A DNA stretch of 53,116 bases from Thalassotalea sp. PP2-459 (GTDB taxonomy: Bacteria > Pseudomonadota > Gammaproteobacteria > Enterobacterales > Alteromonadaceae), in NCBI RefSeq assembly GCF_001913705.1, contig NZ_MKQD01000053.1:1-53116 (forward strand), read 5' to 3'. Positions 1 to 53,116 of this stretch are shown piece by piece. Within the stretch, counting starts at the first letter, position 1, and each line of letters opens with the position of its first letter. The notes under the pieces are model-generated. The model was not told the origin of the DNA. It worked only from the letters and a program-made list of their open reading frames with translations, and ran no database searches. Both the position numbers and the translations under genes were made by a program.

Positions 1-225
1 GCTAATTGTGAAAAGCTATTAGCGTAAACACCTAGTTATCCTAATCGAATCTAACAATTCCTTGTATGGAAGAGGTTTGTTTGACCTAGATTTGATCATT
101 ACTCTGCAGAAATACTAAATTTCACTTGTTTGACTCGTTGAAGACGATTTATTACCGATTTTTATGCACTTTAATCAAGTTTAGATATTCAGTTACTTCT
201 TGGCAGTGGTATAGTGGGTGTCTAA
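1..225. other. Intergenic/edge sequence without recognised gene
   Basis: AT-rich sequence with stops in all frames I read; I see no gene, RNA or clear promoter. It ends at an in-frame stop (223-225) directly before the coding remnant of a truncated ATPase, so the junction of that truncation lies at or near 225. Confidence 0.5.
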
Positions 226-741
226 TTAAGTCTGCCGGGTAAAAAGCATCATGGAGCTACATTTGTCTCAGTAGGCTCATGTTCAGAAATCGAGGACATT
301 GAAAATCAATCGGTCAAAATTGTTTCAAATATTTTGAGGTCTTCTGAAATTATCAAATTTGTTGATAGGGATGATAAAAGTGATGCTGAAGTTGAAGAAC
401 TTTTACAAAAAGGAATAAAAACGGCTTCCAGAAGACACATTGAATGCTACTTGTTGGACGATGAAATAATTCAAAAGTTATGTTCTAGCATAGAAAAAGA
501 AGACCTTATTGAGCAATGTTTGCGAGCGAAAAACTCAGCAATTCAAGAAAGTGTAAATCGAGATAATCCGCAAGATGATATAAAGTCTGCGAGTGGAAAA
601 ATATTTACAGAAATTAAAAGAATTCTTGGGTTGTCTCAATGTGGCAATAATAAATGCGCTTTTCTACGAGACACTATCGCCCCATTGATAACAGAAGAAA
701 CACAAGTATACAAAGAAATTGAAAATGAAATCTTTGGATAG
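226..741 (+). pseudogene. C-terminal remnant of an OLD/ABC-type AAA ATPase (TOPRIM-like end)
   Basis: An open frame runs from the stop at 223-225 to the TAG at 739-741. An internal TTG at 334 would give 135 aa, but coding similarity clearly extends upstream of it (residues such as GKKHHGATFVSVGSCSEI). The pattern VSVGSC, then FVDRDD, then RRHIECYLLDDE, then a terminal CAFLRDTIAPLITEETQVYK segment is what I recognise from the C-terminal, TOPRIM-like part of AAA/OLD-family ATP-binding proteins, often found in defence and mobile regions. The N-terminal ATPase core (Walker A, ABC signature) is absent, so this is a 5'-truncated fragment of about 170 codons with an intact natural C terminus. Family assignment is from pattern memory; the truncation is visible in the sequence. 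Confidence 0.65.
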
Positions 742-773
742 TAATAAAGGCACATAAGTCGTTTAAAAGGACT

Positions 774-898
774 ATGCACCTCCCCCATTTTAGTGGACAC
801 CTCCTCATCACATTGAGGAGGCTACAATGCCCAAATATACACAACCTAGAAAAACAGTTGGTTTTTGCTCCTGTGTGTCTTATGTTAATCATCAGTGA
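774..898 (+). mobile_element. IS3-family left-end remnant with broken orfA
   Basis: The stretch from about 776 (CACCTCCCCCATTTTAGTGG) resembles the terminal inverted repeat and leader of IS3-family elements. It is followed by TTGAGGAGG and an ATG at 827 starting MPKYTQPRKT, the typical N terminus of IS3-family OrfA (which usually continues with WQY). Here the similarity breaks after ten codons and the frame stops at 898. No orfB or right end is visible, so this is a decayed or deletion remnant between the truncated ATPase and the DUF6429 gene. The family call is from recall of such elements, not a search. Confidence 0.5.
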
Positions 899-944
899 GT
901 TTTTCAATAAGGTATTATTTGTTCACCAAACTTGGGAGGTTACG

Positions 945-1172
945 ATGGATATCGATGAAGATAAAATAGATGAAGCAGCCCTAGCTTTAATGTATTTGAC
1001 TTTACATGATCATGGTCGAGCGTGGAAACAAATCGACTGGGAGGTAACAAATAGGCTTTATGAAAAAGGGTTAATTTGTGACCCCGTAGGTAAGGCTAAG
1101 TCAGTGCAATTAACAGATGAAGGCCTTGAGTTGTCAGAAAAGTTGTTCGAGAAGTTGTTTGCTAAGAAGTAG
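945..1172 (+). CDS. DUF6429 family small protein
   Basis: A 75-aa protein starting MDIDEDKIDEAALALMYL, followed by LHDHGRAWKQIDW, GLICDPVGKAKSV and a C-terminal LSEKLFEKLF segment. This is the whole pattern of the DUF6429 family (about 75-80 aa, function unknown, common near mobile elements). I chose the ATG at 945 because GGGAGG lies at 934-939 with good spacing and the family begins at this MDID motif. A longer frame from 774 would read through the IS remnant and is not credible. A hairpin follows at 1197-1236. The neighbours suggest an accessory origin. Confidence 0.75.
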   Translation: MDIDEDKIDEAALALMYLTLHDHGRAWKQIDWEVTNRLYEKGLICDPVGKAKSVQLTDEGLELSEKLFEKLFAKK

Positions 1173-1196
1173 CCTATGAGCAAATAGTCGTAATTT

Positions 1197-1236
1197 AAAG
1201 CGAGGTTGCTAACAGTTTACTCGGTTTCGCTTTTTT
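1197..1236 (+). terminator. Probable terminator after DUF6429 gene
   Basis: AAAGCGA at 1197-1203 pairs with TCGCTTT at 1227-1233, with a run of six T from 1231. The loop is long (23 nt), so strength is uncertain. It is 25 bp after the DUF6429 stop. Confidence 0.45.
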
Positions 1237-1303
1237 ACACATTTTAGCTAGTATTACTATGTCGTTTAATGCAGCGTTCAAAGTGATAATAATAAGGTAT
1301 CTG

Positions 1304-2425
1304 ATGAAATATCTAATGTTGATAATTGTAGGTTCTTTACTGACTTCCACTGATTCATTTTCAAATGAATTTAGCGCAAAGGTAGATACACTTTTTTCCA
1401 CGAATATCCATAAGAATACGCCTGGCTGTTCAGTTGGTGTAATTAAAGACGGCACCTTCATTCATAAAGCTGGTTATGGTCTTGCTAATATGGAACTTGA
1501 TGTGGCTTTGAGTGGTGATAATGTGCATCGGATAGCATCGGTATCCAAACAGTTCACTGCAATGGCAGTGTTACTACTGGCTGAAGAGGGCAAGATTGAT
1601 CTGGAAGATGATATTCGAACTTATTTGCCATCGCTGAAAAACTACGGTGAAAAAATAACCATAAATTCTATGCTTGGTCATTTTAGCGGAATGGCTGATT
1701 ATGATTTTATTTCCGGAGGAGAAAGAGGGGAAGTTGAAAACGGACTGAATATTCACTCTGTTGCAGGTGGACCGTTCCGGCTTGGAAATGAAGATTATCT
1801 GACCATTGAAGAATTTTATGATTTGGTTAAACAAGTTCCACTTCGTCACGCACCCAATGAAAAATGGGACTATAGCAATCTGGCCTATTTTTTACTTTCG
1901 ATGCTGGTAGAAGAAGTATCAGGTGAAAGCCTTCGACAATATGCAGATAAGCGCATTTTTAAACCTCTGGGTATGACGAACACATTTTTTAGCGATAACC
2001 CTACTGAGATCGTTAAGAACAGAGCGAGTGGATACAAACCAACGGAAGAGGGAGGTTATATAACGGATATGACAAACCTTTTTTGGGTGGGTGATGGTGG
2101 TTTGCATACAACCGTTTCTGACATGTTGAAGTGGGATCAAAATTTCTATAACCCAAAAGTAGGAAAAAAGCCTGCAAAATTGCTTGAGTTACTCAATAAA
2201 CCCAATAGCAACTTTGACAAACGTGGGATGCTATATGCCAATGGGCAGATGATTGTTGAAAGTAATGGCCGAAAATCATTTTCGCATGGCGGTGGGTGGT
2301 TAGGGGTCAGAACCTTTTATGAACGTTTTCCAGCAGATAGATTCTCCACCATTATTCTGTGTAATGACAGTAGCCAAAACCCTCGTGAATATGCCAAGCA
2401 AATCGCAAAAGCTTATTTTAAATGA
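1304..2425 (+). CDS. Serine hydrolase of the class C beta-lactamase-like family
   Basis: A 373-aa exported protein: hydrophobic N terminus (MKYLMLIIVGSLLTSTDSFS) as signal peptide, then the PF00144 beta-lactamase/DD-peptidase fold. Catalytic motifs are visible: S79-V-S-K82 (SxxK), a YSN triad around residue 190 and HGG near residue 330. These would form an acyl-serine active site in the periplasm. The family includes esterases, D-aminopeptidases and peptidoglycan enzymes; true AmpC activity cannot be claimed. A start at 1259 is possible, but the ATG at 1304 has AAGG upstream and gives a clean signal peptide. It stands alone between other accessory genes. Confidence 0.8.
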   Translation: MKYLMLIIVGSLLTSTDSFSNEFSAKVDTLFSTNIHKNTPGCSVGVIKDGTFIHKAGYGLANMELDVALSGDNVHRIASVSKQFTAMAVLLLAEEGKIDLEDDIRTYLPSLKNYGEKITINSMLGHFSGMADYDFISGGERGEVENGLNIHSVAGGPFRLGNEDYLTIEEFYDLVKQVPLRHAPNEKWDYSNLAYFLLSMLVEEVSGESLRQYADKRIFKPLGMTNTFFSDNPTEIVKNRASGYKPTEEGGYITDMTNLFWVGDGGLHTTVSDMLKWDQNFYNPKVGKKPAKLLELLNKPNSNFDKRGMLYANGQMIVESNGRKSFSHGGGWLGVRTFYERFPADRFSTIILCNDSSQNPREYAKQIAKAYFK

Positions 2426-2731
2426 AAATTGTAAAGTTGTGAGTATTCAAACTTATAACAAATTGCGCAAACATGACGAGAAAACCGGCGCACTTAAACG
2501 AAACGCTTGCAAGCTTCTTCTTTGAAACACGAAACAAGGTGGGCTTTTAAACTCTTAACTCGTTTATTTTTTAAAGGGTATCGTTTTAACTAATGTAAAA
2601 ATCGTATGGGTATTTTTACTATGATTAGTGTGATTTTTTAAGTAAAGTTTAGAATATCAAACACCTGTTGAATTTGAATTGGCAGGAACTTTAAAATGGA
2701 AGGTGTAAATTTTGGCAGGGAAATCACTTAA
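2426..2731. other. Intergenic region, nothing recognised
   Basis: AT-rich 306-bp spacer with short runs of T and a 10-bp palindrome GCTTGCAAGC near 2508. I see no gene, RNA or convincing terminator. Confidence 0.4.
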
Positions 2732-3253
2732 ATGAAACATATATTATTAACCATTATTTTACTTCTGCTTATTGCTTGCGGGGGCGGTTCTGATAAAAAT
2801 GACGCTAACAACAATAATTTGTCACCCGATGAAGGCAGCTTTACTTTACATAATGTGAGGTTTGACTCACAAGACTATTATGAAGGAGAGCAGGTTACTG
2901 TTACAGAAGGCACTAACTTTGAGGTGCAATGGGTAGCTCCCGATTCATCAGCCTATAGAATAGATTTACACTTATCGGCTAATGATCAAACGCCTTCTGA
3001 CGCGAATCAAATAGTCAGCCTAAGATGCGGTAACACTTCTTACTCACTGTGCCCTAATGCAACAGGTGAGGTTGAATGTAGAATTGATGATAACAACTTA
3101 ACTTGCTCTATTGAAAACGACTCATTAGGTAGCGAAGCTTTTCAGGAGAGTGACTTATCTAGTTTACAGTTTATTGTAAGTGGTTGCGGTGTTGATACTA
3201 ATTGCGATGTTAAAACATTTAAATTAAAGGTAGAAAAACCAACGGGTAATTAA
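2732..3253 (+). CDS. Small secreted lipoprotein, unknown function
   Basis: A 173-aa protein with a lipoprotein signal: MKHILLTIILLLLIACGGG, where LIAC is the lipobox and the Cys at about residue 16 would be lipidated. After a Gly/Asn/Asp-rich linker the rest looks like a small beta-rich domain, with six or more cysteines between residues 90 and 165 (LRCGNTSYSLCPN, VECRIDD, LTCSIE, SGCGVDTNCD). These suggest disulfides in the periplasm or on the cell surface. I do not recognise a family. GGCAGGG precedes the ATG at a longer than usual distance. It is a single gene with no obvious operon partner. Confidence 0.7.
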   Translation: MKHILLTIILLLLIACGGGSDKNDANNNNLSPDEGSFTLHNVRFDSQDYYEGEQVTVTEGTNFEVQWVAPDSSAYRIDLHLSANDQTPSDANQIVSLRCGNTSYSLCPNATGEVECRIDDNNLTCSIENDSLGSEAFQESDLSSLQFIVSGCGVDTNCDVKTFKLKVEKPTGN

Positions 3254-3388
3254 GGGGTGGTTTGTCATTTTAGAGGGTTTGGAAAAGTTATAGCCATAAA
3301 CATGTATGTTATTGCTGAGTTAATCAAGGTAGAAGATAACGCTCTCAATGGTGTTAAAATAACAACCACTATGAAATAAGGCTACATA

Positions 3389-4180
3389 ATGGACTTAGAA
3401 ATAAACATAGTTGACGCATTTACAGATGTTGCATTTAAGGGCAATTCAGCTGCGGTTATTATCACCAACGATTGGCTATCAGATGAATTAATGCAGTCTA
3501 TTGCTACTGAAAATAACTTATCAGAAACTGCTTTTGTAAAAACTATAAATACTCAACACTATGAAATTCGTTGGTTTTCACCAATCACGGAAATCGACTT
3601 TTGTGGACATGCAACTTTAGCTTCTTCCTTTGTTATTTTTGCGAAAAACCCAACTGTATCGAACATTCATTTTTTTGCTAAAGCTGTTGGTCATTTATCA
3701 ATTACAAAAATGAGTGACGGTTATATTCAAATGGACTTTCCAAGTAGACCTCCTGCATTAGTTACTGACGTACCGCTTGCATTACTCAAGGGGCTTTCAA
3801 TTAAGCCTATTGAAGTGTTGCAAAATAACCAAGCATACTTTGTGGTTTACGAAAACGAAATGGATGTAATTTCAGTGGTTACTAATAATGATTTATTAAA
3901 ACAACTAGCGCCGTACGATGTTGTTGTAACCGCTAAATCAGAAACATATGACTTTATTTCACGCTATTTCTGGCCTGCAAATGGTGGAGATGAAGACCCT
4001 GTTACCGGCTCTATTCATACGGGGTTAGCTCCATATTGGGCAGAGAAGTTGAACAAATCATCATTAGTTGCTTATCAAGCCTCAAAGCGTGGTGGCGAAA
4101 TTATATGTAATGTTGGTAAAAATAGCGTTCAATTATTAGGTAAAGCTGTGCAGTATTTAAAAGGTACCATTACGGTATAA
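3389..4180 (+). CDS. PhzF family isomerase-like protein
   Basis: 263 aa with the PhzF/diaminopimelate-epimerase-like fold. It opens with VDAFTDVAFKGNSAAV, carries the catalytic-type glutamate E46 in NLSETAF, then EIDFCGHATLAS, and near the C terminus the signature GGDEDPVTGSIHTGL. PhzF itself isomerises a phenazine precursor, but most homologues outside phenazine clusters have unknown substrates and there is no phenazine locus here. The length is slightly short for the family (about 260-300). The ATG at 3389 has only a weak site (AAGG) upstream. The following 430 bp hold no gene before the Csr RNA. Confidence 0.8.
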   Translation: MDLEINIVDAFTDVAFKGNSAAVIITNDWLSDELMQSIATENNLSETAFVKTINTQHYEIRWFSPITEIDFCGHATLASSFVIFAKNPTVSNIHFFAKAVGHLSITKMSDGYIQMDFPSRPPALVTDVPLALLKGLSIKPIEVLQNNQAYFVVYENEMDVISVVTNNDLLKQLAPYDVVVTAKSETYDFISRYFWPANGGDEDPVTGSIHTGLAPYWAEKLNKSSLVAYQASKRGGEIICNVGKNSVQLLGKAVQYLKGTITV

Positions 4181-4430
4181 ATTTACCTATGCATAGTAAT
4201 AGTTGCTTTAAAAGCTGTTCATGAAGTAAGTGTAGTTGAGTTGTCAAAACCATTAAAGTGTTAGAGGTGAACCTTAACTAAATCAAGCAAGATATTTTTT
4301 GTTAATCACAGCTATTATTAGCGAATAAAATAAATTAACCACGATAAAACAACCGATAAACCGTATAGCACTATTAATTATTTATAATTCACGATTCTAT
4401 TCAATATTTCCAATGCAGATATTAACAACA

Positions 4431-4458
4431 GACCTTGTAAGACATGTCTTACAAGGTC
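4431..4458. promoter_or_regulatory. GacA/UvrY-type upstream activating box for csrB-like RNA 1
   Basis: A perfect 28-bp palindrome whose core TGTAAGACATGTCTTACA (4436-4453) is an exact match to the GacA/UvrY consensus TGTAAG-N6-CTTACA, known to activate rsm/csr RNA genes in Pseudomonas and enterics. Its centre is about 176 bp before the predicted start of the GGA-rich RNA at 4621, matching the far-upstream position typical of csrB-type promoters. No T-run follows, so it is not a terminator. Confidence 0.8.
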
Positions 4459-4608
4459 GTGAGATATTGAGCTATTTACCGTAGTTAAGTGGAAATAAAT
4501 TTTCATTACTTATTGTTATAAAAAGACTTTTTAAATTAATACTTATTTTACATATACTTTACAAAATTTTTTATGTGAATAGATTAATGAAAAATAACTG
4601 TGTCAGCG

Positions 4609-4614
4609 TATTAT
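4609..4614 (+). promoter_or_regulatory. -10 box of csrB-like RNA 1
   Basis: TATTAT ending 7 nt before 4621, where the conserved TGTCAGGAAGACA start hairpin begins. There is no good -35 at 17 bp, in keeping with an activator-dependent promoter. Confidence 0.5.
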
Positions 4615-4620
4615 TAATCA

Positions 4621-4912
4621 TGTCAGGAAGACATTGACTAGGAAGGTCAAGAGCATAGCGCTCTCAGGGAGATACCCTAGGATGGGGTTATTGCAGGCCA
4701 AATGGACTTGTATTAAGGATGAACGCTGAAACACGGATAGTTAAGGACTTTGTTGTGGCTTAGGAAAGCTACTTAGAGGGAGCTAGAAGGACGTTAATGG
4801 AATTAACGAGGAAAGGCTAAGGATAGCTGTTTAAGGATGAAGCGGGATACTTGAATGCAGGATGCATACAGCTAGTTAGAGAAGTGCGGCTCATGATGAG
4901 CCGCATTTTTTC
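4621..4912 (+). ncRNA. csrB: CsrB-family regulatory RNA 1 (CsrA-sequestering)
   Basis: About 290 nt with some 17 GGA motifs, many displayed in hairpin loops: TGTC-AGGAA-GACA at the 5' end, TTGAC-TAGGAAG-GTCAA, CGTTAA-TGGAA-TTAACG and ATGC-AGGAT-GCAT. It ends at a strong terminator (GCGGCTC/GAGCCGC then T6). That is the signature of CsrB/RsmZ RNAs, which titrate the translational regulator CsrA (established for the family). An upstream GacA box, a -10 box at the right distance and a second similar RNA at 8156 support it. No open frame of note spans it. The symbol is by family; numbering is arbitrary. Confidence 0.88.
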
Positions 4913-4917
4913 TTTTT
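4885..4917 (+). terminator. Terminator of csrB-like RNA 1
   Basis: TGCGGCTC and GAGCCGCA form an 8-bp GC-rich stem around ATGAT, followed by TTTTTTCTTTTT. Confidence 0.9.
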
Positions 4918-5044
4918 ACTGCGGTAATTTCTTATAGCACATGCATGTTACCATTGAATGTGCTTAATCATATTAGCCCTAATACACTCATACCATTTTT
5001 AGTGTCATCAAAGATTAATACACCGACAGAAAAACGTCAGGGGT

Positions 5045-5530
5045 TTATTCATATTCAACAGCGTAGGTTTCTTTATAGCTATGTGAATAAAGTTCAAATA
5101 AATTACCGAATGGATCTTCTAAATACACCATTTTAGCAGGTTTACTATCATCTTCAGGGTGATAACGCATAATATCCATACGTACTTTACCACCAAAGGC
5201 TTTGGTGCGTTCAATCACACTTTCAAAGTCATCTGTTTGTAAACAAAAATGGAAAATACCAATACGAGAAAAGTCAACAGGGTGACGTTCTTGACGATCT
5301 TTCATTTCAAATAATTCTACACCAATACCATCTGTAGTAACTAAGTGAGCAATATTAAACCCTTTGAAACCTGGGCCAAAAACCGCTATACACATTCTAC
5401 CAATTGCTGTTTCACGTTCTTCAATGACTTGCGTATTATCCATAATTACTTTGAGGCCGAGTACCTTGGTATAAAACTCGACCGCTTTGTTCATATCACC
5501 AACCATGATGCCTATATGATTCATTTTCAT
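5045..5530 (-). CDS. VOC family (glyoxalase-fold) protein
   Basis: 161 aa with the vicinal-oxygen-chelate fold in two beta-alpha-beta halves. It begins MKMNHIGIMVGDMNKAVEFYTKVLGL. The four positions that usually bind metal look occupied: His in NHIG, Glu in GVELFEM, His in IFHFCLQ and Glu in NLFELYS, with a family-typical EDPFGN just before the last. The substrate cannot be told; members include glyoxalase I, dioxygenases and epimerases. The start at 5530 has GGGAGA six bases upstream. It is transcribed divergently from a LysR regulator, which may control it through the 120-bp shared spacer. Confidence 0.8.
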   Translation of the reverse strand: MKMNHIGIMVGDMNKAVEFYTKVLGLKVIMDNTQVIEERETAIGRMCIAVFGPGFKGFNIAHLVTTDGIGVELFEMKDRQERHPVDFSRIGIFHFCLQTDDFESVIERTKAFGGKVRMDIMRYHPEDDSKPAKMVYLEDPFGNLFELYSHSYKETYAVEYE

Positions 5531-5604
5531 TATCTTCTCCCGATCTATTTCTTCACTTATGATTTTGATGGGGTAAGTATATTGAGTTATTTTAATTAAC
5601 AAAA

Positions 5605-5637
5605 ATTATCATATATAATCAAAATAATAATATTTTG
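5605..5637. promoter_or_regulatory. Inverted repeats in the VOC/LysR divergent spacer
   Basis: Two AT-rich dyads lie side by side: ATTAT-N5-ATAAT (5605-5619) and CAAAAT-N6-ATTTTG (5620-5637). Paired dyads between a LysR gene and its divergent neighbour are typical LysR-binding layouts, so these are candidate sites. The AT-richness of the region weakens the case. Confidence 0.35.
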
Positions 5638-5653
5638 TTATTGTGGTGGCATT

Positions 5654-6577
5654 TTGTTAAACCCTAACTGGCTTAAAACGTTTGTTACGTTAATCGATAC
5701 TGGGCATTTCACTAAAGCAGCACAAAAGTTGTATATGACACAACCAGGTGTTAGCCAGCATATTAGAAAGCTTGAAGAAGCGTGTGAACATCAACTTATT
5801 CGTAGAGATAAGAAAAGTTTTGATATAACAGAACAAGGCCGTTTAATTTATGATTATGCAAAGCAACTTAAAAAGAATGAAGAACAGGTACTTGAACAGT
5901 TAACCTTTGATGACCCATATTCAGGTAAGTGCACATTGGCATGCTCAGGTGCGCTTGCGTTGATTTTATATCCAAAATTGTTAACGATTCAGTGCCGTTA
6001 TACTGCACTTATCATGCAATTAAAGGCAGCACCAAATGAACAGATTTTAACTGAAGTAGAAAATGGGGAAGTTGATCTTGGCTTAGTCACTGACGTGCAA
6101 TACCATAGGATACTTGATGTTCAAAAAGTTGGTCAAGAGCAGCTTTGCTTGGTGGTTCCGGCTGACGCTAATGCTGATGAGGAACCTGATACAGAAGATA
6201 TGTTAATGCGCCTAGGCTTAATTAGTCATCCTGATGCAACACATTATTTAACGCGATATTTTGCACAAAACGATCAACTTATTAAGGCTGATTTTAATGT
6301 AGAGAAAATACCTGTGACCGGTTATGTAAATCAAATTAGCCAGATATTGGCACCCGTTGCAAGGGGTCTAGGTTTTACTGTATTACCTAAAAGTGCAGTC
6401 GATAGTTTTAATGATCGTGAAAAACTACAAATATTTAAAACTAAAAAGCACGTTGTGGAAACACTATATATTGTGAAAAAGCGTGGTAGATCGTTACCTA
6501 AACGTTTTGGCTTAATAAAAACAATATTAGGGGAGCATTTTGAAGGAAATATTTTTGAAACAAAAAACGAACCATAA
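5654..6577 (+). CDS. LysR family transcriptional regulator
   Basis: 307 aa. The N-terminal winged helix-turn-helix is clear (FVTLIDTGHFTKAAQKLYMT, then QPGVSQHIRKLEEA), followed by a LysR-type effector-binding domain from about residue 90 (NGEVDLGLVTD, GLGFTVLPKSAV). It would bind DNA as a dimer or tetramer and respond to a small ligand that I cannot name. The frame starts with TTG at 5654; no ATG gives a full HTH. It is divergent from the VOC gene, the usual arrangement of a LysR regulator and its target. Confidence 0.85.
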   Translation: MLNPNWLKTFVTLIDTGHFTKAAQKLYMTQPGVSQHIRKLEEACEHQLIRRDKKSFDITEQGRLIYDYAKQLKKNEEQVLEQLTFDDPYSGKCTLACSGALALILYPKLLTIQCRYTALIMQLKAAPNEQILTEVENGEVDLGLVTDVQYHRILDVQKVGQEQLCLVVPADANADEEPDTEDMLMRLGLISHPDATHYLTRYFAQNDQLIKADFNVEKIPVTGYVNQISQILAPVARGLGFTVLPKSAVDSFNDREKLQIFKTKKHVVETLYIVKKRGRSLPKRFGLIKTILGEHFEGNIFETKNEP

Positions 6578-6607
6578 AAGTTGTGGTATTTGCATAGGTA
6601 AAGCCAA

Positions 6608-6659
6608 CAAAACAACCTTGTGAATGGTGGCTAAAATGATCAATCACAGGGTTGTTTTG
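6608..6659. terminator. Long hairpin between convergent genes
   Basis: CAAAACAACCTTGTGA (6608-6623) and TCACAGGGTTGTTTTG (6644-6659) pair over 16 bp with one G-T pair and a 20-nt loop. It lies between the convergent LysR and membrane-protein genes and may end both transcripts, with the T-rich arm serving as U-tract. Confidence 0.55.
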
Positions 6660-6703
6660 CTATATTTGAGTTATTAATTAGCTTACAAAACAATAGCAAT
6701 GCA

Positions 6704-7801
6704 TTAAGGTAACAATTTTGCGTATTCGTTACTTTTGCCTATTATTGCTTGGGTACCTTTTAATGAAAAGTCATATCCACACAAGGTAAAACTGCCTCGA
6801 TACACTATATTGTTTAAAATATCTGGGCTATCTAACGGTGAAAAATATGCAATATAGGTGTCTTGATTTTCTACTGTTACTTGTAACGGTCTGAATGTTT
6901 TTTGATTGTTAAAAGTTAAATGACTACAAGATTTATCGCCTTGACCGGTTTTAAGTTCCCAAACGATGTTTTGCTCAACAATATCGGCCTGCCAACTTAT
7001 AAATATTCCTTCGTACGCACTTAAACTTAATGTAAATTCATCAGGTAGTGAAATTGGGTTGAAGCGTTCAAGAACCTTGCTATTAAGCTTTGGTTGGGTA
7101 GAGATTAATGGCTCGGGTTCTTCTGGGTTTTTGTCAATGGATAATAGACTCGTTATGACAATACCTAAAATGACTATCGCAGCTAATGCGCTAAGCGTAT
7201 ATTTGCTGTTTTTACCGAGTAGCTTGGCTCTAATCAGTTCACCTAAATCACTTGTACTATTTGTTGGTTTAGCCTGATGCGCTTGATGTTGATAGTGGTT
7301 AGTTGCCAATTCTGCCTCTGCAATTAATGGCTGATTAACGCCACCTATATTGGGCTCAACACGACTCTGATTGGCTTGTACTTGCTTATCTTTATAGATA
7401 GATAAATCCACTGGGCCAGCATAACCAAGAATGTACTTCCTGCGGATGTTCTTTGCTTTACCTGGATATGTAAGCAACAAAGACGCTAATGCCAAAGGTA
7501 ACAAGATTAACCAATATAATGCGACAATATCGATAAAGGTCATTAAACATGCTGAAAATAAAAAGCTAACGGCAGGAACATACAACCATGGGCCATGAAG
7601 CTGTGCGTCAGCTAAGCGACGTTTACTTGAATAGAAAATAATAATACTACCAACAACTGCGCTAAACAGTTTTATAGCGATAAAAGTGTGAAACATTGCT
7701 GAAAAAAGTAAAAAACATATATGGCATGCAAGAATAATAACGCTAAAGCGAATTCTATTATCAACACCATGTTTACAAAAAAGAGATAAAAATAACGGCA
7801 C
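6704..7801 (-). CDS. Membrane protein with DUF805-like N terminus, unknown function
   Basis: 365 aa. Residues 1-120 hold about four membrane segments with a SSKRRLADAQLHGPWLYVP stretch that resembles the RRLHD-type motif of DUF805 proteins. A polar Gln/Asn-rich linker follows, then a further membrane segment (LSALAAIVILGIVITSLL, about 205-222) and a C-terminal domain of about 140 aa that would face the periplasm and contains two cysteines. The start is GTG at 7801 with GGAG five bases upstream. The N-terminal family link is tentative and the C-terminal part is unrecognised. It is the only gene between the LysR gene and the second Csr RNA. Confidence 0.6.
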   Translation of the reverse strand: MPLFLSLFCKHGVDNRIRFSVIILACHICFLLFSAMFHTFIAIKLFSAVVGSIIIFYSSKRRLADAQLHGPWLYVPAVSFLFSACLMTFIDIVALYWLILLPLALASLLLTYPGKAKNIRRKYILGYAGPVDLSIYKDKQVQANQSRVEPNIGGVNQPLIAEAELATNHYQHQAHQAKPTNSTSDLGELIRAKLLGKNSKYTLSALAAIVILGIVITSLLSIDKNPEEPEPLISTQPKLNSKVLERFNPISLPDEFTLSLSAYEGIFISWQADIVEQNIVWELKTGQGDKSCSHLTFNNQKTFRPLQVTVENQDTYIAYFSPLDSPDILNNIVYRGSFTLCGYDFSLKGTQAIIGKSNEYAKLLP

Positions 7802-7971
7802 AAACTCTCCAAATGAAACGCTTAAGAGGATTGAAATAAAGCTACCGCAAGGGTAATCATTTTTTACTTAAATGTCAGCGAAATTTTTACTATTCATATA
7901 GAAGTTTATTTTTTCGTTTAATCTTTGTTCGATATTGAAAACTTCAGTGATGCGCATTTGGAAGTTAAGCC

Positions 7972-7989
7972 TGTGAGATATTTCTTACG
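7972..7989. promoter_or_regulatory. GacA/UvrY-type box for csrB-like RNA 2
   Basis: TGTGAGATATTTCTTACG matches TGTAAG-N6-CTTACA at 10 of 12 fixed positions. Its centre is about 176 bp before the predicted RNA start at 8156, the same distance as the perfect box before the first Csr RNA. Confidence 0.7.
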
Positions 7990-8143
7990 ATGATGTCAGA
8001 TTTAGAGATGAAAATTGTAAGTTAGTTATTTTATTGTTATTTAAGTTATTGAATTTATTTGATTAAATAGTTTTTGTTTTAATGTGCCTATAATTTTCTG
8101 ACATTTTTTTATTTTCTTTGGTTTTCCATTTATACCGTTTTGC

Positions 8144-8149
8144 TAGAAT
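8144..8149 (+). promoter_or_regulatory. Extended -10 of csrB-like RNA 2
   Basis: TGC-TAGAAT gives an extended -10 box ending 7 nt before the conserved start hairpin at 8156. The -35 is poor (TTGGTT at 8118, 20-bp spacing), as expected for an activated promoter. Confidence 0.5.
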
Positions 8150-8155
8150 TAATCG

Positions 8156-8480
8156 TGTCAGGAAGACAATGCGAAAAGGAATTTTGTATTAGGGACGATG
8201 TAGTAATAATTGGTTATGGATAATCAAATAACTGTTATGGCTCAGTTTAAAAAAGGAAAGCAAACGGAAAATAAACAAAGGATGTTACTCAAATAATAGT
8301 AGCAGGATGCTAATAAGGATAACGTTTCAACAGGATGTTGATACAGGGAACAACTATTATTTGTACGAAGGAGCGTTTGTAAAATAAGTATGGACACCCG
8401 TCAGGAAGACACTGGGCAATAGTTCAGGTACAGGACGTACCGGAGCATAGAGAAAAAGCGACATTATGTCGCTTTTTCTT
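8156..8480 (+). ncRNA. csrB: CsrB-family regulatory RNA 2 (CsrA-sequestering)
   Basis: About 325 nt with some 16 GGA motifs, several in loops of short hairpins: TGTC-AGGAA-GACA at the 5' end, AGC-AGGAT-GCT, CAAC-AGGAT-GTTG, GTC-AGGAA-GAC and GTAC-AGGAC-GTAC near the 3' end. The first 13 nt are identical to RNA 1 and a CGTCAGGAAGACACTG copy recurs at about 8399. It ends in a strong terminator. By family knowledge it would sequester CsrA and act redundantly with RNA 1, as multiple Csr RNAs do in Vibrio. Outside the hairpin motifs the two RNAs differ greatly in sequence. There is no significant open frame. Confidence 0.87.
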
Positions 8481-8483
8481 TTT
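8453..8483 (+). terminator. Terminator of csrB-like RNA 2
   Basis: AAAAAGCGACAT and ATGTCGCTTTTT form a 12-bp stem followed by CTTTTT. The A-run also makes it a possible terminator from the other strand. Confidence 0.9.
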
Positions 8484-8500
8484 GGTGTTATGTCAAATCC

Positions 8501-8547
8501 TGATATTAACCATCAACTTGATTTTGCAATGGTTAAAGTAGATATCA
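8501..8547. other. Imperfect hairpin after DUF3301 gene
   Basis: TTAACCAT (8506-8513) pairs with ATGGTTAA (8529-8536), with an outer TGATAT/ATATCA pair. There is no T-run; it may be a weak 3' structure of the minus-strand DUF3301 transcript. Confidence 0.35.
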
Positions 8548-8549
8548 AG

Positions 8550-8849
8550 CTAAATACGATGCGCGGGCGTTATGATGTTTTCTAGCTTTAAATTCGCCAT
8601 GGATAATACGCCGGTATACGTAGACTCTCCATCACCACTAAACTCAAAATCAAATACGCATTGCCAATAAGGCCCGTATCTTTTTGAAAATGAGAGTTTA
8701 GTAGACCGCCTAGCCACAGATATAAATTGTAAACCTTCCTGTTGGCAATAGCGATCTACATGCTTTTTGGCGGTTTCAGACACTTTACGTTGAAAAATAA
8801 AGAACCAAAAAATTAGAAAAATTAAAATGATAATGTAAAAATCGCCCAT
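8550..8849 (-). CDS. DUF3301 domain-containing membrane-anchored protein
   Basis: 99 aa: one N-terminal membrane anchor (YIIILIFLIFWFFIF), then a short soluble domain with HVDRYCQQEGLQF and a YGPYWQCVFDFEFSGDGE-type core ending in a GVLSM..L strand. This matches DUF3301 in length and layout; the function is unknown. It lies 8 bp behind the DUF3549 gene and both are probably co-transcribed. The DUF3549-DUF3301 pair next to truC is a common arrangement in marine gammaproteobacteria, as I recall. Confidence 0.75.
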   Translation of the reverse strand: MGDFYIIILIFLIFWFFIFQRKVSETAKKHVDRYCQQEGLQFISVARRSTKLSFSKRYGPYWQCVFDFEFSGDGESTYTGVLSMANLKLENIITPAHRI

Positions 8850-8857
8850 GATGTTCC

Positions 8858-9868
8858 TTAATTAAACAAGGTGCCAATTGCTTTTGCAAGCGCAGGGCTA
8901 CGTTCGGTATCCCGCATACATTGGAAGAGATAAGGGCGAACACTCGGGATCGCAACTAAATCTTTAAATAGCGCGGCAAACATATCTGGGGCTTTTCGCA
9001 CTAAGGTTTCTAAAAAAACCAGACAACGGTTTTTATCAGCAAGTATTTGCCAACATCTACCAGCTAAAATGACAAGCATTTCAGGGGTAAGTGTTTCATC
9101 AGCTAACATCTGATCAACATAGTCAACAACGAATGGGTGTTCGGCACTTGTGGCTAAACATCTAAACATTGATTGTTGTGTTATCGCATTTTCAGTGTTT
9201 TTTAAGCGCTCAATAACGGCTTGAATCACCTTTAAAGGTAAAGTGATGTTTTCAAGTGCGCTACACATTGGTTGCAATACGTCATTTGGCAACTGAGGTA
9301 AAGCTTCAATAAGAAGTTCTTGATGATTATCGTGATTAAAGCGTACAGCAAAGTCAGTAATACCTTGCGCACCTATTTGCTGCCAATTTTGCCAATTCTG
9401 CTCTGATAAGTATGTGACAACCCCTTGGTAGTACTTGCTTGCAGGCTGTTTTAGTTCATCGGTGATAAAACTATTAAGCATGGCAAGTTTGTATTGGCTT
9501 GGGGTAAAAATATAGGGGTTGTTTTTAAGTAGCTCTTCTTGTTTTTCTGTTGGATTTACTGATAAATCAGTACCTAAAGCTTCAACAATGATGGCAATAA
9601 AATGATTTCTAGCCCCTTGGTTAATCAATCCACGCTCATCAAGTGGTAATTTGATAAACCATAAGTACGGGCTTGCTGATTTTTGTTGCCAAAAACATAC
9701 AGCAAAGTGAGCATGTCCTTGAATAGGCGTAGGGTGCGGTAATTGATTGTGTTCGAGCTTTTCGAAGAGCTCTTTACTTAGTTTCTCTACTCGGCGTCCT
9801 AAGTCATAGATGCGGTATTGGCATTGGGATAAAGTGAGTAATTCGGTGATTGTTGCAATGGTGCTCAT
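8858..9868 (-). CDS. DUF3549 family protein
   Basis: 336 aa, soluble, without signal peptide, mostly helical. It starts MSTIATITELLTLSQCQYRIYDLGRRVEKL and has a characteristic PYLWFIKLPLDERGLI segment near residue 75, followed by HEAT-like helical repeats (about 170-330). This matches the DUF3549 family found beside truC in Shewanella and Vibrio relatives; no biochemical role is known to me. It is divergent from truC with 75 bp between and is followed closely by DUF3301. Confidence 0.8.
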   Translation of the reverse strand: MSTIATITELLTLSQCQYRIYDLGRRVEKLSKELFEKLEHNQLPHPTPIQGHAHFAVCFWQQKSASPYLWFIKLPLDERGLINQGARNHFIAIIVEALGTDLSVNPTEKQEELLKNNPYIFTPSQYKLAMLNSFITDELKQPASKYYQGVVTYLSEQNWQNWQQIGAQGITDFAVRFNHDNHQELLIEALPQLPNDVLQPMCSALENITLPLKVIQAVIERLKNTENAITQQSMFRCLATSAEHPFVVDYVDQMLADETLTPEMLVILAGRCWQILADKNRCLVFLETLVRKAPDMFAALFKDLVAIPSVRPYLFQCMRDTERSPALAKAIGTLFN

Positions 9869-9943
9869 AGGGAAAATAACTCTCGAAACATGCGCGTATT
9901 ATAGAGATAATACACAACAAACTAAACATTAGGTGGCATCTTT

Positions 9944-10696
9944 TTGTCTGCGATTATTACTGAAAAACCAGAATTGACAATATTATATCAAGATCAGCAT
10001 CTTGTAGCGATTGATAAACCAGCAGGTTTGTTTGTTCACCGAAGCTTTCTAGATAAAGACGAAAAATACTTTGCGTTGCAGTTATTAAGAGATCATTTAG
10101 GCCAATATGTTTACCCTGTTCACCGGCTAGATAAACCAACATCAGGCGTGCTGTTGTTTGCACTTTCAGAACATGTAGCCCGAGATATAAATAGTGCCTT
10201 TCAAGAAAAACAAATGCACAAAACCTATTATGCGTTAACCCGTGGACATCTTGAAGGAGAAGGGCGAATAGAACATCCTATCAAAATAAAGTTAGACAAA
10301 ATTGGCGATAAGTTTGTTAACAAAGATCAAGAAGCGAAAGATGCTATTACAGATTATCAAAGTGTTGCAACAGCAACGTTACCAATACCGTTAGGAAAGT
10401 ATTCAAGTGTGCGATATTCATTGATTAAATTATCTCCTCAAACTGGTAGACGTCATCAAATACGTAGACATTTAGCGCATTTAAGGCACCCGATAATTGG
10501 TGATGTGAATTATGGCGACAATAAACAAAACCCATTTTTTTATCAGCATTTTGGTGTTAAGCGTTTAATGTTGCATGCTCAATCGTTGTCATTTGTTCAT
10601 CCGATATTAAAACGGGAAATTACTATCGAGGCTGAATTTGATGAACAATGGTTAAAGGTGTTTCACACCTTAGGCTGGTCACTGTCAGTGATATAA
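9944..10696 (+). CDS. truC: tRNA pseudouridine(65) synthase TruC
   Basis: 250 aa of the RluA/TruC pseudouridine synthase family. The catalytic motif HRLDKPTSG places the nucleophile-type aspartate at D63, preceded by the ADKPAGLFVH-like VAIDKPAGLFVH block. GRRHQIRRHLAHLRHPIIGD near residue 170 is the usual substrate-binding segment. TruC modifies uridine 65 in tRNA(Ile1) and tRNA(Asp). It lacks an S4 domain, as expected for TruC. The start is TTG at 9944 with AGGTGG seven bases upstream. It converges with a lipoprotein gene one base after its stop. Confidence 0.88.
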   Translation: MSAIITEKPELTILYQDQHLVAIDKPAGLFVHRSFLDKDEKYFALQLLRDHLGQYVYPVHRLDKPTSGVLLFALSEHVARDINSAFQEKQMHKTYYALTRGHLEGEGRIEHPIKIKLDKIGDKFVNKDQEAKDAITDYQSVATATLPIPLGKYSSVRYSLIKLSPQTGRRHQIRRHLAHLRHPIIGDVNYGDNKQNPFFYQHFGVKRLMLHAQSLSFVHPILKREITIEAEFDEQWLKVFHTLGWSLSVI

Positions 10697-10697
10697 A

Positions 10698-11042
10698 CTA
10701 CTCTGGCCCACGGATAACGGTTGCATTAATATCGTTAGCAATTAATGTTTGGTAGTAATTAGGAATGTAATTACTCTGCTTAGAACTAGACGTTCCTGTG
10801 ATTGAAATTGGGCGCACAAAAGTCGTGGTATCTAGAGTATGTTGTAACTCAGTTTGATAGTTCGCAAAGGCAAGCATGATACGCTGGTCTGTGGTAATTG
10901 GTCGATCGAGTAATGACATCATTAATTCGTGATCTGATACGAGTGGCTTTTTGTCAATATACCTTACTTGAGGCTCTGTGCTGCTGCATCCCGTGCAAAG
11001 CAGTATTGCGGTTACCATTGCCCATTTGATCACATTCATCAT
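10698..11042 (-). CDS. Small lipoprotein, unknown function
   Basis: 114 aa with a lipoprotein signal (MMNVIKWAMVTAILLCTGCSS; lipobox LCTGC). The mature part is mostly polar and ends ANDINATVIRGPE. No family is recognised. The ATG at 11042 has AGGTGT just upstream; the second ATG at 11039 is equally possible. It appears to be a single gene; the 240 bp to dapD carry only the dapD terminator. Confidence 0.65.
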   Translation of the reverse strand: MMNVIKWAMVTAILLCTGCSSTEPQVRYIDKKPLVSDHELMMSLLDRPITTDQRIMLAFANYQTELQHTLDTTTFVRPISITGTSSSKQSNYIPNYYQTLIANDINATVIRGPE

Positions 11043-11221
11043 TGTACACCTAATTTGAAACACAATGTGCTATCGCAAAGGGTATGCCAGAAGTGTTTTT
11101 ATCTTTTTATTAGTGTTTGATATTTCTTTAACCTATTGAATATAAAGATTAATAAATATGGTGATGAAAAGGGGGTTTAGCTGTGAGGTTAAAGGAAATA
11201 TTTGTTCAATCCGTAGGTGTC

Positions 11222-11264
11222 AAAAAAATAACGCCTTTACTTTTTATCAAAGAAAGACGTTATT
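11222..11264 (-). terminator. Terminator of map-glnD-dapD operon
   Basis: On the minus strand AATAACG pairs with CGTTATT around an A/T-rich loop with extra CTTT/AAAG pairing and runs into T6. It lies 20 bp after the dapD stop. Confidence 0.7.
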
Positions 11265-11284
11265 AACGGATTAAAGTTTAGCGA

Positions 11285-12115
11285 TTATTCTTCACTAACA
11301 GAACGTAAAAGTGCGTTAATACCGACTTTTGCTCTTGTTTTTGCATCTACCTTTTTAACGATAATCGCAGCGTACAAGCTGTAAGTTCCACATTTTGAAG
11401 GTAAGTTACCAGGCACAACCACTGAACCTGCAGGTACGCGCCCATAATGAACTTCGCCAGTTTCACGATCATAAATACGTGTACTTTGCCCGATATACAC
11501 ACCCATTGATATAACAGCGCCTTCTTCTACTACGACACCTTCAACAATTTCTGAGCGAGCACCAACGAAACAATTATCTTCAATGATCGTTGGACCAGCT
11601 TGTAAAGGCTCAAGAACACCACCAATGCCAACACCACCAGATAAATGTACGTTTTTACCAATTTGCGCACATGAGCCAACAGTTGCCCAAGTGTCAACCA
11701 TACAACCTTCGTCGACAAATGCGCCAATGTTGATATAGCTCGGCATCACTACAACATTCCTACCAACGTAACTTCCTGTTCTAACTGCTGCCGGTGGTAC
11801 AATGCGTACGCCTTCTTGGGCAAACTTTTCTTCCGTATAATCGCTGTATTTTAGAGGAACCTTGTCATAAAACTTGCTTTCCGCACCGTCAATAATCTCG
11901 TTATCCCAAATACGAAATGAAAGTAAAACAGCCTTTTTAAGCCATTGATGAACGACCCATTCACCGGCAATTTTTTCTGCAACACGAGCTGAGCCATTGT
12001 TTAGTGCTTCTAACGCATCTAACACTGCATTTTTTATTTCCGTTGGTACGGTTGCTGGCGTTATTTCCATACGCTGCTCGAACGCTTGTTCAATGATTGA
12101 TTGTAATTCTGACAT
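11285..12115 (-). CDS. dapD: Tetrahydrodipicolinate N-succinyltransferase DapD
   Basis: 276 aa (E. coli 274). It catalyses succinylation of tetrahydrodipicolinate in the succinylase branch of lysine and meso-diaminopimelate synthesis. The left-handed beta-helix hexapeptide repeats span about 105-240 ([41 protein letters not shown]), with the conserved [24 protein letters not shown]. It is the last gene of the map-glnD-dapD group, 24 bp after glnD, an order shared with E. coli. Followed by a terminator. Confidence 0.95.
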
Positions 12116-12139
12116 AGTTCTTCCTAATCTTGGTTAATT

Positions 12140-14776
12140 CTAACTATCTAATTCTTCTTTCAATTTTGCTGTTAATTGCGCTTTATCTTCTTCGGTCAGC
12201 GCTTTGTTTTCAGCATTTGAGATAATAAAAACGTCTTCTGCTTTTTCACCAAAGGTAGTAATTTTGGCTGAGTGAATGTTAATTTTACAAAGTTGAAACA
12301 CATCGGCAAAATCAGCAAGTAACCCAGGTTTATCTAAGGCGACTATTTCCAGTAATGTGCTACGTTGCGTAGGTGTTTCAACAAAGCTAATTTGCGTAGG
12401 CACTCTAAATTGTTGTAATCGTTTTGTTCTTGGTTTTGATGTAAATTCAATCGTGCCTTGCGCTAATACGTTTGTTAAAGACTGCCCTAATTCAACTGCT
12501 CGGTAGCTATCGTCGATGGCGTTACCTTGTTGGTCTAAAATAACAAACGTATTAGCGGTATAACCTGCTTTACTGGTGATGATCTTAGCATCATGAATTG
12601 AAAAGCCTTTAACGCTTAACAGTGCAACAATTGTTGCAAAGATATTTGCTCTATCTTTGGTATAAACAAAAACCTCAGTACCGCCACGATAGGGTGTGGG
12701 ACTGATCAATACTAAAGGTTGTTCACGGTCATGTTTTAAAATATGCGAACAATGCCATGAAATTTGCACAGGCGCATAGCGTAAGAAATAATCTGCTTTA
12801 AATTCACGCCAAAGCGTTTTAATCTCAATTTCGCTGAAATTTTGCGCTAATAATAATTGCGTAGCGCCTTGCTGGTTTTCTCTAATTTGTTCACGTAAAT
12901 CAACTGGTTTTTCTAAACCAAGTCTAAAGGCCCTTTTTGTTGAAGAGTATAATTCTTTTAATAAATTCTCTTTCCAGCTGTTCCATAAACTTTCATTGGT
13001 TGCTCGCATATCTGCAACCGTTAAACAATATAAGTAATCAAGATGCGCTTCATCTCTAACAATGCTGGCGAAGTTTTTGATCACTTCTGGGTCTGAAATA
13101 TCGCGTCTTTGTGCGGTAACAGACATTAATAAATGATTTTTAACTAACCAAGAAATCATTCTACCGTCGTGTTTGTTTAGTAAATGATCATGGCTAAACT
13201 GTAGGGCGTCAACAGCTCCTAATTCAGCATGGTCGCCACCTCTGCCTTTCGCGATATCGTGAAAAATGCCAGCTAAAAACAACACTTCAGGTTTTCTGAT
13301 CCGTTGTACTATTTGGCTACACAACGGAAATTCTTGAGAATGCTCCTTTAGTGTAAAACGATAAAGATTTTTCAATAAACGGTAGCTATGTTCGTCTACG
13401 GAATATGCATGGAACAAATCAAACTGCATTTGCCCAACGATATTACGCCAAGCAGGAAGGTACGCACTCAAAATTGAGTGTCTGTGCATCAATGAAAGGG
13501 TTAAACCTAGCCCTCGAGGATGCTTGATTATCTCTAAGAAAATCTCTCTACAACGCGCGTAATCCATCAAACCTGAAACTAAACGTCTGCGTGCGTTACG
13601 CATTAATCGTAGCGTTTCAGAATGTAAATCAATGATTTCTTCATGCTTTGCAATCAACAAAAACATTTCCATAATGTTAATGGAACGCATAAAAATATGT
13701 TTGTTGGTTGTTTTTATATAACCATCTAAAATAACAAAGTCATCATTAAGTATGACTTCTTTATTATGTTTTTTATCACGAATAATGGAGTAATCAAAAT
13801 GTTGTAATAACATTTTATTAAGTTCAGCAACACGGCCGATAATGCGATAAAACCGCTTCATCATTCGTTCAACGGCAACTTTACCCTGATCACCAAAGCC
13901 AAGTAACTTGGCAACATCAGCTTGGTGATCAAACAACAATCTATTTTCACTACGATTAGCGATAAAATGTAAGGCGCAACGCATACGCCACAAATAATTT
14001 TGACACTCAAGTAGCTCGTTATATTCGTTGTTGGTGAGGTATTCGTGTTCTACTAACTCTTCGAGTGAATCTGCATTGAAATGACGTTTAGCAACCCAAC
14101 CGATGGTTTGAATATCTCTAAGTCCACCAGGGTTAGCTTTTAAATTAGGCTCAAGGTTATATGAAGCACCATTGTATTGTTTATGACGTGCTAATTGCTC
14201 TTCACGTTTGGCAACAAAAAACTTCTTTGATGTCCAAAAGACATCTTCATTTAATAAGGGTTGTAAATGCTCTGTGAGTGCATTGTTTCCGCACACTTTT
14301 CGCATTTCCATTAAGTTTGTCGCAACGGTTACGTCATTTACTGCTTGTTTTAAACACTCTTTTATACTGCGAACACTATGACCAATATCGAGTTTAATGT
14401 CCCAAAGTTGGGTGATGAATGCTGAAATTTTGTCAGCCAAATCTTGAGGTAGGTCTTCTTGGGTTAGCAGTAGAATATCGACATCTGAAAAAGGGTGCAA
14501 TTCGCCTCTACCGTAGCCGCCTACTGCTAATAAACTTAACTGGTATTCGTCAAGTTGATGTTGTGCCCAGAGTTTTGTTAATACTTTATCAACAAAGTGT
14601 GCCCTTGCATTCAGTACAAAACTTACATCTTCGTTGATAAATTGTTCTTTTTGCCAAAGGTAGAATTCCTCATTTAGCTGGCAAATATCAACGGTGTCAA
14701 TGCTGGGAGCGCTAATACAAAGGCGATCGGTAAAGCATTGAGGAACTATACTTTCATCAAGCAAAATTGCACTCAC
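12140..14776 (-). CDS. glnD: [Protein-PII] uridylyltransferase/uridylyl-removing enzyme GlnD
   Basis: 878 aa (E. coli 890). It senses glutamine and uridylylates or de-uridylylates PII proteins. Domains in order: nucleotidyltransferase with GGYGRGE (86-92) and SDVD (97-100); a helical linker; an HD domain with [17 protein letters not shown]; and two C-terminal ACT domains (about 685-760 and 795-870, the second with [19 protein letters not shown]). All key motifs are intact. It lies 20 bp behind map, so the three genes probably form one transcript. Confidence 0.95.
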
Positions 14777-14795
14777 TTATAAGTTAATTACTGAA

Positions 14796-15584
14796 TTAGT
14801 TATGTAATACTCTCGGAATAGACTCTTCTTTTCGCAAAGTAAGAATTTCACAACCGGTTTTAGTCACTACAATGGTATGTTCCCATTGTGCAGACTTTTT
14901 GCCGTCTATTGTATATACCGTCCAGTTGTCTTGTTTATCTAATACCGTGTTTGCACGTCCAAGGTTAATCATCGGTTCAACCGTAAAACACATACCTTCT
15001 TGCATTTTGGTTTTGTCATTATTTTTATAATGCACAATTTGAGGTTCTTCATGAAACTCAGTACCAATACCATGGCCACAATATTCTTTCACAATCGAAT
15101 AGCGGCCTGATTTCTTAATAAATTTTTGTATAGCACTACCAATTTCACCAAAAGTGTTACCTGGTTTTACTTTTTTCAAACCAACATAGAGTGCTTCTTG
15201 GGTAATACGGCACAATCGATTATCTTCCGGTGAAACATCACCGACTAAAAACATTTTGCTGGTATCACCATGAAAGCCATCTTTTATCACGGTTATATCG
15301 ATATTGATAATATCGCCATCCTCTAGTGGCACATCATTAGGAATACCATGACATACAACATGGTTAACTGAGGTGCAAATTGATTTAGGAAAACCATGGT
15401 AATTCAGCGGGGCTGAAATAGCCTGTTGCTCTTGCTCTGTGTATTGTGCACAAATAGTATTTAACTCGTCAGTAGTAATACCTGCTTTTACATGCGGCTC
15501 AATCATTGTTAAAACGTCTGATGCTAGCTTGCCAGCAATACGCATTTTTTCTATTTCTTCTAGGCTTTTAATATTAATGGTCAT
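14796..15584 (-). CDS. map: Type I methionine aminopeptidase
   Basis: 262 aa (E. coli 264). It removes the initiator methionine from new proteins. Metal ligands are all present: Asp pair in INIDITVIKDGFHGDTS, His in GHGIGTEFHEEP, Glu in FTVEPM and Glu in QWEHTIVV. CHGIPND carries the usual substrate-side His. I chose the ATG at 15584 (MTINIKSLEEIEKMR), which is the family start; a frame from 15617 adds 11 residues without support. In many gammaproteobacteria map is divergent from rpsB-tsf; here the divergent neighbour is a DUF1707 gene. Confidence 0.93.
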   Translation of the reverse strand: MTINIKSLEEIEKMRIAGKLASDVLTMIEPHVKAGITTDELNTICAQYTEQEQQAISAPLNYHGFPKSICTSVNHVVCHGIPNDVPLEDGDIINIDITVIKDGFHGDTSKMFLVGDVSPEDNRLCRITQEALYVGLKKVKPGNTFGEIGSAIQKFIKKSGRYSIVKEYCGHGIGTEFHEEPQIVHYKNNDKTKMQEGMCFTVEPMINLGRANTVLDKQDNWTVYTIDGKKSAQWEHTIVVTKTGCEILTLRKEESIPRVLHN

Positions 15585-15958
15585 TAAAGTCTCAATATAT
15601 GCCAAATTATGGGTCACGTAATAATCGTTCAGATTTTACATGGAATATTTTCACATTCCTACATTGAGTAACCCATTATTCACTTTTTTTTAAAAGTTTG
15701 ACTATAGAATAAGGGACAATTGTAATTGAGCGTGTTCGTTTATCTGATTTATTTGTTATTAAAAACGCTAATACTTATTAACGGCTGGAATCTTAGCAGT
15801 GGCTAATTAAGCGATAATGTTGTTAATTTAACGAATAAACGTGAAATTGACTATTTAAATTCTTAATTAACTTGCCTAGATTATTGTTTTAAATAGTTAT
15901 ATTCTGTTGGTGTGTAATTTGCTTGAATCATAATATTACAATGAAATAGGACGTTCTT
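15585..15958. other. Divergent spacer map / DUF1707 gene
   Basis: 374 bp, AT-rich, without gene or RNA that I recognise. TTGACT (15698-15703) and TGTAAT (15721-15726) with 17-bp spacing form a candidate sigma-70 promoter on the plus strand, some 230 bp before the DUF1707 gene. Confidence 0.4.
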
Positions 15959-16600
15959 ATGCCGGTGAAAATTGAAGATAGACCAACAGAAGCAGTTCGT
16001 GATGAAGTGATTGACCAACTCGTGATGAATTACAGTCATGGAAAACTATCATTTGAAGCTTTTGAAAGACGGCTAGATATCGCAATGAATAGCCAAAACA
16101 ATGTTGAAATCGCAGCGCTAGCTGAAGACTTAGATCTAGAAGTAGATAAAGACTATGTTGAAAACAAGCAACGCGATTTTGAGCCACAATTTGCCCCTCA
16201 TGAGGGTGAAGAAGTTGATTACATGGTGAATATCTTTGGTGGTAGTGATCGTAGTGGGTGCTGGTCAGTTGCCAAGGAATTAAGAACCATCAGTGTTTTT
16301 GGTGGAAGCAACATTGATTTTAGTGAAGCAGTATTTTCACAACAGCGTACAACGTTAAAAGTGTTTTGTTTATTCGGTGGTGAAAATGTTTATGTTCCCG
16401 AAAATGTAAACGTTGTTTCAAAAGCCTTTTGTGTTTTTGGTGGTGTTTCGAATAAAGCCCCTTCATTTGGTAACAAAAACGCACCAACAATTATCATTGA
16501 AGGGTTTGTTGTGTTTGGTGGTGTTGATATTAAATTGAAACGTACCATTAAAGAAAAGTTTGTAGCTTTTGCTGACAGTATGAAAAATATGTTCAATTAA
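15959..16600 (+). CDS. DUF1707 plus LiaF-like (cell-wall-active response) domain protein
   Basis: 213 aa. Residues 8-62 match the DUF1707 domain (VIDQLVMNYSHGKLSFEAFERRLDIA), which resembles short SHOCT-like oligomerisation domains. The second half has the beta-helical repeat style of LiaF C-terminal domains, with recurring FGG turns (NIFGGSDRSG, SVFGGSNIDF, CLFGGENVYV, CVFGGVSNKA, VVFGGVDIKL). In LiaF-type proteins this region takes part in envelope-stress sensing, but here there is no membrane segment and no two-component genes beside it, so the role is open. AGGACG lies 5 bp before the ATG. Confidence 0.7.
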   Translation: MPVKIEDRPTEAVRDEVIDQLVMNYSHGKLSFEAFERRLDIAMNSQNNVEIAALAEDLDLEVDKDYVENKQRDFEPQFAPHEGEEVDYMVNIFGGSDRSGCWSVAKELRTISVFGGSNIDFSEAVFSQQRTTLKVFCLFGGENVYVPENVNVVSKAFCVFGGVSNKAPSFGNKNAPTIIIEGFVVFGGVDIKLKRTIKEKFVAFADSMKNMFN

Positions 16601-16613
16601 CCTGATGATAATC

Positions 16614-16647
16614 AACCCCAAAGACCATCAACATGACCTTTGGGGTT
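16614..16647. terminator. Hairpin between DUF1707 gene and dsbB
   Basis: AACCCCAAAG and CTTTGGGGTT form a perfect 10-bp stem with a 14-nt loop between the convergent genes. There is no strong T-run, so termination is likely but not certain. Confidence 0.6.
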
Positions 16648-16653
16648 GGTAAA

Positions 16654-17172
16654 TTAAAACATTTTGGTTTGTTTAAGTCTGCTTAGAAGAACCGCAGCAA
16701 ATAGAGCCGTATAAACGCTGTAAATGACCACCATCCATTGTGGCATACTGTAACCTAAGAATTGCCAATCAATATCACTACAACTACCATCAGCTTTAAA
16801 AAGTGCAGGTAGCCATTCGTGTAACGGCGCCCATTGTGGAAAGTTGGGTACTAACTCACAACCGTATAAAAACGCCATTGAAGCATTTTGCATATCAACA
16901 TGTTCGTTAGCGATTAATAGGCCCCAAATAGCACCAGTTGCCCATAAACCATAAGCAATCAAACGTCCAAAAACAGAAGAGCAAGTGAAATAACCAACGA
17001 TACCAGCAAACACAATGGCCCACATAGCAGCACGTTGATAGATACACATCACACAAGGCTTCAACTCCATCATGTATTGAAAATACAAAGCGGCAAGCTC
17101 TAGTGATAACGCACTAATGAACAGTAATAACCAAGCGTTTTTATTTGTTGTTAAGTTACTTAAAAAATTCAC
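16654..17172 (-). CDS. dsbB: Disulfide bond formation protein DsbB
   Basis: 172 aa with four membrane segments. DsbB reoxidises periplasmic DsbA and passes electrons to quinones. The first cysteine pair is C40-V-M-C43; the second lies in the large periplasmic loop (GCELVP and GSCSDI). The length fits the family (about 170-175). It lies about 110 bp behind nhaB with a terminator between; dsbB next to nhaB is common in Vibrio and Shewanella relatives. Confidence 0.92.
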   Translation of the reverse strand: MNFLSNLTTNKNAWLLLFISALSLELAALYFQYMMELKPCVMCIYQRAAMWAIVFAGIVGYFTCSSVFGRLIAYGLWATGAIWGLLIANEHVDMQNASMAFLYGCELVPNFPQWAPLHEWLPALFKADGSCSDIDWQFLGYSMPQWMVVIYSVYTALFAAVLLSRLKQTKMF

Positions 17173-17252
17173 AGGTATTCCTTATTGTTTTTTGATCGCT
17201 AGATTACCTTTAAGCGAATTTATTGTCATCAAGCAAATTGTAAATAGTTAAT

Positions 17253-17273
17253 AAAAAAGCGCCTTTCGGCGCC
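17253..17273 (-). terminator. Terminator of nhaB
   Basis: On the minus strand GCGCC-GAAA-GGCGC is followed by T6, just after the nhaB stop. Confidence 0.8.
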
Positions 17274-17281
17274 TTTCACGG

Positions 17282-18871
17282 TTAATGTGCGTTTGAAGTT
17301 GCTTTACTGTCATCTGCAACATGATGTGATATTAAGCCTGCATCATAAAATTCTTGAGTTTTTCCTTCTAATAAACCACTTGATATGGCTAATAAACCAA
17401 CAATGGTCAGCACAATTGTGTATGGAAATGCCATGATTACCATACGGCCGTAAGACAACCTAATAAGTGGCGCTATTGCAGAAGTAAGTAAGAATAAAAA
17501 AGCTGCTTGTCCATTAGGGGTCGCAACACTAGGTAAGTTTGTACCGGTATTAATTGCCACCGCTAATAAATCAAATTGATCACGCGTAATCACACCAGCT
17601 GATAGCGCTTTTTGTACTTCAGTAATGTAAACAGTTCCAACAAAAACGTTATCACTGACCATGGATAAAAAGCCATTTGCTAAATAGAACATCACTAATT
17701 GCATATTACCTTCGAACGTTAATACCCAAGTGATAACCGGTGTAAAGAGCTGTTGATCTATAATAACAGCGACAATGGCAAAAAATACGGCTAAAAGGGC
17801 GGTGAAGGGGAGTGCTTCTTCAAAAGCATGGCCAATTTGATGTTCTTCAGTGATCCCGGTAAAAGAAGTGGCAAAAATAATCACGGTTAATCCAATTAAA
17901 CCCACAGCAGCAAGGTGCAAGGCTAAACCAACAATTAGCCATATACCGACAACTCCCTGCATGATTAATTTTACTTTATCTTTCTTGGTGCGTTTTTTAG
18001 ACTGAGTTTTTTCATAATCGATTAAGATATTACGTACACTTTCAGGTAACGTTGATCCATAACCAAACCACTTTAGCTTTTCAAGCAAAATGCAGGTAAT
18101 GATACCTGAGATAAAAACAGGAATTGTTACCGGAGACATTCGAATGAAAAATTCAATGAAATCCCATCCTGCTTGTTGACCAATAATTAAGTTTTGTGGT
18201 TCACCAACAATGGTGCAGACGCCGCCAAGAGCTGTACCAACACCTGCGTGCATCATTAAATTTCGTAAATATGCGCGAAAATTGTCTAAATCAAGACGTG
18301 AGGGCTCTTGAACACCTTGATCACAAGTATGATCATGATCATGTTGGTGGTTATCTTTCCCAGAAGCTACTTTGTGATAAACCGCGTAAAAACCAACTGC
18401 TACTGCAATAATAACGGCAATCACGGTTAAAGCATCTAAGAATGCTGACAAGAAAGCACTACTTACGCAAAACAATAAGGAAACGATTGTTTTAGAACGA
18501 ATTTTGGTAACAATTTTAGCGAAGAGAAATAGCAATAAATTTTTCATGAAATAAATGCCTGCTACCATAAAAATTAATAACAGTAATACTTCAATGTTCG
18601 CTTGAATTTCATGCATGACTTGCTCAGGACTTGTCATGCCAATAACAACGGCTTCAATAGCTAGTAGACCACCCGGTTGTAGTGGATAACACTTTAGCGC
18701 CATAGCAAGTGTGAAGATAAATTCAAGAACTAGTGCCCAACCAGCAAGGTATGGACTAATTTGGAATAATATTGGGTTGATAATAAGACAAGCAATAATG
18801 GCTTGCTTATACCATCTAGGGGAGTTCCCTAAAAAGTTTTGGTAAAACGCACTAATGGCTGATTGGTTCAT
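17282..18871 (-). CDS. nhaB: Na+/H+ antiporter NhaB
   Basis: 529 aa, about 12 membrane segments, matching NhaB in length and motifs ([56 protein letters not shown]). It exports Na+ in exchange for protons at the inner membrane. A His-rich loop ([13 protein letters not shown]) near residue 170-183 is unusual and may bind metal or sense pH; that is inference. It is separate from the Mrp operon upstream, which ends in its own terminator. Confidence 0.93.
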
Positions 18872-19029
18872 CTCGGAAGAGCCTTTTTTCTAGGTTAGCT
18901 AAAAAATCGGCAGATTTATATCAGGGTCATATAATGGTTGCAAAGACTATTTTCATCTAAACTAATTCTATTCGTGGGCAAGTGCCAATCTTTAATCTTT
19001 TATCGAGAGAAGAACGATACTATTAGATA

Positions 19030-19064
19030 AAAAAATAAAGCTCCTAATAGGTAGGAGCTTTATT
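19030..19064 (-). terminator. Terminator of the Mrp operon
   Basis: AATAAAGCTCCTA and TAGGAGCTTTATT form a perfect 13-bp stem with a 5-nt loop, followed by T-run on the minus strand, 32 bp after the last gene. Confidence 0.88.
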
Positions 19065-19095
19065 AAATGAACTGGTATTAAATCTCGTTAATAGG

Positions 19096-20817
19096 CTAGA
19101 TGTAATACAACAATAAATAGGCAACAAGTAATATTGCCACCCAAACTACCATCGTATCAGTAAGCCAAAATCGAGCAAAGTAGCCTCTAGGTTCATTTTT
19201 ATCTGCATCGTATGAACGCTGTACTATATGCTTAATTGACATTACCACAGCAAGTTCAGCACGTTGATAGCTGTGATAGACAGCACTGGCAACTCGTTTT
19301 ATTACATTCGGTGCCAATTTACGATAAAACCAATCCGCATCTAAGTTTGTAGAGGGCAACTCAGGTGGATACATGTTTCGTTGGTTAAGCCATACGAAAG
19401 CAAGTGCAGAGAAGAATAACAATTGTAATTGCGTTAATACATGCGTTAAGTCATACGGTTGGTAGTTTGCTTCCCATGGCAGCAATGCATAAACCGTTTG
19501 TGCAGGGAATGAACCAATAACCACACAAGCTACGGCTGCTAAAGTCATGGCAATTAGCATATTACGAGGTGGCTCTGTGGTTCTGATGCCAGAATCATGA
19601 GCAAAGAATGCGAAGTAAGGAATTTTGATCCCTGCATGATGGAATACACCTGCTGCAGCAAACAATAATAATAGCCAAACGACATCGTAGCCTTCAGCAA
19701 CTGCCGCACTCATAATCATCGATTTAGAGACAAAGCCACTAAAGAGCGGGAAGGCTGAAATAGATGCAGCGCCGACAATACAGAGAATGGTCGTTTTAGG
19801 CATGCTTTTGTATAAGCCTCCTAATTCGGAGCCATTTATTTTCCCTGTCATATGTAACACAGCCCCCATCGTCATCATTAACAAACCTTTAAAGATAACG
19901 TCATTGAAAGCATGTGCAACAGCACCGTTTAACGCGACCGCTGTACCAATACCTATACCGACTATCATAAAGCCGATTTGGTTAATTAAACTGTACGCAA
20001 GTACGCGCCTTAGATCATTTTCTATAACAGCAAAGAAAATTGGAAAACATGCCATAGTGACACCAATCCAAACAAGTAATTCAGTGCCAGGGTAGCCACG
20101 AGCAAAAGCATAGACTGCTACTTTGGTCGTAAAAGAAGCTAGAAATATTGTTCCTGTAGGCGTAGCTTCAGGGTAGGCATCAGTTAACCAATTGTGAACA
20201 AAAGGAAAAGCACATTTAATACCGAAGGCTAAAAAGATTAACCAAGCGCCGATTTGTGCAATGCCTTGATGTTCCAAACCAATCTCAGTAAATAATAAAC
20301 TATTATTGACTTGTGCGTAGATAAGTAACCCAGCAAGCAACAGAACCCCTGATAGCACTTGAATAATTAAATACCGTAGACCTGAAGAATAAGCTTTATC
20401 CGTTCTTCTGGCCCAAATTAAAAATACAGAGGTAAGTGCGAGTAATTCCCAAAAGACAAAAAGAGTTAATAAGTCACCGGCAAACACAGCACCAACAGCA
20501 CTTGCTGCATAGGCTAAGGCTGCAACATGTTGAACGGTATCTTTAACATGTATCGCGTAAATAATAGCGATAAACGAAGCAATATGAAAAAGATAACCAA
20601 ACATTAAACTGAGCTTATCGACCTTTACCGGTTCTAAGGTATAGCCCATGAACTCTAAAGACCAAAATACACCAGTATCAAGACCATAAATATTTAATGC
20701 GCCAATAATGGGGACGATTAACATGACTGTGTTTCGTAACCAACCACGCAAAAACAAAGCGGCTAACGCCCCGAATAATAGCGGTAAAAAGGGCGGAAGC
20801 AGAATTAAGTTACTCAT
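19096..20817 (-). CDS. Proton-conducting antiporter-like subunit (third MrpD/NuoL-type protein)
   Basis: 573 aa, about 14-16 membrane segments, of the NuoL/M/N-MrpA/D family. Family residues are visible: a TM5-type glutamate in FWELLAL, a TM7-type lysine in GIKCAFPFVHNWLTDAYPEATP and a second lysine in FTTKVAVY. It extends beyond a normal MrpD by about 70 residues: a soluble stretch with NAD-independent character (NLDADWFYRKLAP, then a long helix) and a final membrane segment, similar in layout to the C-terminal arm of NuoL. It overlaps the small gene before it by 8 bp and is last in the operon. Probably one of three ion-moving subunits. Confidence 0.8.
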   Translation of the reverse strand: MSNLILLPPFLPLLFGALAALFLRGWLRNTVMLIVPIIGALNIYGLDTGVFWSLEFMGYTLEPVKVDKLSLMFGYLFHIASFIAIIYAIHVKDTVQHVAALAYAASAVGAVFAGDLLTLFVFWELLALTSVFLIWARRTDKAYSSGLRYLIIQVLSGVLLLAGLLIYAQVNNSLLFTEIGLEHQGIAQIGAWLIFLAFGIKCAFPFVHNWLTDAYPEATPTGTIFLASFTTKVAVYAFARGYPGTELLVWIGVTMACFPIFFAVIENDLRRVLAYSLINQIGFMIVGIGIGTAVALNGAVAHAFNDVIFKGLLMMTMGAVLHMTGKINGSELGGLYKSMPKTTILCIVGAASISAFPLFSGFVSKSMIMSAAVAEGYDVVWLLLLFAAAGVFHHAGIKIPYFAFFAHDSGIRTTEPPRNMLIAMTLAAVACVVIGSFPAQTVYALLPWEANYQPYDLTHVLTQLQLLFFSALAFVWLNQRNMYPPELPSTNLDADWFYRKLAPNVIKRVASAVYHSYQRAELAVVMSIKHIVQRSYDADKNEPRGYFARFWLTDTMVVWVAILLVAYLLLYYI

Positions 20818-21067
20818 CGTAATAATCTTCCTTACGCATTAAAAACTTTCTCATTTCCGTGGCGATTAATACCAAAACGACACAGCCAACAAAACCATAA
20901 ATAGCATAAAATGCAGGTATATTTTCCCAATCATGGTAAATATGGCGGTTAACGATAAGGTCTACAATTACGAGTAAAGCGCAAATAACATAAAAAACTC
21001 TTAACATTTTACGAATATTTTCAGGCTTATCGAAGAAGCCACTTTGTTCATGGTTTTGCTCAGCCAT
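20810..21067 (-). CDS. Small two-helix membrane protein of the Mrp operon
   Basis: 85 aa: a polar N terminus (MAEQNHEQSGFFDKPENIRK), one membrane segment around FYVICALLVIVDLIV, a short loop with RHIYHDWENIPAFYAIYG, a second segment (FVGCVVLVLIATEM) and a charged tail. I know no named domain. The ATG at 21067 has GGAGAAGG five bases upstream; an upstream start inside the preceding gene is less likely. It lies 1 bp after one antiporter subunit and overlaps the next, so it is translated as part of the complex and may be an accessory subunit. Confidence 0.7.
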   Translation of the reverse strand: MAEQNHEQSGFFDKPENIRKMLRVFYVICALLVIVDLIVNRHIYHDWENIPAFYAIYGFVGCVVLVLIATEMRKFLMRKEDYYDE

Positions 21068-21068
21068 T

Positions 21069-22577
21069 TTAACCTTCTCCATTAGTAGCAACGCCCGGAA
21101 TAAGATTGATTAAATCAATCAAGGGCTGAGGATAGAAAAATAATACAATACAACCTATAGATGTTACCGAAATAGCGATTAACATTGGTAAAGGTGCTTC
21201 TTGTGTTTGTTGCCAACTCCAAGGTTGGTTATCAGTACTATCTTTATTAAAAAATGCTTTGATTGGTATAGGTAATAAATACGCTATATTCAGTAATGAG
21301 CTTATCATTAATGTAGCTACAATTAATAATTTATCAGTTTCTAGGGCACCAATGGTTAAATACCATTTACTCCAAGTACCAGCCATTGGCGGTAGGCCTA
21401 TAATGCTAATAGCACCTATAGCAAACGCGGCCATGGTTATCGGCATTTTCTTACCCAAACCAACCATTTCTGAGATGTTTTTCTTGTGACTAGCAACCAT
21501 AATGGCGCCAGCACAGAAGAATAGTGTAATTTTACCAACCGCATGGGTTGCAATATGGAGTGCAGCACCTGCACTCGCTATAGAGGATGCTAATAGGGCA
21601 CCAACAACAATATAGCTTAGTTGACTAACTGTAGAGTAGGCTAACCTAGCTTTTAAGTTGTCTTTAGTCATGGCGATACATGAAGAAAGTAAAATAGTAG
21701 CGGCGCCAATATAGAGCATTATATCAGTGGTCGCTAACTCTTTAAGGGTATCTAAACCAAAGATATAAATGACGATTTTTAAGATGCTGAAAACCCCAGC
21801 TTTTACTACCGCAACAGCATGCAACAATGCACTGACAGGCGTAGGTGCCACCATTGCTGCAGGTAACCAGCGATGAAACGGCATAATTGCTGCTTTACCA
21901 ATACCGTAGCAAAATAATACTAATAAAATAGCCATTATCATTTTGCTATGCGAGTTATCAAAAACTCCACCGGCTTGGAAGGTTAAATTACCTGTTAAAG
22001 CATAGGTACCCATAACGGCAAAAAGTAAAAATAAGATTGATGTACTTAACAAAATACCTAAATAAACACGTCCGCCTCGTTTGGCTGCATCATTGCCAGC
22101 ATGTGTTACCAATGGATAAGTTGATAATGTTAACACTTCATAGAAAATAAAGAGAGTTAACAAGTTTCCAGAAAAACAGATAGCCATTACGGAGCTAATC
22201 GCTAAGGCAAAACAATAAAAAAATCGTGTTTGATTCTTTTCGTTGTGGCCACGCATATAACCGATGGCATAAATGCTGGTGACGATCCAAAGGAAACTGG
22301 CTACTAGCGCAAATAGTACCCCAAGAGGTTCTACGGTGAAGCTGAGCGCTAACCCCGGAAACAAATCAATGACGTGTTGCTGTAATACGACACCTTGAAA
22401 TGTGTAATCGGTAATGGCGAGTACTATCGTAAAGAGTATCGCCGCCGTTACTAACGTTATTGTTTCTCTTAAATTAGGGAATTTACCTACTGCAATTACA
22501 AGTAGAGACCCAATAAAAGGGACTAATATTGATAAACTAATCAGGAGTGATGGGTCTATATTTTGCCAGAGGTTCAT
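21069..22577 (-). CDS. Antiporter subunit of NuoL/MrpA N-domain type
   Basis: 502 aa, about 14 membrane segments. The core reads GIGKAAIMPFHRWLPAAMVAPTPVSALLHAVAVVKAGVF; the SALLHAVAVVKAG block is closer to NuoL and the N-terminal half of MrpA than to MrpD. The TM5-type glutamate is in FYEVLTL. With no full MrpA in the operon, this protein may stand in for the MrpA antiporter module (inference). It overlaps mrpD by 4 bp (ATGA). Confidence 0.8.
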   Translation of the reverse strand: MNLWQNIDPSLLISLSILVPFIGSLLVIAVGKFPNLRETITLVTAAILFTIVLAITDYTFQGVVLQQHVIDLFPGLALSFTVEPLGVLFALVASFLWIVTSIYAIGYMRGHNEKNQTRFFYCFALAISSVMAICFSGNLLTLFIFYEVLTLSTYPLVTHAGNDAAKRGGRVYLGILLSTSILFLLFAVMGTYALTGNLTFQAGGVFDNSHSKMIMAILLVLFCYGIGKAAIMPFHRWLPAAMVAPTPVSALLHAVAVVKAGVFSILKIVIYIFGLDTLKELATTDIMLYIGAATILLSSCIAMTKDNLKARLAYSTVSQLSYIVVGALLASSIASAGAALHIATHAVGKITLFFCAGAIMVASHKKNISEMVGLGKKMPITMAAFAIGAISIIGLPPMAGTWSKWYLTIGALETDKLLIVATLMISSLLNIAYLLPIPIKAFFNKDSTDNQPWSWQQTQEAPLPMLIAISVTSIGCIVLFFYPQPLIDLINLIPGVATNGEG

Positions 22578-24079
22578 AATGCTACCCCCGCTGGGTTATA
22601 TCCTTGAAACAGCCATTGCGATGCACTTGTTGCAGCTTCAACCGTTAAGCTGGTGTTAATACCAAAATAAATGTTTGCTAAAACAAGTATCCACATCGGC
22701 ATAAGCATTAACCATGGCACTTCTTTAATGTTATTAGCATCTTGAGATTCCGGCGGTTCCTGAAAGTATGCAGCTTCTAATACGCGGCCGATATAAACGA
22801 CGGCTAATAAAGAGCCCAATAACACTAGCGCTGCCACTATCCATAAATCCTGTTCTAATGCTGCAGTCACTAAATACCACTTGCTGACAAAACCAGCGGT
22901 TAGGGGCACACCAATAATGCTTAACCCAGCAATAGTAAAAGCAGCCATAGTAAGTGGCATTTTCTTACCTAAACCTTTAAAGGCTTCTATGTTAACTGAA
23001 CCCATACGATAGAACACCGCACCTACCGCCATAAATAATGCGCCTTTCATTAATGCATGGTTGAAAATATGAATTAACCCTGACATTAGGCCAGGGACAC
23101 TCACTAAACTAATACCCAGTACCATATACCCTATTTGAGCAACACTACTGTAGGCAAGTAGGGTTTTTACATTACTTTGCACAGTTGCCATATATGAGCA
23201 TTTAAAAATAGCAACAATGGCTAAAATCATCAGTATGATTTCCATGCTCATTGTTTCGAATACATGTGATGCACCAAACACCGAGAATATGAAGCGTATC
23301 ATCACGTAAACGGCAACTTTGGTGGCAGTACTTGCAAGGAATGCGGTTACTGACGATGGCGCATGGGTATAAGCAGCAGGTAGCCACATATGTAGTGGGA
23401 AAAGTGCGAGCTTTAAACTTACACCTACCATAATGAAAGCGAGGCCGGTATTTAATGTACGATTGCTTTCAAAGGCTGCCATTTTCGTTGAGAGATCAGC
23501 CATGTTCAGCGTACCCGTTTTCATATAGAGCATGCCAACCCCAATGAGAATAAAGGTAGCTCCTATAGTACCCATGACTAAATAACGAAAGGTTGCTGTT
23601 AAACAACGGCGATCAGACGCTAGACTCACTAATGTATAAGTAGCTAACGAAGATATTTCTAAAAAGACGAATAAGTTAAAGGCATCACCGGTAATTAATA
23701 TACCAGATAAACCCGTTAAACAGAGTAAATGCGCTGTATAATAAAGTGAATGATTAGAGGCATTGATTTCTTTTTCAATACTGTCTTTTGAATAGATTAA
23801 TACCAAGGTTGACATTGCACTGACGGCTAATAAAACAAAAGCATTCGTGACATCAACGTTAAGTTCAATTCCCCAAGGAGGTGGCCAACCACCCAGCGCA
23901 TAACTTAATGCGCCATCAGAAAGCGTTGTCATTAACAGTTGCCATGACGCGATACAAGATAAAGCACTGACTAACGTTGCGAACGCCCAAGTAAGCATTG
24001 AACGCCCTAAAATAAGCGCAATAGGTGCTGCAATAAGAGGCAGTATAATAGGTAGAGCGGCTAAGTGTTGTTCAATCAT
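22574..24079 (-). CDS. mrpD: Na+/H+ antiporter subunit MrpD
   Basis: 501 aa with about 14 membrane segments, the normal size for MrpD. Key residues: glutamate in FLEISSLATYTL, lysine in VSLKLALFPLHMWLPAAYTHAPSSV and lysine in STATKVAVY. As in complex I, these would form the proton path through the inner membrane. It starts on the last base of mrpC's stop and overlaps the next gene by 4 bp, so translation is coupled. Confidence 0.88.
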   Translation of the reverse strand: MIEQHLAALPIILPLIAAPIALILGRSMLTWAFATLVSALSCIASWQLLMTTLSDGALSYALGGWPPPWGIELNVDVTNAFVLLAVSAMSTLVLIYSKDSIEKEINASNHSLYYTAHLLCLTGLSGILITGDAFNLFVFLEISSLATYTLVSLASDRRCLTATFRYLVMGTIGATFILIGVGMLYMKTGTLNMADLSTKMAAFESNRTLNTGLAFIMVGVSLKLALFPLHMWLPAAYTHAPSSVTAFLASTATKVAVYVMIRFIFSVFGASHVFETMSMEIILMILAIVAIFKCSYMATVQSNVKTLLAYSSVAQIGYMVLGISLVSVPGLMSGLIHIFNHALMKGALFMAVGAVFYRMGSVNIEAFKGLGKKMPLTMAAFTIAGLSIIGVPLTAGFVSKWYLVTAALEQDLWIVAALVLLGSLLAVVYIGRVLEAAYFQEPPESQDANNIKEVPWLMLMPMWILVLANIYFGINTSLTVEAATSASQWLFQGYNPAGVAL

Positions 24080-24435
24080 CAGATAGCATCATCCTTGTTT
24101 TCAAATTCATTTTCTTCAACCGTACCGTATTCTTCTTTAATACGTACAATTAGAGACAAAGCAACGGCTGTAGTAGCAACACCAACAACAATAGCGGTTA
24201 AAATCAGTACATGCGGTAATGGGTTAGAATATTGAGTAGCCCCTTCGGTTAAGATAGGTGCCGTGCCTCCTTTAACTTTACCCATTGATATATAAAGCAT
24301 AAAAACCGAGGTTTGAAAGATGTTTAAACCAACAACTTTTTTTATTAGGTTGCTCGCTGAAATAACAATATAAAACCCTGTCATCATCAAGAATACGACG
24401 ATCCAGTAATTGTAGTAATCTGCAATAAAACTCAT
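24079..24435 (-). CDS. mrpC: Antiporter subunit MrpC (NuoK-like)
   Basis: 118 aa, three membrane segments, homologous to NuoK. Typical stretches are NLIKKVVGLNIFQTSVFMLYISMG and a conserved LPHVLILTAIVVGVATTAVALSL segment. The C-terminal tail is acidic. It overlaps the upstream mrpB by 4 bp and abuts mrpD. Confidence 0.88.
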   Translation of the reverse strand: MSFIADYYNYWIVVFLMMTGFYIVISASNLIKKVVGLNIFQTSVFMLYISMGKVKGGTAPILTEGATQYSNPLPHVLILTAIVVGVATTAVALSLIVRIKEEYGTVEENEFENKDDAI

Positions 24436-25412
24436 TGAATATTCGCCCTCTCAATTTGGCTGTCAAAGGCATAAAAAATACTGAGCATAACGGCGAAGAC
24501 TGTTATGCCCACTCCAAGCTCTATTAGAATAATGCCGTAATGTTGACCGGATAACGGATTTTCAGCTAAATAATTGTAATCAAGAAAGTTGCCTCCCATT
24601 GCCATACTGTATACGCCAACTCCAGCGTACAGAAGTACGCCAAACACGGCGAGGATTCGTAAAAACGTAGGACCAACCACTTTAAAGACATTTGATAAAC
24701 CAAAGACCAATGCATAAAGAATGAATGCAGCAGCAGCAATTACACCTGCTTGGAATCCTCCACCTGGACCAAAATCACCATGAAACTGCACATAAAGCGC
24801 AAACAAAATAATCATAGGAATAACAATTTTAGCGATCACTTGTAATACTCTATGCGCTTTAATGCCAGATTCAGGATTTTTATCTGCGTCACGTTTTCTA
24901 AGCCTTAACAGCGACAACACGCCAATCATTGCAGAAAATACAACCACGGTTTCTCCTAGCGTATCGAACCCTCGATAGCTTGCTAACACTGAAGTCACCA
25001 TATTAGGCAAACCAATTTCTTTTGGAGACTCTTCAATGTACCTTGGCGCAACGTGTTCATGAACAGGGTTTTCGGCATGACCAAAAGGAGGCATGTCGAG
25101 CGTACCGTATATGAGGGCAGCGCCTGTAACGACCACTATGAGTAACGGTAAAAGCTTTGATTTGGCAGGAGGTGTTTCTGTACGCCCGGTTATAGCGATT
25201 GTGCCTAACATCAATACGGTTGATATACCGGCACCTACGGCAGCTTCAGTAAAAGCAACATCAACAGCATCAAGGTTGATAAAAATTAACGCAGAAAGAA
25301 AGCTGTAGATACTAAATAGCATTACAACTGCGAATAAATCTTTAAGAAAAATAATGCGCAATGCGGTTAATGCTAGCATTGCGAGTAAGACTAAATCGAT
25401 TAATAGTTCCAT
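24432..25412 (-). CDS. mrpB: MrpB fused to MrpA C-terminal (MbhD/MbhE-like) domains
   Basis: 326 aa, more than twice a plain MrpB (about 140). Residues 1-80 match the DUF4040/MbhD module (DAVDVAFTEAAVGAGISTVLMLG), the middle part carries an MbhE-like segment (ETVVVFSAMIGVLSLLRLR), and from about 185 the MrpB domain follows with the hallmark HGDFGPGGGFQAGVIAAAA. In standard Mrp the first two belong to the C-terminal end of MrpA, so here the MrpA tail is moved and joined to MrpB. It overlaps mrpG by 1 bp. Confidence 0.85.
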   Translation of the reverse strand: MELLIDLVLLAMLALTALRIIFLKDLFAVVMLFSIYSFLSALIFINLDAVDVAFTEAAVGAGISTVLMLGTIAITGRTETPPAKSKLLPLLIVVVTGAALIYGTLDMPPFGHAENPVHEHVAPRYIEESPKEIGLPNMVTSVLASYRGFDTLGETVVVFSAMIGVLSLLRLRKRDADKNPESGIKAHRVLQVIAKIVIPMIILFALYVQFHGDFGPGGGFQAGVIAAAAFILYALVFGLSNVFKVVGPTFLRILAVFGVLLYAGVGVYSMAMGGNFLDYNYLAENPLSGQHYGIILIELGVGITVFAVMLSIFYAFDSQIERANIQ

Positions 25413-25738
25413 TAAGGCTCATTCTCCTTTTGTTGTTCTTTTTCTGGCATAGAAAGTAAGCCACCATGTCGGGCTGACTTTGCTAGAACATGAGATGCCG
25501 TCGGACTCGTGATTAATAGAAAAATCAAAATAAATAATAACTTAGCAGTATTCAGATCTAAATTGGTTTGTAATATAAGACCACCAAGTACCAATATTGC
25601 TGCAATCGAATCGGTAACACTGGCGGCATGAACGCGCGTAAAAAAATCAGGGAACTTAAAAAGACCAACGGCACCGCTTAGCCCGAAAAAAGCACCAAAG
25701 ATAAGTAATACACCACTGATAATGTCGAGTAATAACAT
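25412..25738 (-). CDS. mrpG: Antiporter subunit MrpG
   Basis: 108 aa, three membrane segments, with the MrpG/PhaG hallmarks FFGLSGAVGLFKFPDFFTRVHAASVTDS and a C-terminal LITSPTASHVLAKSA. It follows mrpF by 23 bp, the largest gap inside the operon. Confidence 0.88.
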   Translation of the reverse strand: MLLLDIISGVLLIFGAFFGLSGAVGLFKFPDFFTRVHAASVTDSIAAILVLGGLILQTNLDLNTAKLLFILIFLLITSPTASHVLAKSARHGGLLSMPEKEQQKENEP

Positions 25739-25761
25739 AAATTAACCCTTATAGGTGATGA

Positions 25762-26028
25762 TTAGTCGATCGGTGCTGTATATTCGAAAAAACGAAGTAC
25801 AGCTACCATACCAATAAAATTAATGAGTGCATAAACGATGGCAATATCTAAAAAATCAGGTCGCCCCATGAGATAACCAACAACAGCAATAAACAAAACA
25901 GTTTTAGTGCCAAACATATTAACACCGAGGATTCGGTCATAAACGGTTTCAGCTTTAAATGCTCGTGCTAAAGCTAATGCCATGACCACTAGAATTGTAA
26001 TACATACAGCGGCAAGAACGGGTGTCAT
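25762..26028 (-). CDS. mrpF: Antiporter subunit MrpF
   Basis: 88 aa, three membrane segments, with the MrpF pattern RILGVNMFGTKTVLFIAVVGYLMGRPDFLDIAIVYALINFIG. I chose the ATG at 26028 because GGGGAG lies seven bases upstream and its ATGA overlaps the stop of mrpE, the same coupling used elsewhere in the operon. Confidence 0.86.
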   Translation of the reverse strand: MTPVLAAVCITILVVMALALARAFKAETVYDRILGVNMFGTKTVLFIAVVGYLMGRPDFLDIAIVYALINFIGMVAVLRFFEYTAPID

Positions 26029-26501
26029 TCGTTTTCTCCCCAAATAATTTTTAATTTATTTTCCATATCACCTTTCTTAAGTCTATCAATAGATTTTTTT
26101 TGAAGCGCGTGGACTGTTAATTCATCACCTTCTAAATCTACACTCAGTGTTCCTGGTGTTAAGGTAATAGAGTTGACGTATAAAACACGAGAATTATGCG
26201 GTATTTTGCTGACATTTATTTTTGATAATGATGGCGATACACTTTTAGAGGGGCCCCAAACAAGCTTAGTTACTTGTAAACTCGAGCGGATGATTTCGCT
26301 AATTAACCATAAGAAGTAACGCAAAACCCTATACCCGGTACTTACTGACTTTTCTTGTTGGTCAACGTTATCCATGCGTTTAATCACAACAATAACAATA
26401 GCAACTGATATTAAACCAAAGGTGAGCAGTAATGGTTGATAATACCCAGAGAGCAGAAGCCAGAAACCGAAAAGTAATATTGCCCATTTCAACAGATGCA
26501 T
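26025..26501 (-). CDS. mrpE: Antiporter subunit MrpE
   Basis: 158 aa, the usual MrpE length: two N-terminal membrane segments (LLKWAILLFGFWLLLSGYY) and a cytoplasmic domain with VNSITLTPGTLSVDLEGDELTVHAL. It is the first gene of the nine-gene antiporter operon. The frame is open to 26561, but the ATG at 26501 (MHLLKWAI) fits the family start. Leading with MrpE-F-G is the order of archaeal Mbh/Mrp modules rather than of classical mrpABCDEFG. Confidence 0.86.
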   Translation of the reverse strand: MHLLKWAILLFGFWLLLSGYYQPLLLTFGLISVAIVIVVIKRMDNVDQQEKSVSTGYRVLRYFLWLISEIIRSSLQVTKLVWGPSKSVSPSLSKINVSKIPHNSRVLYVNSITLTPGTLSVDLEGDELTVHALQKKSIDRLKKGDMENKLKIIWGENE

Positions 26502-26950
26502 AATCGTGACCTTTTTGTTATCACTAAAACCTAACGGACTTCTAATAATTTTTATATTCAATTCGTTAACTTACATTACAACGTAAAAGCACAGGCTTTT
26601 TATATTAAACATGCTACTTTGATAGATAATCTGTTAAAGGGTTAGTTACACCCGTTCGACGGCTTTATCGGCAAACGTCGATACGTATTATCTGTTAGCA
26701 GTAATTTATGTTGTATAGGTTAACGCTATTTCGTCGAAGGTTCTCGTTATAATGTTTATATTAGTTATTGTAAATTATACGAGTTTTCAGTTTATGTCTA
26801 ATAGTATCGTTTGTAAAATAGATTCATTATTATTATTAGAAAACTGTTTAAATATTTATGATTGCTGCTTACCTGAATTATCTTTAATTCATTGATTTTT
26901 AATCTTTAAATTATATTTTCGTTGTTGCTTAACTATTACTGTTACTAATT
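26502..26950. other. Divergent spacer mrpE / fadR
   Basis: About 450 bp, very AT-rich. It must hold the Mrp operon promoter on the minus strand, but I cannot pick a clear one. I see no gene or RNA. The fadR promoter and operator lie just after it. Confidence 0.4.
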
Positions 26951-26953
26951 TTC

Positions 26954-26986
26954 TTGTGCCAAAATATTCTTCTGGTACAATCAGTT
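26954..26986 (+). promoter_or_regulatory. fadR promoter with overlapping FadR operator
   Basis: TTGTGC (26954-26959), 16 bp, then TACAAT (26976-26981) form a likely promoter. The -10 lies inside CTGGTACAATCAG (26972-26984), close to the FadR operator core CTGGTACGACCAG known from E. coli. A FadR dimer here would block its own promoter, implying autorepression. Confidence 0.65.
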
Positions 26987-27018
26987 CACTTTTAATTAAC
27001 GTCGTTGCGTGGAGCCTT

Positions 27019-27729
27019 ATGGTTATTAAAGCACATAGTCCGGCAGGGTTTGCTGAGCAGTATATAGTCGAATCCATCTGGAATGGGGGCTTTCCTCCAG
27101 GATCAATTTTACCTGCAGAAAGAGAGCTTTCTGAATTGATTGGAGTAACCAGAACGACACTTAGAGAAGTATTACAGCGATTAGCTCGCGATGGCTGGTT
27201 AACCATTAAGCACGGTAAACCAACTAAAGTGAATAATTTCTGGGATACATCTAGTTTAAATGTGCTTGAAACACTTGCACAATTAGATCAAGAGGGCGTT
27301 CCTGACTTAGTTGATAATTTAATGTCAGCTCGCACAAACATCAGTGCCATCTATGTTCGTGGTGCAATCAGAAACAATCCTGAAAAAACCATTGAACTAC
27401 TTGAAGCGTATAAAGATATTGAAGATACTGGTGAAGCGTACGCTGAATTTGATTACCAACTCAATAAAGAATTGGTGGTTGCATCAGGCAATCCGATATA
27501 TTTATTGATTTTAAATGGCTTTAAAGGCTTATATTCTCGTATTGGTAGTTTATATTTTGCTCACCCAAAAGGTAGAGAAATCTCGAGAGCTTATTACGAT
27601 AAACTTATTGAATTAGCAAAAGAAAATAAATTTGATGATTCAGTTTTAACCGTGCGTAAGTATGGTGTTGAATCAGGAAAACTGTGGCTTGAGCTTAAAG
27701 ATGACGTATTAAAAGAGCTTTCTGCTTAA
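27019..27729 (+). CDS. fadR: Fatty acid metabolism regulator FadR
   Basis: 236 aa (E. coli 239). An N-terminal GntR winged helix ([54 protein letters not shown]) is followed by the FadR C-terminal acyl-CoA-binding domain ([37 protein letters not shown]). It represses fatty-acid degradation genes and activates unsaturated fatty-acid synthesis until long-chain acyl-CoA releases it. I chose the ATG at 27019 because GGAG precedes it and the family starts at this [11 protein letters not shown]. It converges on the spoVR-family gene. Confidence 0.92.
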
Positions 27730-27758
27730 TTGCATTGTTAATATTGAAGAAAGTAATG

Positions 27759-27787
27759 GCGAGCAACGTGTCGTTAGCTCGCTTTTT
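27759..27787 (+). terminator. Terminator of fadR
   Basis: GCGAGC-AACG-TGT-CGTT-A-GCTCGC forms a strong stem followed by T5. It overlaps the 3' end of the convergent spoVR-family gene. Confidence 0.82.
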
Positions 27788-29285
27788 CTTTTTCTAATGC
27801 GGGACATTGCGCGATAACCTTTTCTTCGCCGTTATGTTCTTCAACTAACCTAACGTCAAATTGCCATAAGTAATGTAAATGTTTCATGACCTCTTCGCTC
27901 GATTCGGCTAGCGGAATTTCATTGTGGGGTGTGTATTTTAGGGTTAATGATCTATCGCCACTCACATCTGCGTTTGTTACTTGAATATTAGGCTCAATAT
28001 TACTTAAATTGTATTGATTAGAAAGTGACGTTCTTAATGCTTGATAGCCTGGCTCATTATGTATCGCTGCAATTTCAACAAAATTTTCTTTTTCATCATC
28101 GTGAATATGGAAAAGTTTAAAATCACGCATTAGTTTGGGTGATAGAAATTGACTAATAAAGCTCTCGTCTTTGAAGTTTTCCATTGCAAAGTGCAGCGTT
28201 TCTAACCAGTCGCTGCCGGCAATATCAGGGAACCATTGTTTATCTTCTTCGGTGGGGGCTTCGCAAATCCGTTTAATATCGATGAACATATTAAAACCAA
28301 GAGCGTATGGATTTATGCCTGAATAATATGGGCTGTTGTAATCGGGCTGTGCAACAACATTAGTATGGTTGTGTAGAAACTCGATCATAAATTGATCGCT
28401 CAGTAACCCTTCATCGTATAAGTGGTTCAAAATAGTGTAATGCCAAAAGCATGCCCAGCCCTCGTTCATCACTTGTGTTTGTTTTTGAGGGTAAAAGTAT
28501 TGTGATACTTTTCGTACTATTCGCACTATTTCACGTTGCCAAGGTTTTAATAATGGCGCATTTTTTTCAATGAAGTATAAAATGTTTTCTTGTGGTTCTT
28601 TTGGAAAGTTATCTGCATGTTTGGTCTTTATTTGTTTATCAGCAGGTAACGTGCGCCATAAGGTGTTCACTTGAGACTGTAAGTATTGTTCACGTGCGGT
28701 TTGACGTTTAAATTCTTCTTCGAGTGAAATTTTTTGTGGGCGTTTGTATCGATCAACGCCATGATTCATGAGTGCATGGCAAGCATCTAAACAAGATTCC
28801 ACCTCATCTATTCCATATTTATGTTCGCATTTTGCTATGTAGTTTTTAGCAAAGAGTAAGTAATCAATTATTGAACTGGCGTCAGTCCATGACTTAAATA
28901 GGTAATTTCCTTTAAAAAAACTATTATGGCCATAACAGGCATGCGCCATCACTAACGCTTGCATCGTTATTGAATTCTCTTCCATTAGATAAGCAATACA
29001 CGGATCTGAATTGATGACAATTTCATAAGCGAGCCCCATTTGACCTCGTTTATAGTTTTGCTCCGTTTGAATAAATTTTTTCCCATAAGTCCAATGGTTG
29101 TAACCTATAGGCATGCCAACACTGGCGTAAGCATCCATCATTTGCTCAGCGGTGATTACCTCTATTTGATTTTTGTAGGTGTCTAATTTGTAATGTTTAG
29201 CAACACGAGCTATTTCTGTTTGATACTGATCTAATAGTTCGAAGGTCCAGTCAGGGCCATCAGATAACATCTTCTTTTTAACCAT
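27774..29285 (-). CDS. ycgB: SpoVR family protein (YcgB)
   Basis: 503 aa, soluble, of the SpoVR/YcgB family (about 500-510). Typical blocks: GMPIGYNHWTYGKKF, AHACYGHNSFFKGNYLF, NEGWACFWHYTILNHLYDEG and PYALGFNMFIDI. The biochemical function is not established; in Bacillus SpoVR affects the spore cortex, and in enterics YcgB is part of the RpoS stress regulon. The ATG at 29285 has GGAGG eight bases upstream; a TTG at 29300 is less likely. It is third in the prkA-yeaH-spoVR group, 28 bp behind yeaH. Confidence 0.92.
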   Translation of the reverse strand: MVKKKMLSDGPDWTFELLDQYQTEIARVAKHYKLDTYKNQIEVITAEQMMDAYASVGMPIGYNHWTYGKKFIQTEQNYKRGQMGLAYEIVINSDPCIAYLMEENSITMQALVMAHACYGHNSFFKGNYLFKSWTDASSIIDYLLFAKNYIAKCEHKYGIDEVESCLDACHALMNHGVDRYKRPQKISLEEEFKRQTAREQYLQSQVNTLWRTLPADKQIKTKHADNFPKEPQENILYFIEKNAPLLKPWQREIVRIVRKVSQYFYPQKQTQVMNEGWACFWHYTILNHLYDEGLLSDQFMIEFLHNHTNVVAQPDYNSPYYSGINPYALGFNMFIDIKRICEAPTEEDKQWFPDIAGSDWLETLHFAMENFKDESFISQFLSPKLMRDFKLFHIHDDEKENFVEIAAIHNEPGYQALRTSLSNQYNLSNIEPNIQVTNADVSGDRSLTLKYTPHNEIPLAESSEEVMKHLHYLWQFDVRLVEEHNGEEKVIAQCPALEKEKAS

Positions 29286-29313
29286 TTCAGCTTCCTCCAA
29301 ATAGGGCAGAGTA

Positions 29314-30591
29314 CTACGCTACTTGTTGCGTGTTTTTCTTAAAGAGCTCTCTAAATACAGGGTAAATATCATCTGCTGTTTGGATATGTTGCATAGCAAA
29401 ATGTGTATTTGTTTGCGCTACTTTTTCATATTGTTGCCATAGTGTTTGATGAGCGCGCTGGGTAATTTCAATATAGGAAAAGTACCGACAGGCGGGCATA
29501 ATTTTATCCATCATTAATTGATAGCAATGGGGTGAATCATCTGCCCAATTATCGCCGTCAGATGCTTGTGCCCCGTATATATTCCATTCTGTTGGGTTAT
29601 ATCTGTCATTGATGACTTGTATCATTAACTCTAAAGCACTTGATGCGATAGTTCCGCCAGTTTCTTGTGAATAAAAAAACTCTTGTTCATCGACTTCTTT
29701 TGCTTGGGTGTGATGGCGAATGTACACCACATCAATTGTGCTATAGGTACGCGTTAAAAAAAGATACAGTAAAATGTAGAAACGTTTAGCAATATCTTTA
29801 GTGGCTTGATCCATAGAGCCAGAAACATCCATTAAACAAAACATCACGGCTTTTGATGTAGGCATTGGTTGGCGAGCATAATTTCTAAACCGTAAGTCGA
29901 AAGTATCGATAAAAGGTACAGCTGCTATTTTCTTTTCGAGGGCGTTTATTGCTTTTTTAAGCGTCTTTATTTCTGCTACGTGATCAAACGTGTCTGCTTC
30001 AAGATCAGCAAGTTGTAATTGTAAGGCTTTTAATTGTTTTCTTTTTGAGGATGTCATCGCAATGCGGCGGGCCACAGAGCCTTGTAATGATTTTACAATG
30101 TCAATGTTTGCTGGCACACCTTCAGCACAGTAACCAGATCGAACAGTTTTGTAATCAATTAATTTATTGAGTTGGTTTTTCTCTAGATTAGGTAATTCCA
30201 GATCTTCAAACAGTAAATTTAAGTACTCGTCTTTAGAAATTGAAAAGACAAAATCGTCTTCCCCTTCGCCACTATTACTTGCTTTACCTTGACCTGAGCC
30301 TTGGCCACCTTGTTGTGGCGGACGTTTAATGCGATCGCCTGCACTATATTGATCATTTCCTGGGTGTACTCGATCACGCACGCCGCCTTTACCTTGATGA
30401 AAAACAGGCTCGGATAAATCTTTTTTCGGTATGGTAATGCTCTCACCACTTTCTGTGTCGGTGACACCACGATTATTTATAGCGCGCTCAACCGATTTTT
30501 TAATTTGCGACTTATAGCGCCTAATAAAGCGTTGTCGGTTCACCGTACTTTTATTTTTACCATTTAACCGTCGGTCAATAAAGTTTGCCAT
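29314..30591 (-). CDS. yeaH: YeaH/YhbH family protein with von Willebrand A domain
   Basis: 425 aa of UPF0229. The N terminus is basic ([20 protein letters not shown]), followed by a Gly/Gln-rich linker near 85-115, a coiled helical section and a VWA domain with an intact MIDAS start ([11 protein letters not shown], DxSxS) around residue 245. It probably works with the kinase PrkA/YeaG, with which it is always paired; the role in stress or starvation survival is known only broadly. The ATG at 30591 has GGAG eight bases upstream. It lies 25 bp behind prkA. Confidence 0.92.
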
Positions 30592-30616
30592 GATTACTGC
30601 TCCTGCCAAACGCTTG

Positions 30617-32551
30617 TTATGACGCTTTTCTTACACGTAAATACCACTCAGATAATAGTCTTACCTGTTTTTTGGTATAGCCTTTAGCCATCATACGTTT
30701 GACAAAGTCGTCATGTTTTTGCTGATCATCATTGGAGGTTTTTGCATTGAATGAAATAACTGGCAGTAGGTCTTCGGTATTCGAAAACATTTTCTTCTCT
30801 ATCACAGTGCGCAGTTTTTCATAACTGGTCCAATTAGGATTTTTACCTTTGTTATTTGCACGAGCCCGTAGAACAAAGTTAACAATTTCATTGCGAAAAT
30901 CTTTCGGATTGCTGATCCCCGCGGGTTTTTCAATTTTCTCTAGTTCATTGTTTAATGCTTCTCTATCGAATAATTGCCCCGTTTCCGTATCGCGATATTC
31001 TTGATCTTGTATCCAAAAATCTGCATAAGTTACGTAGCGATCAAATATGTTTTGTCCGTATTCTGAATAAGATTCTAAATAGGCGGTTTGAATTTCTTTA
31101 CCAATAAACTCAATGTATTGTGGCGTTAGGTATTCTTTTAGGAAGTTTACATAACGTTCACTGGTTTCTTTAGGTAGTTGTTCTCGTTCGATTTGTTGTT
31201 CGAGTACATAAAATAAATGGACAGGGTTGGCAGCAACTTCTGCGTGATCAAAATTAAAAACACGTGATAATATTTTGAAGGCAAATCTTGTTGAAAGCCC
31301 TGACATACCTTCATCTACGCCTGCATAATCTCGGTACTCTTGAAAAGATTTTGCTTTAGGATCGGTGTCTTTAAGACTTTCTCCGTCATAAACGCGCATT
31401 TTAGAAAAAATACTTGAATTTTCTGGTTCTTTTAATCGTGATAACACACTAAATTGCGCTAATGTTTCTAAGGTATCAGGCGCACATTGTGCGTGACATA
31501 ATTCACTATTGGTTAGCAGCTTTTCATAAATTTTAACTTCTTCAGAAACACGCATACAGTAGGGTACTTTAACAATGTAAACGCGATCTAAAAACGCTTC
31601 GTTATTCTTATTATTTCGGAATGTTTGCCATTCAGATTCGTTAGAGTGAGCTAATAAAATTCCATCAAAGGGTAGGGCTGACAAACCTTCTGTTGGATTG
31701 TAGTTGCCTTCTTGCGTTGCAGTTAGTAAGGGATGTAATACTTTTATTGGTGCTTTGAACATTTCTACAAACTCCATTAACCCTTGGTTTGCTCTGCATA
31801 AGGCGCCTGAGTAACTGTATGCATCTGGATCATTTTGGGCGAAATGTTCTAATTGGCGGATGTCAACTTTACCTACCAGCGCAGAAATATCTTGATTGTT
31901 ATCATCGCCAGGCTCTGTTTTTGCGATAGCAAGTTGATCAAGGATAGAAGGGTAGGCTTTTACAACGTCGAATTTGCTGATGTCGCCTTTAAATTCATGT
32001 AAACGTTTGGCAACCCAGGGTGACATAATGGTATTTAAATAGCGTTCTGGGATCTGATACTCTTCGAGTAAAATTTTACCGTCGGCATTTTTATCGAATA
32101 AACAAAAAGGATGATCATTTACTGGGCTACGTTGTCCGTTTGCGCTAAGCACGTAAATAGGCTCTTGCTGCATTAGGGCTTTTAATTTTTCAGCAAGCGA
32201 AGACTTTCCCCCACCTACTGGACCAAGTAAATAGAGTATTTGCTTCTTTTCTTCAAGCCCTTGAGAGGCATGTTTAAGGTAGGAAACTATTTGTTCTATT
32301 GCTTCTTCCATGCCGAAAAACTCTTTAAAGGCAGGGTAGCGAGAGATGACGCGGTTTGAGAAAATACGTGATAATCGGGGATCATTGGCAGTGTCGATCA
32401 TTTCGGGTTCACCAATGGCTGATAATAGGCGCTCTGCTGCACTTGCGTACGCCATTTTGTTGTCTCTACATAAAGACAGGAACTCTTGCACTGAACAAGT
32501 TTCTTCCTGAAGTTCATCATATCGAGATTGATAATGTTTAAAGATGCTCAT
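30617..32551 (-). CDS. prkA: PrkA family serine protein kinase (YeaG)
   Basis: 644 aa (E. coli YeaG 644). An AAA+-type N-terminal domain carries the Walker [10 protein letters not shown] (111-119), and the C-terminal part is the PrkA kinase-like domain ([41 protein letters not shown]). In other bacteria it is a stress or sporulation kinase or an AAA+ protease-like protein; the precise activity is debated. First gene of the three-gene prkA-yeaH-spoVR transcript. GGAGACGG lies just upstream of the ATG. Confidence 0.93.
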
Positions 32552-32778
32552 AACCGTCTCCTCGAAAAATGTACTCGAATGCGGTGGCGCGACTGCTTTC
32601 AGTTAACGGGCTTTACTGTACGTTTACTAAGTTAAGCAATTCTTGCCAAGGCAATTAAAAGTCTTAATTTTTAAAGCGCTACTTTAAGCTTAGTACGGAT
32701 TCTTTAAGATGATAGAATTTATCGAGAGAAATATATAACCATGAAATATAACGAGGTAGAACGTCATCAGTCAGACAT

Positions 32779-32809
32779 AAAAAAACCAGCGGCAGTGCGC
32801 TGGTTTTTT
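32779..32809. terminator. Terminator of sodB (bidirectional shape)
   Basis: AAAAAAACCAGCG and CGCTGGTTTTTT form a stem with a 6-nt loop and A/T runs on both sides. It lies just after the sodB stop on the minus strand. Confidence 0.85.
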
Positions 32810-32825
32810 AGCAAGAGTTTTTTAC

Positions 32826-33407
32826 TTAAGCAAAATTTGCAGAAGCAAATTCCCAGTTAATTAATGCCCAAAATCCTTCTAAATAGCTTGGGCGAAGATT
32901 ACGGTAATCAATGTAGTAAGCATGTTCCCATAAATCCACTGTCATTAACGGTGTTAAACTATCATCAGTTAATGGCGTAGCTGCGTTAGACGTGTTTACA
33001 ATATCAACACCGCCATCCGCTGTTTTCACTAACCATGTCCAGCTTGAACCAAAGTTATTCACTGCTTTCTCGTTAAAAGCGGTTTTGAATGCTTCAAATG
33101 AACCAAACTTTGCATTAATTGCTTCTGCAAGTGCGCCTGTTGGCTCACCGCCGCCGTTAGGGCTTAAGCTGTTCCAGTAAAAAGTATGATTCCAAATTTG
33201 TGCTGCGTTATTGAAAACACCACCGTCTGAAGCTTTAACTATGTCTTCTAAAGATTTACCTTCGAAATCAGTACCTTCAATTAAGCCGTTTAATTTTACT
33301 ACGTAGGTATTGTGATGTTTACCGTAGTGATACTCTAAAGTTTCTTGTGAAATATGTGGAGCAAGTGCATCCATCGCGTAAGGTAATGCTGGTAACTCAA
33401 TAGCCAT
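32826..33407 (-). CDS. sodB: Superoxide dismutase, iron type
   Basis: 193 aa (E. coli SodB 193). It converts superoxide to oxygen and hydrogen peroxide in the cytoplasm. Metal ligands are intact: His in YGKHHNTYV, His in [12 protein letters not shown], and Asp and His in [14 protein letters not shown]. The [20 protein letters not shown] segment is typical of iron rather than manganese enzymes. The start [15 protein letters not shown] has GGAG upstream. It is divergent from grxD, a common pairing in this order. Confidence 0.94.
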
Positions 33408-33667
33408 TTATACTCTCCAGGAATTGATTAGAAATATTTATTTTGCCCTAAAATAAATTAGTGGTTTGAATTTAAAATAATCCGAGTAAAATACTCAGGT
33501 ATTTTTAATTATGCATAGTGTACTCAAATATATAGGTATTGCTAGCCCAATTATCAAGGCTAAGCGCTTTTATTTAAATATTTTTATTATTAGTAGTTAC
33601 ATCATTGAATAATGGCAATGTAATCTCCACTATGTATTGTGTTCGCGTAAATAGATAGAGGCATAAA

Positions 33668-34015
33668 ATGGATACAGTAGAACGTATTAAACAGCAAATC
33701 GCAGAAAACAGCATTTTACTATACATGAAGGGTTCACCTAAGTTACCAAACTGTGGTTTCTCGGCACAAGCGTCTCAAGCATTAATGTCTTGTGGTGAAA
33801 AATTTGCTTATGTTGATATTTTGCAAAATCCTGATATTCGCAGTGAATTACCTATTTATGCCGATTGGCCTACATTCCCTCAACTATGGGTTGAAGGTGA
33901 GTTAGTAGGTGGTTGCGATATTATTATTGAGATGTATCAGCAAGGTGAATTAGCGCCTCTAGTAAAAGAAGCAGCAGAGCGTGCAGCTGCAAAAGAACAA
34001 TCAGAAGAAAAATAA
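33668..34015 (+). CDS. grxD: Monothiol glutaredoxin Grx4
   Basis: 115 aa with the monothiol CGFS active site (C29-G-F-S32 in KLPNCGFSAQA) and the glutathione-binding WPTFPQLWV and GGCDII segments. CGFS glutaredoxins hold and pass on [2Fe-2S] clusters, so the role is in iron-sulfur supply. It sits between sodB (divergent) and a peroxiredoxin gene on the same strand, an oxidative-stress and iron neighbourhood. Confidence 0.93.
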   Translation: MDTVERIKQQIAENSILLYMKGSPKLPNCGFSAQASQALMSCGEKFAYVDILQNPDIRSELPIYADWPTFPQLWVEGELVGGCDIIIEMYQQGELAPLVKEAAERAAAKEQSEEK

Positions 34016-34100
34016 TTTTCAGAACAGGTTGAATTTATTCCTGATGCCTCAATACTATTGAGGTATTAGTAAACATACATAAATAACATTGGAGAATAAA

Positions 34101-34706
34101 ATGAGTGTATTAGTGGGTCGTCCGGCGCCAGATTTTACGGCAGCAGCAGTATTAGGTAGCGGTGAAATTGTAGATAGCTACACATTATCCGAAGCAATTA
34201 AAGGCAAAAAAGCTGTTGTATTTTTCTATCCTTTAGACTTTACATTTGTTTGTCCATCAGAGCTTATTGCATTCGATCGTCGTATTGAAGAATTCAAAAG
34301 TCGTGGTGTTGAGGTCATTGGTGTTTCAATTGATTCACAATTCTCACACAATGCATGGCGTAACACCCCAGTAAATGAAGGTGGTATTGGTCCAGTTCAA
34401 TACACGTTAGTTGCTGATGTTAAACACGAAATTTGTCAAGCATATGATGTTGAACATCCAGAAGCTGGTGTTGCATTCCGTGGTTCATTCTTAATTGATG
34501 AAGAAGGCAATGTACGTCATCAAGTAGTGAATGATTTACCATTAGGTCGTAACGTTGACGAAATGTTACGTATGATCGATGCTTTACAATTCCACCAAGA
34601 GCACGGTGAAGTATGCCCAGCAGGTTGGAATAAAGGTGATAAAGGTATGACTGCTTCACCAGAAGGTGTTTCGTCTTACTTAACGGATAACGCTGATAAC
34701 TTATAA
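34101..34706 (+). CDS. Typical 2-Cys peroxiredoxin (AhpC/Prx1 type)
   Basis: 201 aa. The peroxidatic cysteine is C51 in FTFVCPSEL and the resolving cysteine is C172 in GEVCPAGW, the mark of typical 2-Cys enzymes that reduce peroxides as obligate dimers. AFRGSFLIDEEGNVRHQVVNDLPLGRNVDEMLR follows the family closely. The ATG at 34101 is chosen because GGAG lies at 34091; an upstream TTG at 34089 would place that site inside the gene. It is 85 bp behind grxD with its own terminator after it; the 34753-35042 spacer holds nothing I recognise. Confidence 0.92.
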   Translation: MSVLVGRPAPDFTAAAVLGSGEIVDSYTLSEAIKGKKAVVFFYPLDFTFVCPSELIAFDRRIEEFKSRGVEVIGVSIDSQFSHNAWRNTPVNEGGIGPVQYTLVADVKHEICQAYDVEHPEAGVAFRGSFLIDEEGNVRHQVVNDLPLGRNVDEMLRMIDALQFHQEHGEVCPAGWNKGDKGMTASPEGVSSYLTDNADNL

Positions 34707-34724
34707 TTTAAGTTAATGCTTTTT

Positions 34725-34752
34725 AAAAACCGACGTATAACGTCGGTTTTTT
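34725..34752 (+). terminator. Terminator of peroxiredoxin gene
   Basis: AAAAACCGACG-TATAA-CGTCGGTTTTTT: a clear stem-loop with T6, 19 bp after the stop. Confidence 0.9.
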
Positions 34753-35042
34753 GTGCCTTTCAAACGTTGCTTTGCAATAGCGGGCTATTCCTACAGTAAT
34801 ATGCCTTGAATTCAGCAAAAAAGTACCTCGTTAGAAAGAACAACATTTGTTAGGCTATTGAACTTATTAGTATTACACTATTTCTTATGCAAACCTGAGG
34901 TTAATATAGGTTAATGGGTGAAGAGACATTAAAATATTAAGTTTGCCAATAGTGATTACTGCGACTTTTTATGTAACGGGGATTAAACAAAATAGACAAA
35001 TGCATCTATGATATAAGATAGCACCGACCGTTAAGGAAAAAT

Positions 35043-35420
35043 ATGCAGTTACCAAAGTCTATTTATGAAAACCTTCCTTACCTCTATTTTTTGATCAGTG
35101 GTGCAATTTTAACACTAGGTGAAACAAGCCATGTATTCATTTTTTCAGCATTTATTTTTTATATGGCGGCTTGCATTGTTTTGGTCAAAAGGTCGGCATT
35201 TCGTCGTTTAGATAAACAGTACCGTAAACAAAACAAGAGATGGTTACCTGAACTTATCTATGAATACTTACCATTTGTTTATCTTGCGATTGGTGTATTT
35301 TTACTGATGATTGGAACAAGTGATTTGCTTCAATTTTCTGCGTTTGCATTGATTGTTTGGGCGGTAAGAAACCTAGTTTGCCGGCGTCATAATCGACAAC
35401 GTAAACAATCGCTGTTTTAA
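35043..35420 (+). CDS. Small membrane protein made of two tandem repeats
   Basis: 125 aa, four predicted membrane segments, built from two copies of one unit of about 55 residues. Copy 1 (about 5-55) starts [20 protein letters not shown], then [20 protein letters not shown] and a basic turn. Copy 2 (about 68-118) starts [20 protein letters not shown], then [19 protein letters not shown] and a basic tail. The shared IYExLP motif and FSAF motif make the duplication plain. No family is recognised. The promoter is not clear; the stop overlaps that of the convergent rnt gene by 4 bp. Confidence 0.75.
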
Positions 35421-36115
35421 TCGTTGCTAACGGGGTCAACTGCAGAGGAGGCGGGTAATGGCCATCCACCTAATTGTTGCCACTTATTTACGATGTAACA
35501 ATAAAGTTCTGCAGTTTTCTCAGTGTCATATAGCGCAGAATGCGCTTCTTTGTTATCAAAGGCTAATCCCGCTGCTTCGCACGCTTTTGCTAAAACGGTT
35601 TGTCCAAGCGCCAAGCCTGATAATGTTGTGGTATCAAAACTGACGAAAGGGTGAAAAGGGGTGCGTTTTATTGAACAGCGCTCAGTAGCTGCATTAACAA
35701 AGCCTAAGTCAAAAGCAGCGTTGTGCGCGACCATAATGGCACGTTTACAGCCAGCAGCTTTCATTTTTTTACGAATAAATTTAAATGTTTCTTTTAATGC
35801 TTCGCTTTCTAAAACGGCAGCCCTTAGCGGATTAGTTGGGTCTATTCCGGTAAACTCTAATGCTGCAGGTTCAAGGTTTGCTCCTTCAAAAGGCTCAACA
35901 TTAAAGTGTATGGTTTCATCGAGTGATAACATGCCGGTTTCTTCATTAAAAGATAGCGTAGTAGCTGCTATCTCTAATAATGCATCTGTTTGCGCATTAA
36001 AACCTGCGGTTTCTACATCAACAACAACGGGAAAATACCCTCTAAAACGCTCTGAAAATTTATACGTTGTTGGCGTTTCAATGTTTGATTGCTGGTTACT
36101 ACTGTTATCGAGCAT
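35417..36115 (-). CDS. rnt: Ribonuclease T
   Basis: 232 aa (E. coli 215), a DEDD 3'-5' exonuclease that trims tRNA and other stable-RNA 3' ends. Exo I is in [23 protein letters not shown] (Asp and Glu), Exo II in [12 protein letters not shown], and Exo III in [16 protein letters not shown] (His and Asp). The [19 protein letters not shown] section is typical of RNase T. The N terminus has an extra 20 polar residues. rnt next to motY is a known order in Vibrio and Shewanella relatives. Confidence 0.93.
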
Positions 36116-36372
36116 TAATTTTTTATCTTTGGACGTGCTTTGTGGCTATTATCGCAGAAATTTTTAGTGAAAACTAACTCGATGGAGAATAAATCGTTAT
36201 CAATTCGCAGTTTTACATCACTTGCGGTAAACTCATTATGACGTTGATTGTTTTCTAGCCTTTGGTTGTGTGAACTTTCAATTAATTTTATCAGATTAAT
36301 GACCTATTTAGACATGTGAACAAGATATGGGATTCCTTGCTATGTTCACTCGTGTTGTTGTTAAATAATTTT

Positions 36373-36399
36373 TAAAGTAATTTTGAACCGTGCCGATAT
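36373..36399 (+). promoter_or_regulatory. Sigma-28 (FliA) flagellar promoter of motY
   Basis: TAAAGTAA, 11 bp, GCCGATAT: an almost exact match to the FliA consensus TAAAGTTT-N11-GCCGATAA. It lies 32 bp before the motY start codon, placing motY in the late flagellar regulon. Confidence 0.85.
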
Positions 36400-36430
36400 A
36401 AGTTTTAAGCCAAAAAATTGAATAGTGATT

Positions 36431-37297
36431 ATGAAAAAAATACTTATTGCTGCCTCAATCGCCTTGTTTGTAAGCCAAGCTAGTGCTGGTATTCGACAAT
36501 ATCAAGCAGATATAGCAAGTTCTAAGTGGCACTTGGTCGATGAATCAAGGCTACAATGTACGTTATCGCACAGTATTCCCAATTATGGTGAAGCCACATT
36601 TTCTGCGAAAGCAAATCGAAATTCAAATATGCTCTTTGAGTTAGATATGCTTGGTTTACCCGATAACTATTCATTAGCGGAAGTACGTTCAGTTGCGCCT
36701 AATTGGCGACCAGGTAATGCCGGTAGAACGCTCGCGAACATGAAGCTTCATAAACAGTTTTCTCCTGATCTCCCTAAAAAAGTTGCGTGGACATTACTTT
36801 CTGAATTAGAAAAAGGCATGTCACCGACCTTCTATTATAATGATTGGTACAACGATCACGATAAAGTGTCAGTAGGGTTATCAACTTCACGTTTCCACAA
36901 GGCATATCAAAAATTTGTTTCGTGTGTTGGTAACTTATTAAACTATAGTTTTGATGATATTTCATATACGGTGTTAAATTTTGAATTTGGTAGCGATAAA
37001 TTTACTAAAGCGTCGAAAAGAAAAATTAACATGATCAGAGAGTATTTATCGTTAGATCAAGAGTTAGATATTGTGTTAATTGATGGCTTTACTGATAGTT
37101 ACGGCGGTAGAAATACAAACTTAAAAACGTCTGAGAAACGTGCGAATAAAATACGCCAATATTTTATTGAAAATGGTATTGAACCTAGCCGAATTGAAGC
37201 GAAGGGTTATGGTGAAAAGCGCCACATAGCCTCTAACCAAACGGTTTTAGGTCGAGCAAAAAACCGCCGCGTTGTGATCAGAATGGACAAACCTTAA
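36431..37297 (+). CDS. motY: Sodium-type flagellar motor T-ring protein MotY
   Basis: 288 aa with a signal peptide (MKKILIAASIALFVSQASA), the MotY N-terminal domain (LQCTLSHSIPNYGEATFSAKANR, about 40-65) and a C-terminal OmpA-like peptidoglycan-binding domain (IDGFTDSYGGRNTNLKTSEKRANKI, IEAKGYGE) from about 175. MotY forms the T ring with MotX and stabilises PomA/PomB stators of Na+-driven motors. I use the ATG at 36431; a GTG at 36425 would add two residues. The sigma-28 promoter upstream supports the call. Confidence 0.93.
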   Translation: MKKILIAASIALFVSQASAGIRQYQADIASSKWHLVDESRLQCTLSHSIPNYGEATFSAKANRNSNMLFELDMLGLPDNYSLAEVRSVAPNWRPGNAGRTLANMKLHKQFSPDLPKKVAWTLLSELEKGMSPTFYYNDWYNDHDKVSVGLSTSRFHKAYQKFVSCVGNLLNYSFDDISYTVLNFEFGSDKFTKASKRKINMIREYLSLDQELDIVLIDGFTDSYGGRNTNLKTSEKRANKIRQYFIENGIEPSRIEAKGYGEKRHIASNQTVLGRAKNRRVVIRMDKP

Positions 37298-37308
37298 ATG
37301 TAATTTTC

Positions 37309-37348
37309 AAGAATAAAGTCTTTTATTTACAAGGCTTTATTCTTTTTT
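37309..37348 (+). terminator. Terminator of motY
   Basis: AAGAATAAAG (37309-37318) pairs with CTTTATTCTT (37335-37344), followed by TTTT. It overlaps the 3' end of the convergent rrtA. Confidence 0.7.
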
Positions 37349-37932
37349 GTTACGAAGAAAAAATCAGTGCTTATCACGTAAATAATTCCTGCAATTATTC
37401 CCCATAAATGTGCATCTATCGCAACATTCGCATCAATCATATTGGCGAGTTGCTCGCTAGCGCCGAATAATTGTTCATAACCAACCTTAATGAGCACGCC
37501 AGCAAGAAGAAGGTAGCCGGTGTGATCTTTTTGCTTTATGTCTTGAATAGCACCCCAAATAAATAATGCGTGTAGTACCCCTGACATACCTACGTATCTT
37601 TGTAACTCTGGTGAACTGTAATAAACACCGACACTAACAATAATGGCTGCAATAAACATAAGTAAAGGAAATTCATAGCGATAATAATAACGGCGATGTA
37701 GTAAAAATAATAACGCTAAGGCTGCCAAATTAAGTAGTAAATGGAGGTGGTTTGTATGTAACATGTGACTGGTAAGCAGTCGCCATAACTGTCCTTGCTC
37801 AAGAGAAGATCTGTCAAATTCAAAGAGTTGATAATATTGTTCATTTAGGAAAAATGCTAAAATACAAATGAGAAAAAGCGCTATTGGATAAAGATCTGTA
37901 CGGCGTAGTGGGAAAGGTAATAGCATAGGCAT
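37327..37932 (-). CDS. rrtA: Rhombosortase (rhomboid-type intramembrane serine protease)
   Basis: 201 aa, about six membrane segments. The catalytic serine is S117 in YVGMSGVLHALF and the histidine H175 in AIDAHLWG; WRLLTSHMLHTNHLHLLLN near 50-68 supplies the conserved His/Asn. The short length and the GMSGVLHAL and DAHLWG motifs match rhombosortases, which process proteins bearing the GlyGly-CTERM tail, rather than GlpG. None of the proteins in this window shows such a tail, so its substrates lie elsewhere. It converges on motY. Confidence 0.85.
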   Translation of the reverse strand: MPMLLPFPLRRTDLYPIALFLICILAFFLNEQYYQLFEFDRSSLEQGQLWRLLTSHMLHTNHLHLLLNLAALALLFLLHRRYYYRYEFPLLMFIAAIIVSVGVYYSSPELQRYVGMSGVLHALFIWGAIQDIKQKDHTGYLLLAGVLIKVGYEQLFGASEQLANMIDANVAIDAHLWGIIAGIIYVISTDFFFVTKKNKAL

Positions 37933-38051
37933 ATAATGGCTTTTTAAGTTGGCTGTCTCGTGTTAATAATGTAGTGGCATACCATAGGGTTTCTTTGCAT
38001 TTTCAGCCTGCTAGTTTCTGTTTATCAATCACATAATTCAAGATTTTATTT

Positions 38052-38648
38052 ATGCCTAGAGCAATATGCCAAAGTTGTCAGCGACCTAAAACCAGTTGTA
38101 TTTGCCGTTTATTTGTTTCAATTATCAATGATATTGAAATTGTTATTTTACAACACCCAAGTGAGGTTAAGCAAAGCAAAGGTAGTGTTACGTTGTTAAA
38201 GGGCTCTTTGCAAAATTGCCATGTATTGCAAGGAGAGTCTTTTAAGGGTAATGCCGATTACCAAAAATTATTTTTGCAAAAAAATCATAACACGGTTTTG
38301 TTATATCCTAGTGATAAATCTGCATTAATTAGTCAGCTGAGTAACAAAAATCATCAACAAGGTGCAATTGAAAGAATAATTTTATTAGATGGTACATGGA
38401 AGAAGGCCTATCGAATGTATATGTGTAACCCTGAACTTCACTCGTTACCGCATATTCGCTTACCTGATAATATATCTAGCCTATATGATGCTAGATCAAC
38501 CACTAAAAAAGGTGGCTTATCTACTTTAGAGGCTGCTTGTCATACATTGTCAGAATTAGAAGACAATGATATAAAATACCAAGAATTATTAAATAGCTTT
38601 AAAGCGTTTAACCAACAACTATTAGCCTTTAGACCTTCTACTTTATGA
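38052..38648 (+). CDS. tapT: DTW-domain tRNA-uridine aminocarboxypropyltransferase TapT
   Basis: 198 aa. The N terminus has a Cys cluster for zinc (CQSCQRPKTSCIC), and the DTW signature appears as LLDGTWKKAYRMY (residues about 112-124), followed by RSTTKKGGLSTLEAACHTLSEL. Enzymes of this family place the acp3 group on uridine in tRNA (acp3U47 in E. coli) using S-adenosylmethionine. The signature aspartate and threonine-tryptophan are present, with a Gly between. The stop overlaps the next gene's start (ATGA). Confidence 0.88.
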   Translation: MPRAICQSCQRPKTSCICRLFVSIINDIEIVILQHPSEVKQSKGSVTLLKGSLQNCHVLQGESFKGNADYQKLFLQKNHNTVLLYPSDKSALISQLSNKNHQQGAIERIILLDGTWKKAYRMYMCNPELHSLPHIRLPDNISSLYDARSTTKKGGLSTLEAACHTLSELEDNDIKYQELLNSFKAFNQQLLAFRPSTL

Positions 38649-40426
38649 GGAAATTACTTTTGTTTAAGTCGTACTCCGTTACAAGTGCATTAATTGCGAG
38701 TTTATTCGTTTTTCAACCTATGCAAAGCTGGGCTAGTAATACCCCATATCATGTTCAAGAAGATAGGGAGCCTGAAGCAGCGACTGGGATCACGGTTAAG
38801 CAGGCTGTAATTAAAAAGCAGTTTATGGTTGCTGCCGCAAACCCTTATGCGACGAAAATTGGTTATAATATTTTAGATCAAGGAGGTAGCGCTATTGATG
38901 CCGCTATCGCTGTGCAATTAGCGTTGACCTTAGTGGAGCCTCAATCATCAGGTATTGGGGGAGGCGCCTTTATTCTTCATTGGGACAAAAAGCATCAACA
39001 TTTAACAACGTTTGATGGGCGAGAAGTTGCACCAAAAGCAGCAACGCCTGATATTTTCTTAGATAAAAAAAATAAAGCTGTTCCATGGATTAAAGCAGTA
39101 GTTGGTGGGCGTTCTGTCGGCGTTCCTGGAGTGTTGGCGGCGCTAAAAAAAGCGCATGATAAATATGGTAAGCTTCCTTGGAAGCACCTTTTTACTGATG
39201 TGATAACGCTTGCCGAAGAGGGTTTTATCGTTTCACCTCGTTTACAAAAATTAGTTGAAATGCAATACAACCCAGGCATCACTGAACTTGATGAAATTAG
39301 GGAATACTTTTTCCCTAATGGTCATGCAGTAAAAGCGGGCGATACACTGAAAAATAAAAAGTTAGCTAAGGTGTATCGTAGTTTATCAGAAGAAGGTATC
39401 AGTCCTTTTTATCAAGGCTGGATTGCAAAGAGTATCGTCAAGGCTGTGCAATCTTCACCGGTAGCTCCTGGCAAGCTGTCTATTGAAGATTTAGCAAGCT
39501 ATCAAGCGAAAGAAGTGCCACCAGTATGTGGTAGCTATCGTGATTACCGTATATGCGGTATGGCGCCTCCTAGTTCAGGTGGTGTTGCGGTATTGCAAAT
39601 TCTTAAACAACTTGAACCTTTTGACATAGCAAAATTAGCTTTTGAAGATGCGCAAACAGTCCATTTATTTACACAAAGTTCGCGTTTAGCTTTTGCTGAT
39701 AGAGCAAGATACATTGCAGATGATGATTTTGTTAACGTGCCTACAAGTACGTTAGTGAGTGAACAATACCTTAATCAACGAAGTAAACTCATTAATATTC
39801 ATCAAGATATGGGTAAAGCAACAGCAGGTGAAGTTGAATCATTAACAGCATTAGCTGATAACGTATCGATAGAGTTACCTTCAACGAGCCATATTTCGAT
39901 TGTTGACGCTGACGGTAATGCTATCTCTATGACGACGAGTATTGAAATGGCATTCGGCTCTGCAGTGATGACAGAAGGTTTTATATTAAATAATCAGCTA
40001 ACAGATTTTTCATTGGCACCTACGGTTGATGGTAAGTTGGTTGCTAACCGTTTAGAGGCAAATAAACGACCAAGAAGTTCTATGGCACCAACCATGGTGT
40101 TTAATGGAGATGATCTGACACTGGTGGTTGGATCGCCAGGAGGCAGCAGAATTATTAACTATGTTGCTCAAACTATTATGGGGGTATTAGATTGGGGGCT
40201 TGATCCGCAACAGGCGATTAATATGCCTAAGGTGACTAACCGCAATCGTATTACCACCTTAGAAAAGGGAACGTCCATAGTGGATTTAGCAACAGAACTA
40301 AAAGCGAAAGGGCACGAGATTGCCATTCGTGACTTAAATAGTGGTATTCACGCTATTGAAGTAAAAAAGTCTAGTTTAGTGGGGGGAGCTGACCCAAGAC
40401 GTGAAGGGACAGTAATGGGGAAATAA
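38645..40426 (+). CDS. ggt: Gamma-glutamyltransferase
   Basis: 593-aa precursor (E. coli 580) with a signal peptide (VTSALIASLFVFQPMQSWAS). The enzyme cuts itself before a threonine that then serves as nucleophile; here T414 in LPSTSHISIVDADGNA is that residue. GGSAIDAAIAVQLALTLVEPQSSGIGGGAF and SSMAPTMVFNGDDLTLVVGSPGGSRI are family blocks. It acts in the periplasm on glutathione and other gamma-glutamyl compounds. It overlaps tapT by 4 bp and is probably co-transcribed. Confidence 0.93.
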   Translation: MRKLLLFKSYSVTSALIASLFVFQPMQSWASNTPYHVQEDREPEAATGITVKQAVIKKQFMVAAANPYATKIGYNILDQGGSAIDAAIAVQLALTLVEPQSSGIGGGAFILHWDKKHQHLTTFDGREVAPKAATPDIFLDKKNKAVPWIKAVVGGRSVGVPGVLAALKKAHDKYGKLPWKHLFTDVITLAEEGFIVSPRLQKLVEMQYNPGITELDEIREYFFPNGHAVKAGDTLKNKKLAKVYRSLSEEGISPFYQGWIAKSIVKAVQSSPVAPGKLSIEDLASYQAKEVPPVCGSYRDYRICGMAPPSSGGVAVLQILKQLEPFDIAKLAFEDAQTVHLFTQSSRLAFADRARYIADDDFVNVPTSTLVSEQYLNQRSKLINIHQDMGKATAGEVESLTALADNVSIELPSTSHISIVDADGNAISMTTSIEMAFGSAVMTEGFILNNQLTDFSLAPTVDGKLVANRLEANKRPRSSMAPTMVFNGDDLTLVVGSPGGSRIINYVAQTIMGVLDWGLDPQQAINMPKVTNRNRITTLEKGTSIVDLATELKAKGHEIAIRDLNSGIHAIEVKKSSLVGGADPRREGTVMGK

Positions 40427-40472
40427 AAAGCCCGAGTATTCTCAGGCTTTTAGCTACTTCCATGCTCGTATG

Positions 40473-40907
40473 TTAGAACGGATCTTTTAAAATTTTATTG
40501 ATGACCCAAGTATCGTCTTTTTGAATTAACGAGATCCGTTTAACATCTTTATATACTTCTCCGTGGTAAGTTCCATCAAAATAAACGGTAATGACGGCTT
40601 GATCTTTAAATTGCTCTCTCACTTTTACACCGGTATCGTCTGGCTTAATTTCTACTTGATCAAATGACATGTTAAATAAGTGACGAGCCACTGCACGAGG
40701 TGACTTGTAATGTAAAATTATGCGCGCTAATTTGGGAGAGCAAACAGACGCAGCTTTCTGTACATCTCTTTCGTTATAAAGTGCATGAAAAAACGCTATG
40801 GTGATTTTCTCAGGGTTGTCTAATTCTTTAATCTCATCTTCATTACCGCCACAAGCAGCTAACATGGCCAAACAAGGTAGGATAATAAGTAAAATATATT
40901 TTCTCAT
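40473..40907 (-). CDS. DUF4878-like small lipoprotein
   Basis: 144 aa: lipoprotein signal (MRKYILLIILPCLAMLAACGG; lipobox LAAC), then an NTF2-like small domain (PEKITIAFFHALYNERDVQKAASVCSPKLARIILHY) ending in DTWVINKILKDPF. The fold and pattern fit DUF4878-type lipoproteins, of unknown function. I chose the ATG at 40907, which begins the signal peptide; an upstream start at 40961 would spoil it. It lies between the convergent ggt and, on the same strand, cysK, which ends in a terminator. Confidence 0.7.
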   Translation of the reverse strand: MRKYILLIILPCLAMLAACGGNEDEIKELDNPEKITIAFFHALYNERDVQKAASVCSPKLARIILHYKSPRAVARHLFNMSFDQVEIKPDDTGVKVREQFKDQAVITVYFDGTYHGEVYKDVKRISLIQKDDTWVINKILKDPF

Positions 40908-40962
40908 GATGATATTACAATCTAAACTGAATATAAGGCAATAATACATTATTTTGGCCAAT

Positions 40963-40985
40963 AAAAAAGGCGCATGGTGCGCCTT
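40963..40985 (-). terminator. Terminator of cysK
   Basis: On the minus strand AAGGCGCA and TGCGCCTT pair and are followed by T6, 20 bp after the cysK stop. Confidence 0.88.
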
Positions 40986-41004
40986 ATCTTATTGAGTTAT
41001 GTGC

Positions 41005-41973
41005 TTATTGCACTAGTTCTTTATCAGAGAAGCTATCAGTGAAAAGCGCACTTGATAAATAACGCTCTGCTGAACTCGGTAGAATAACGACAATATTTTT
41101 ACCTTCATTTTCGGGTTTTTCAGCTAATCTCTTCGCAGCTACTACTGCAGCACCTGATGAAATACCGGCTAAAATACCTTCTTCTTTCATGAGCTTGTGC
41201 GCCATTGCCATAGCATCTTCATTTGATACTTGTTCAACAGCGTCAACGACAGAAAGATCTAAGTTGCCAGGAATAAACCCAGCACCAATGCCTTGGATTT
41301 TATGTGGCCCTGGTTTTAATTCTTCACCCGCTAACTTTTGACTAATCACAGGAGAATCGGTAGGTTCTACGGCAACAGAGAGTACATCTTTACCTTGTGT
41401 CTTTTTAAGGTAACGACTAACGCCTGTAATCGTACCGCCAGTACCCACACCTGCAACAAAGATATCAACATTACCGTTGGTATCTTCCCAAATCTCAGGA
41501 CCGGTTGTTTTTTCATGGATTTCAGGATTCGCAGGGTTTTCAAACTGACCTAGCAACACATATTTTTCTGGTGCTGAATCTTTAATTTCTTGTGCTTTAG
41601 CAATTGCACCACCCATACCCTTTGCGCCATCGGTTAACTCTAATTTTGCTCCAAGGGCCGCTAATAATTTACGGCGCTCTAAGCTCATAGTTGCTGGCAT
41701 CGTTAGGGTAATAGCATACCCTCTTGCTGCAGCAACAAAGGCTAATGCAATGCCTGTGTTGCCACTTGTAGGCTCAATAATTTCTTTGCCTTCGACTAAC
41801 TCACCACGCTTTTCAGCATCCCAGATCATGTTTGCACCAATTCGGCATTTAACACTAAAGCTTGGGTTGCGTGCTTCAACTTTTGCATAAACATTACCGC
41901 TCGTAACGCGGTTTAATTTTACTAGAGGGGTGTTACCAATTGCGGTTGAGTTATCTTGGAATATATTTGCCAT
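41005..41973 (-). CDS. cysK: Cysteine synthase A
   Basis: 322 aa (E. coli 323), PLP-dependent O-acetylserine sulfhydrylase. The PLP lysine is K42 in [22 protein letters not shown] binds the substrate carboxylate and [15 protein letters not shown] the PLP phosphate. It makes cysteine from O-acetylserine and sulfide. A single-gene transcript with its own terminator. Confidence 0.95.
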
Positions 41974-42324
41974 GTGCGCATCCTTTATTCTTGCTTAATC
42001 AATTTCAATGTTGATCAGCATGATCGAATTTATCATTGTTTGTTTGTATACTTTTAGGGAGTGTGTATTTTGTCATGGTTTTTACAAAAAATTATTTGTA
42101 TATTTACATTAATAAAGTGCCAATGTGTATACATTTTTGAGGTATTCACAAAGGCTAGCATTCAGACTAATAGTACATTTCAAAAAGTCATCACACCCTA
42201 GTATGCTAATGATTAATAGTAGACATAAAAAATAGAAAAAGAAGTGCCAATTAGTTATATCTTATATTCTAAAAAGTAATAAATAATTAGCTAGTTAAAC
42301 AATAATTAAAAAGAAATATGCAAT
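41974..42324. other. Divergent spacer cysK / RDD gene
   Basis: 351 bp, AT-rich, with two TGTATAC hexamer-like copies near 42045 and 42127. A regulator site for cysK is likely here, but I cannot match a CysB consensus. No gene or RNA seen. Confidence 0.35.
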
Positions 42325-43173
42325 ATGATGGAAGAAAATCAACGTGCGTTAGCTGAACCCGAAGCTGAAACGCAACATGCGTTACCATTATCAAAACAAG
42401 AAACCAAAACAATATTGACCCCCTTTGCTTTTGAGATAAATAAGCAGTTATTCGGTTTACCCTTAGCTGTTCCGTGGCGCAGAGGCGTTGCATTATTGAT
42501 AGACTTTATCATTATTGCCATGCTTGCTGAGACGCCAGGCGAACTGTTAGCGTTATTAGCTGCGTTAACCTTTTTTCGTTTAGGCAGTAAAAAACGCGCT
42601 AAACAAATGGGGAAAAAGCGAGGGATTAGACGCTTTATATTAAAAACCACAGGTGCTCTTGTTATTTTTGTTGTGCTTATTGATACCATACCGCCTATGT
42701 TTAATGAAAGCTATTGGAAATCCCGCGACACGGAGTCAGTAAAAGTTGAAGCTGAACCTGAAGTTACATCAGCTGATAAAACATCGTTTGCTGAACAAAC
42801 TTTTAATAAAGGGGTTGAGTGGTCACAAAGCGTGGTGAAAGATTTGGGATTAGGTTTTGGTTGGGCTGCACTATACTTTTCTGTATTAACTGCTATTTGG
42901 CACGGTCAAACACCAGGAAAAAAATTACTAAAAATTCGTGTTGTACAGCTTGATGGTACGCCGTTGTCTGTTTGGGACAGTTTCGGTAGGTATGGCGGGT
43001 ATGGTGCCGGATTAGCAACAGGGTTACTTGGTTTTATTCAAATTTATTGGGACCCTAACAGGCAAGCAATACACGATAAAATATCATCTACAATCGTGAT
43101 TGATGTGACAAAAGCAAAGCGCGAAAATCATCCAGCTCAACAAGCTGGCTATCGCGTTAAATCAGAACAATGA
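42325..43173 (+). CDS. RDD family membrane protein
   Basis: 282 aa. After a polar N terminus the RDD pattern begins (VPWRRGVALLIDFIIIAMLAE, about 49-70), and a later part shows GQTPGKKLLKIRVVQLDGTPLSVWDSFGRYGGYGAG, the second RDD hallmark. There are about four membrane segments. In between is an inserted charged stretch (about 132-160). RDD proteins have mixed or unknown roles, in some cases ion transport. It is followed at once by a secreted-protein gene, probably one operon. Confidence 0.78.
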   Translation: MMEENQRALAEPEAETQHALPLSKQETKTILTPFAFEINKQLFGLPLAVPWRRGVALLIDFIIIAMLAETPGELLALLAALTFFRLGSKKRAKQMGKKRGIRRFILKTTGALVIFVVLIDTIPPMFNESYWKSRDTESVKVEAEPEVTSADKTSFAEQTFNKGVEWSQSVVKDLGLGFGWAALYFSVLTAIWHGQTPGKKLLKIRVVQLDGTPLSVWDSFGRYGGYGAGLATGLLGFIQIYWDPNRQAIHDKISSTIVIDVTKAKRENHPAQQAGYRVKSEQ

Positions 43174-43181
43174 GGCCGCTT

Positions 43182-43715
43182 ATGAAAACGACAGTTTTAC
43201 GTTATTTTCCATTATTACTTTTTATACTTTTTGCTCCAACTACATGGGCAACTAGCAAAACGTTAGCACCGGAACTTATGTTATTTAAAGACTACTTAGG
43301 GACTTGGCAATCACAGTTTCCGGTAAGTAAAGGGCAATCTGAAGTTGAAGATGTTGCCCGTTGGGAGCGAGCTTTAAATGGCATGGCTATTAGAACATTG
43401 CACTCAATTAACCAAGGTGAATATGGCGGTGAGTCACTAATCTTTTATGATAAAGAAAAACAAAAAATTGTGTTTTACTATTTCACTACGGCAGGTTTTC
43501 ATACCTCTGGGTATATGGAATTGATCGATGAAAAAACCTTAATTGCTTATGAAGAGGTTAGTGGTAACAAAGAAGGAATAACACAGGTAAAGTCAACAAA
43601 TGAACTGTTAGGTAATTCAATGAAAGTATCAACGTCATACCTTAAGAAAGGTACTTGGACAACACCTGAAACAAGAGTATATCAACGCAGTGATAAAGAG
43701 GTTATTTTCAAATAA
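43182..43715 (+). CDS. Secreted DUF1579-like protein, unknown function
   Basis: 177 aa with a signal peptide (MKTTVLRYFPLLLFILFAPTTWA) and a beta-rich domain of the lipocalin-like style (FKDYLGTWQSQF, ARWERALNGMAIRTLH, GGESLIFYDKEKQKIVFYYFTTAGF). The GTW start and the size resemble DUF1579-type proteins; the match is loose. I chose the ATG at 43182 with GAGG seven bases upstream; an ATG at 43170 that overlaps the RDD stop would add four residues. Confidence 0.65.
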   Translation: MKTTVLRYFPLLLFILFAPTTWATSKTLAPELMLFKDYLGTWQSQFPVSKGQSEVEDVARWERALNGMAIRTLHSINQGEYGGESLIFYDKEKQKIVFYYFTTAGFHTSGYMELIDEKTLIAYEEVSGNKEGITQVKSTNELLGNSMKVSTSYLKKGTWTTPETRVYQRSDKEVIFK

Positions 43716-43833
43716 TTTGTAGTTAAATGTGCGCTAAGAAATCACATTTTAGTCATTAGTGCTTTAAAAAAAAGTAGGCATATAGTGATAAAGTTATAGA
43801 AGGCTATAATACAGCCTTCTATAACTGCTTACT

Positions 43834-46194
43834 TTAAGGCAACCACGCATAGCTTATTTTAGTAAAAAATGTGCGTTGCTCTCGTGTTAACCGGTCTAGA
43901 AAATCATCTTGGTAACTACTATCTGAATACCCTAAATAAAAGACGGTTTGTGGGTTAAGTTTATAGGCGTATATAAGCTGTGTTGATAGATCATTATTGC
44001 GTGCTGACACACCAATAAAGGGGTTGTTATCAGGGTTACGGTCAATATCACTGTACACAAGGTTAAGTTTCAGATAACTGTGTACATTAAATTGATAAGA
44101 TAATCGTAATTCTGACAGTTTGGCTTGATAGACATCTTGTTTATCTGCATCTAGGCTGGCGTTTGTGTAATAAAATTCGCCTGATAGTTTTTCGGTGAAA
44201 CTATAGGTGATACCAGCGAATATTTCTTGGTAATCACCAAGTCGATTATTGTTATAGTCAATCTTATCACCAGCAATAAACTCTGCCTGCAACAATAAAT
44301 TATTTCCCGGTTCTACTTGACCGTACAGTGTGATCGCTTTCTCGGTAAATAACGTTGCGTTGTTATCAATGGTTAGCTGAGTTTCATCACGTCGTAAGCC
44401 TATTTTATCGTCATAATTTAAAATAAGCTCGAAGTAAGATTGCATCGGGCCATCTATGCCTACTAATGACTGTAAGTTTTTTTCCAGCAACTCACCATTT
44501 TCATTATGTTTGATTTGCCAACTACCACTTACTTTAACTTCTTGCCACGGTGTATGTTCATCGCCGTAAAAAAAGCGATCTAAGGTTAGCTTATTCGACT
44601 GATAATCTGCTAACGTCATAAACCCTAAATCGGCTCTAAAGTCTTTACCGATTTGTTTGTGCTCGGCAAGCAGGCCCCAATATTCTGAACTATGCTCATA
44701 ACTGGCAAGAAAGGCATGATCACTAAAATCATCTTGTTTATTACTTCTGTGTACTTGCTCGGTGTATGCGCAATCGCCAAAGTTACACGCTGTTTGTTTT
44801 GGTTTATCACAATCATTGAAAGCGCTACCGTAGCAAAAGCTTTGATATAAATCGGACGGGTATTGAGTGTTTGAACCCAGTAATTGAGCTTTTAATTGAT
44901 TTGATTCGTTGATGCGATAATTACCATCAATACCAATAACATAATTGTGATATTGATCACTGTCACGTAATGTTGAAACGGTACCAATTGAAAAATCTTC
45001 ATGAATATCATAGCGGTACCGCATAGCCGCTGAGTGACTGTCTTGTGCTAACGAGGCGATATTTGAGCCAGTATTACCCGGCACAATAAAGTTAGTTTCA
45101 GTATCGTTAGTCACAAAAACACCATAACTGTGCGCACCTTCAGTACCGGTTACCTTGGCGCCATAATCTGGATCAGCAATGTTACGGGTATATACTAAAT
45201 CAAAATTAGAGCTAAAATAATCTGCGTTATCTAGGAAAAAAGGGCGTTTCTCATCATAAAAAAGCGAGAAGGTTTTATTAATATTTAATTGACCTGCATC
45301 TGATTCTACCGTAGAGAAATCAGGGTTAATGGTAGCATTTAATAAATTATTACTGTTGATATTCCATCGTAAATCAAGTCCTGCATCAACGTTATTTTTA
45401 CTGTGCCATTCATCGGAAGGATCATAGATATCTCTCGATTCATTTCTTGTTGCAACAATGGCAGGTGTTAGCATTAGGTTTTTACTGGCTTTAGCGTTTT
45501 TAAAACCAGATATTTCAGGAGATTGACAAAGCCAACAATCGTTATTTCTATCTATTTCTTGGTTGGATATTCTAAGTTTTGTATCGCCAGGGTATAACCT
45601 AATTAATTCAAACGCCCATGTTTTGATATTTGTGCTATTTTCAAAGTTTAAAATGCCATAGGGAATAGCCATTTCTACTTGATAACCGCCTTCAATGAGT
45701 TTGCCAAATGAATCCCAAATACCATCCCAGGCGCGATTAGGTGTTTGTGTCATTTCATTATTAATGCCGTCGTGCTGTACACCATAAGCATTAACAAAAA
45801 ACTCATAATTTAATCGTCTGGTGTTAAAAGTATCTAATTTGATGCCAACAATATCGTCAGACCATCGAGAGTCACGATCACCTAAAAAGGCTTTCACTTC
45901 TTCATTATCTCTGATTTTTGCCACGAACGATAAATAAATAAATTCACCATTCTCAACTATTCTAGCCGTTGTGCTGACAGGGCTAGGCTTGTTGTTCCAT
46001 GGACTGTTGACAATTGTTAATGGGATTTCTTTTGCTTTTTTCCAGATATCATCAGTTAATTCTCCGTCTATTACTGCGGATTGATTAACGTATGGAATTT
46101 GATAATTTTTTTCTTCTGAGTGTGCGGTGTTACTACATAGTGAGGTTAGTGAAATTAACATCACGATGGCGCAGTATTTAAACGAAAACTGCAT
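43834..46194 (-). CDS. CBM9-like/DUF5916 outer-membrane protein (copy 1)
   Basis: 786 aa: signal peptide (about 1-26), a carbohydrate-binding family 9-like domain (VIDGELTDDIWKKAKEIPL to about 220) and a DUF5916 region from about 250 with the signature NATINPDFSTVESDAGQLNINKTFSLFYDEKRPFFLDNADYF, followed by repeated amphipathic beta strands typical of an outer-membrane barrel and a final YAWLP. Six conserved cysteines (CWLC; four to five near 440-460) recur in copy 2. The function is unknown; a role in surface polysaccharide or metal handling cannot be told. Same strand as copy 2, separated by a terminator. Confidence 0.78.
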   Translation of the reverse strand: MQFSFKYCAIVMLISLTSLCSNTAHSEEKNYQIPYVNQSAVIDGELTDDIWKKAKEIPLTIVNSPWNNKPSPVSTTARIVENGEFIYLSFVAKIRDNEEVKAFLGDRDSRWSDDIVGIKLDTFNTRRLNYEFFVNAYGVQHDGINNEMTQTPNRAWDGIWDSFGKLIEGGYQVEMAIPYGILNFENSTNIKTWAFELIRLYPGDTKLRISNQEIDRNNDCWLCQSPEISGFKNAKASKNLMLTPAIVATRNESRDIYDPSDEWHSKNNVDAGLDLRWNINSNNLLNATINPDFSTVESDAGQLNINKTFSLFYDEKRPFFLDNADYFSSNFDLVYTRNIADPDYGAKVTGTEGAHSYGVFVTNDTETNFIVPGNTGSNIASLAQDSHSAAMRYRYDIHEDFSIGTVSTLRDSDQYHNYVIGIDGNYRINESNQLKAQLLGSNTQYPSDLYQSFCYGSAFNDCDKPKQTACNFGDCAYTEQVHRSNKQDDFSDHAFLASYEHSSEYWGLLAEHKQIGKDFRADLGFMTLADYQSNKLTLDRFFYGDEHTPWQEVKVSGSWQIKHNENGELLEKNLQSLVGIDGPMQSYFELILNYDDKIGLRRDETQLTIDNNATLFTEKAITLYGQVEPGNNLLLQAEFIAGDKIDYNNNRLGDYQEIFAGITYSFTEKLSGEFYYTNASLDADKQDVYQAKLSELRLSYQFNVHSYLKLNLVYSDIDRNPDNNPFIGVSARNNDLSTQLIYAYKLNPQTVFYLGYSDSSYQDDFLDRLTREQRTFFTKISYAWLP

Positions 46195-46298
46195 TTTTGC
46201 TCCAAGTTTATTATTGTTTTGTTAAACCAGAATGTTTCTGGATATCCTTTTGAAGGCGAATTTTTACAAATTTTTACAAACTTAACAACGTATAAAAT

Positions 46299-46325
46299 AA
46301 AAAAAGCCATCACAGACGGCTTTTT
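46299..46325. terminator. Terminator of DUF5916 copy 2
   Basis: AAAAAGCC-ATCACAGAC-GGCTTTTT, with inner TC/GA pairs, and A/T runs on both sides. It lies 33 bp after copy 2, so copy 1 probably has its own promoter. Confidence 0.8.
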
Positions 46326-46357
46326 AAATCATTAAATAAAAGTGCTGAATGTTGTAG

Positions 46358-48736
46358 TTATTTTATCCATGCGTAACTCACTTTAATAAAAACAATTCGT
46401 TGTTGCTGTTCTAAGTCATGAAAGTTACGTTCTGCTTGGTGGCTGTCTGAATATCCGAGATAAAACACCGTTTGTGGATTGATTTTATAGGCATACAATA
46501 ATTCGGTTCCAACACCTTTATGGTAAGGCGTAATGTTTTCAGGTGCGGTATATAAATAGTTATTCGCATTTCGGTTTGTATTGTTATACACAAATGAAAA
46601 ACGTAAAAAGCTTTTTACGTCAAATTGATAGGTAGTACGCAGTTCTGTTAATCGTGCATTGAATACATTCTGGTTGTCGGCGTCTAATTGATTAAAGATA
46701 TGCTTTAATCGCACTTCTAAGTGTTTGTTAACATTCCAATTGACTTGCGTGTCAAATTTCTTGTTTTGGCCTAAGCGATTATTACTGTAATCAATGGCGT
46801 CACCATAGCTGGCGTTTGCCGATAAATAAAGCCCTAAAATCGGCTTAATATTACCTCGAATACCAAGCTGTTGTTCTGTAAACAATGTAGTATTATCATT
46901 TATCGTTAAGATTGATTTATTGTGTCTTGTGCCTACTTTATCTCGCTGTGTATAGTAAAGTTGAACCCATGAACTATAAGTCGCGTTTATCGAGGCATTA
47001 ATGTCAAACTCACGCTCTATTAAATCACCTGCATCATTATGGGTAATGTCCCAATCAGAATATATTTTTGCTTGGGTCCACCAGCTACCTGCTTTTCCGT
47101 ACCAAGTTCTATCTCCGCCAATAGCAAATTTGTTATGATCAACATAAGAAATAAAACCTAAATCCCCACGGAAGCCTGCATTTTGGGTATCGTAAGTAGC
47201 GAAATAATGCCACTTTTCATCATTATGGTAGTAACCTGCACGTAAGGCATTGCCGCTAAAAGGCTTTTCTTTTTGTGTTCTTAATACATTTTCATTGTAA
47301 GCACATGAACCAAATTGACAATCTACTGGTGTAGTTTGCTGGCAAGCTTCGGGGTTGTCTTCATTGCAAAATTGTTGGAATAAGTCGTCAGGATATTCAG
47401 TATTTGAATGTAAATATTGAAATTTAAATACATCATACGTTGATAGCTTAAATCTTGCGTCGATACCGTGAACAGCATTATGGTAATTTTTTGCATCACG
47501 TAAGGTTGATACCCAACCTACGGTAATATCTTTATTATAACTGTAGCGGTAACGAATAGCTGCTGCGTTTGATTTATCATCAATTCTGGCAACCGATGAG
47601 GATCTATTTCCTGGAATTAGAATGTTAGTGGTGTCGTCGTCAGTAACAAACAGTGCGTATGTGTGATTATTATGTCGGCCGGTTAATTTCGCACCATAGT
47701 TAGGAGCATTGATGTTACGTGTATAAATAAGGTTATAGTTGGTGTCGAAATAATCAGCATTGTCTAGAAAGAAAGGGCGCTTTTCGTCGTAATATAATGC
47801 AAAAGTATTATTAATATTTAGCTGTGCATTGTCAGTTTCAACGGTTGAAAAGTCAGGGTTGATAGTGGCATTTAACAATGTATCGGCGGTAATGCCCCAG
47901 CGTAGGTCTAGGCTAGCTTCGGTGTTATTGTTTTTGTTCCATTCATCATTGCTACCTTTTTCTTGGTGTACACCTGATACCAGTGAAGGTGCAATGATTA
48001 AATTATCGCCTTGCTTGGCTCCTTTAAAGCCTGTTGCGGTATGTAGTTGACAAAGCTCACAACTATTATTTCTATCCAGTACAATATTTGAAATGCGTAA
48101 TTGTTCATTTCGAGGATAAAAACGCATTAATTCTATGCCCCAGTCTTGCAAGCTTGTTTTTTCTTTAAAGTTAAGCATGCGAAGCGGAAGTGCCATTTCA
48201 ACAATATAACCGTTTTCGGTAAGACGACCAGCGCTGTCCCAAATACCATCCCAAGCATCACTCTCTTTTTGTGTGACTTCATTTTCGATACCGTCAATTT
48301 GAGATCCCATTGGATTGACTAAAAACCGGTAGGCAGCGCGCTGGTCGTTAAAGGTATCTATTTTAATGCCAACAATATCGTCGCCCCATGACTTATCGCG
48401 ATCACGTATAAAGGCTCTGATTTGGGTTGGGTCTGGATCTTGTGCAACAAAAGCAAGATAAAATACTTCACCATTTTCCATCAATAAAGCCTCGGTACTT
48501 ATCGGGCTTTTTGTGTTGTTATATGGACGGGTTACTATGTCTAACGACACTTTAGTTGCGTGTTGCCATTGAGGGTCTGTTAAATCAGCATCAACAGATA
48601 TTTCACCTTGAATACGGGGAATATGTATGTCTTTTTTTTGTTTACTGTAAGCGTTATGGCTAGTAATACATGAACAGAAGATGGTTAGGCTACAAGCCAA
48701 AAAATACAGCGTTTTGACAGAGGGCATCGATAGCAT
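46358..48736 (-). CDS. CBM9-like/DUF5916 outer-membrane protein (copy 2)
   Basis: 792 aa, a paralogue of the gene before it and collinear along its length: signal region, CBM9-like domain (SVDADLTDPQWQHATKVSL), the DUF5916 signature (NATINPDFSTVETDNAQLNINNTFALYYDEKRPFFLDNADYF) and a long series of beta strands ending YAWIK. The cysteine pair CELC and the loop CQQTTPVDCQFGSC match copy 1. An ATG at 48727 (MPSVKTLYF) could be the true start. A TTGACA/TACATT promoter lies 30-60 bp upstream. Function unknown. Confidence 0.78.
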   Translation of the reverse strand: MLSMPSVKTLYFLACSLTIFCSCITSHNAYSKQKKDIHIPRIQGEISVDADLTDPQWQHATKVSLDIVTRPYNNTKSPISTEALLMENGEVFYLAFVAQDPDPTQIRAFIRDRDKSWGDDIVGIKIDTFNDQRAAYRFLVNPMGSQIDGIENEVTQKESDAWDGIWDSAGRLTENGYIVEMALPLRMLNFKEKTSLQDWGIELMRFYPRNEQLRISNIVLDRNNSCELCQLHTATGFKGAKQGDNLIIAPSLVSGVHQEKGSNDEWNKNNNTEASLDLRWGITADTLLNATINPDFSTVETDNAQLNINNTFALYYDEKRPFFLDNADYFDTNYNLIYTRNINAPNYGAKLTGRHNNHTYALFVTDDDTTNILIPGNRSSSVARIDDKSNAAAIRYRYSYNKDITVGWVSTLRDAKNYHNAVHGIDARFKLSTYDVFKFQYLHSNTEYPDDLFQQFCNEDNPEACQQTTPVDCQFGSCAYNENVLRTQKEKPFSGNALRAGYYHNDEKWHYFATYDTQNAGFRGDLGFISYVDHNKFAIGGDRTWYGKAGSWWTQAKIYSDWDITHNDAGDLIEREFDINASINATYSSWVQLYYTQRDKVGTRHNKSILTINDNTTLFTEQQLGIRGNIKPILGLYLSANASYGDAIDYSNNRLGQNKKFDTQVNWNVNKHLEVRLKHIFNQLDADNQNVFNARLTELRTTYQFDVKSFLRFSFVYNNTNRNANNYLYTAPENITPYHKGVGTELLYAYKINPQTVFYLGYSDSHQAERNFHDLEQQQRIVFIKVSYAWIK

Positions 48737-48769
48737 TCTTTTTTATCATTATCATTGTTGAGAGCGCGC

Positions 48770-48798
48770 AATGTAAAAATTGTGCCTTACTATGTCAA
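48770..48798 (-). promoter_or_regulatory. Sigma-70 promoter of DUF5916 copy 2
   Basis: On the minus strand TTGACA, 17 bp, TACATT: perfect -35 and fair -10, about 34 bp before the start codon. Confidence 0.65.
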
Positions 48799-49120
48799 AG
48801 TATTTTCGATGACTTGCTTTTTACATCAGTTTAATAACGTATTTATTTGTAGGGTGTGTTGAATGTTGCTGTACATTTTTAGTCTCATATTTAGCTCACC
48901 CCAAAGAGCAGCGTTTTTTGTCATTTATACGTCGTTATTGCTTTTTCATGTGGAATAACCACATATTAATCGTAATGCCTTGTCTAAATACCAATAAACG
49001 GCTGTAAAAATAAACGCGAAAGATCAACAGGCCCTAATGAAACGCTCAGATAAAAGGTTTAACCACTTCAAAAATATGATAACTTATTATGTAACGTAGT
49101 TAACATTTTCTCGATGCTTC
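48799..49120. other. Divergent spacer, nothing recognised
   Basis: About 320 bp before the DUF599 gene. AT-rich; no gene, RNA or clear plus-strand promoter seen. Confidence 0.4.
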
Positions 49121-49852
49121 ATGTCTAATTTGTTATTTAATTTATTGGCGCTGGTGGTCTTTATTGTTTGCTGGATGGGTTACACAGAATTTGCCAGAAA
49201 AAAAGCAAAAACCACTAACTGTATAGCGCGTAGTTTACATCAGCATAGAATACTTTGGATGTACGAAGTGATCACACGAGACATCAAAGTTGGCGAAGCT
49301 GCATTACTTGCTAATTTAGAGCGAAACATTGCTTTTTTTGCGTCATCAACGTTACTTGTCTTAGCGGGCGTACTAACCCTTTTTGCTCAAGTAGAAAAAC
49401 TAGAGGCGGTTATTGCAACTATTCCTTATGCTGATTTTCCTAACCATACCATAATCCAGCTAAAGCTAGGCTTACTTGCGTTCATTTTTGTCATGGCCTT
49501 CTTCCAGTTTACATGGTCAATGAGGCAGTACGGCTTTATTAATGTTATGGTTGGCGCTTCACCAACAGATCAATCAGGTACCAATAAAAACTTATTAGCT
49601 TACGCAAAGCAAATGGCGATAGTGCAAGACCAAGCGGCACATTCTTATAATTATGGTTTGCGATCTTATTATTTTTCAATAGCGGCGATTTGTTGGTTTT
49701 TTCACCCGTTATTATTTATTCTAGCTAGCGTGTTGGTTGTATATACGTTATATAATCGCGAGTTTAGATCAAAGGCCGTGCGTGCCATCACAGCCGGGCA
49801 AGAAATATTGCATAGTGAACGAAATGAGAAGCTTAATAAATTGAGCCGCTAG
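49121..49852 (+). CDS. DUF599 family membrane protein
   Basis: 243 aa, about four membrane segments, with DUF599 features (GYTEFARKKAKTTNCIARSLHQHRILWMYEVITRD; NLERNIAFFASSTLLVLAGVL; AFFQFTWSMRQYGFINVMVG). Function unknown. It is the first gene of a tightly spaced plus-strand set of four that includes dnaQ; only 4 bp separate it from the next start. Confidence 0.82.
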   Translation: MSNLLFNLLALVVFIVCWMGYTEFARKKAKTTNCIARSLHQHRILWMYEVITRDIKVGEAALLANLERNIAFFASSTLLVLAGVLTLFAQVEKLEAVIATIPYADFPNHTIIQLKLGLLAFIFVMAFFQFTWSMRQYGFINVMVGASPTDQSGTNKNLLAYAKQMAIVQDQAAHSYNYGLRSYYFSIAAICWFFHPLLFILASVLVVYTLYNREFRSKAVRAITAGQEILHSERNEKLNKLSR

Positions 49853-49856
49853 CAGA

Positions 49857-50345
49857 ATGTCAAAGCAATACGAAAATTTTGGCCCGGCGGATTTTGACAA
49901 GTTTGACTGTGTGAAAATTGCCTTAGGGGTTTACTTAATTCTACTGTTTATCTTACGCGGTTATCTTATCTGGCTAATGTCTGTCACTAATATGCAAGAC
50001 CGTGTCAGTATTATTGCGTGGGTTTACCCTGATCCTAAATTATTTTATTTAAGCTTGCTATCTGGTTTAGGCGGTATATTAACAGTATTTCTATTGAGCT
50101 TACGCCGGCCTGGTGCAAATAGCTTTATCAAAAAAATGTGCCGTCAGTTAAAAAACATTTTATTTATTGCGCTGTTTTTCGATTGGTTGATAAATTTAGT
50201 CGCCTATTACTTTTGGCAAATGCAAAGTAAAGAATGGCTATTAATTAATTCAGTTACCATAATAATAGCCGTGATTTATTTATACTCGAGTAAAAGAGTT
50301 AATATCAATGTACAAGAATTCCCAGAAAAATTACCAGAAAAGTAG
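49857..50345 (+). CDS. Small membrane protein, unknown function
   Basis: 162 aa with about four membrane segments (IALGVYLILLFILRGYLIWLM; LFYLSLLSGLGGILTVFLLSL; ILFIALFFDWLINLVAYYF; LLINSVTIIIAVIYLY). The RGYLIWLMS and PDPKLFYLS stretches are distinctive, but I recall a family only loosely (DUF2919-like), so I leave it open. It lies 4 bp behind the DUF599 gene and 9 bp before dnaQ. Confidence 0.65.
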   Translation: MSKQYENFGPADFDKFDCVKIALGVYLILLFILRGYLIWLMSVTNMQDRVSIIAWVYPDPKLFYLSLLSGLGGILTVFLLSLRRPGANSFIKKMCRQLKNILFIALFFDWLINLVAYYFWQMQSKEWLLINSVTIIIAVIYLYSSKRVNINVQEFPEKLPEK

Positions 50346-50354
50346 GGTGAGAAC

Positions 50355-51077
50355 GTGAGTAATGACAAACAAGAGCATCGGTTAGTTATTCTAGATACCG
50401 AAACAACAGGTATAAACCCTCGAGAAGGTCATCGGATTGTTGAAATTGGCTGTGTAGAGATGATAAACCGCCAATTAACGGGGCGAACGTATCATGCGTA
50501 TATCAACCCTCAATTTCAGATGGAACAGGAAGTTATCGACGTTCATGGCTTAACGAATGAATTCTTACGCGATAAACCATTGTTTGCTGACGTAGCTGGA
50601 GCTTTTATTGATTTTATCAAAGGCGCCGAATTAGTCATCCATAATGCTAAATTTGATGTTGGCTTTATGGATCATGAATTTAGCATGGCTAGGGCACAGC
50701 TGCCAATGACTGAAGACATTTGTACAGTTACTGATACGTTAAAAGTATCTAAAGATGAGTTTGGCTCACCAAAAACCTTAGATTTCTTAGCAAAACATTA
50801 TCGGGTAGATGGCTTAATTGATCGTACTTATCACGGCGCATTGATTGATGCTCAGTTACTTGCATTTGTTTATATTGAAATGACACGTAAACAATCTACG
50901 CTTAATTTTTCCATGGGTGACGGCCAGGAAAACGGTGAAGACAGCAATGCTATAAAACGTTTATCAAGTGAACGACAAAAATTAAAGATTGTACGTGCAT
51001 CTGCCGATGAAGAAGAACGACATAAAAAAAGGTTAGCGCTAATCGCTGACAAAGGGAGTGAGCCAATATGGCAATAA
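50355..51077 (+). CDS. dnaQ: DNA polymerase III epsilon subunit (3'-5' proofreading exonuclease)
   Basis: 240 aa (E. coli 243). DEDDh exonuclease: Exo I with D14 and E16 in VILDTETTG, Exo II in VIHNAKFDVGFMDHEF, Exo III in YHGALIDAQLLA. A QSTLNF motif near residue 180 fits the beta-clamp-binding motif of epsilon (QTSMAF in E. coli). The start is GTG at 50355 with AGGGTGAG upstream. In E. coli dnaQ is also beside a tRNA-Asp gene; here another gene lies between. It overlaps that next gene by 10 bp. Confidence 0.94.
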   Translation: MSNDKQEHRLVILDTETTGINPREGHRIVEIGCVEMINRQLTGRTYHAYINPQFQMEQEVIDVHGLTNEFLRDKPLFADVAGAFIDFIKGAELVIHNAKFDVGFMDHEFSMARAQLPMTEDICTVTDTLKVSKDEFGSPKTLDFLAKHYRVDGLIDRTYHGALIDAQLLAFVYIEMTRKQSTLNFSMGDGQENGEDSNAIKRLSSERQKLKIVRASADEEERHKKRLALIADKGSEPIWQ

Positions 51078-52369
51078 TGAAATGGTTGACAGTGTTATTA
51101 ACAGTAGGGCTTTATGCGATACCAGGCGTTGCTGTTCAAGACACTAAAACTGAAATTCATTATTATGAGCAAGATAACGTAACAAATCGTGTTCCGTATT
51201 TTGACAATAGGTTTCACATTGATGCACAGCTTGAAGAAATTACCTTGTTGTTTTATCGTCGAAGTGGAACACCTCCCATCATTTTAGTGCGCCCAGATGG
51301 CAGTAAGATTAAAGTCACTAATGCGGAGAAAGGTAAAGTAGAATGGTACGATGATACTACTTTCGATATGATACGTATTGTGCGTCCTATGCCTGGACCA
51401 TGGCAAGCGATAGGCGCAATTTTACCTGATAGCAAAATAATGATTGTTTCAGAAGTTAAGCTAGAAGTAGAACCATTAGCTGACATTTTACTTTCCGGTG
51501 AAACCCTCAAGATAACCAGTAAATTATATAACCAAGAAAAAGCGATAGATGATCCACTGTTTAATGATGTGATCAAATTAACCATCGACTTTTACAGCAC
51601 TAATAATACGGGTTACGATAATTTTGGTGCAGAGCCTATAGAAATAGGTACGTTTAGAGACGACGGTTACGAGTTAGATGAATATGCTCGCGACGGTATT
51701 TTTACTGGTGAATTTGAATTGAACTTTTCACCCGGTGAGTGGACACCCATTTATCGAGTAATTATGCCAATGGCAACTAGGGAGTTACGACAAAAACTTG
51801 TTATCGTTCGTCCGAACCCTATTTCTATCGAGGTTAAGCCAACAACAGATCCGCTCGCGTTTCATGAAGTAACTATTCATATCGATGACAGCTATGTTGA
51901 TCCTGATAGTTTAATTTTTCAAGGTAAAATTACTTATCCAGATCGTCAATCTGAACCTTTCGCTATTATGGAAGGTAATGGAACCGCTCGGGTTAAAGAA
52001 ATTGGTTATACCGAACCAGGGGTACATAGAATCACATTAAATGCATTCGGAAATACAAAAAACGGGCGAGAGTTTCGTTTAGTGGTGCCAGACTTTACCT
52101 TTAATGTTGAACGAGAAGGCGGGCCTTTAGTCCCTAGCTTAGATGAATCATCACAAAGTGAAGCTGAAAAACAAGCGGCGGCGTTAATTTTAAAGTTAGA
52201 GCAAGAAAAAGAAGCGCGTGAATTAGCATTGAAGCAAGCAAAAGAACAAAAAGCAGCTGAAGCAGAGGCACAAGCACAAAAAAATATTATTATGGTAATT
52301 GTCGCGAATGTGATTTTATTGCTACTAGCTGGGGTTGCAGTGTTTTTTATGAAACGTAAAAAGCAATAA
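51068..52369 (+). CDS. TIGR03503 family periplasmic/membrane protein
   Basis: 433 aa: N-terminal signal (MAIMKWLTVLLTVGLYAIPGVA), a large beta-rich region of Ig-like repeats (RFHIDAQLEEITLLFYRRSGTPPIILVRPDG; ARDGIFTGEFELNFSPGEWTPIYRV), a charged coiled coil (about 355-400, Glu/Ala/Lys rich) and a C-terminal membrane segment (IIMVIVANVILLLLAGVAVFFM) with a basic tail. This matches the TIGR03503 family of marine gammaproteobacteria, of unknown function. I use the ATG at 51068, nine bases after GGGAG; the ATG at 51077 is too far from it. The C terminus is not of GlyGly-CTERM type. Confidence 0.83.
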   Translation: MAIMKWLTVLLTVGLYAIPGVAVQDTKTEIHYYEQDNVTNRVPYFDNRFHIDAQLEEITLLFYRRSGTPPIILVRPDGSKIKVTNAEKGKVEWYDDTTFDMIRIVRPMPGPWQAIGAILPDSKIMIVSEVKLEVEPLADILLSGETLKITSKLYNQEKAIDDPLFNDVIKLTIDFYSTNNTGYDNFGAEPIEIGTFRDDGYELDEYARDGIFTGEFELNFSPGEWTPIYRVIMPMATRELRQKLVIVRPNPISIEVKPTTDPLAFHEVTIHIDDSYVDPDSLIFQGKITYPDRQSEPFAIMEGNGTARVKEIGYTEPGVHRITLNAFGNTKNGREFRLVVPDFTFNVEREGGPLVPSLDESSQSEAEKQAAALILKLEQEKEARELALKQAKEQKAAEAEAQAQKNIIMVIVANVILLLLAGVAVFFMKRKKQ

Positions 52370-52435
52370 AATGCTGCTAAATTCAACTTATTGTTCAGCA
52401 ATTGTGCAAGCAGTAATATTAATGTAAAAAAGGGG

Positions 52436-52464
52436 TTGACGCCTTGCACTGTTATCCGTATTAT
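52436..52464 (+). promoter_or_regulatory. Promoter of the tRNA-Asp array
   Basis: TTGACG, 17 bp, TATTAT, followed by a GC-rich discriminator (CCCGCCGC). Strong -35/-10 with such a discriminator is typical of stringently controlled stable-RNA promoters. Confidence 0.8.
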
Positions 52465-52511
52465 TCCCGCCGCATTCAACGACTTGTTGTTGAATTTAGG
52501 AATACTTGTGT

Positions 52512-52588
52512 GGAGTGGTAGTTCAGTTGGTTAGAATACCGGCCTGTCACGCCGGGGGTCGCGGGTTCGAGTCCCGTCCACTCCGCCA
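52512..52588 (+). tRNA. tRNA-Asp (GTC), copy 1
   Basis: 77 nt with encoded CCA. Acceptor GGAGTGG/CCACTCC, anticodon arm CCGGC-CTGTCAC-GCCGG with anticodon GTC, T arm GCGGG-TTCGAGT-CCCGT. Close to E. coli tRNA-Asp. First of four identical copies. Confidence 0.97.
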
Positions 52589-52612
52589 ACTCTTCCTAAA
52601 TGTTATCTCTGC

Positions 52613-52689
52613 GGAGTGGTAGTTCAGTTGGTTAGAATACCGGCCTGTCACGCCGGGGGTCGCGGGTTCGAGTCCCGTCCACTCCGCCA
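52613..52689 (+). tRNA. tRNA-Asp (GTC), copy 2
   Basis: Identical to copy 1 over 77 nt. The 24-nt spacer before it differs from the other spacers. Confidence 0.97.
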
Positions 52690-52728
52690 ATAGATAATGA
52701 AAAACAAGTAATAGAATTGAGACAATGC

Positions 52729-52805
52729 GGAGTGGTAGTTCAGTTGGTTAGAATACCGGCCTGTCACGCCGGGGGTCGCGGGTTCGAGTCCCGTCCACTC
52801 CGCCA
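52729..52805 (+). tRNA. tRNA-Asp (GTC), copy 3
   Basis: Identical to copy 1; spacer before it 39 nt. Confidence 0.97.
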
Positions 52806-52847
52806 ATGTTTCATAAGGGTCGCCTTATAAAATACGTTCCCCTGTGC

Positions 52848-52924
52848 GGAGTGGTAGTTCAGTTGGTTAGAATACCGGCCTGTCACGCCGGGGGTCGCGG
52901 GTTCGAGTCCCGTCCACTCCGCCA
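52848..52924 (+). tRNA. tRNA-Asp (GTC), copy 4
   Basis: Identical to copy 1; spacer before it 42 nt. A weak hairpin (ACGAGA/TCTCGT, 52995-53013) follows 70 bp later without a T-run and may end the transcript. Confidence 0.97.
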
Positions 52925-53020
52925 ACTTATCTTCATTGTATTATCAAAATTTTCATTATTTATCTTCTCTTTATAAGTTCTCCAATTGTTAATAACGAGA
53001 ATAAATGTCTCGTATTCCGC

Positions 53021-53116
53021 ACTTATACCAATTCGCATAAATATTCGGTCATTCAGCGAGAATTAAACGCTTTAGAGGCACGGCGTTGATTGCAGAGAAT
53101 GGTTATTCAGGAGAAC
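53021..53116. repeat. Possible start of a dispersed intergenic repeat
   Basis: From CTTATACCAATTCGCATAAA onward the sequence resembles a repeat I recall from intergenic regions of Pseudoalteromonas and Colwellia relatives (ATACCAATT end, then ATTCGGTCATTCAGCGAG). It is cut by the window edge and there is only one copy here, so neither its ends nor its mobility can be shown. Confidence 0.3.

Follow-up and report, generated by a model that had tools for sequence, protein, structure and literature searches.

Two predicted CsrB-type RNAs in tandem beside truC in Thalassotalea sp. PP2-459

Here we describe two RNAs, RNA1 and RNA2, that are very probably UvrY-activated CsrB-type RNAs, arranged as a tandem pair at the csrB locus next to truC, and that would titrate CsrA (we give this reading a probability of about 0.92). 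Both lie in a 53,116-nt stretch of Thalassotalea sp. PP2-459 DNA, hereafter the window. A CsrB-type identity had been proposed in a preliminary description, and it is well supported because predicted UvrY boxes stand at a fixed distance upstream, truC is a neighbor, the GGA hairpins covary and csrA, uvrY and a barA candidate are present in the genome.

In the proposed circuit, BarA would phosphorylate UvrY, and phosphorylated UvrY would bind a box around 185 nt upstream of each start, switching both RNAs on. Each transcript (around 290-330 nt) would present 16-17 GGA sites, many of these within hairpin loops, through which RNA1 and RNA2 would sequester CsrA dimers from mRNAs.

Locus layout and GGA content

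The locus adjoins DUF3301-DUF3549-truC and contains the following features.

4621..4912, plus strand: RNA1, predicted CsrB-type RNA, 17 GGA (GGA density, fold, local hairpins, orthologs, covariation)
4621..4633, plus strand: RNA1 5′ hairpin TGTCAGGAAGACA (stem invariant in 12 of 12 aligned copies)
5045..5602, minus strand: glyoxalase/VOC gene (ORF as listed), later insertion (family and locus comparison)
5654..6577, plus strand: LysR-type regulator gene, later insertion (family and locus comparison)
6704..7801, minus strand: membrane-protein gene, longer established at the locus (present in 33 of 60 other loci)
8156..8483, plus strand: RNA2, predicted CsrB-type RNA, 16 GGA (GGA density, fold, hairpins, orthologs, covariation)
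8400..8410, plus strand: second, internal copy in RNA2 of the 5′ hairpin sequence (sequence, alignment)
8550..8849, minus strand: DUF3301 gene, syntenic marker (domain match, locus comparison)
8858..9868, minus strand: DUF3549 gene, syntenic marker (domain match)
9944..10696, plus strand: truC (gene identification)

The two RNAs share a strand and are separated, as first described, by a VOC gene, a LysR gene and a membrane-protein gene, the last without any Pfam or NCBIfam family. The VOC and LysR genes are a later insertion, found in 3 of the 61 loci compared, and the 3.2 kb spacing of RNA1 and RNA2 results from their insertion beside the older membrane-protein gene. The identity of the first 13 nt holds as well: both RNAs begin with TGTCAGGAAGACA, and this 13-nt start has two sites genome-wide, namely the RNA1 and RNA2 starts only.

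RNA1 and RNA2 are the two GGA-richest 300-nt stretches of the window on either strand, which agrees with the 16-17 GGA initially counted in each. The 300-nt windows carry 1.8 GGA on average, and the next best after the two RNAs hold 11 and 10. Among 1000 dinucleotide shuffles, the GGA count was reached by one for RNA1 and none for RNA2, and the AGGA and ANGGA counts by none for both RNAs. Chance GGA richness was rejected by these shuffle tests; GGA and ANGGA thus exceed composition in both intergenic RNAs, as in CsrB/RsmB RNAs of 200-400 nt. A coding function was also rejected, the longest stop-free run inside RNA1 or RNA2 being just 52 codons, on the opposite strand.

Many GGAs were said to sit in small hairpin loops, and locally they do: 8 of 17 in RNA1 and 7 of 16 in RNA2 (loop 4-9 nt, stem of at least 5 bp), as against 13% of 623 GGAs elsewhere in the window (binomial p = 0.0007 for RNA1 and 0.003 for RNA2). 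No shuffle out of 1000 matched these numbers. With the stem cut at 4 bp, the two RNAs stand out only weakly from the window (p = 0.03 for RNA1, 0.05 for RNA2). The global fold assigns a summed hairpin-loop probability of 3.7 to the 17 GGAs of RNA1 compared to 7.4 for the 16 of RNA2, so that the CsrB/RsmB hallmark of GGA in conserved hairpin loops is only partly seen in the RNA1 global fold. Both folds are more stable than those of shuffled sequences (RNA1, z = -4.4, 0/200 shuffles better; RNA2, z = -3.7, 0/100).

UvrY boxes, terminators and regulators

A predicted UvrY/GacA box is located 185 nt upstream of RNA1 and 184 nt upstream of RNA2. The signals around the two RNAs are as follows.

4436..4453, plus strand: UvrY/GacA box of RNA1, TGTAAGACATGTCTTACA, perfect (sole perfect TGTAAG-N6-CTTACA of the genome)
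4458..4467, plus strand: RNA1 downstream half-box (CGTGAGATAT) (position kept in 83 promoters; E. coli counterpart)
4609..4614, plus strand: likely RNA1 -10 element, TATTAT (promoter scan)
4879..4911, plus strand: RNA1 terminator (terminator scan, 15 pairs)
7972..7989, plus strand: UvrY/GacA box of RNA2, TGTGAGATATTTCTTACG, two mismatches (motif match)
7994..8003, plus strand: RNA2 downstream half-box (TGTCAGATTT), degenerate (comparison of promoters)
8144..8149, plus strand: likely RNA2 -10 element, TAGAAT (sequence; absent from the promoter-scan listing)
8449..8481, plus strand: RNA2 terminator (terminator scan, 15 pairs)

The boxes of both RNAs are absent from the preliminary description. 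Box matches with one mismatch are frequent by chance: scanning the genome for TGTNAG-N6-CTTACA with at most one mismatch gave 63 matches (48 for the reversed pattern), which fall at 53 places; 50 of these lie beyond the window. In related loci, an acceptable box accompanies 83 of 113 distinct GGA clusters, and, of the 55 clusters where the 5′ hairpin can be placed, 51 have box and hairpin 184-188 nt apart. The strong terminators noted at both ends were recovered with 15 pairs each, in a scan giving four terminator-like sites against a chance expectation of 2.3; the promoter scan overall is at chance level (19 sites, 18.9 expected). Both RNAs therefore carry the far-upstream UvrY/GacA box and 3′ intrinsic terminator characteristic of CsrB/RsmB RNAs.

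The genome encodes CsrA, UvrY (69% identical) and a BarA candidate, its best match (44% identical), so that the three CsrB/RsmB partners occur together, BarA by best match alone. The best match to CsrD is 30% identical (E = 1.4e-62), well above other GGDEF-EAL proteins; mreB was not found in the 4.3 kb around it.

We found no third CsrB-type RNA within 0.7-1.5 kb of the 50 outside boxes, where at most 7 GGA per 200 nt occur compared to 15 in RNA1, in a search that an RNA behind a poorer box would escape. Genome searches with the Rfam models RF00018 (CsrB) and RF00084 (CsrC) likewise gave no third candidate, only two RF00084 fragments of 26-27 nt (E = 0.06 and 1.6).

Conservation, the RNA1 linker and the age of the pair

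Relatives were compared in 60 regions, hand-picked among the 130 further genomes in which DUF3549 was matched. A GGA cluster beside DUF3549 is lacking in 21 of the 61 loci; of 45 named Colwellia/Thalassotalea-like loci, 15 lack one, while 15 of 16 Shewanella loci have two. GGA-loop hairpins with covariation are kept in relatives for RNA1 and RNA2 alike: in alignments of hand-picked copies (12 in A2, 9 in A3), 20 cells for RNA1 and 30 for RNA2 changed on both sides, a level reached in 0/500 shuffles. Profiles match at 32 places for RNA1 and 12 for RNA2 in the relatives' genomes, two of the 12 being short matches of around 30 nt that cover only the terminator region.

In RNA1, a near-invariant unpaired linker (AAGCTAGTTA), found lineage-wide, separates the last GGA hairpin from the terminator.

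4871..4878, plus strand: RNA1 conserved linker GCTAGTTA (exact in 25 of 32 RNA1-profile copies)

At the corresponding place, E. coli CsrB has an RNase E site that sets CsrB lifetime. The near-invariance of the RNA1 linker before the terminator is possibly a new observation, and it offers a handle on why two copies persist. RNA1 might be a copy with separately controlled decay or partner base-pairing, in which case the pair would be kept for differing control and not for dose, beyond redundant sponges; we regard this idea as rather doubtful.

Because of the same conserved 3′ linker, RNA1 could be a processed or base-pairing RNA. More generally, one of the two RNAs could be the working CsrA sponge, with the other decaying or repurposed, which we consider unlikely. 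The near-invariant linker and the fewer loop GGAs in the RNA1 global fold are consistent with such a division, as are the degenerate RNA2 box and the RNA2 slot that is empty in some relatives keeping RNA1 (for example, L101, L108 and L131). Nevertheless, RNA1 retains 17 GGA, a perfect box and covarying hairpins, and RNA2 retains GGA-loop hairpins with compensatory changes.

The reading of two CsrB-type RNAs leaves the origin of the pair to be explained. A local duplication followed by strong divergence had been suggested, that is, recent copying around 3 kb away with everything but the hairpin units diverging fast. The common strand and locus, 13-nt start and promoter layout would fit this, and local copying does occur, as shown by G101/L109, where two RNA1-type copies stand close together in tandem. 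We nonetheless find it very improbable: the two profiles pick out separate orthologs in other genera, and the own-genome RNA2 is not the best-scoring partner of RNA1 in any of the 8 genomes tested (of 23 with two box-bearing copies). The two-RNA layout is also found in Shewanella, which already contradicts a recent event.

The tree of 53 RNA-plus-promoter rows (without Shewanella, Ferrimonas and the distant genomes G018, G064 and G117) also speaks against recent duplication. It was used only for groups near the window, since its deepest split is weak (19/54) and long branches meet. Its R1 and R2 labels follow distance to DUF3549; the G021 copy at 9227, labelled R1, yet groups with RNA2. Judged from these comparisons, RNA1 and RNA2 are separate old lineages and not a recent copy, and the pair is older than the genus. 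The proposed comparison across relatives recovered the two-RNA arrangement elsewhere, though not a recent duplication. An ancient duplication behind RNA1 and RNA2 is plausible, if unproved, and the loci suggest that a tandem pair is an old state, with copies lost since.

Rfam models and known systems

The Rfam covariance check proposed in the preliminary description left both RNAs without a match at gathering score, as for the three Shewanella loci tested. With RF00018, the genome search matched RNA2 only, at 31.6 bits (cut-off 71), and not RNA1; matches below the cut-off also occur in 8 of 14 control genomes. RF00084 weakly matched RNA2 within the window (23.7 bits, cut-off 61, over 8297-8491); genome-wide, it matched neither of the two RNAs. 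The Ferrimonas RNA in the RNA2 slot, in contrast, is above the CsrB cut-off. Other weak matches (SpF25, L20_leader, microRNAs) were rejected as terminator or chance. UvrY box plus GGA density therefore finds CsrB-type RNAs overlooked by Rfam. A reading without functional RNA, in which purine-rich intergenic DNA happens to contain GGA runs and terminators, would agree with the missed cut-off, but has negligible probability in view of the shuffle tests, the fixed-distance boxes at a conserved position and the covariation.

CsrB RNAs are usually apart in E. coli and Vibrio (PMC6262261), as the preliminary description held for the type in general. Shewanella departs from this rule, with two clusters in nearly all its loci above and the published same-locus pair csrB1/csrB2 of S. 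oneidensis, described as transcribed, UvrY/BarA-dependent and preceded by a UvrY box each (PMC3171408). The two-gene arrangement itself is thus already known. In MR-1 a single gene, a transposase, lies between csrB1 and csrB2 (PMC3171408), unlike the VOC, LysR and membrane-protein genes here. In the 16 Shewanella loci (MR-1 not among them), 0.5-1.3 kb separates the end of the closer cluster from the same DUF3549 gene, and two same-strand CsrB-type RNAs beside DUF3549 are likewise what we find. Position agrees, whereas the Shewanella RNAs lie beyond the range of both profiles (best E = 0.73). We regard the pair as the probable equivalent of csrB1/csrB2 in Colwellia/Thalassotalea, which extends that arrangement to Colwellia, Thalassotalea and kin and ties it to the E. 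coli csrB-truC neighborhood.

E. coli csrB also lies near truC, in the same direction and with only yqcC between, and has a UvrY box 191 nt upstream with the same half-box (PMC4682653), and a terminator. Unlike the pair, it is a single RNA at the truC place, and it scores 380 bits under the Rfam CsrB model compared to 31.6 for RNA2. A description of a tandem locus in Colwelliaceae was not found in the literature searched, which mostly left out subscription journals.

By description, the pair also resembles Pf1, Pf2 and Pf3 of the related marine genus Pseudoalteromonas, CsrA-binding sRNAs of P. fuliginea with 9-25 GGA (PMC11882849). The flanking genes of Pf2 and Pf3 differ; Pf3 has a partial match in Thalassotalea sp. 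LPB0316, and for Pf1 and Pf2 that study's search found no homolog beyond Pseudoalteromonas (PMC11882849). Finally, rsmX-1/rsmX-2 of Pseudomonas brassicacearum are comparable as duplicated CsrA-type sponge RNAs under GacS/GacA, but are 110-nt RNAs of another family (PMC7911923).

GGA content, folds and conserved structure

The window carries two real and old CsrB-type RNAs, new members of a kind already known.

4621-4912, forward strand: RNA1, first CsrB-type RNA
6704-7801, reverse strand: membrane-protein gene between the two RNAs
8156-8483, forward strand: RNA2, second CsrB-type RNA

As the preliminary description had claimed, both are rich in GGA (17 in RNA1, 16 in RNA2). They are the top two 300-nt windows for GGA in 53 kb (mean 1.8; the next densest hold 11 and 10), and dinucleotide shuffles match their counts in 1 of 1000 cases for RNA1 and 0 of 1000 for RNA2. 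The placement of GGA in hairpin loops holds in part: with local stems of at least 5 bp, 8/17 (RNA1) and 7/16 (RNA2) lie in a loop compared to 13% of the 623 other GGAs of the window, but this contrast is weak once the stem cut is 4 bp, and the global fold of RNA1 has few GGAs in loops. Each RNA folds better than every shuffle.

The shared start and the terminators were confirmed. Both RNAs open with TGTCAGGAAGACA; this sequence folds into a small hairpin whose loop holds GGA, and within the window genome it occurs only at the two RNA starts. A 15-pair terminator closes RNA1 and RNA2 alike. The core of the opening hairpin is present a second time in RNA2 (8400-8410). In another genome, G077, TGTCAGGAAGACA lies within 56 nt of one end of contigs C2, C3, C5 and C19; no GGA cluster was found beside it on the contig fetched (L023), and these copies are perhaps an unrelated repeat.

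Helices were predicted from alignments of 12 RNA1 and 9 RNA2 copies. Of the helix cells, 97.4% (RNA1) and 95.0% (RNA2) stay paired, and in 20 (RNA1) and 30 (RNA2) of them both sides of the pair have changed; none of 500 shuffles attains these values and sliding the helix partners abolishes the signal, controls that favour structures derived from the same alignments. The count of further pair types is ordinary, being reached by 64/500 (RNA1) and 189/500 (RNA2) shuffles. GGA occupies the loop of several covarying stems (RNA1 helix 2, RNA2 helices 5 and 6).

Promoters and regulatory partners

Each RNA has a UvrY/GacA box in front of it: that of RNA1 is perfect and begins 185 nt before the RNA, and that of RNA2 has two mismatches and begins 184 nt before it. 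Across the genome of 4.08 Mb, TGTAAG-N6-CTTACA occurs without mismatch at the RNA1 box only; one-mismatch matches (63 vs 48 for the reversed pattern) are mostly chance. Likely -10 elements of both RNAs end 7 nt ahead of the shared start; a promoter scan of the whole region was at chance level.

Across related loci, 83 of 113 distinct GGA clusters have an acceptable box. These 83 come from related genomes and are not independent. They show, 4-5 nt past the box, a conserved half-box of approximately (T/C)GTAAGATAT; its best-conserved positions are G, T and G, at 0.89, 0.89 and 0.92. This layout recurs at E. coli csrB, whose half-box had already been pointed out in an excerpt of PMC4682653.

The window genome encodes one CsrA, a UvrY (69% identity to E. 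coli UvrY across 215 residues) and a BarA candidate (44% identity across 780 residues; E 1e-199 vs 1e-72 for the next kinase). Its best CsrD-like GGDEF-EAL protein (C77:25519-26787, L239) has 30% identity to E. coli CsrD, and mreB was not found close to the gene; whether it is the CsrD counterpart is uncertain.

Distribution and age of the pair

Two such RNAs in one locus had been presented as unusual. The pair is present, but a Shewanella precedent answers the surprise: according to an excerpt of PMC3171408, S. oneidensis has two CsrB RNAs in one locus, separated by a transposase gene and each with a UvrY box, both transcribed and dropping more than 100-fold without uvrY or barA, and in S. 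putrefaciens CN-32 the two are adjacent. In the covariance search suggested earlier as a check, Rfam gave no match at cut-off for either window RNA, nor at three pair-bearing Shewanella or three Colwellia/Thalassotalea-like loci. E. coli csrB (380 bits) scores above it, as does an RNA that occupies the RNA2 slot in Ferrimonas (86 bits). The window RNAs lie outside RF00018 as drawn, which says little on function.

The window pair adjoins DUF3301, DUF3549 and truC; in E. coli, csrB and truC are separated by yqcC only. At 61 DUF3549 loci (the window plus 60 regions chosen within its GTDB family), same-strand clusters of at least 9 GGA within 200 nt number two or more in 20, one in 20 and none in 21, some contigs stopping early. 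At least four genomes (G109, G135, G038, G027) have none beside DUF3549 and clusters elsewhere; in G038, contig C2 (L010) carries two long CsrB-type clusters in tandem, with 26 and 35 GGA.

A second set of 80 named loci overlaps the first, so that counts are not additive. Its 45 Colwellia/Thalassotalea-like loci (L095-L139) comprise 12 with two clusters, 18 with one (including L133, doubtful with 9 GGA and no box) and 15 with none. Two clusters occur at 15 of 16 Shewanella loci (one at the remaining, short contig) and at two of three Ferrimonas loci, the third having four, one of them boxed; Psychromonas, Motilimonas and Algicola loci have clusters in 0/16. At L073 8638-10429 (oriented L139 6638-8429) the clusters are unusually long (479 and 556 nt, 30 and 29 GGA).

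The membrane-protein gene, which has no Pfam or NCBIfam family, stays beside the CsrB locus at 33 of the 60 others. At 16 of 20 two-cluster loci, window counted, it separates the clusters. Apart from the window genome, only two close relatives have the VOC and LysR genes between them.

At E <= 1e-3 over the 61 loci, an RNA1 profile built from this genus finds 32 copies at 31 loci and an RNA2 profile 12 places, two merely terminator-length; neither matches the window partner RNA. In 0 of 8 genomes tested does RNA1 score best against its own genome's RNA2. Because the profiles find separate orthologs and RNA1 does not score best within its own genome, the split predates the genus. This argues against a recent local copy; that the split started as a duplication we infer. 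Slot order has two exceptions. One is an RNA1-type copy adjoining DUF3301 in two Pseudocolwellia and one Colwellia MAG, where the membrane-protein gene was not found at that spot. The other is G101, in which two RNA1-type copies lie ~290 nt apart (L055 9613-10477; oriented L109 7613-8477) with the RNA2 slot empty; this close tandem is a secondary local duplication.

The RNA1 3′ linker

The 3′ part of RNA1 is best conserved (87-90% column identity vs 57-71% in the first 200 columns). A linker, AAGCTAGTTA (CAGCTAGTTA in the window), joins the last GGA hairpin of RNA1 to the terminator.

4871-4878, in RNA1 upstream of the terminator: core GCTAGTTA of the near-invariant linker, exact in 25/32 RNA1-profile copies

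Neither window RNA2 nor E. coli csrB contains the core. In E. coli CsrB the segment at this position is unpaired and is, in an excerpt of PMC5027483, the RNase E site needed for decay and shielded by CsrA. We propose that the linker may set RNA1 turnover; alternatively, it would act as a base-pairing seed. It is possibly a new feature of RNA1.

Elsewhere in the window, 52512-52924 holds four tandem tRNA-Asp (GTC) genes with identical scores.
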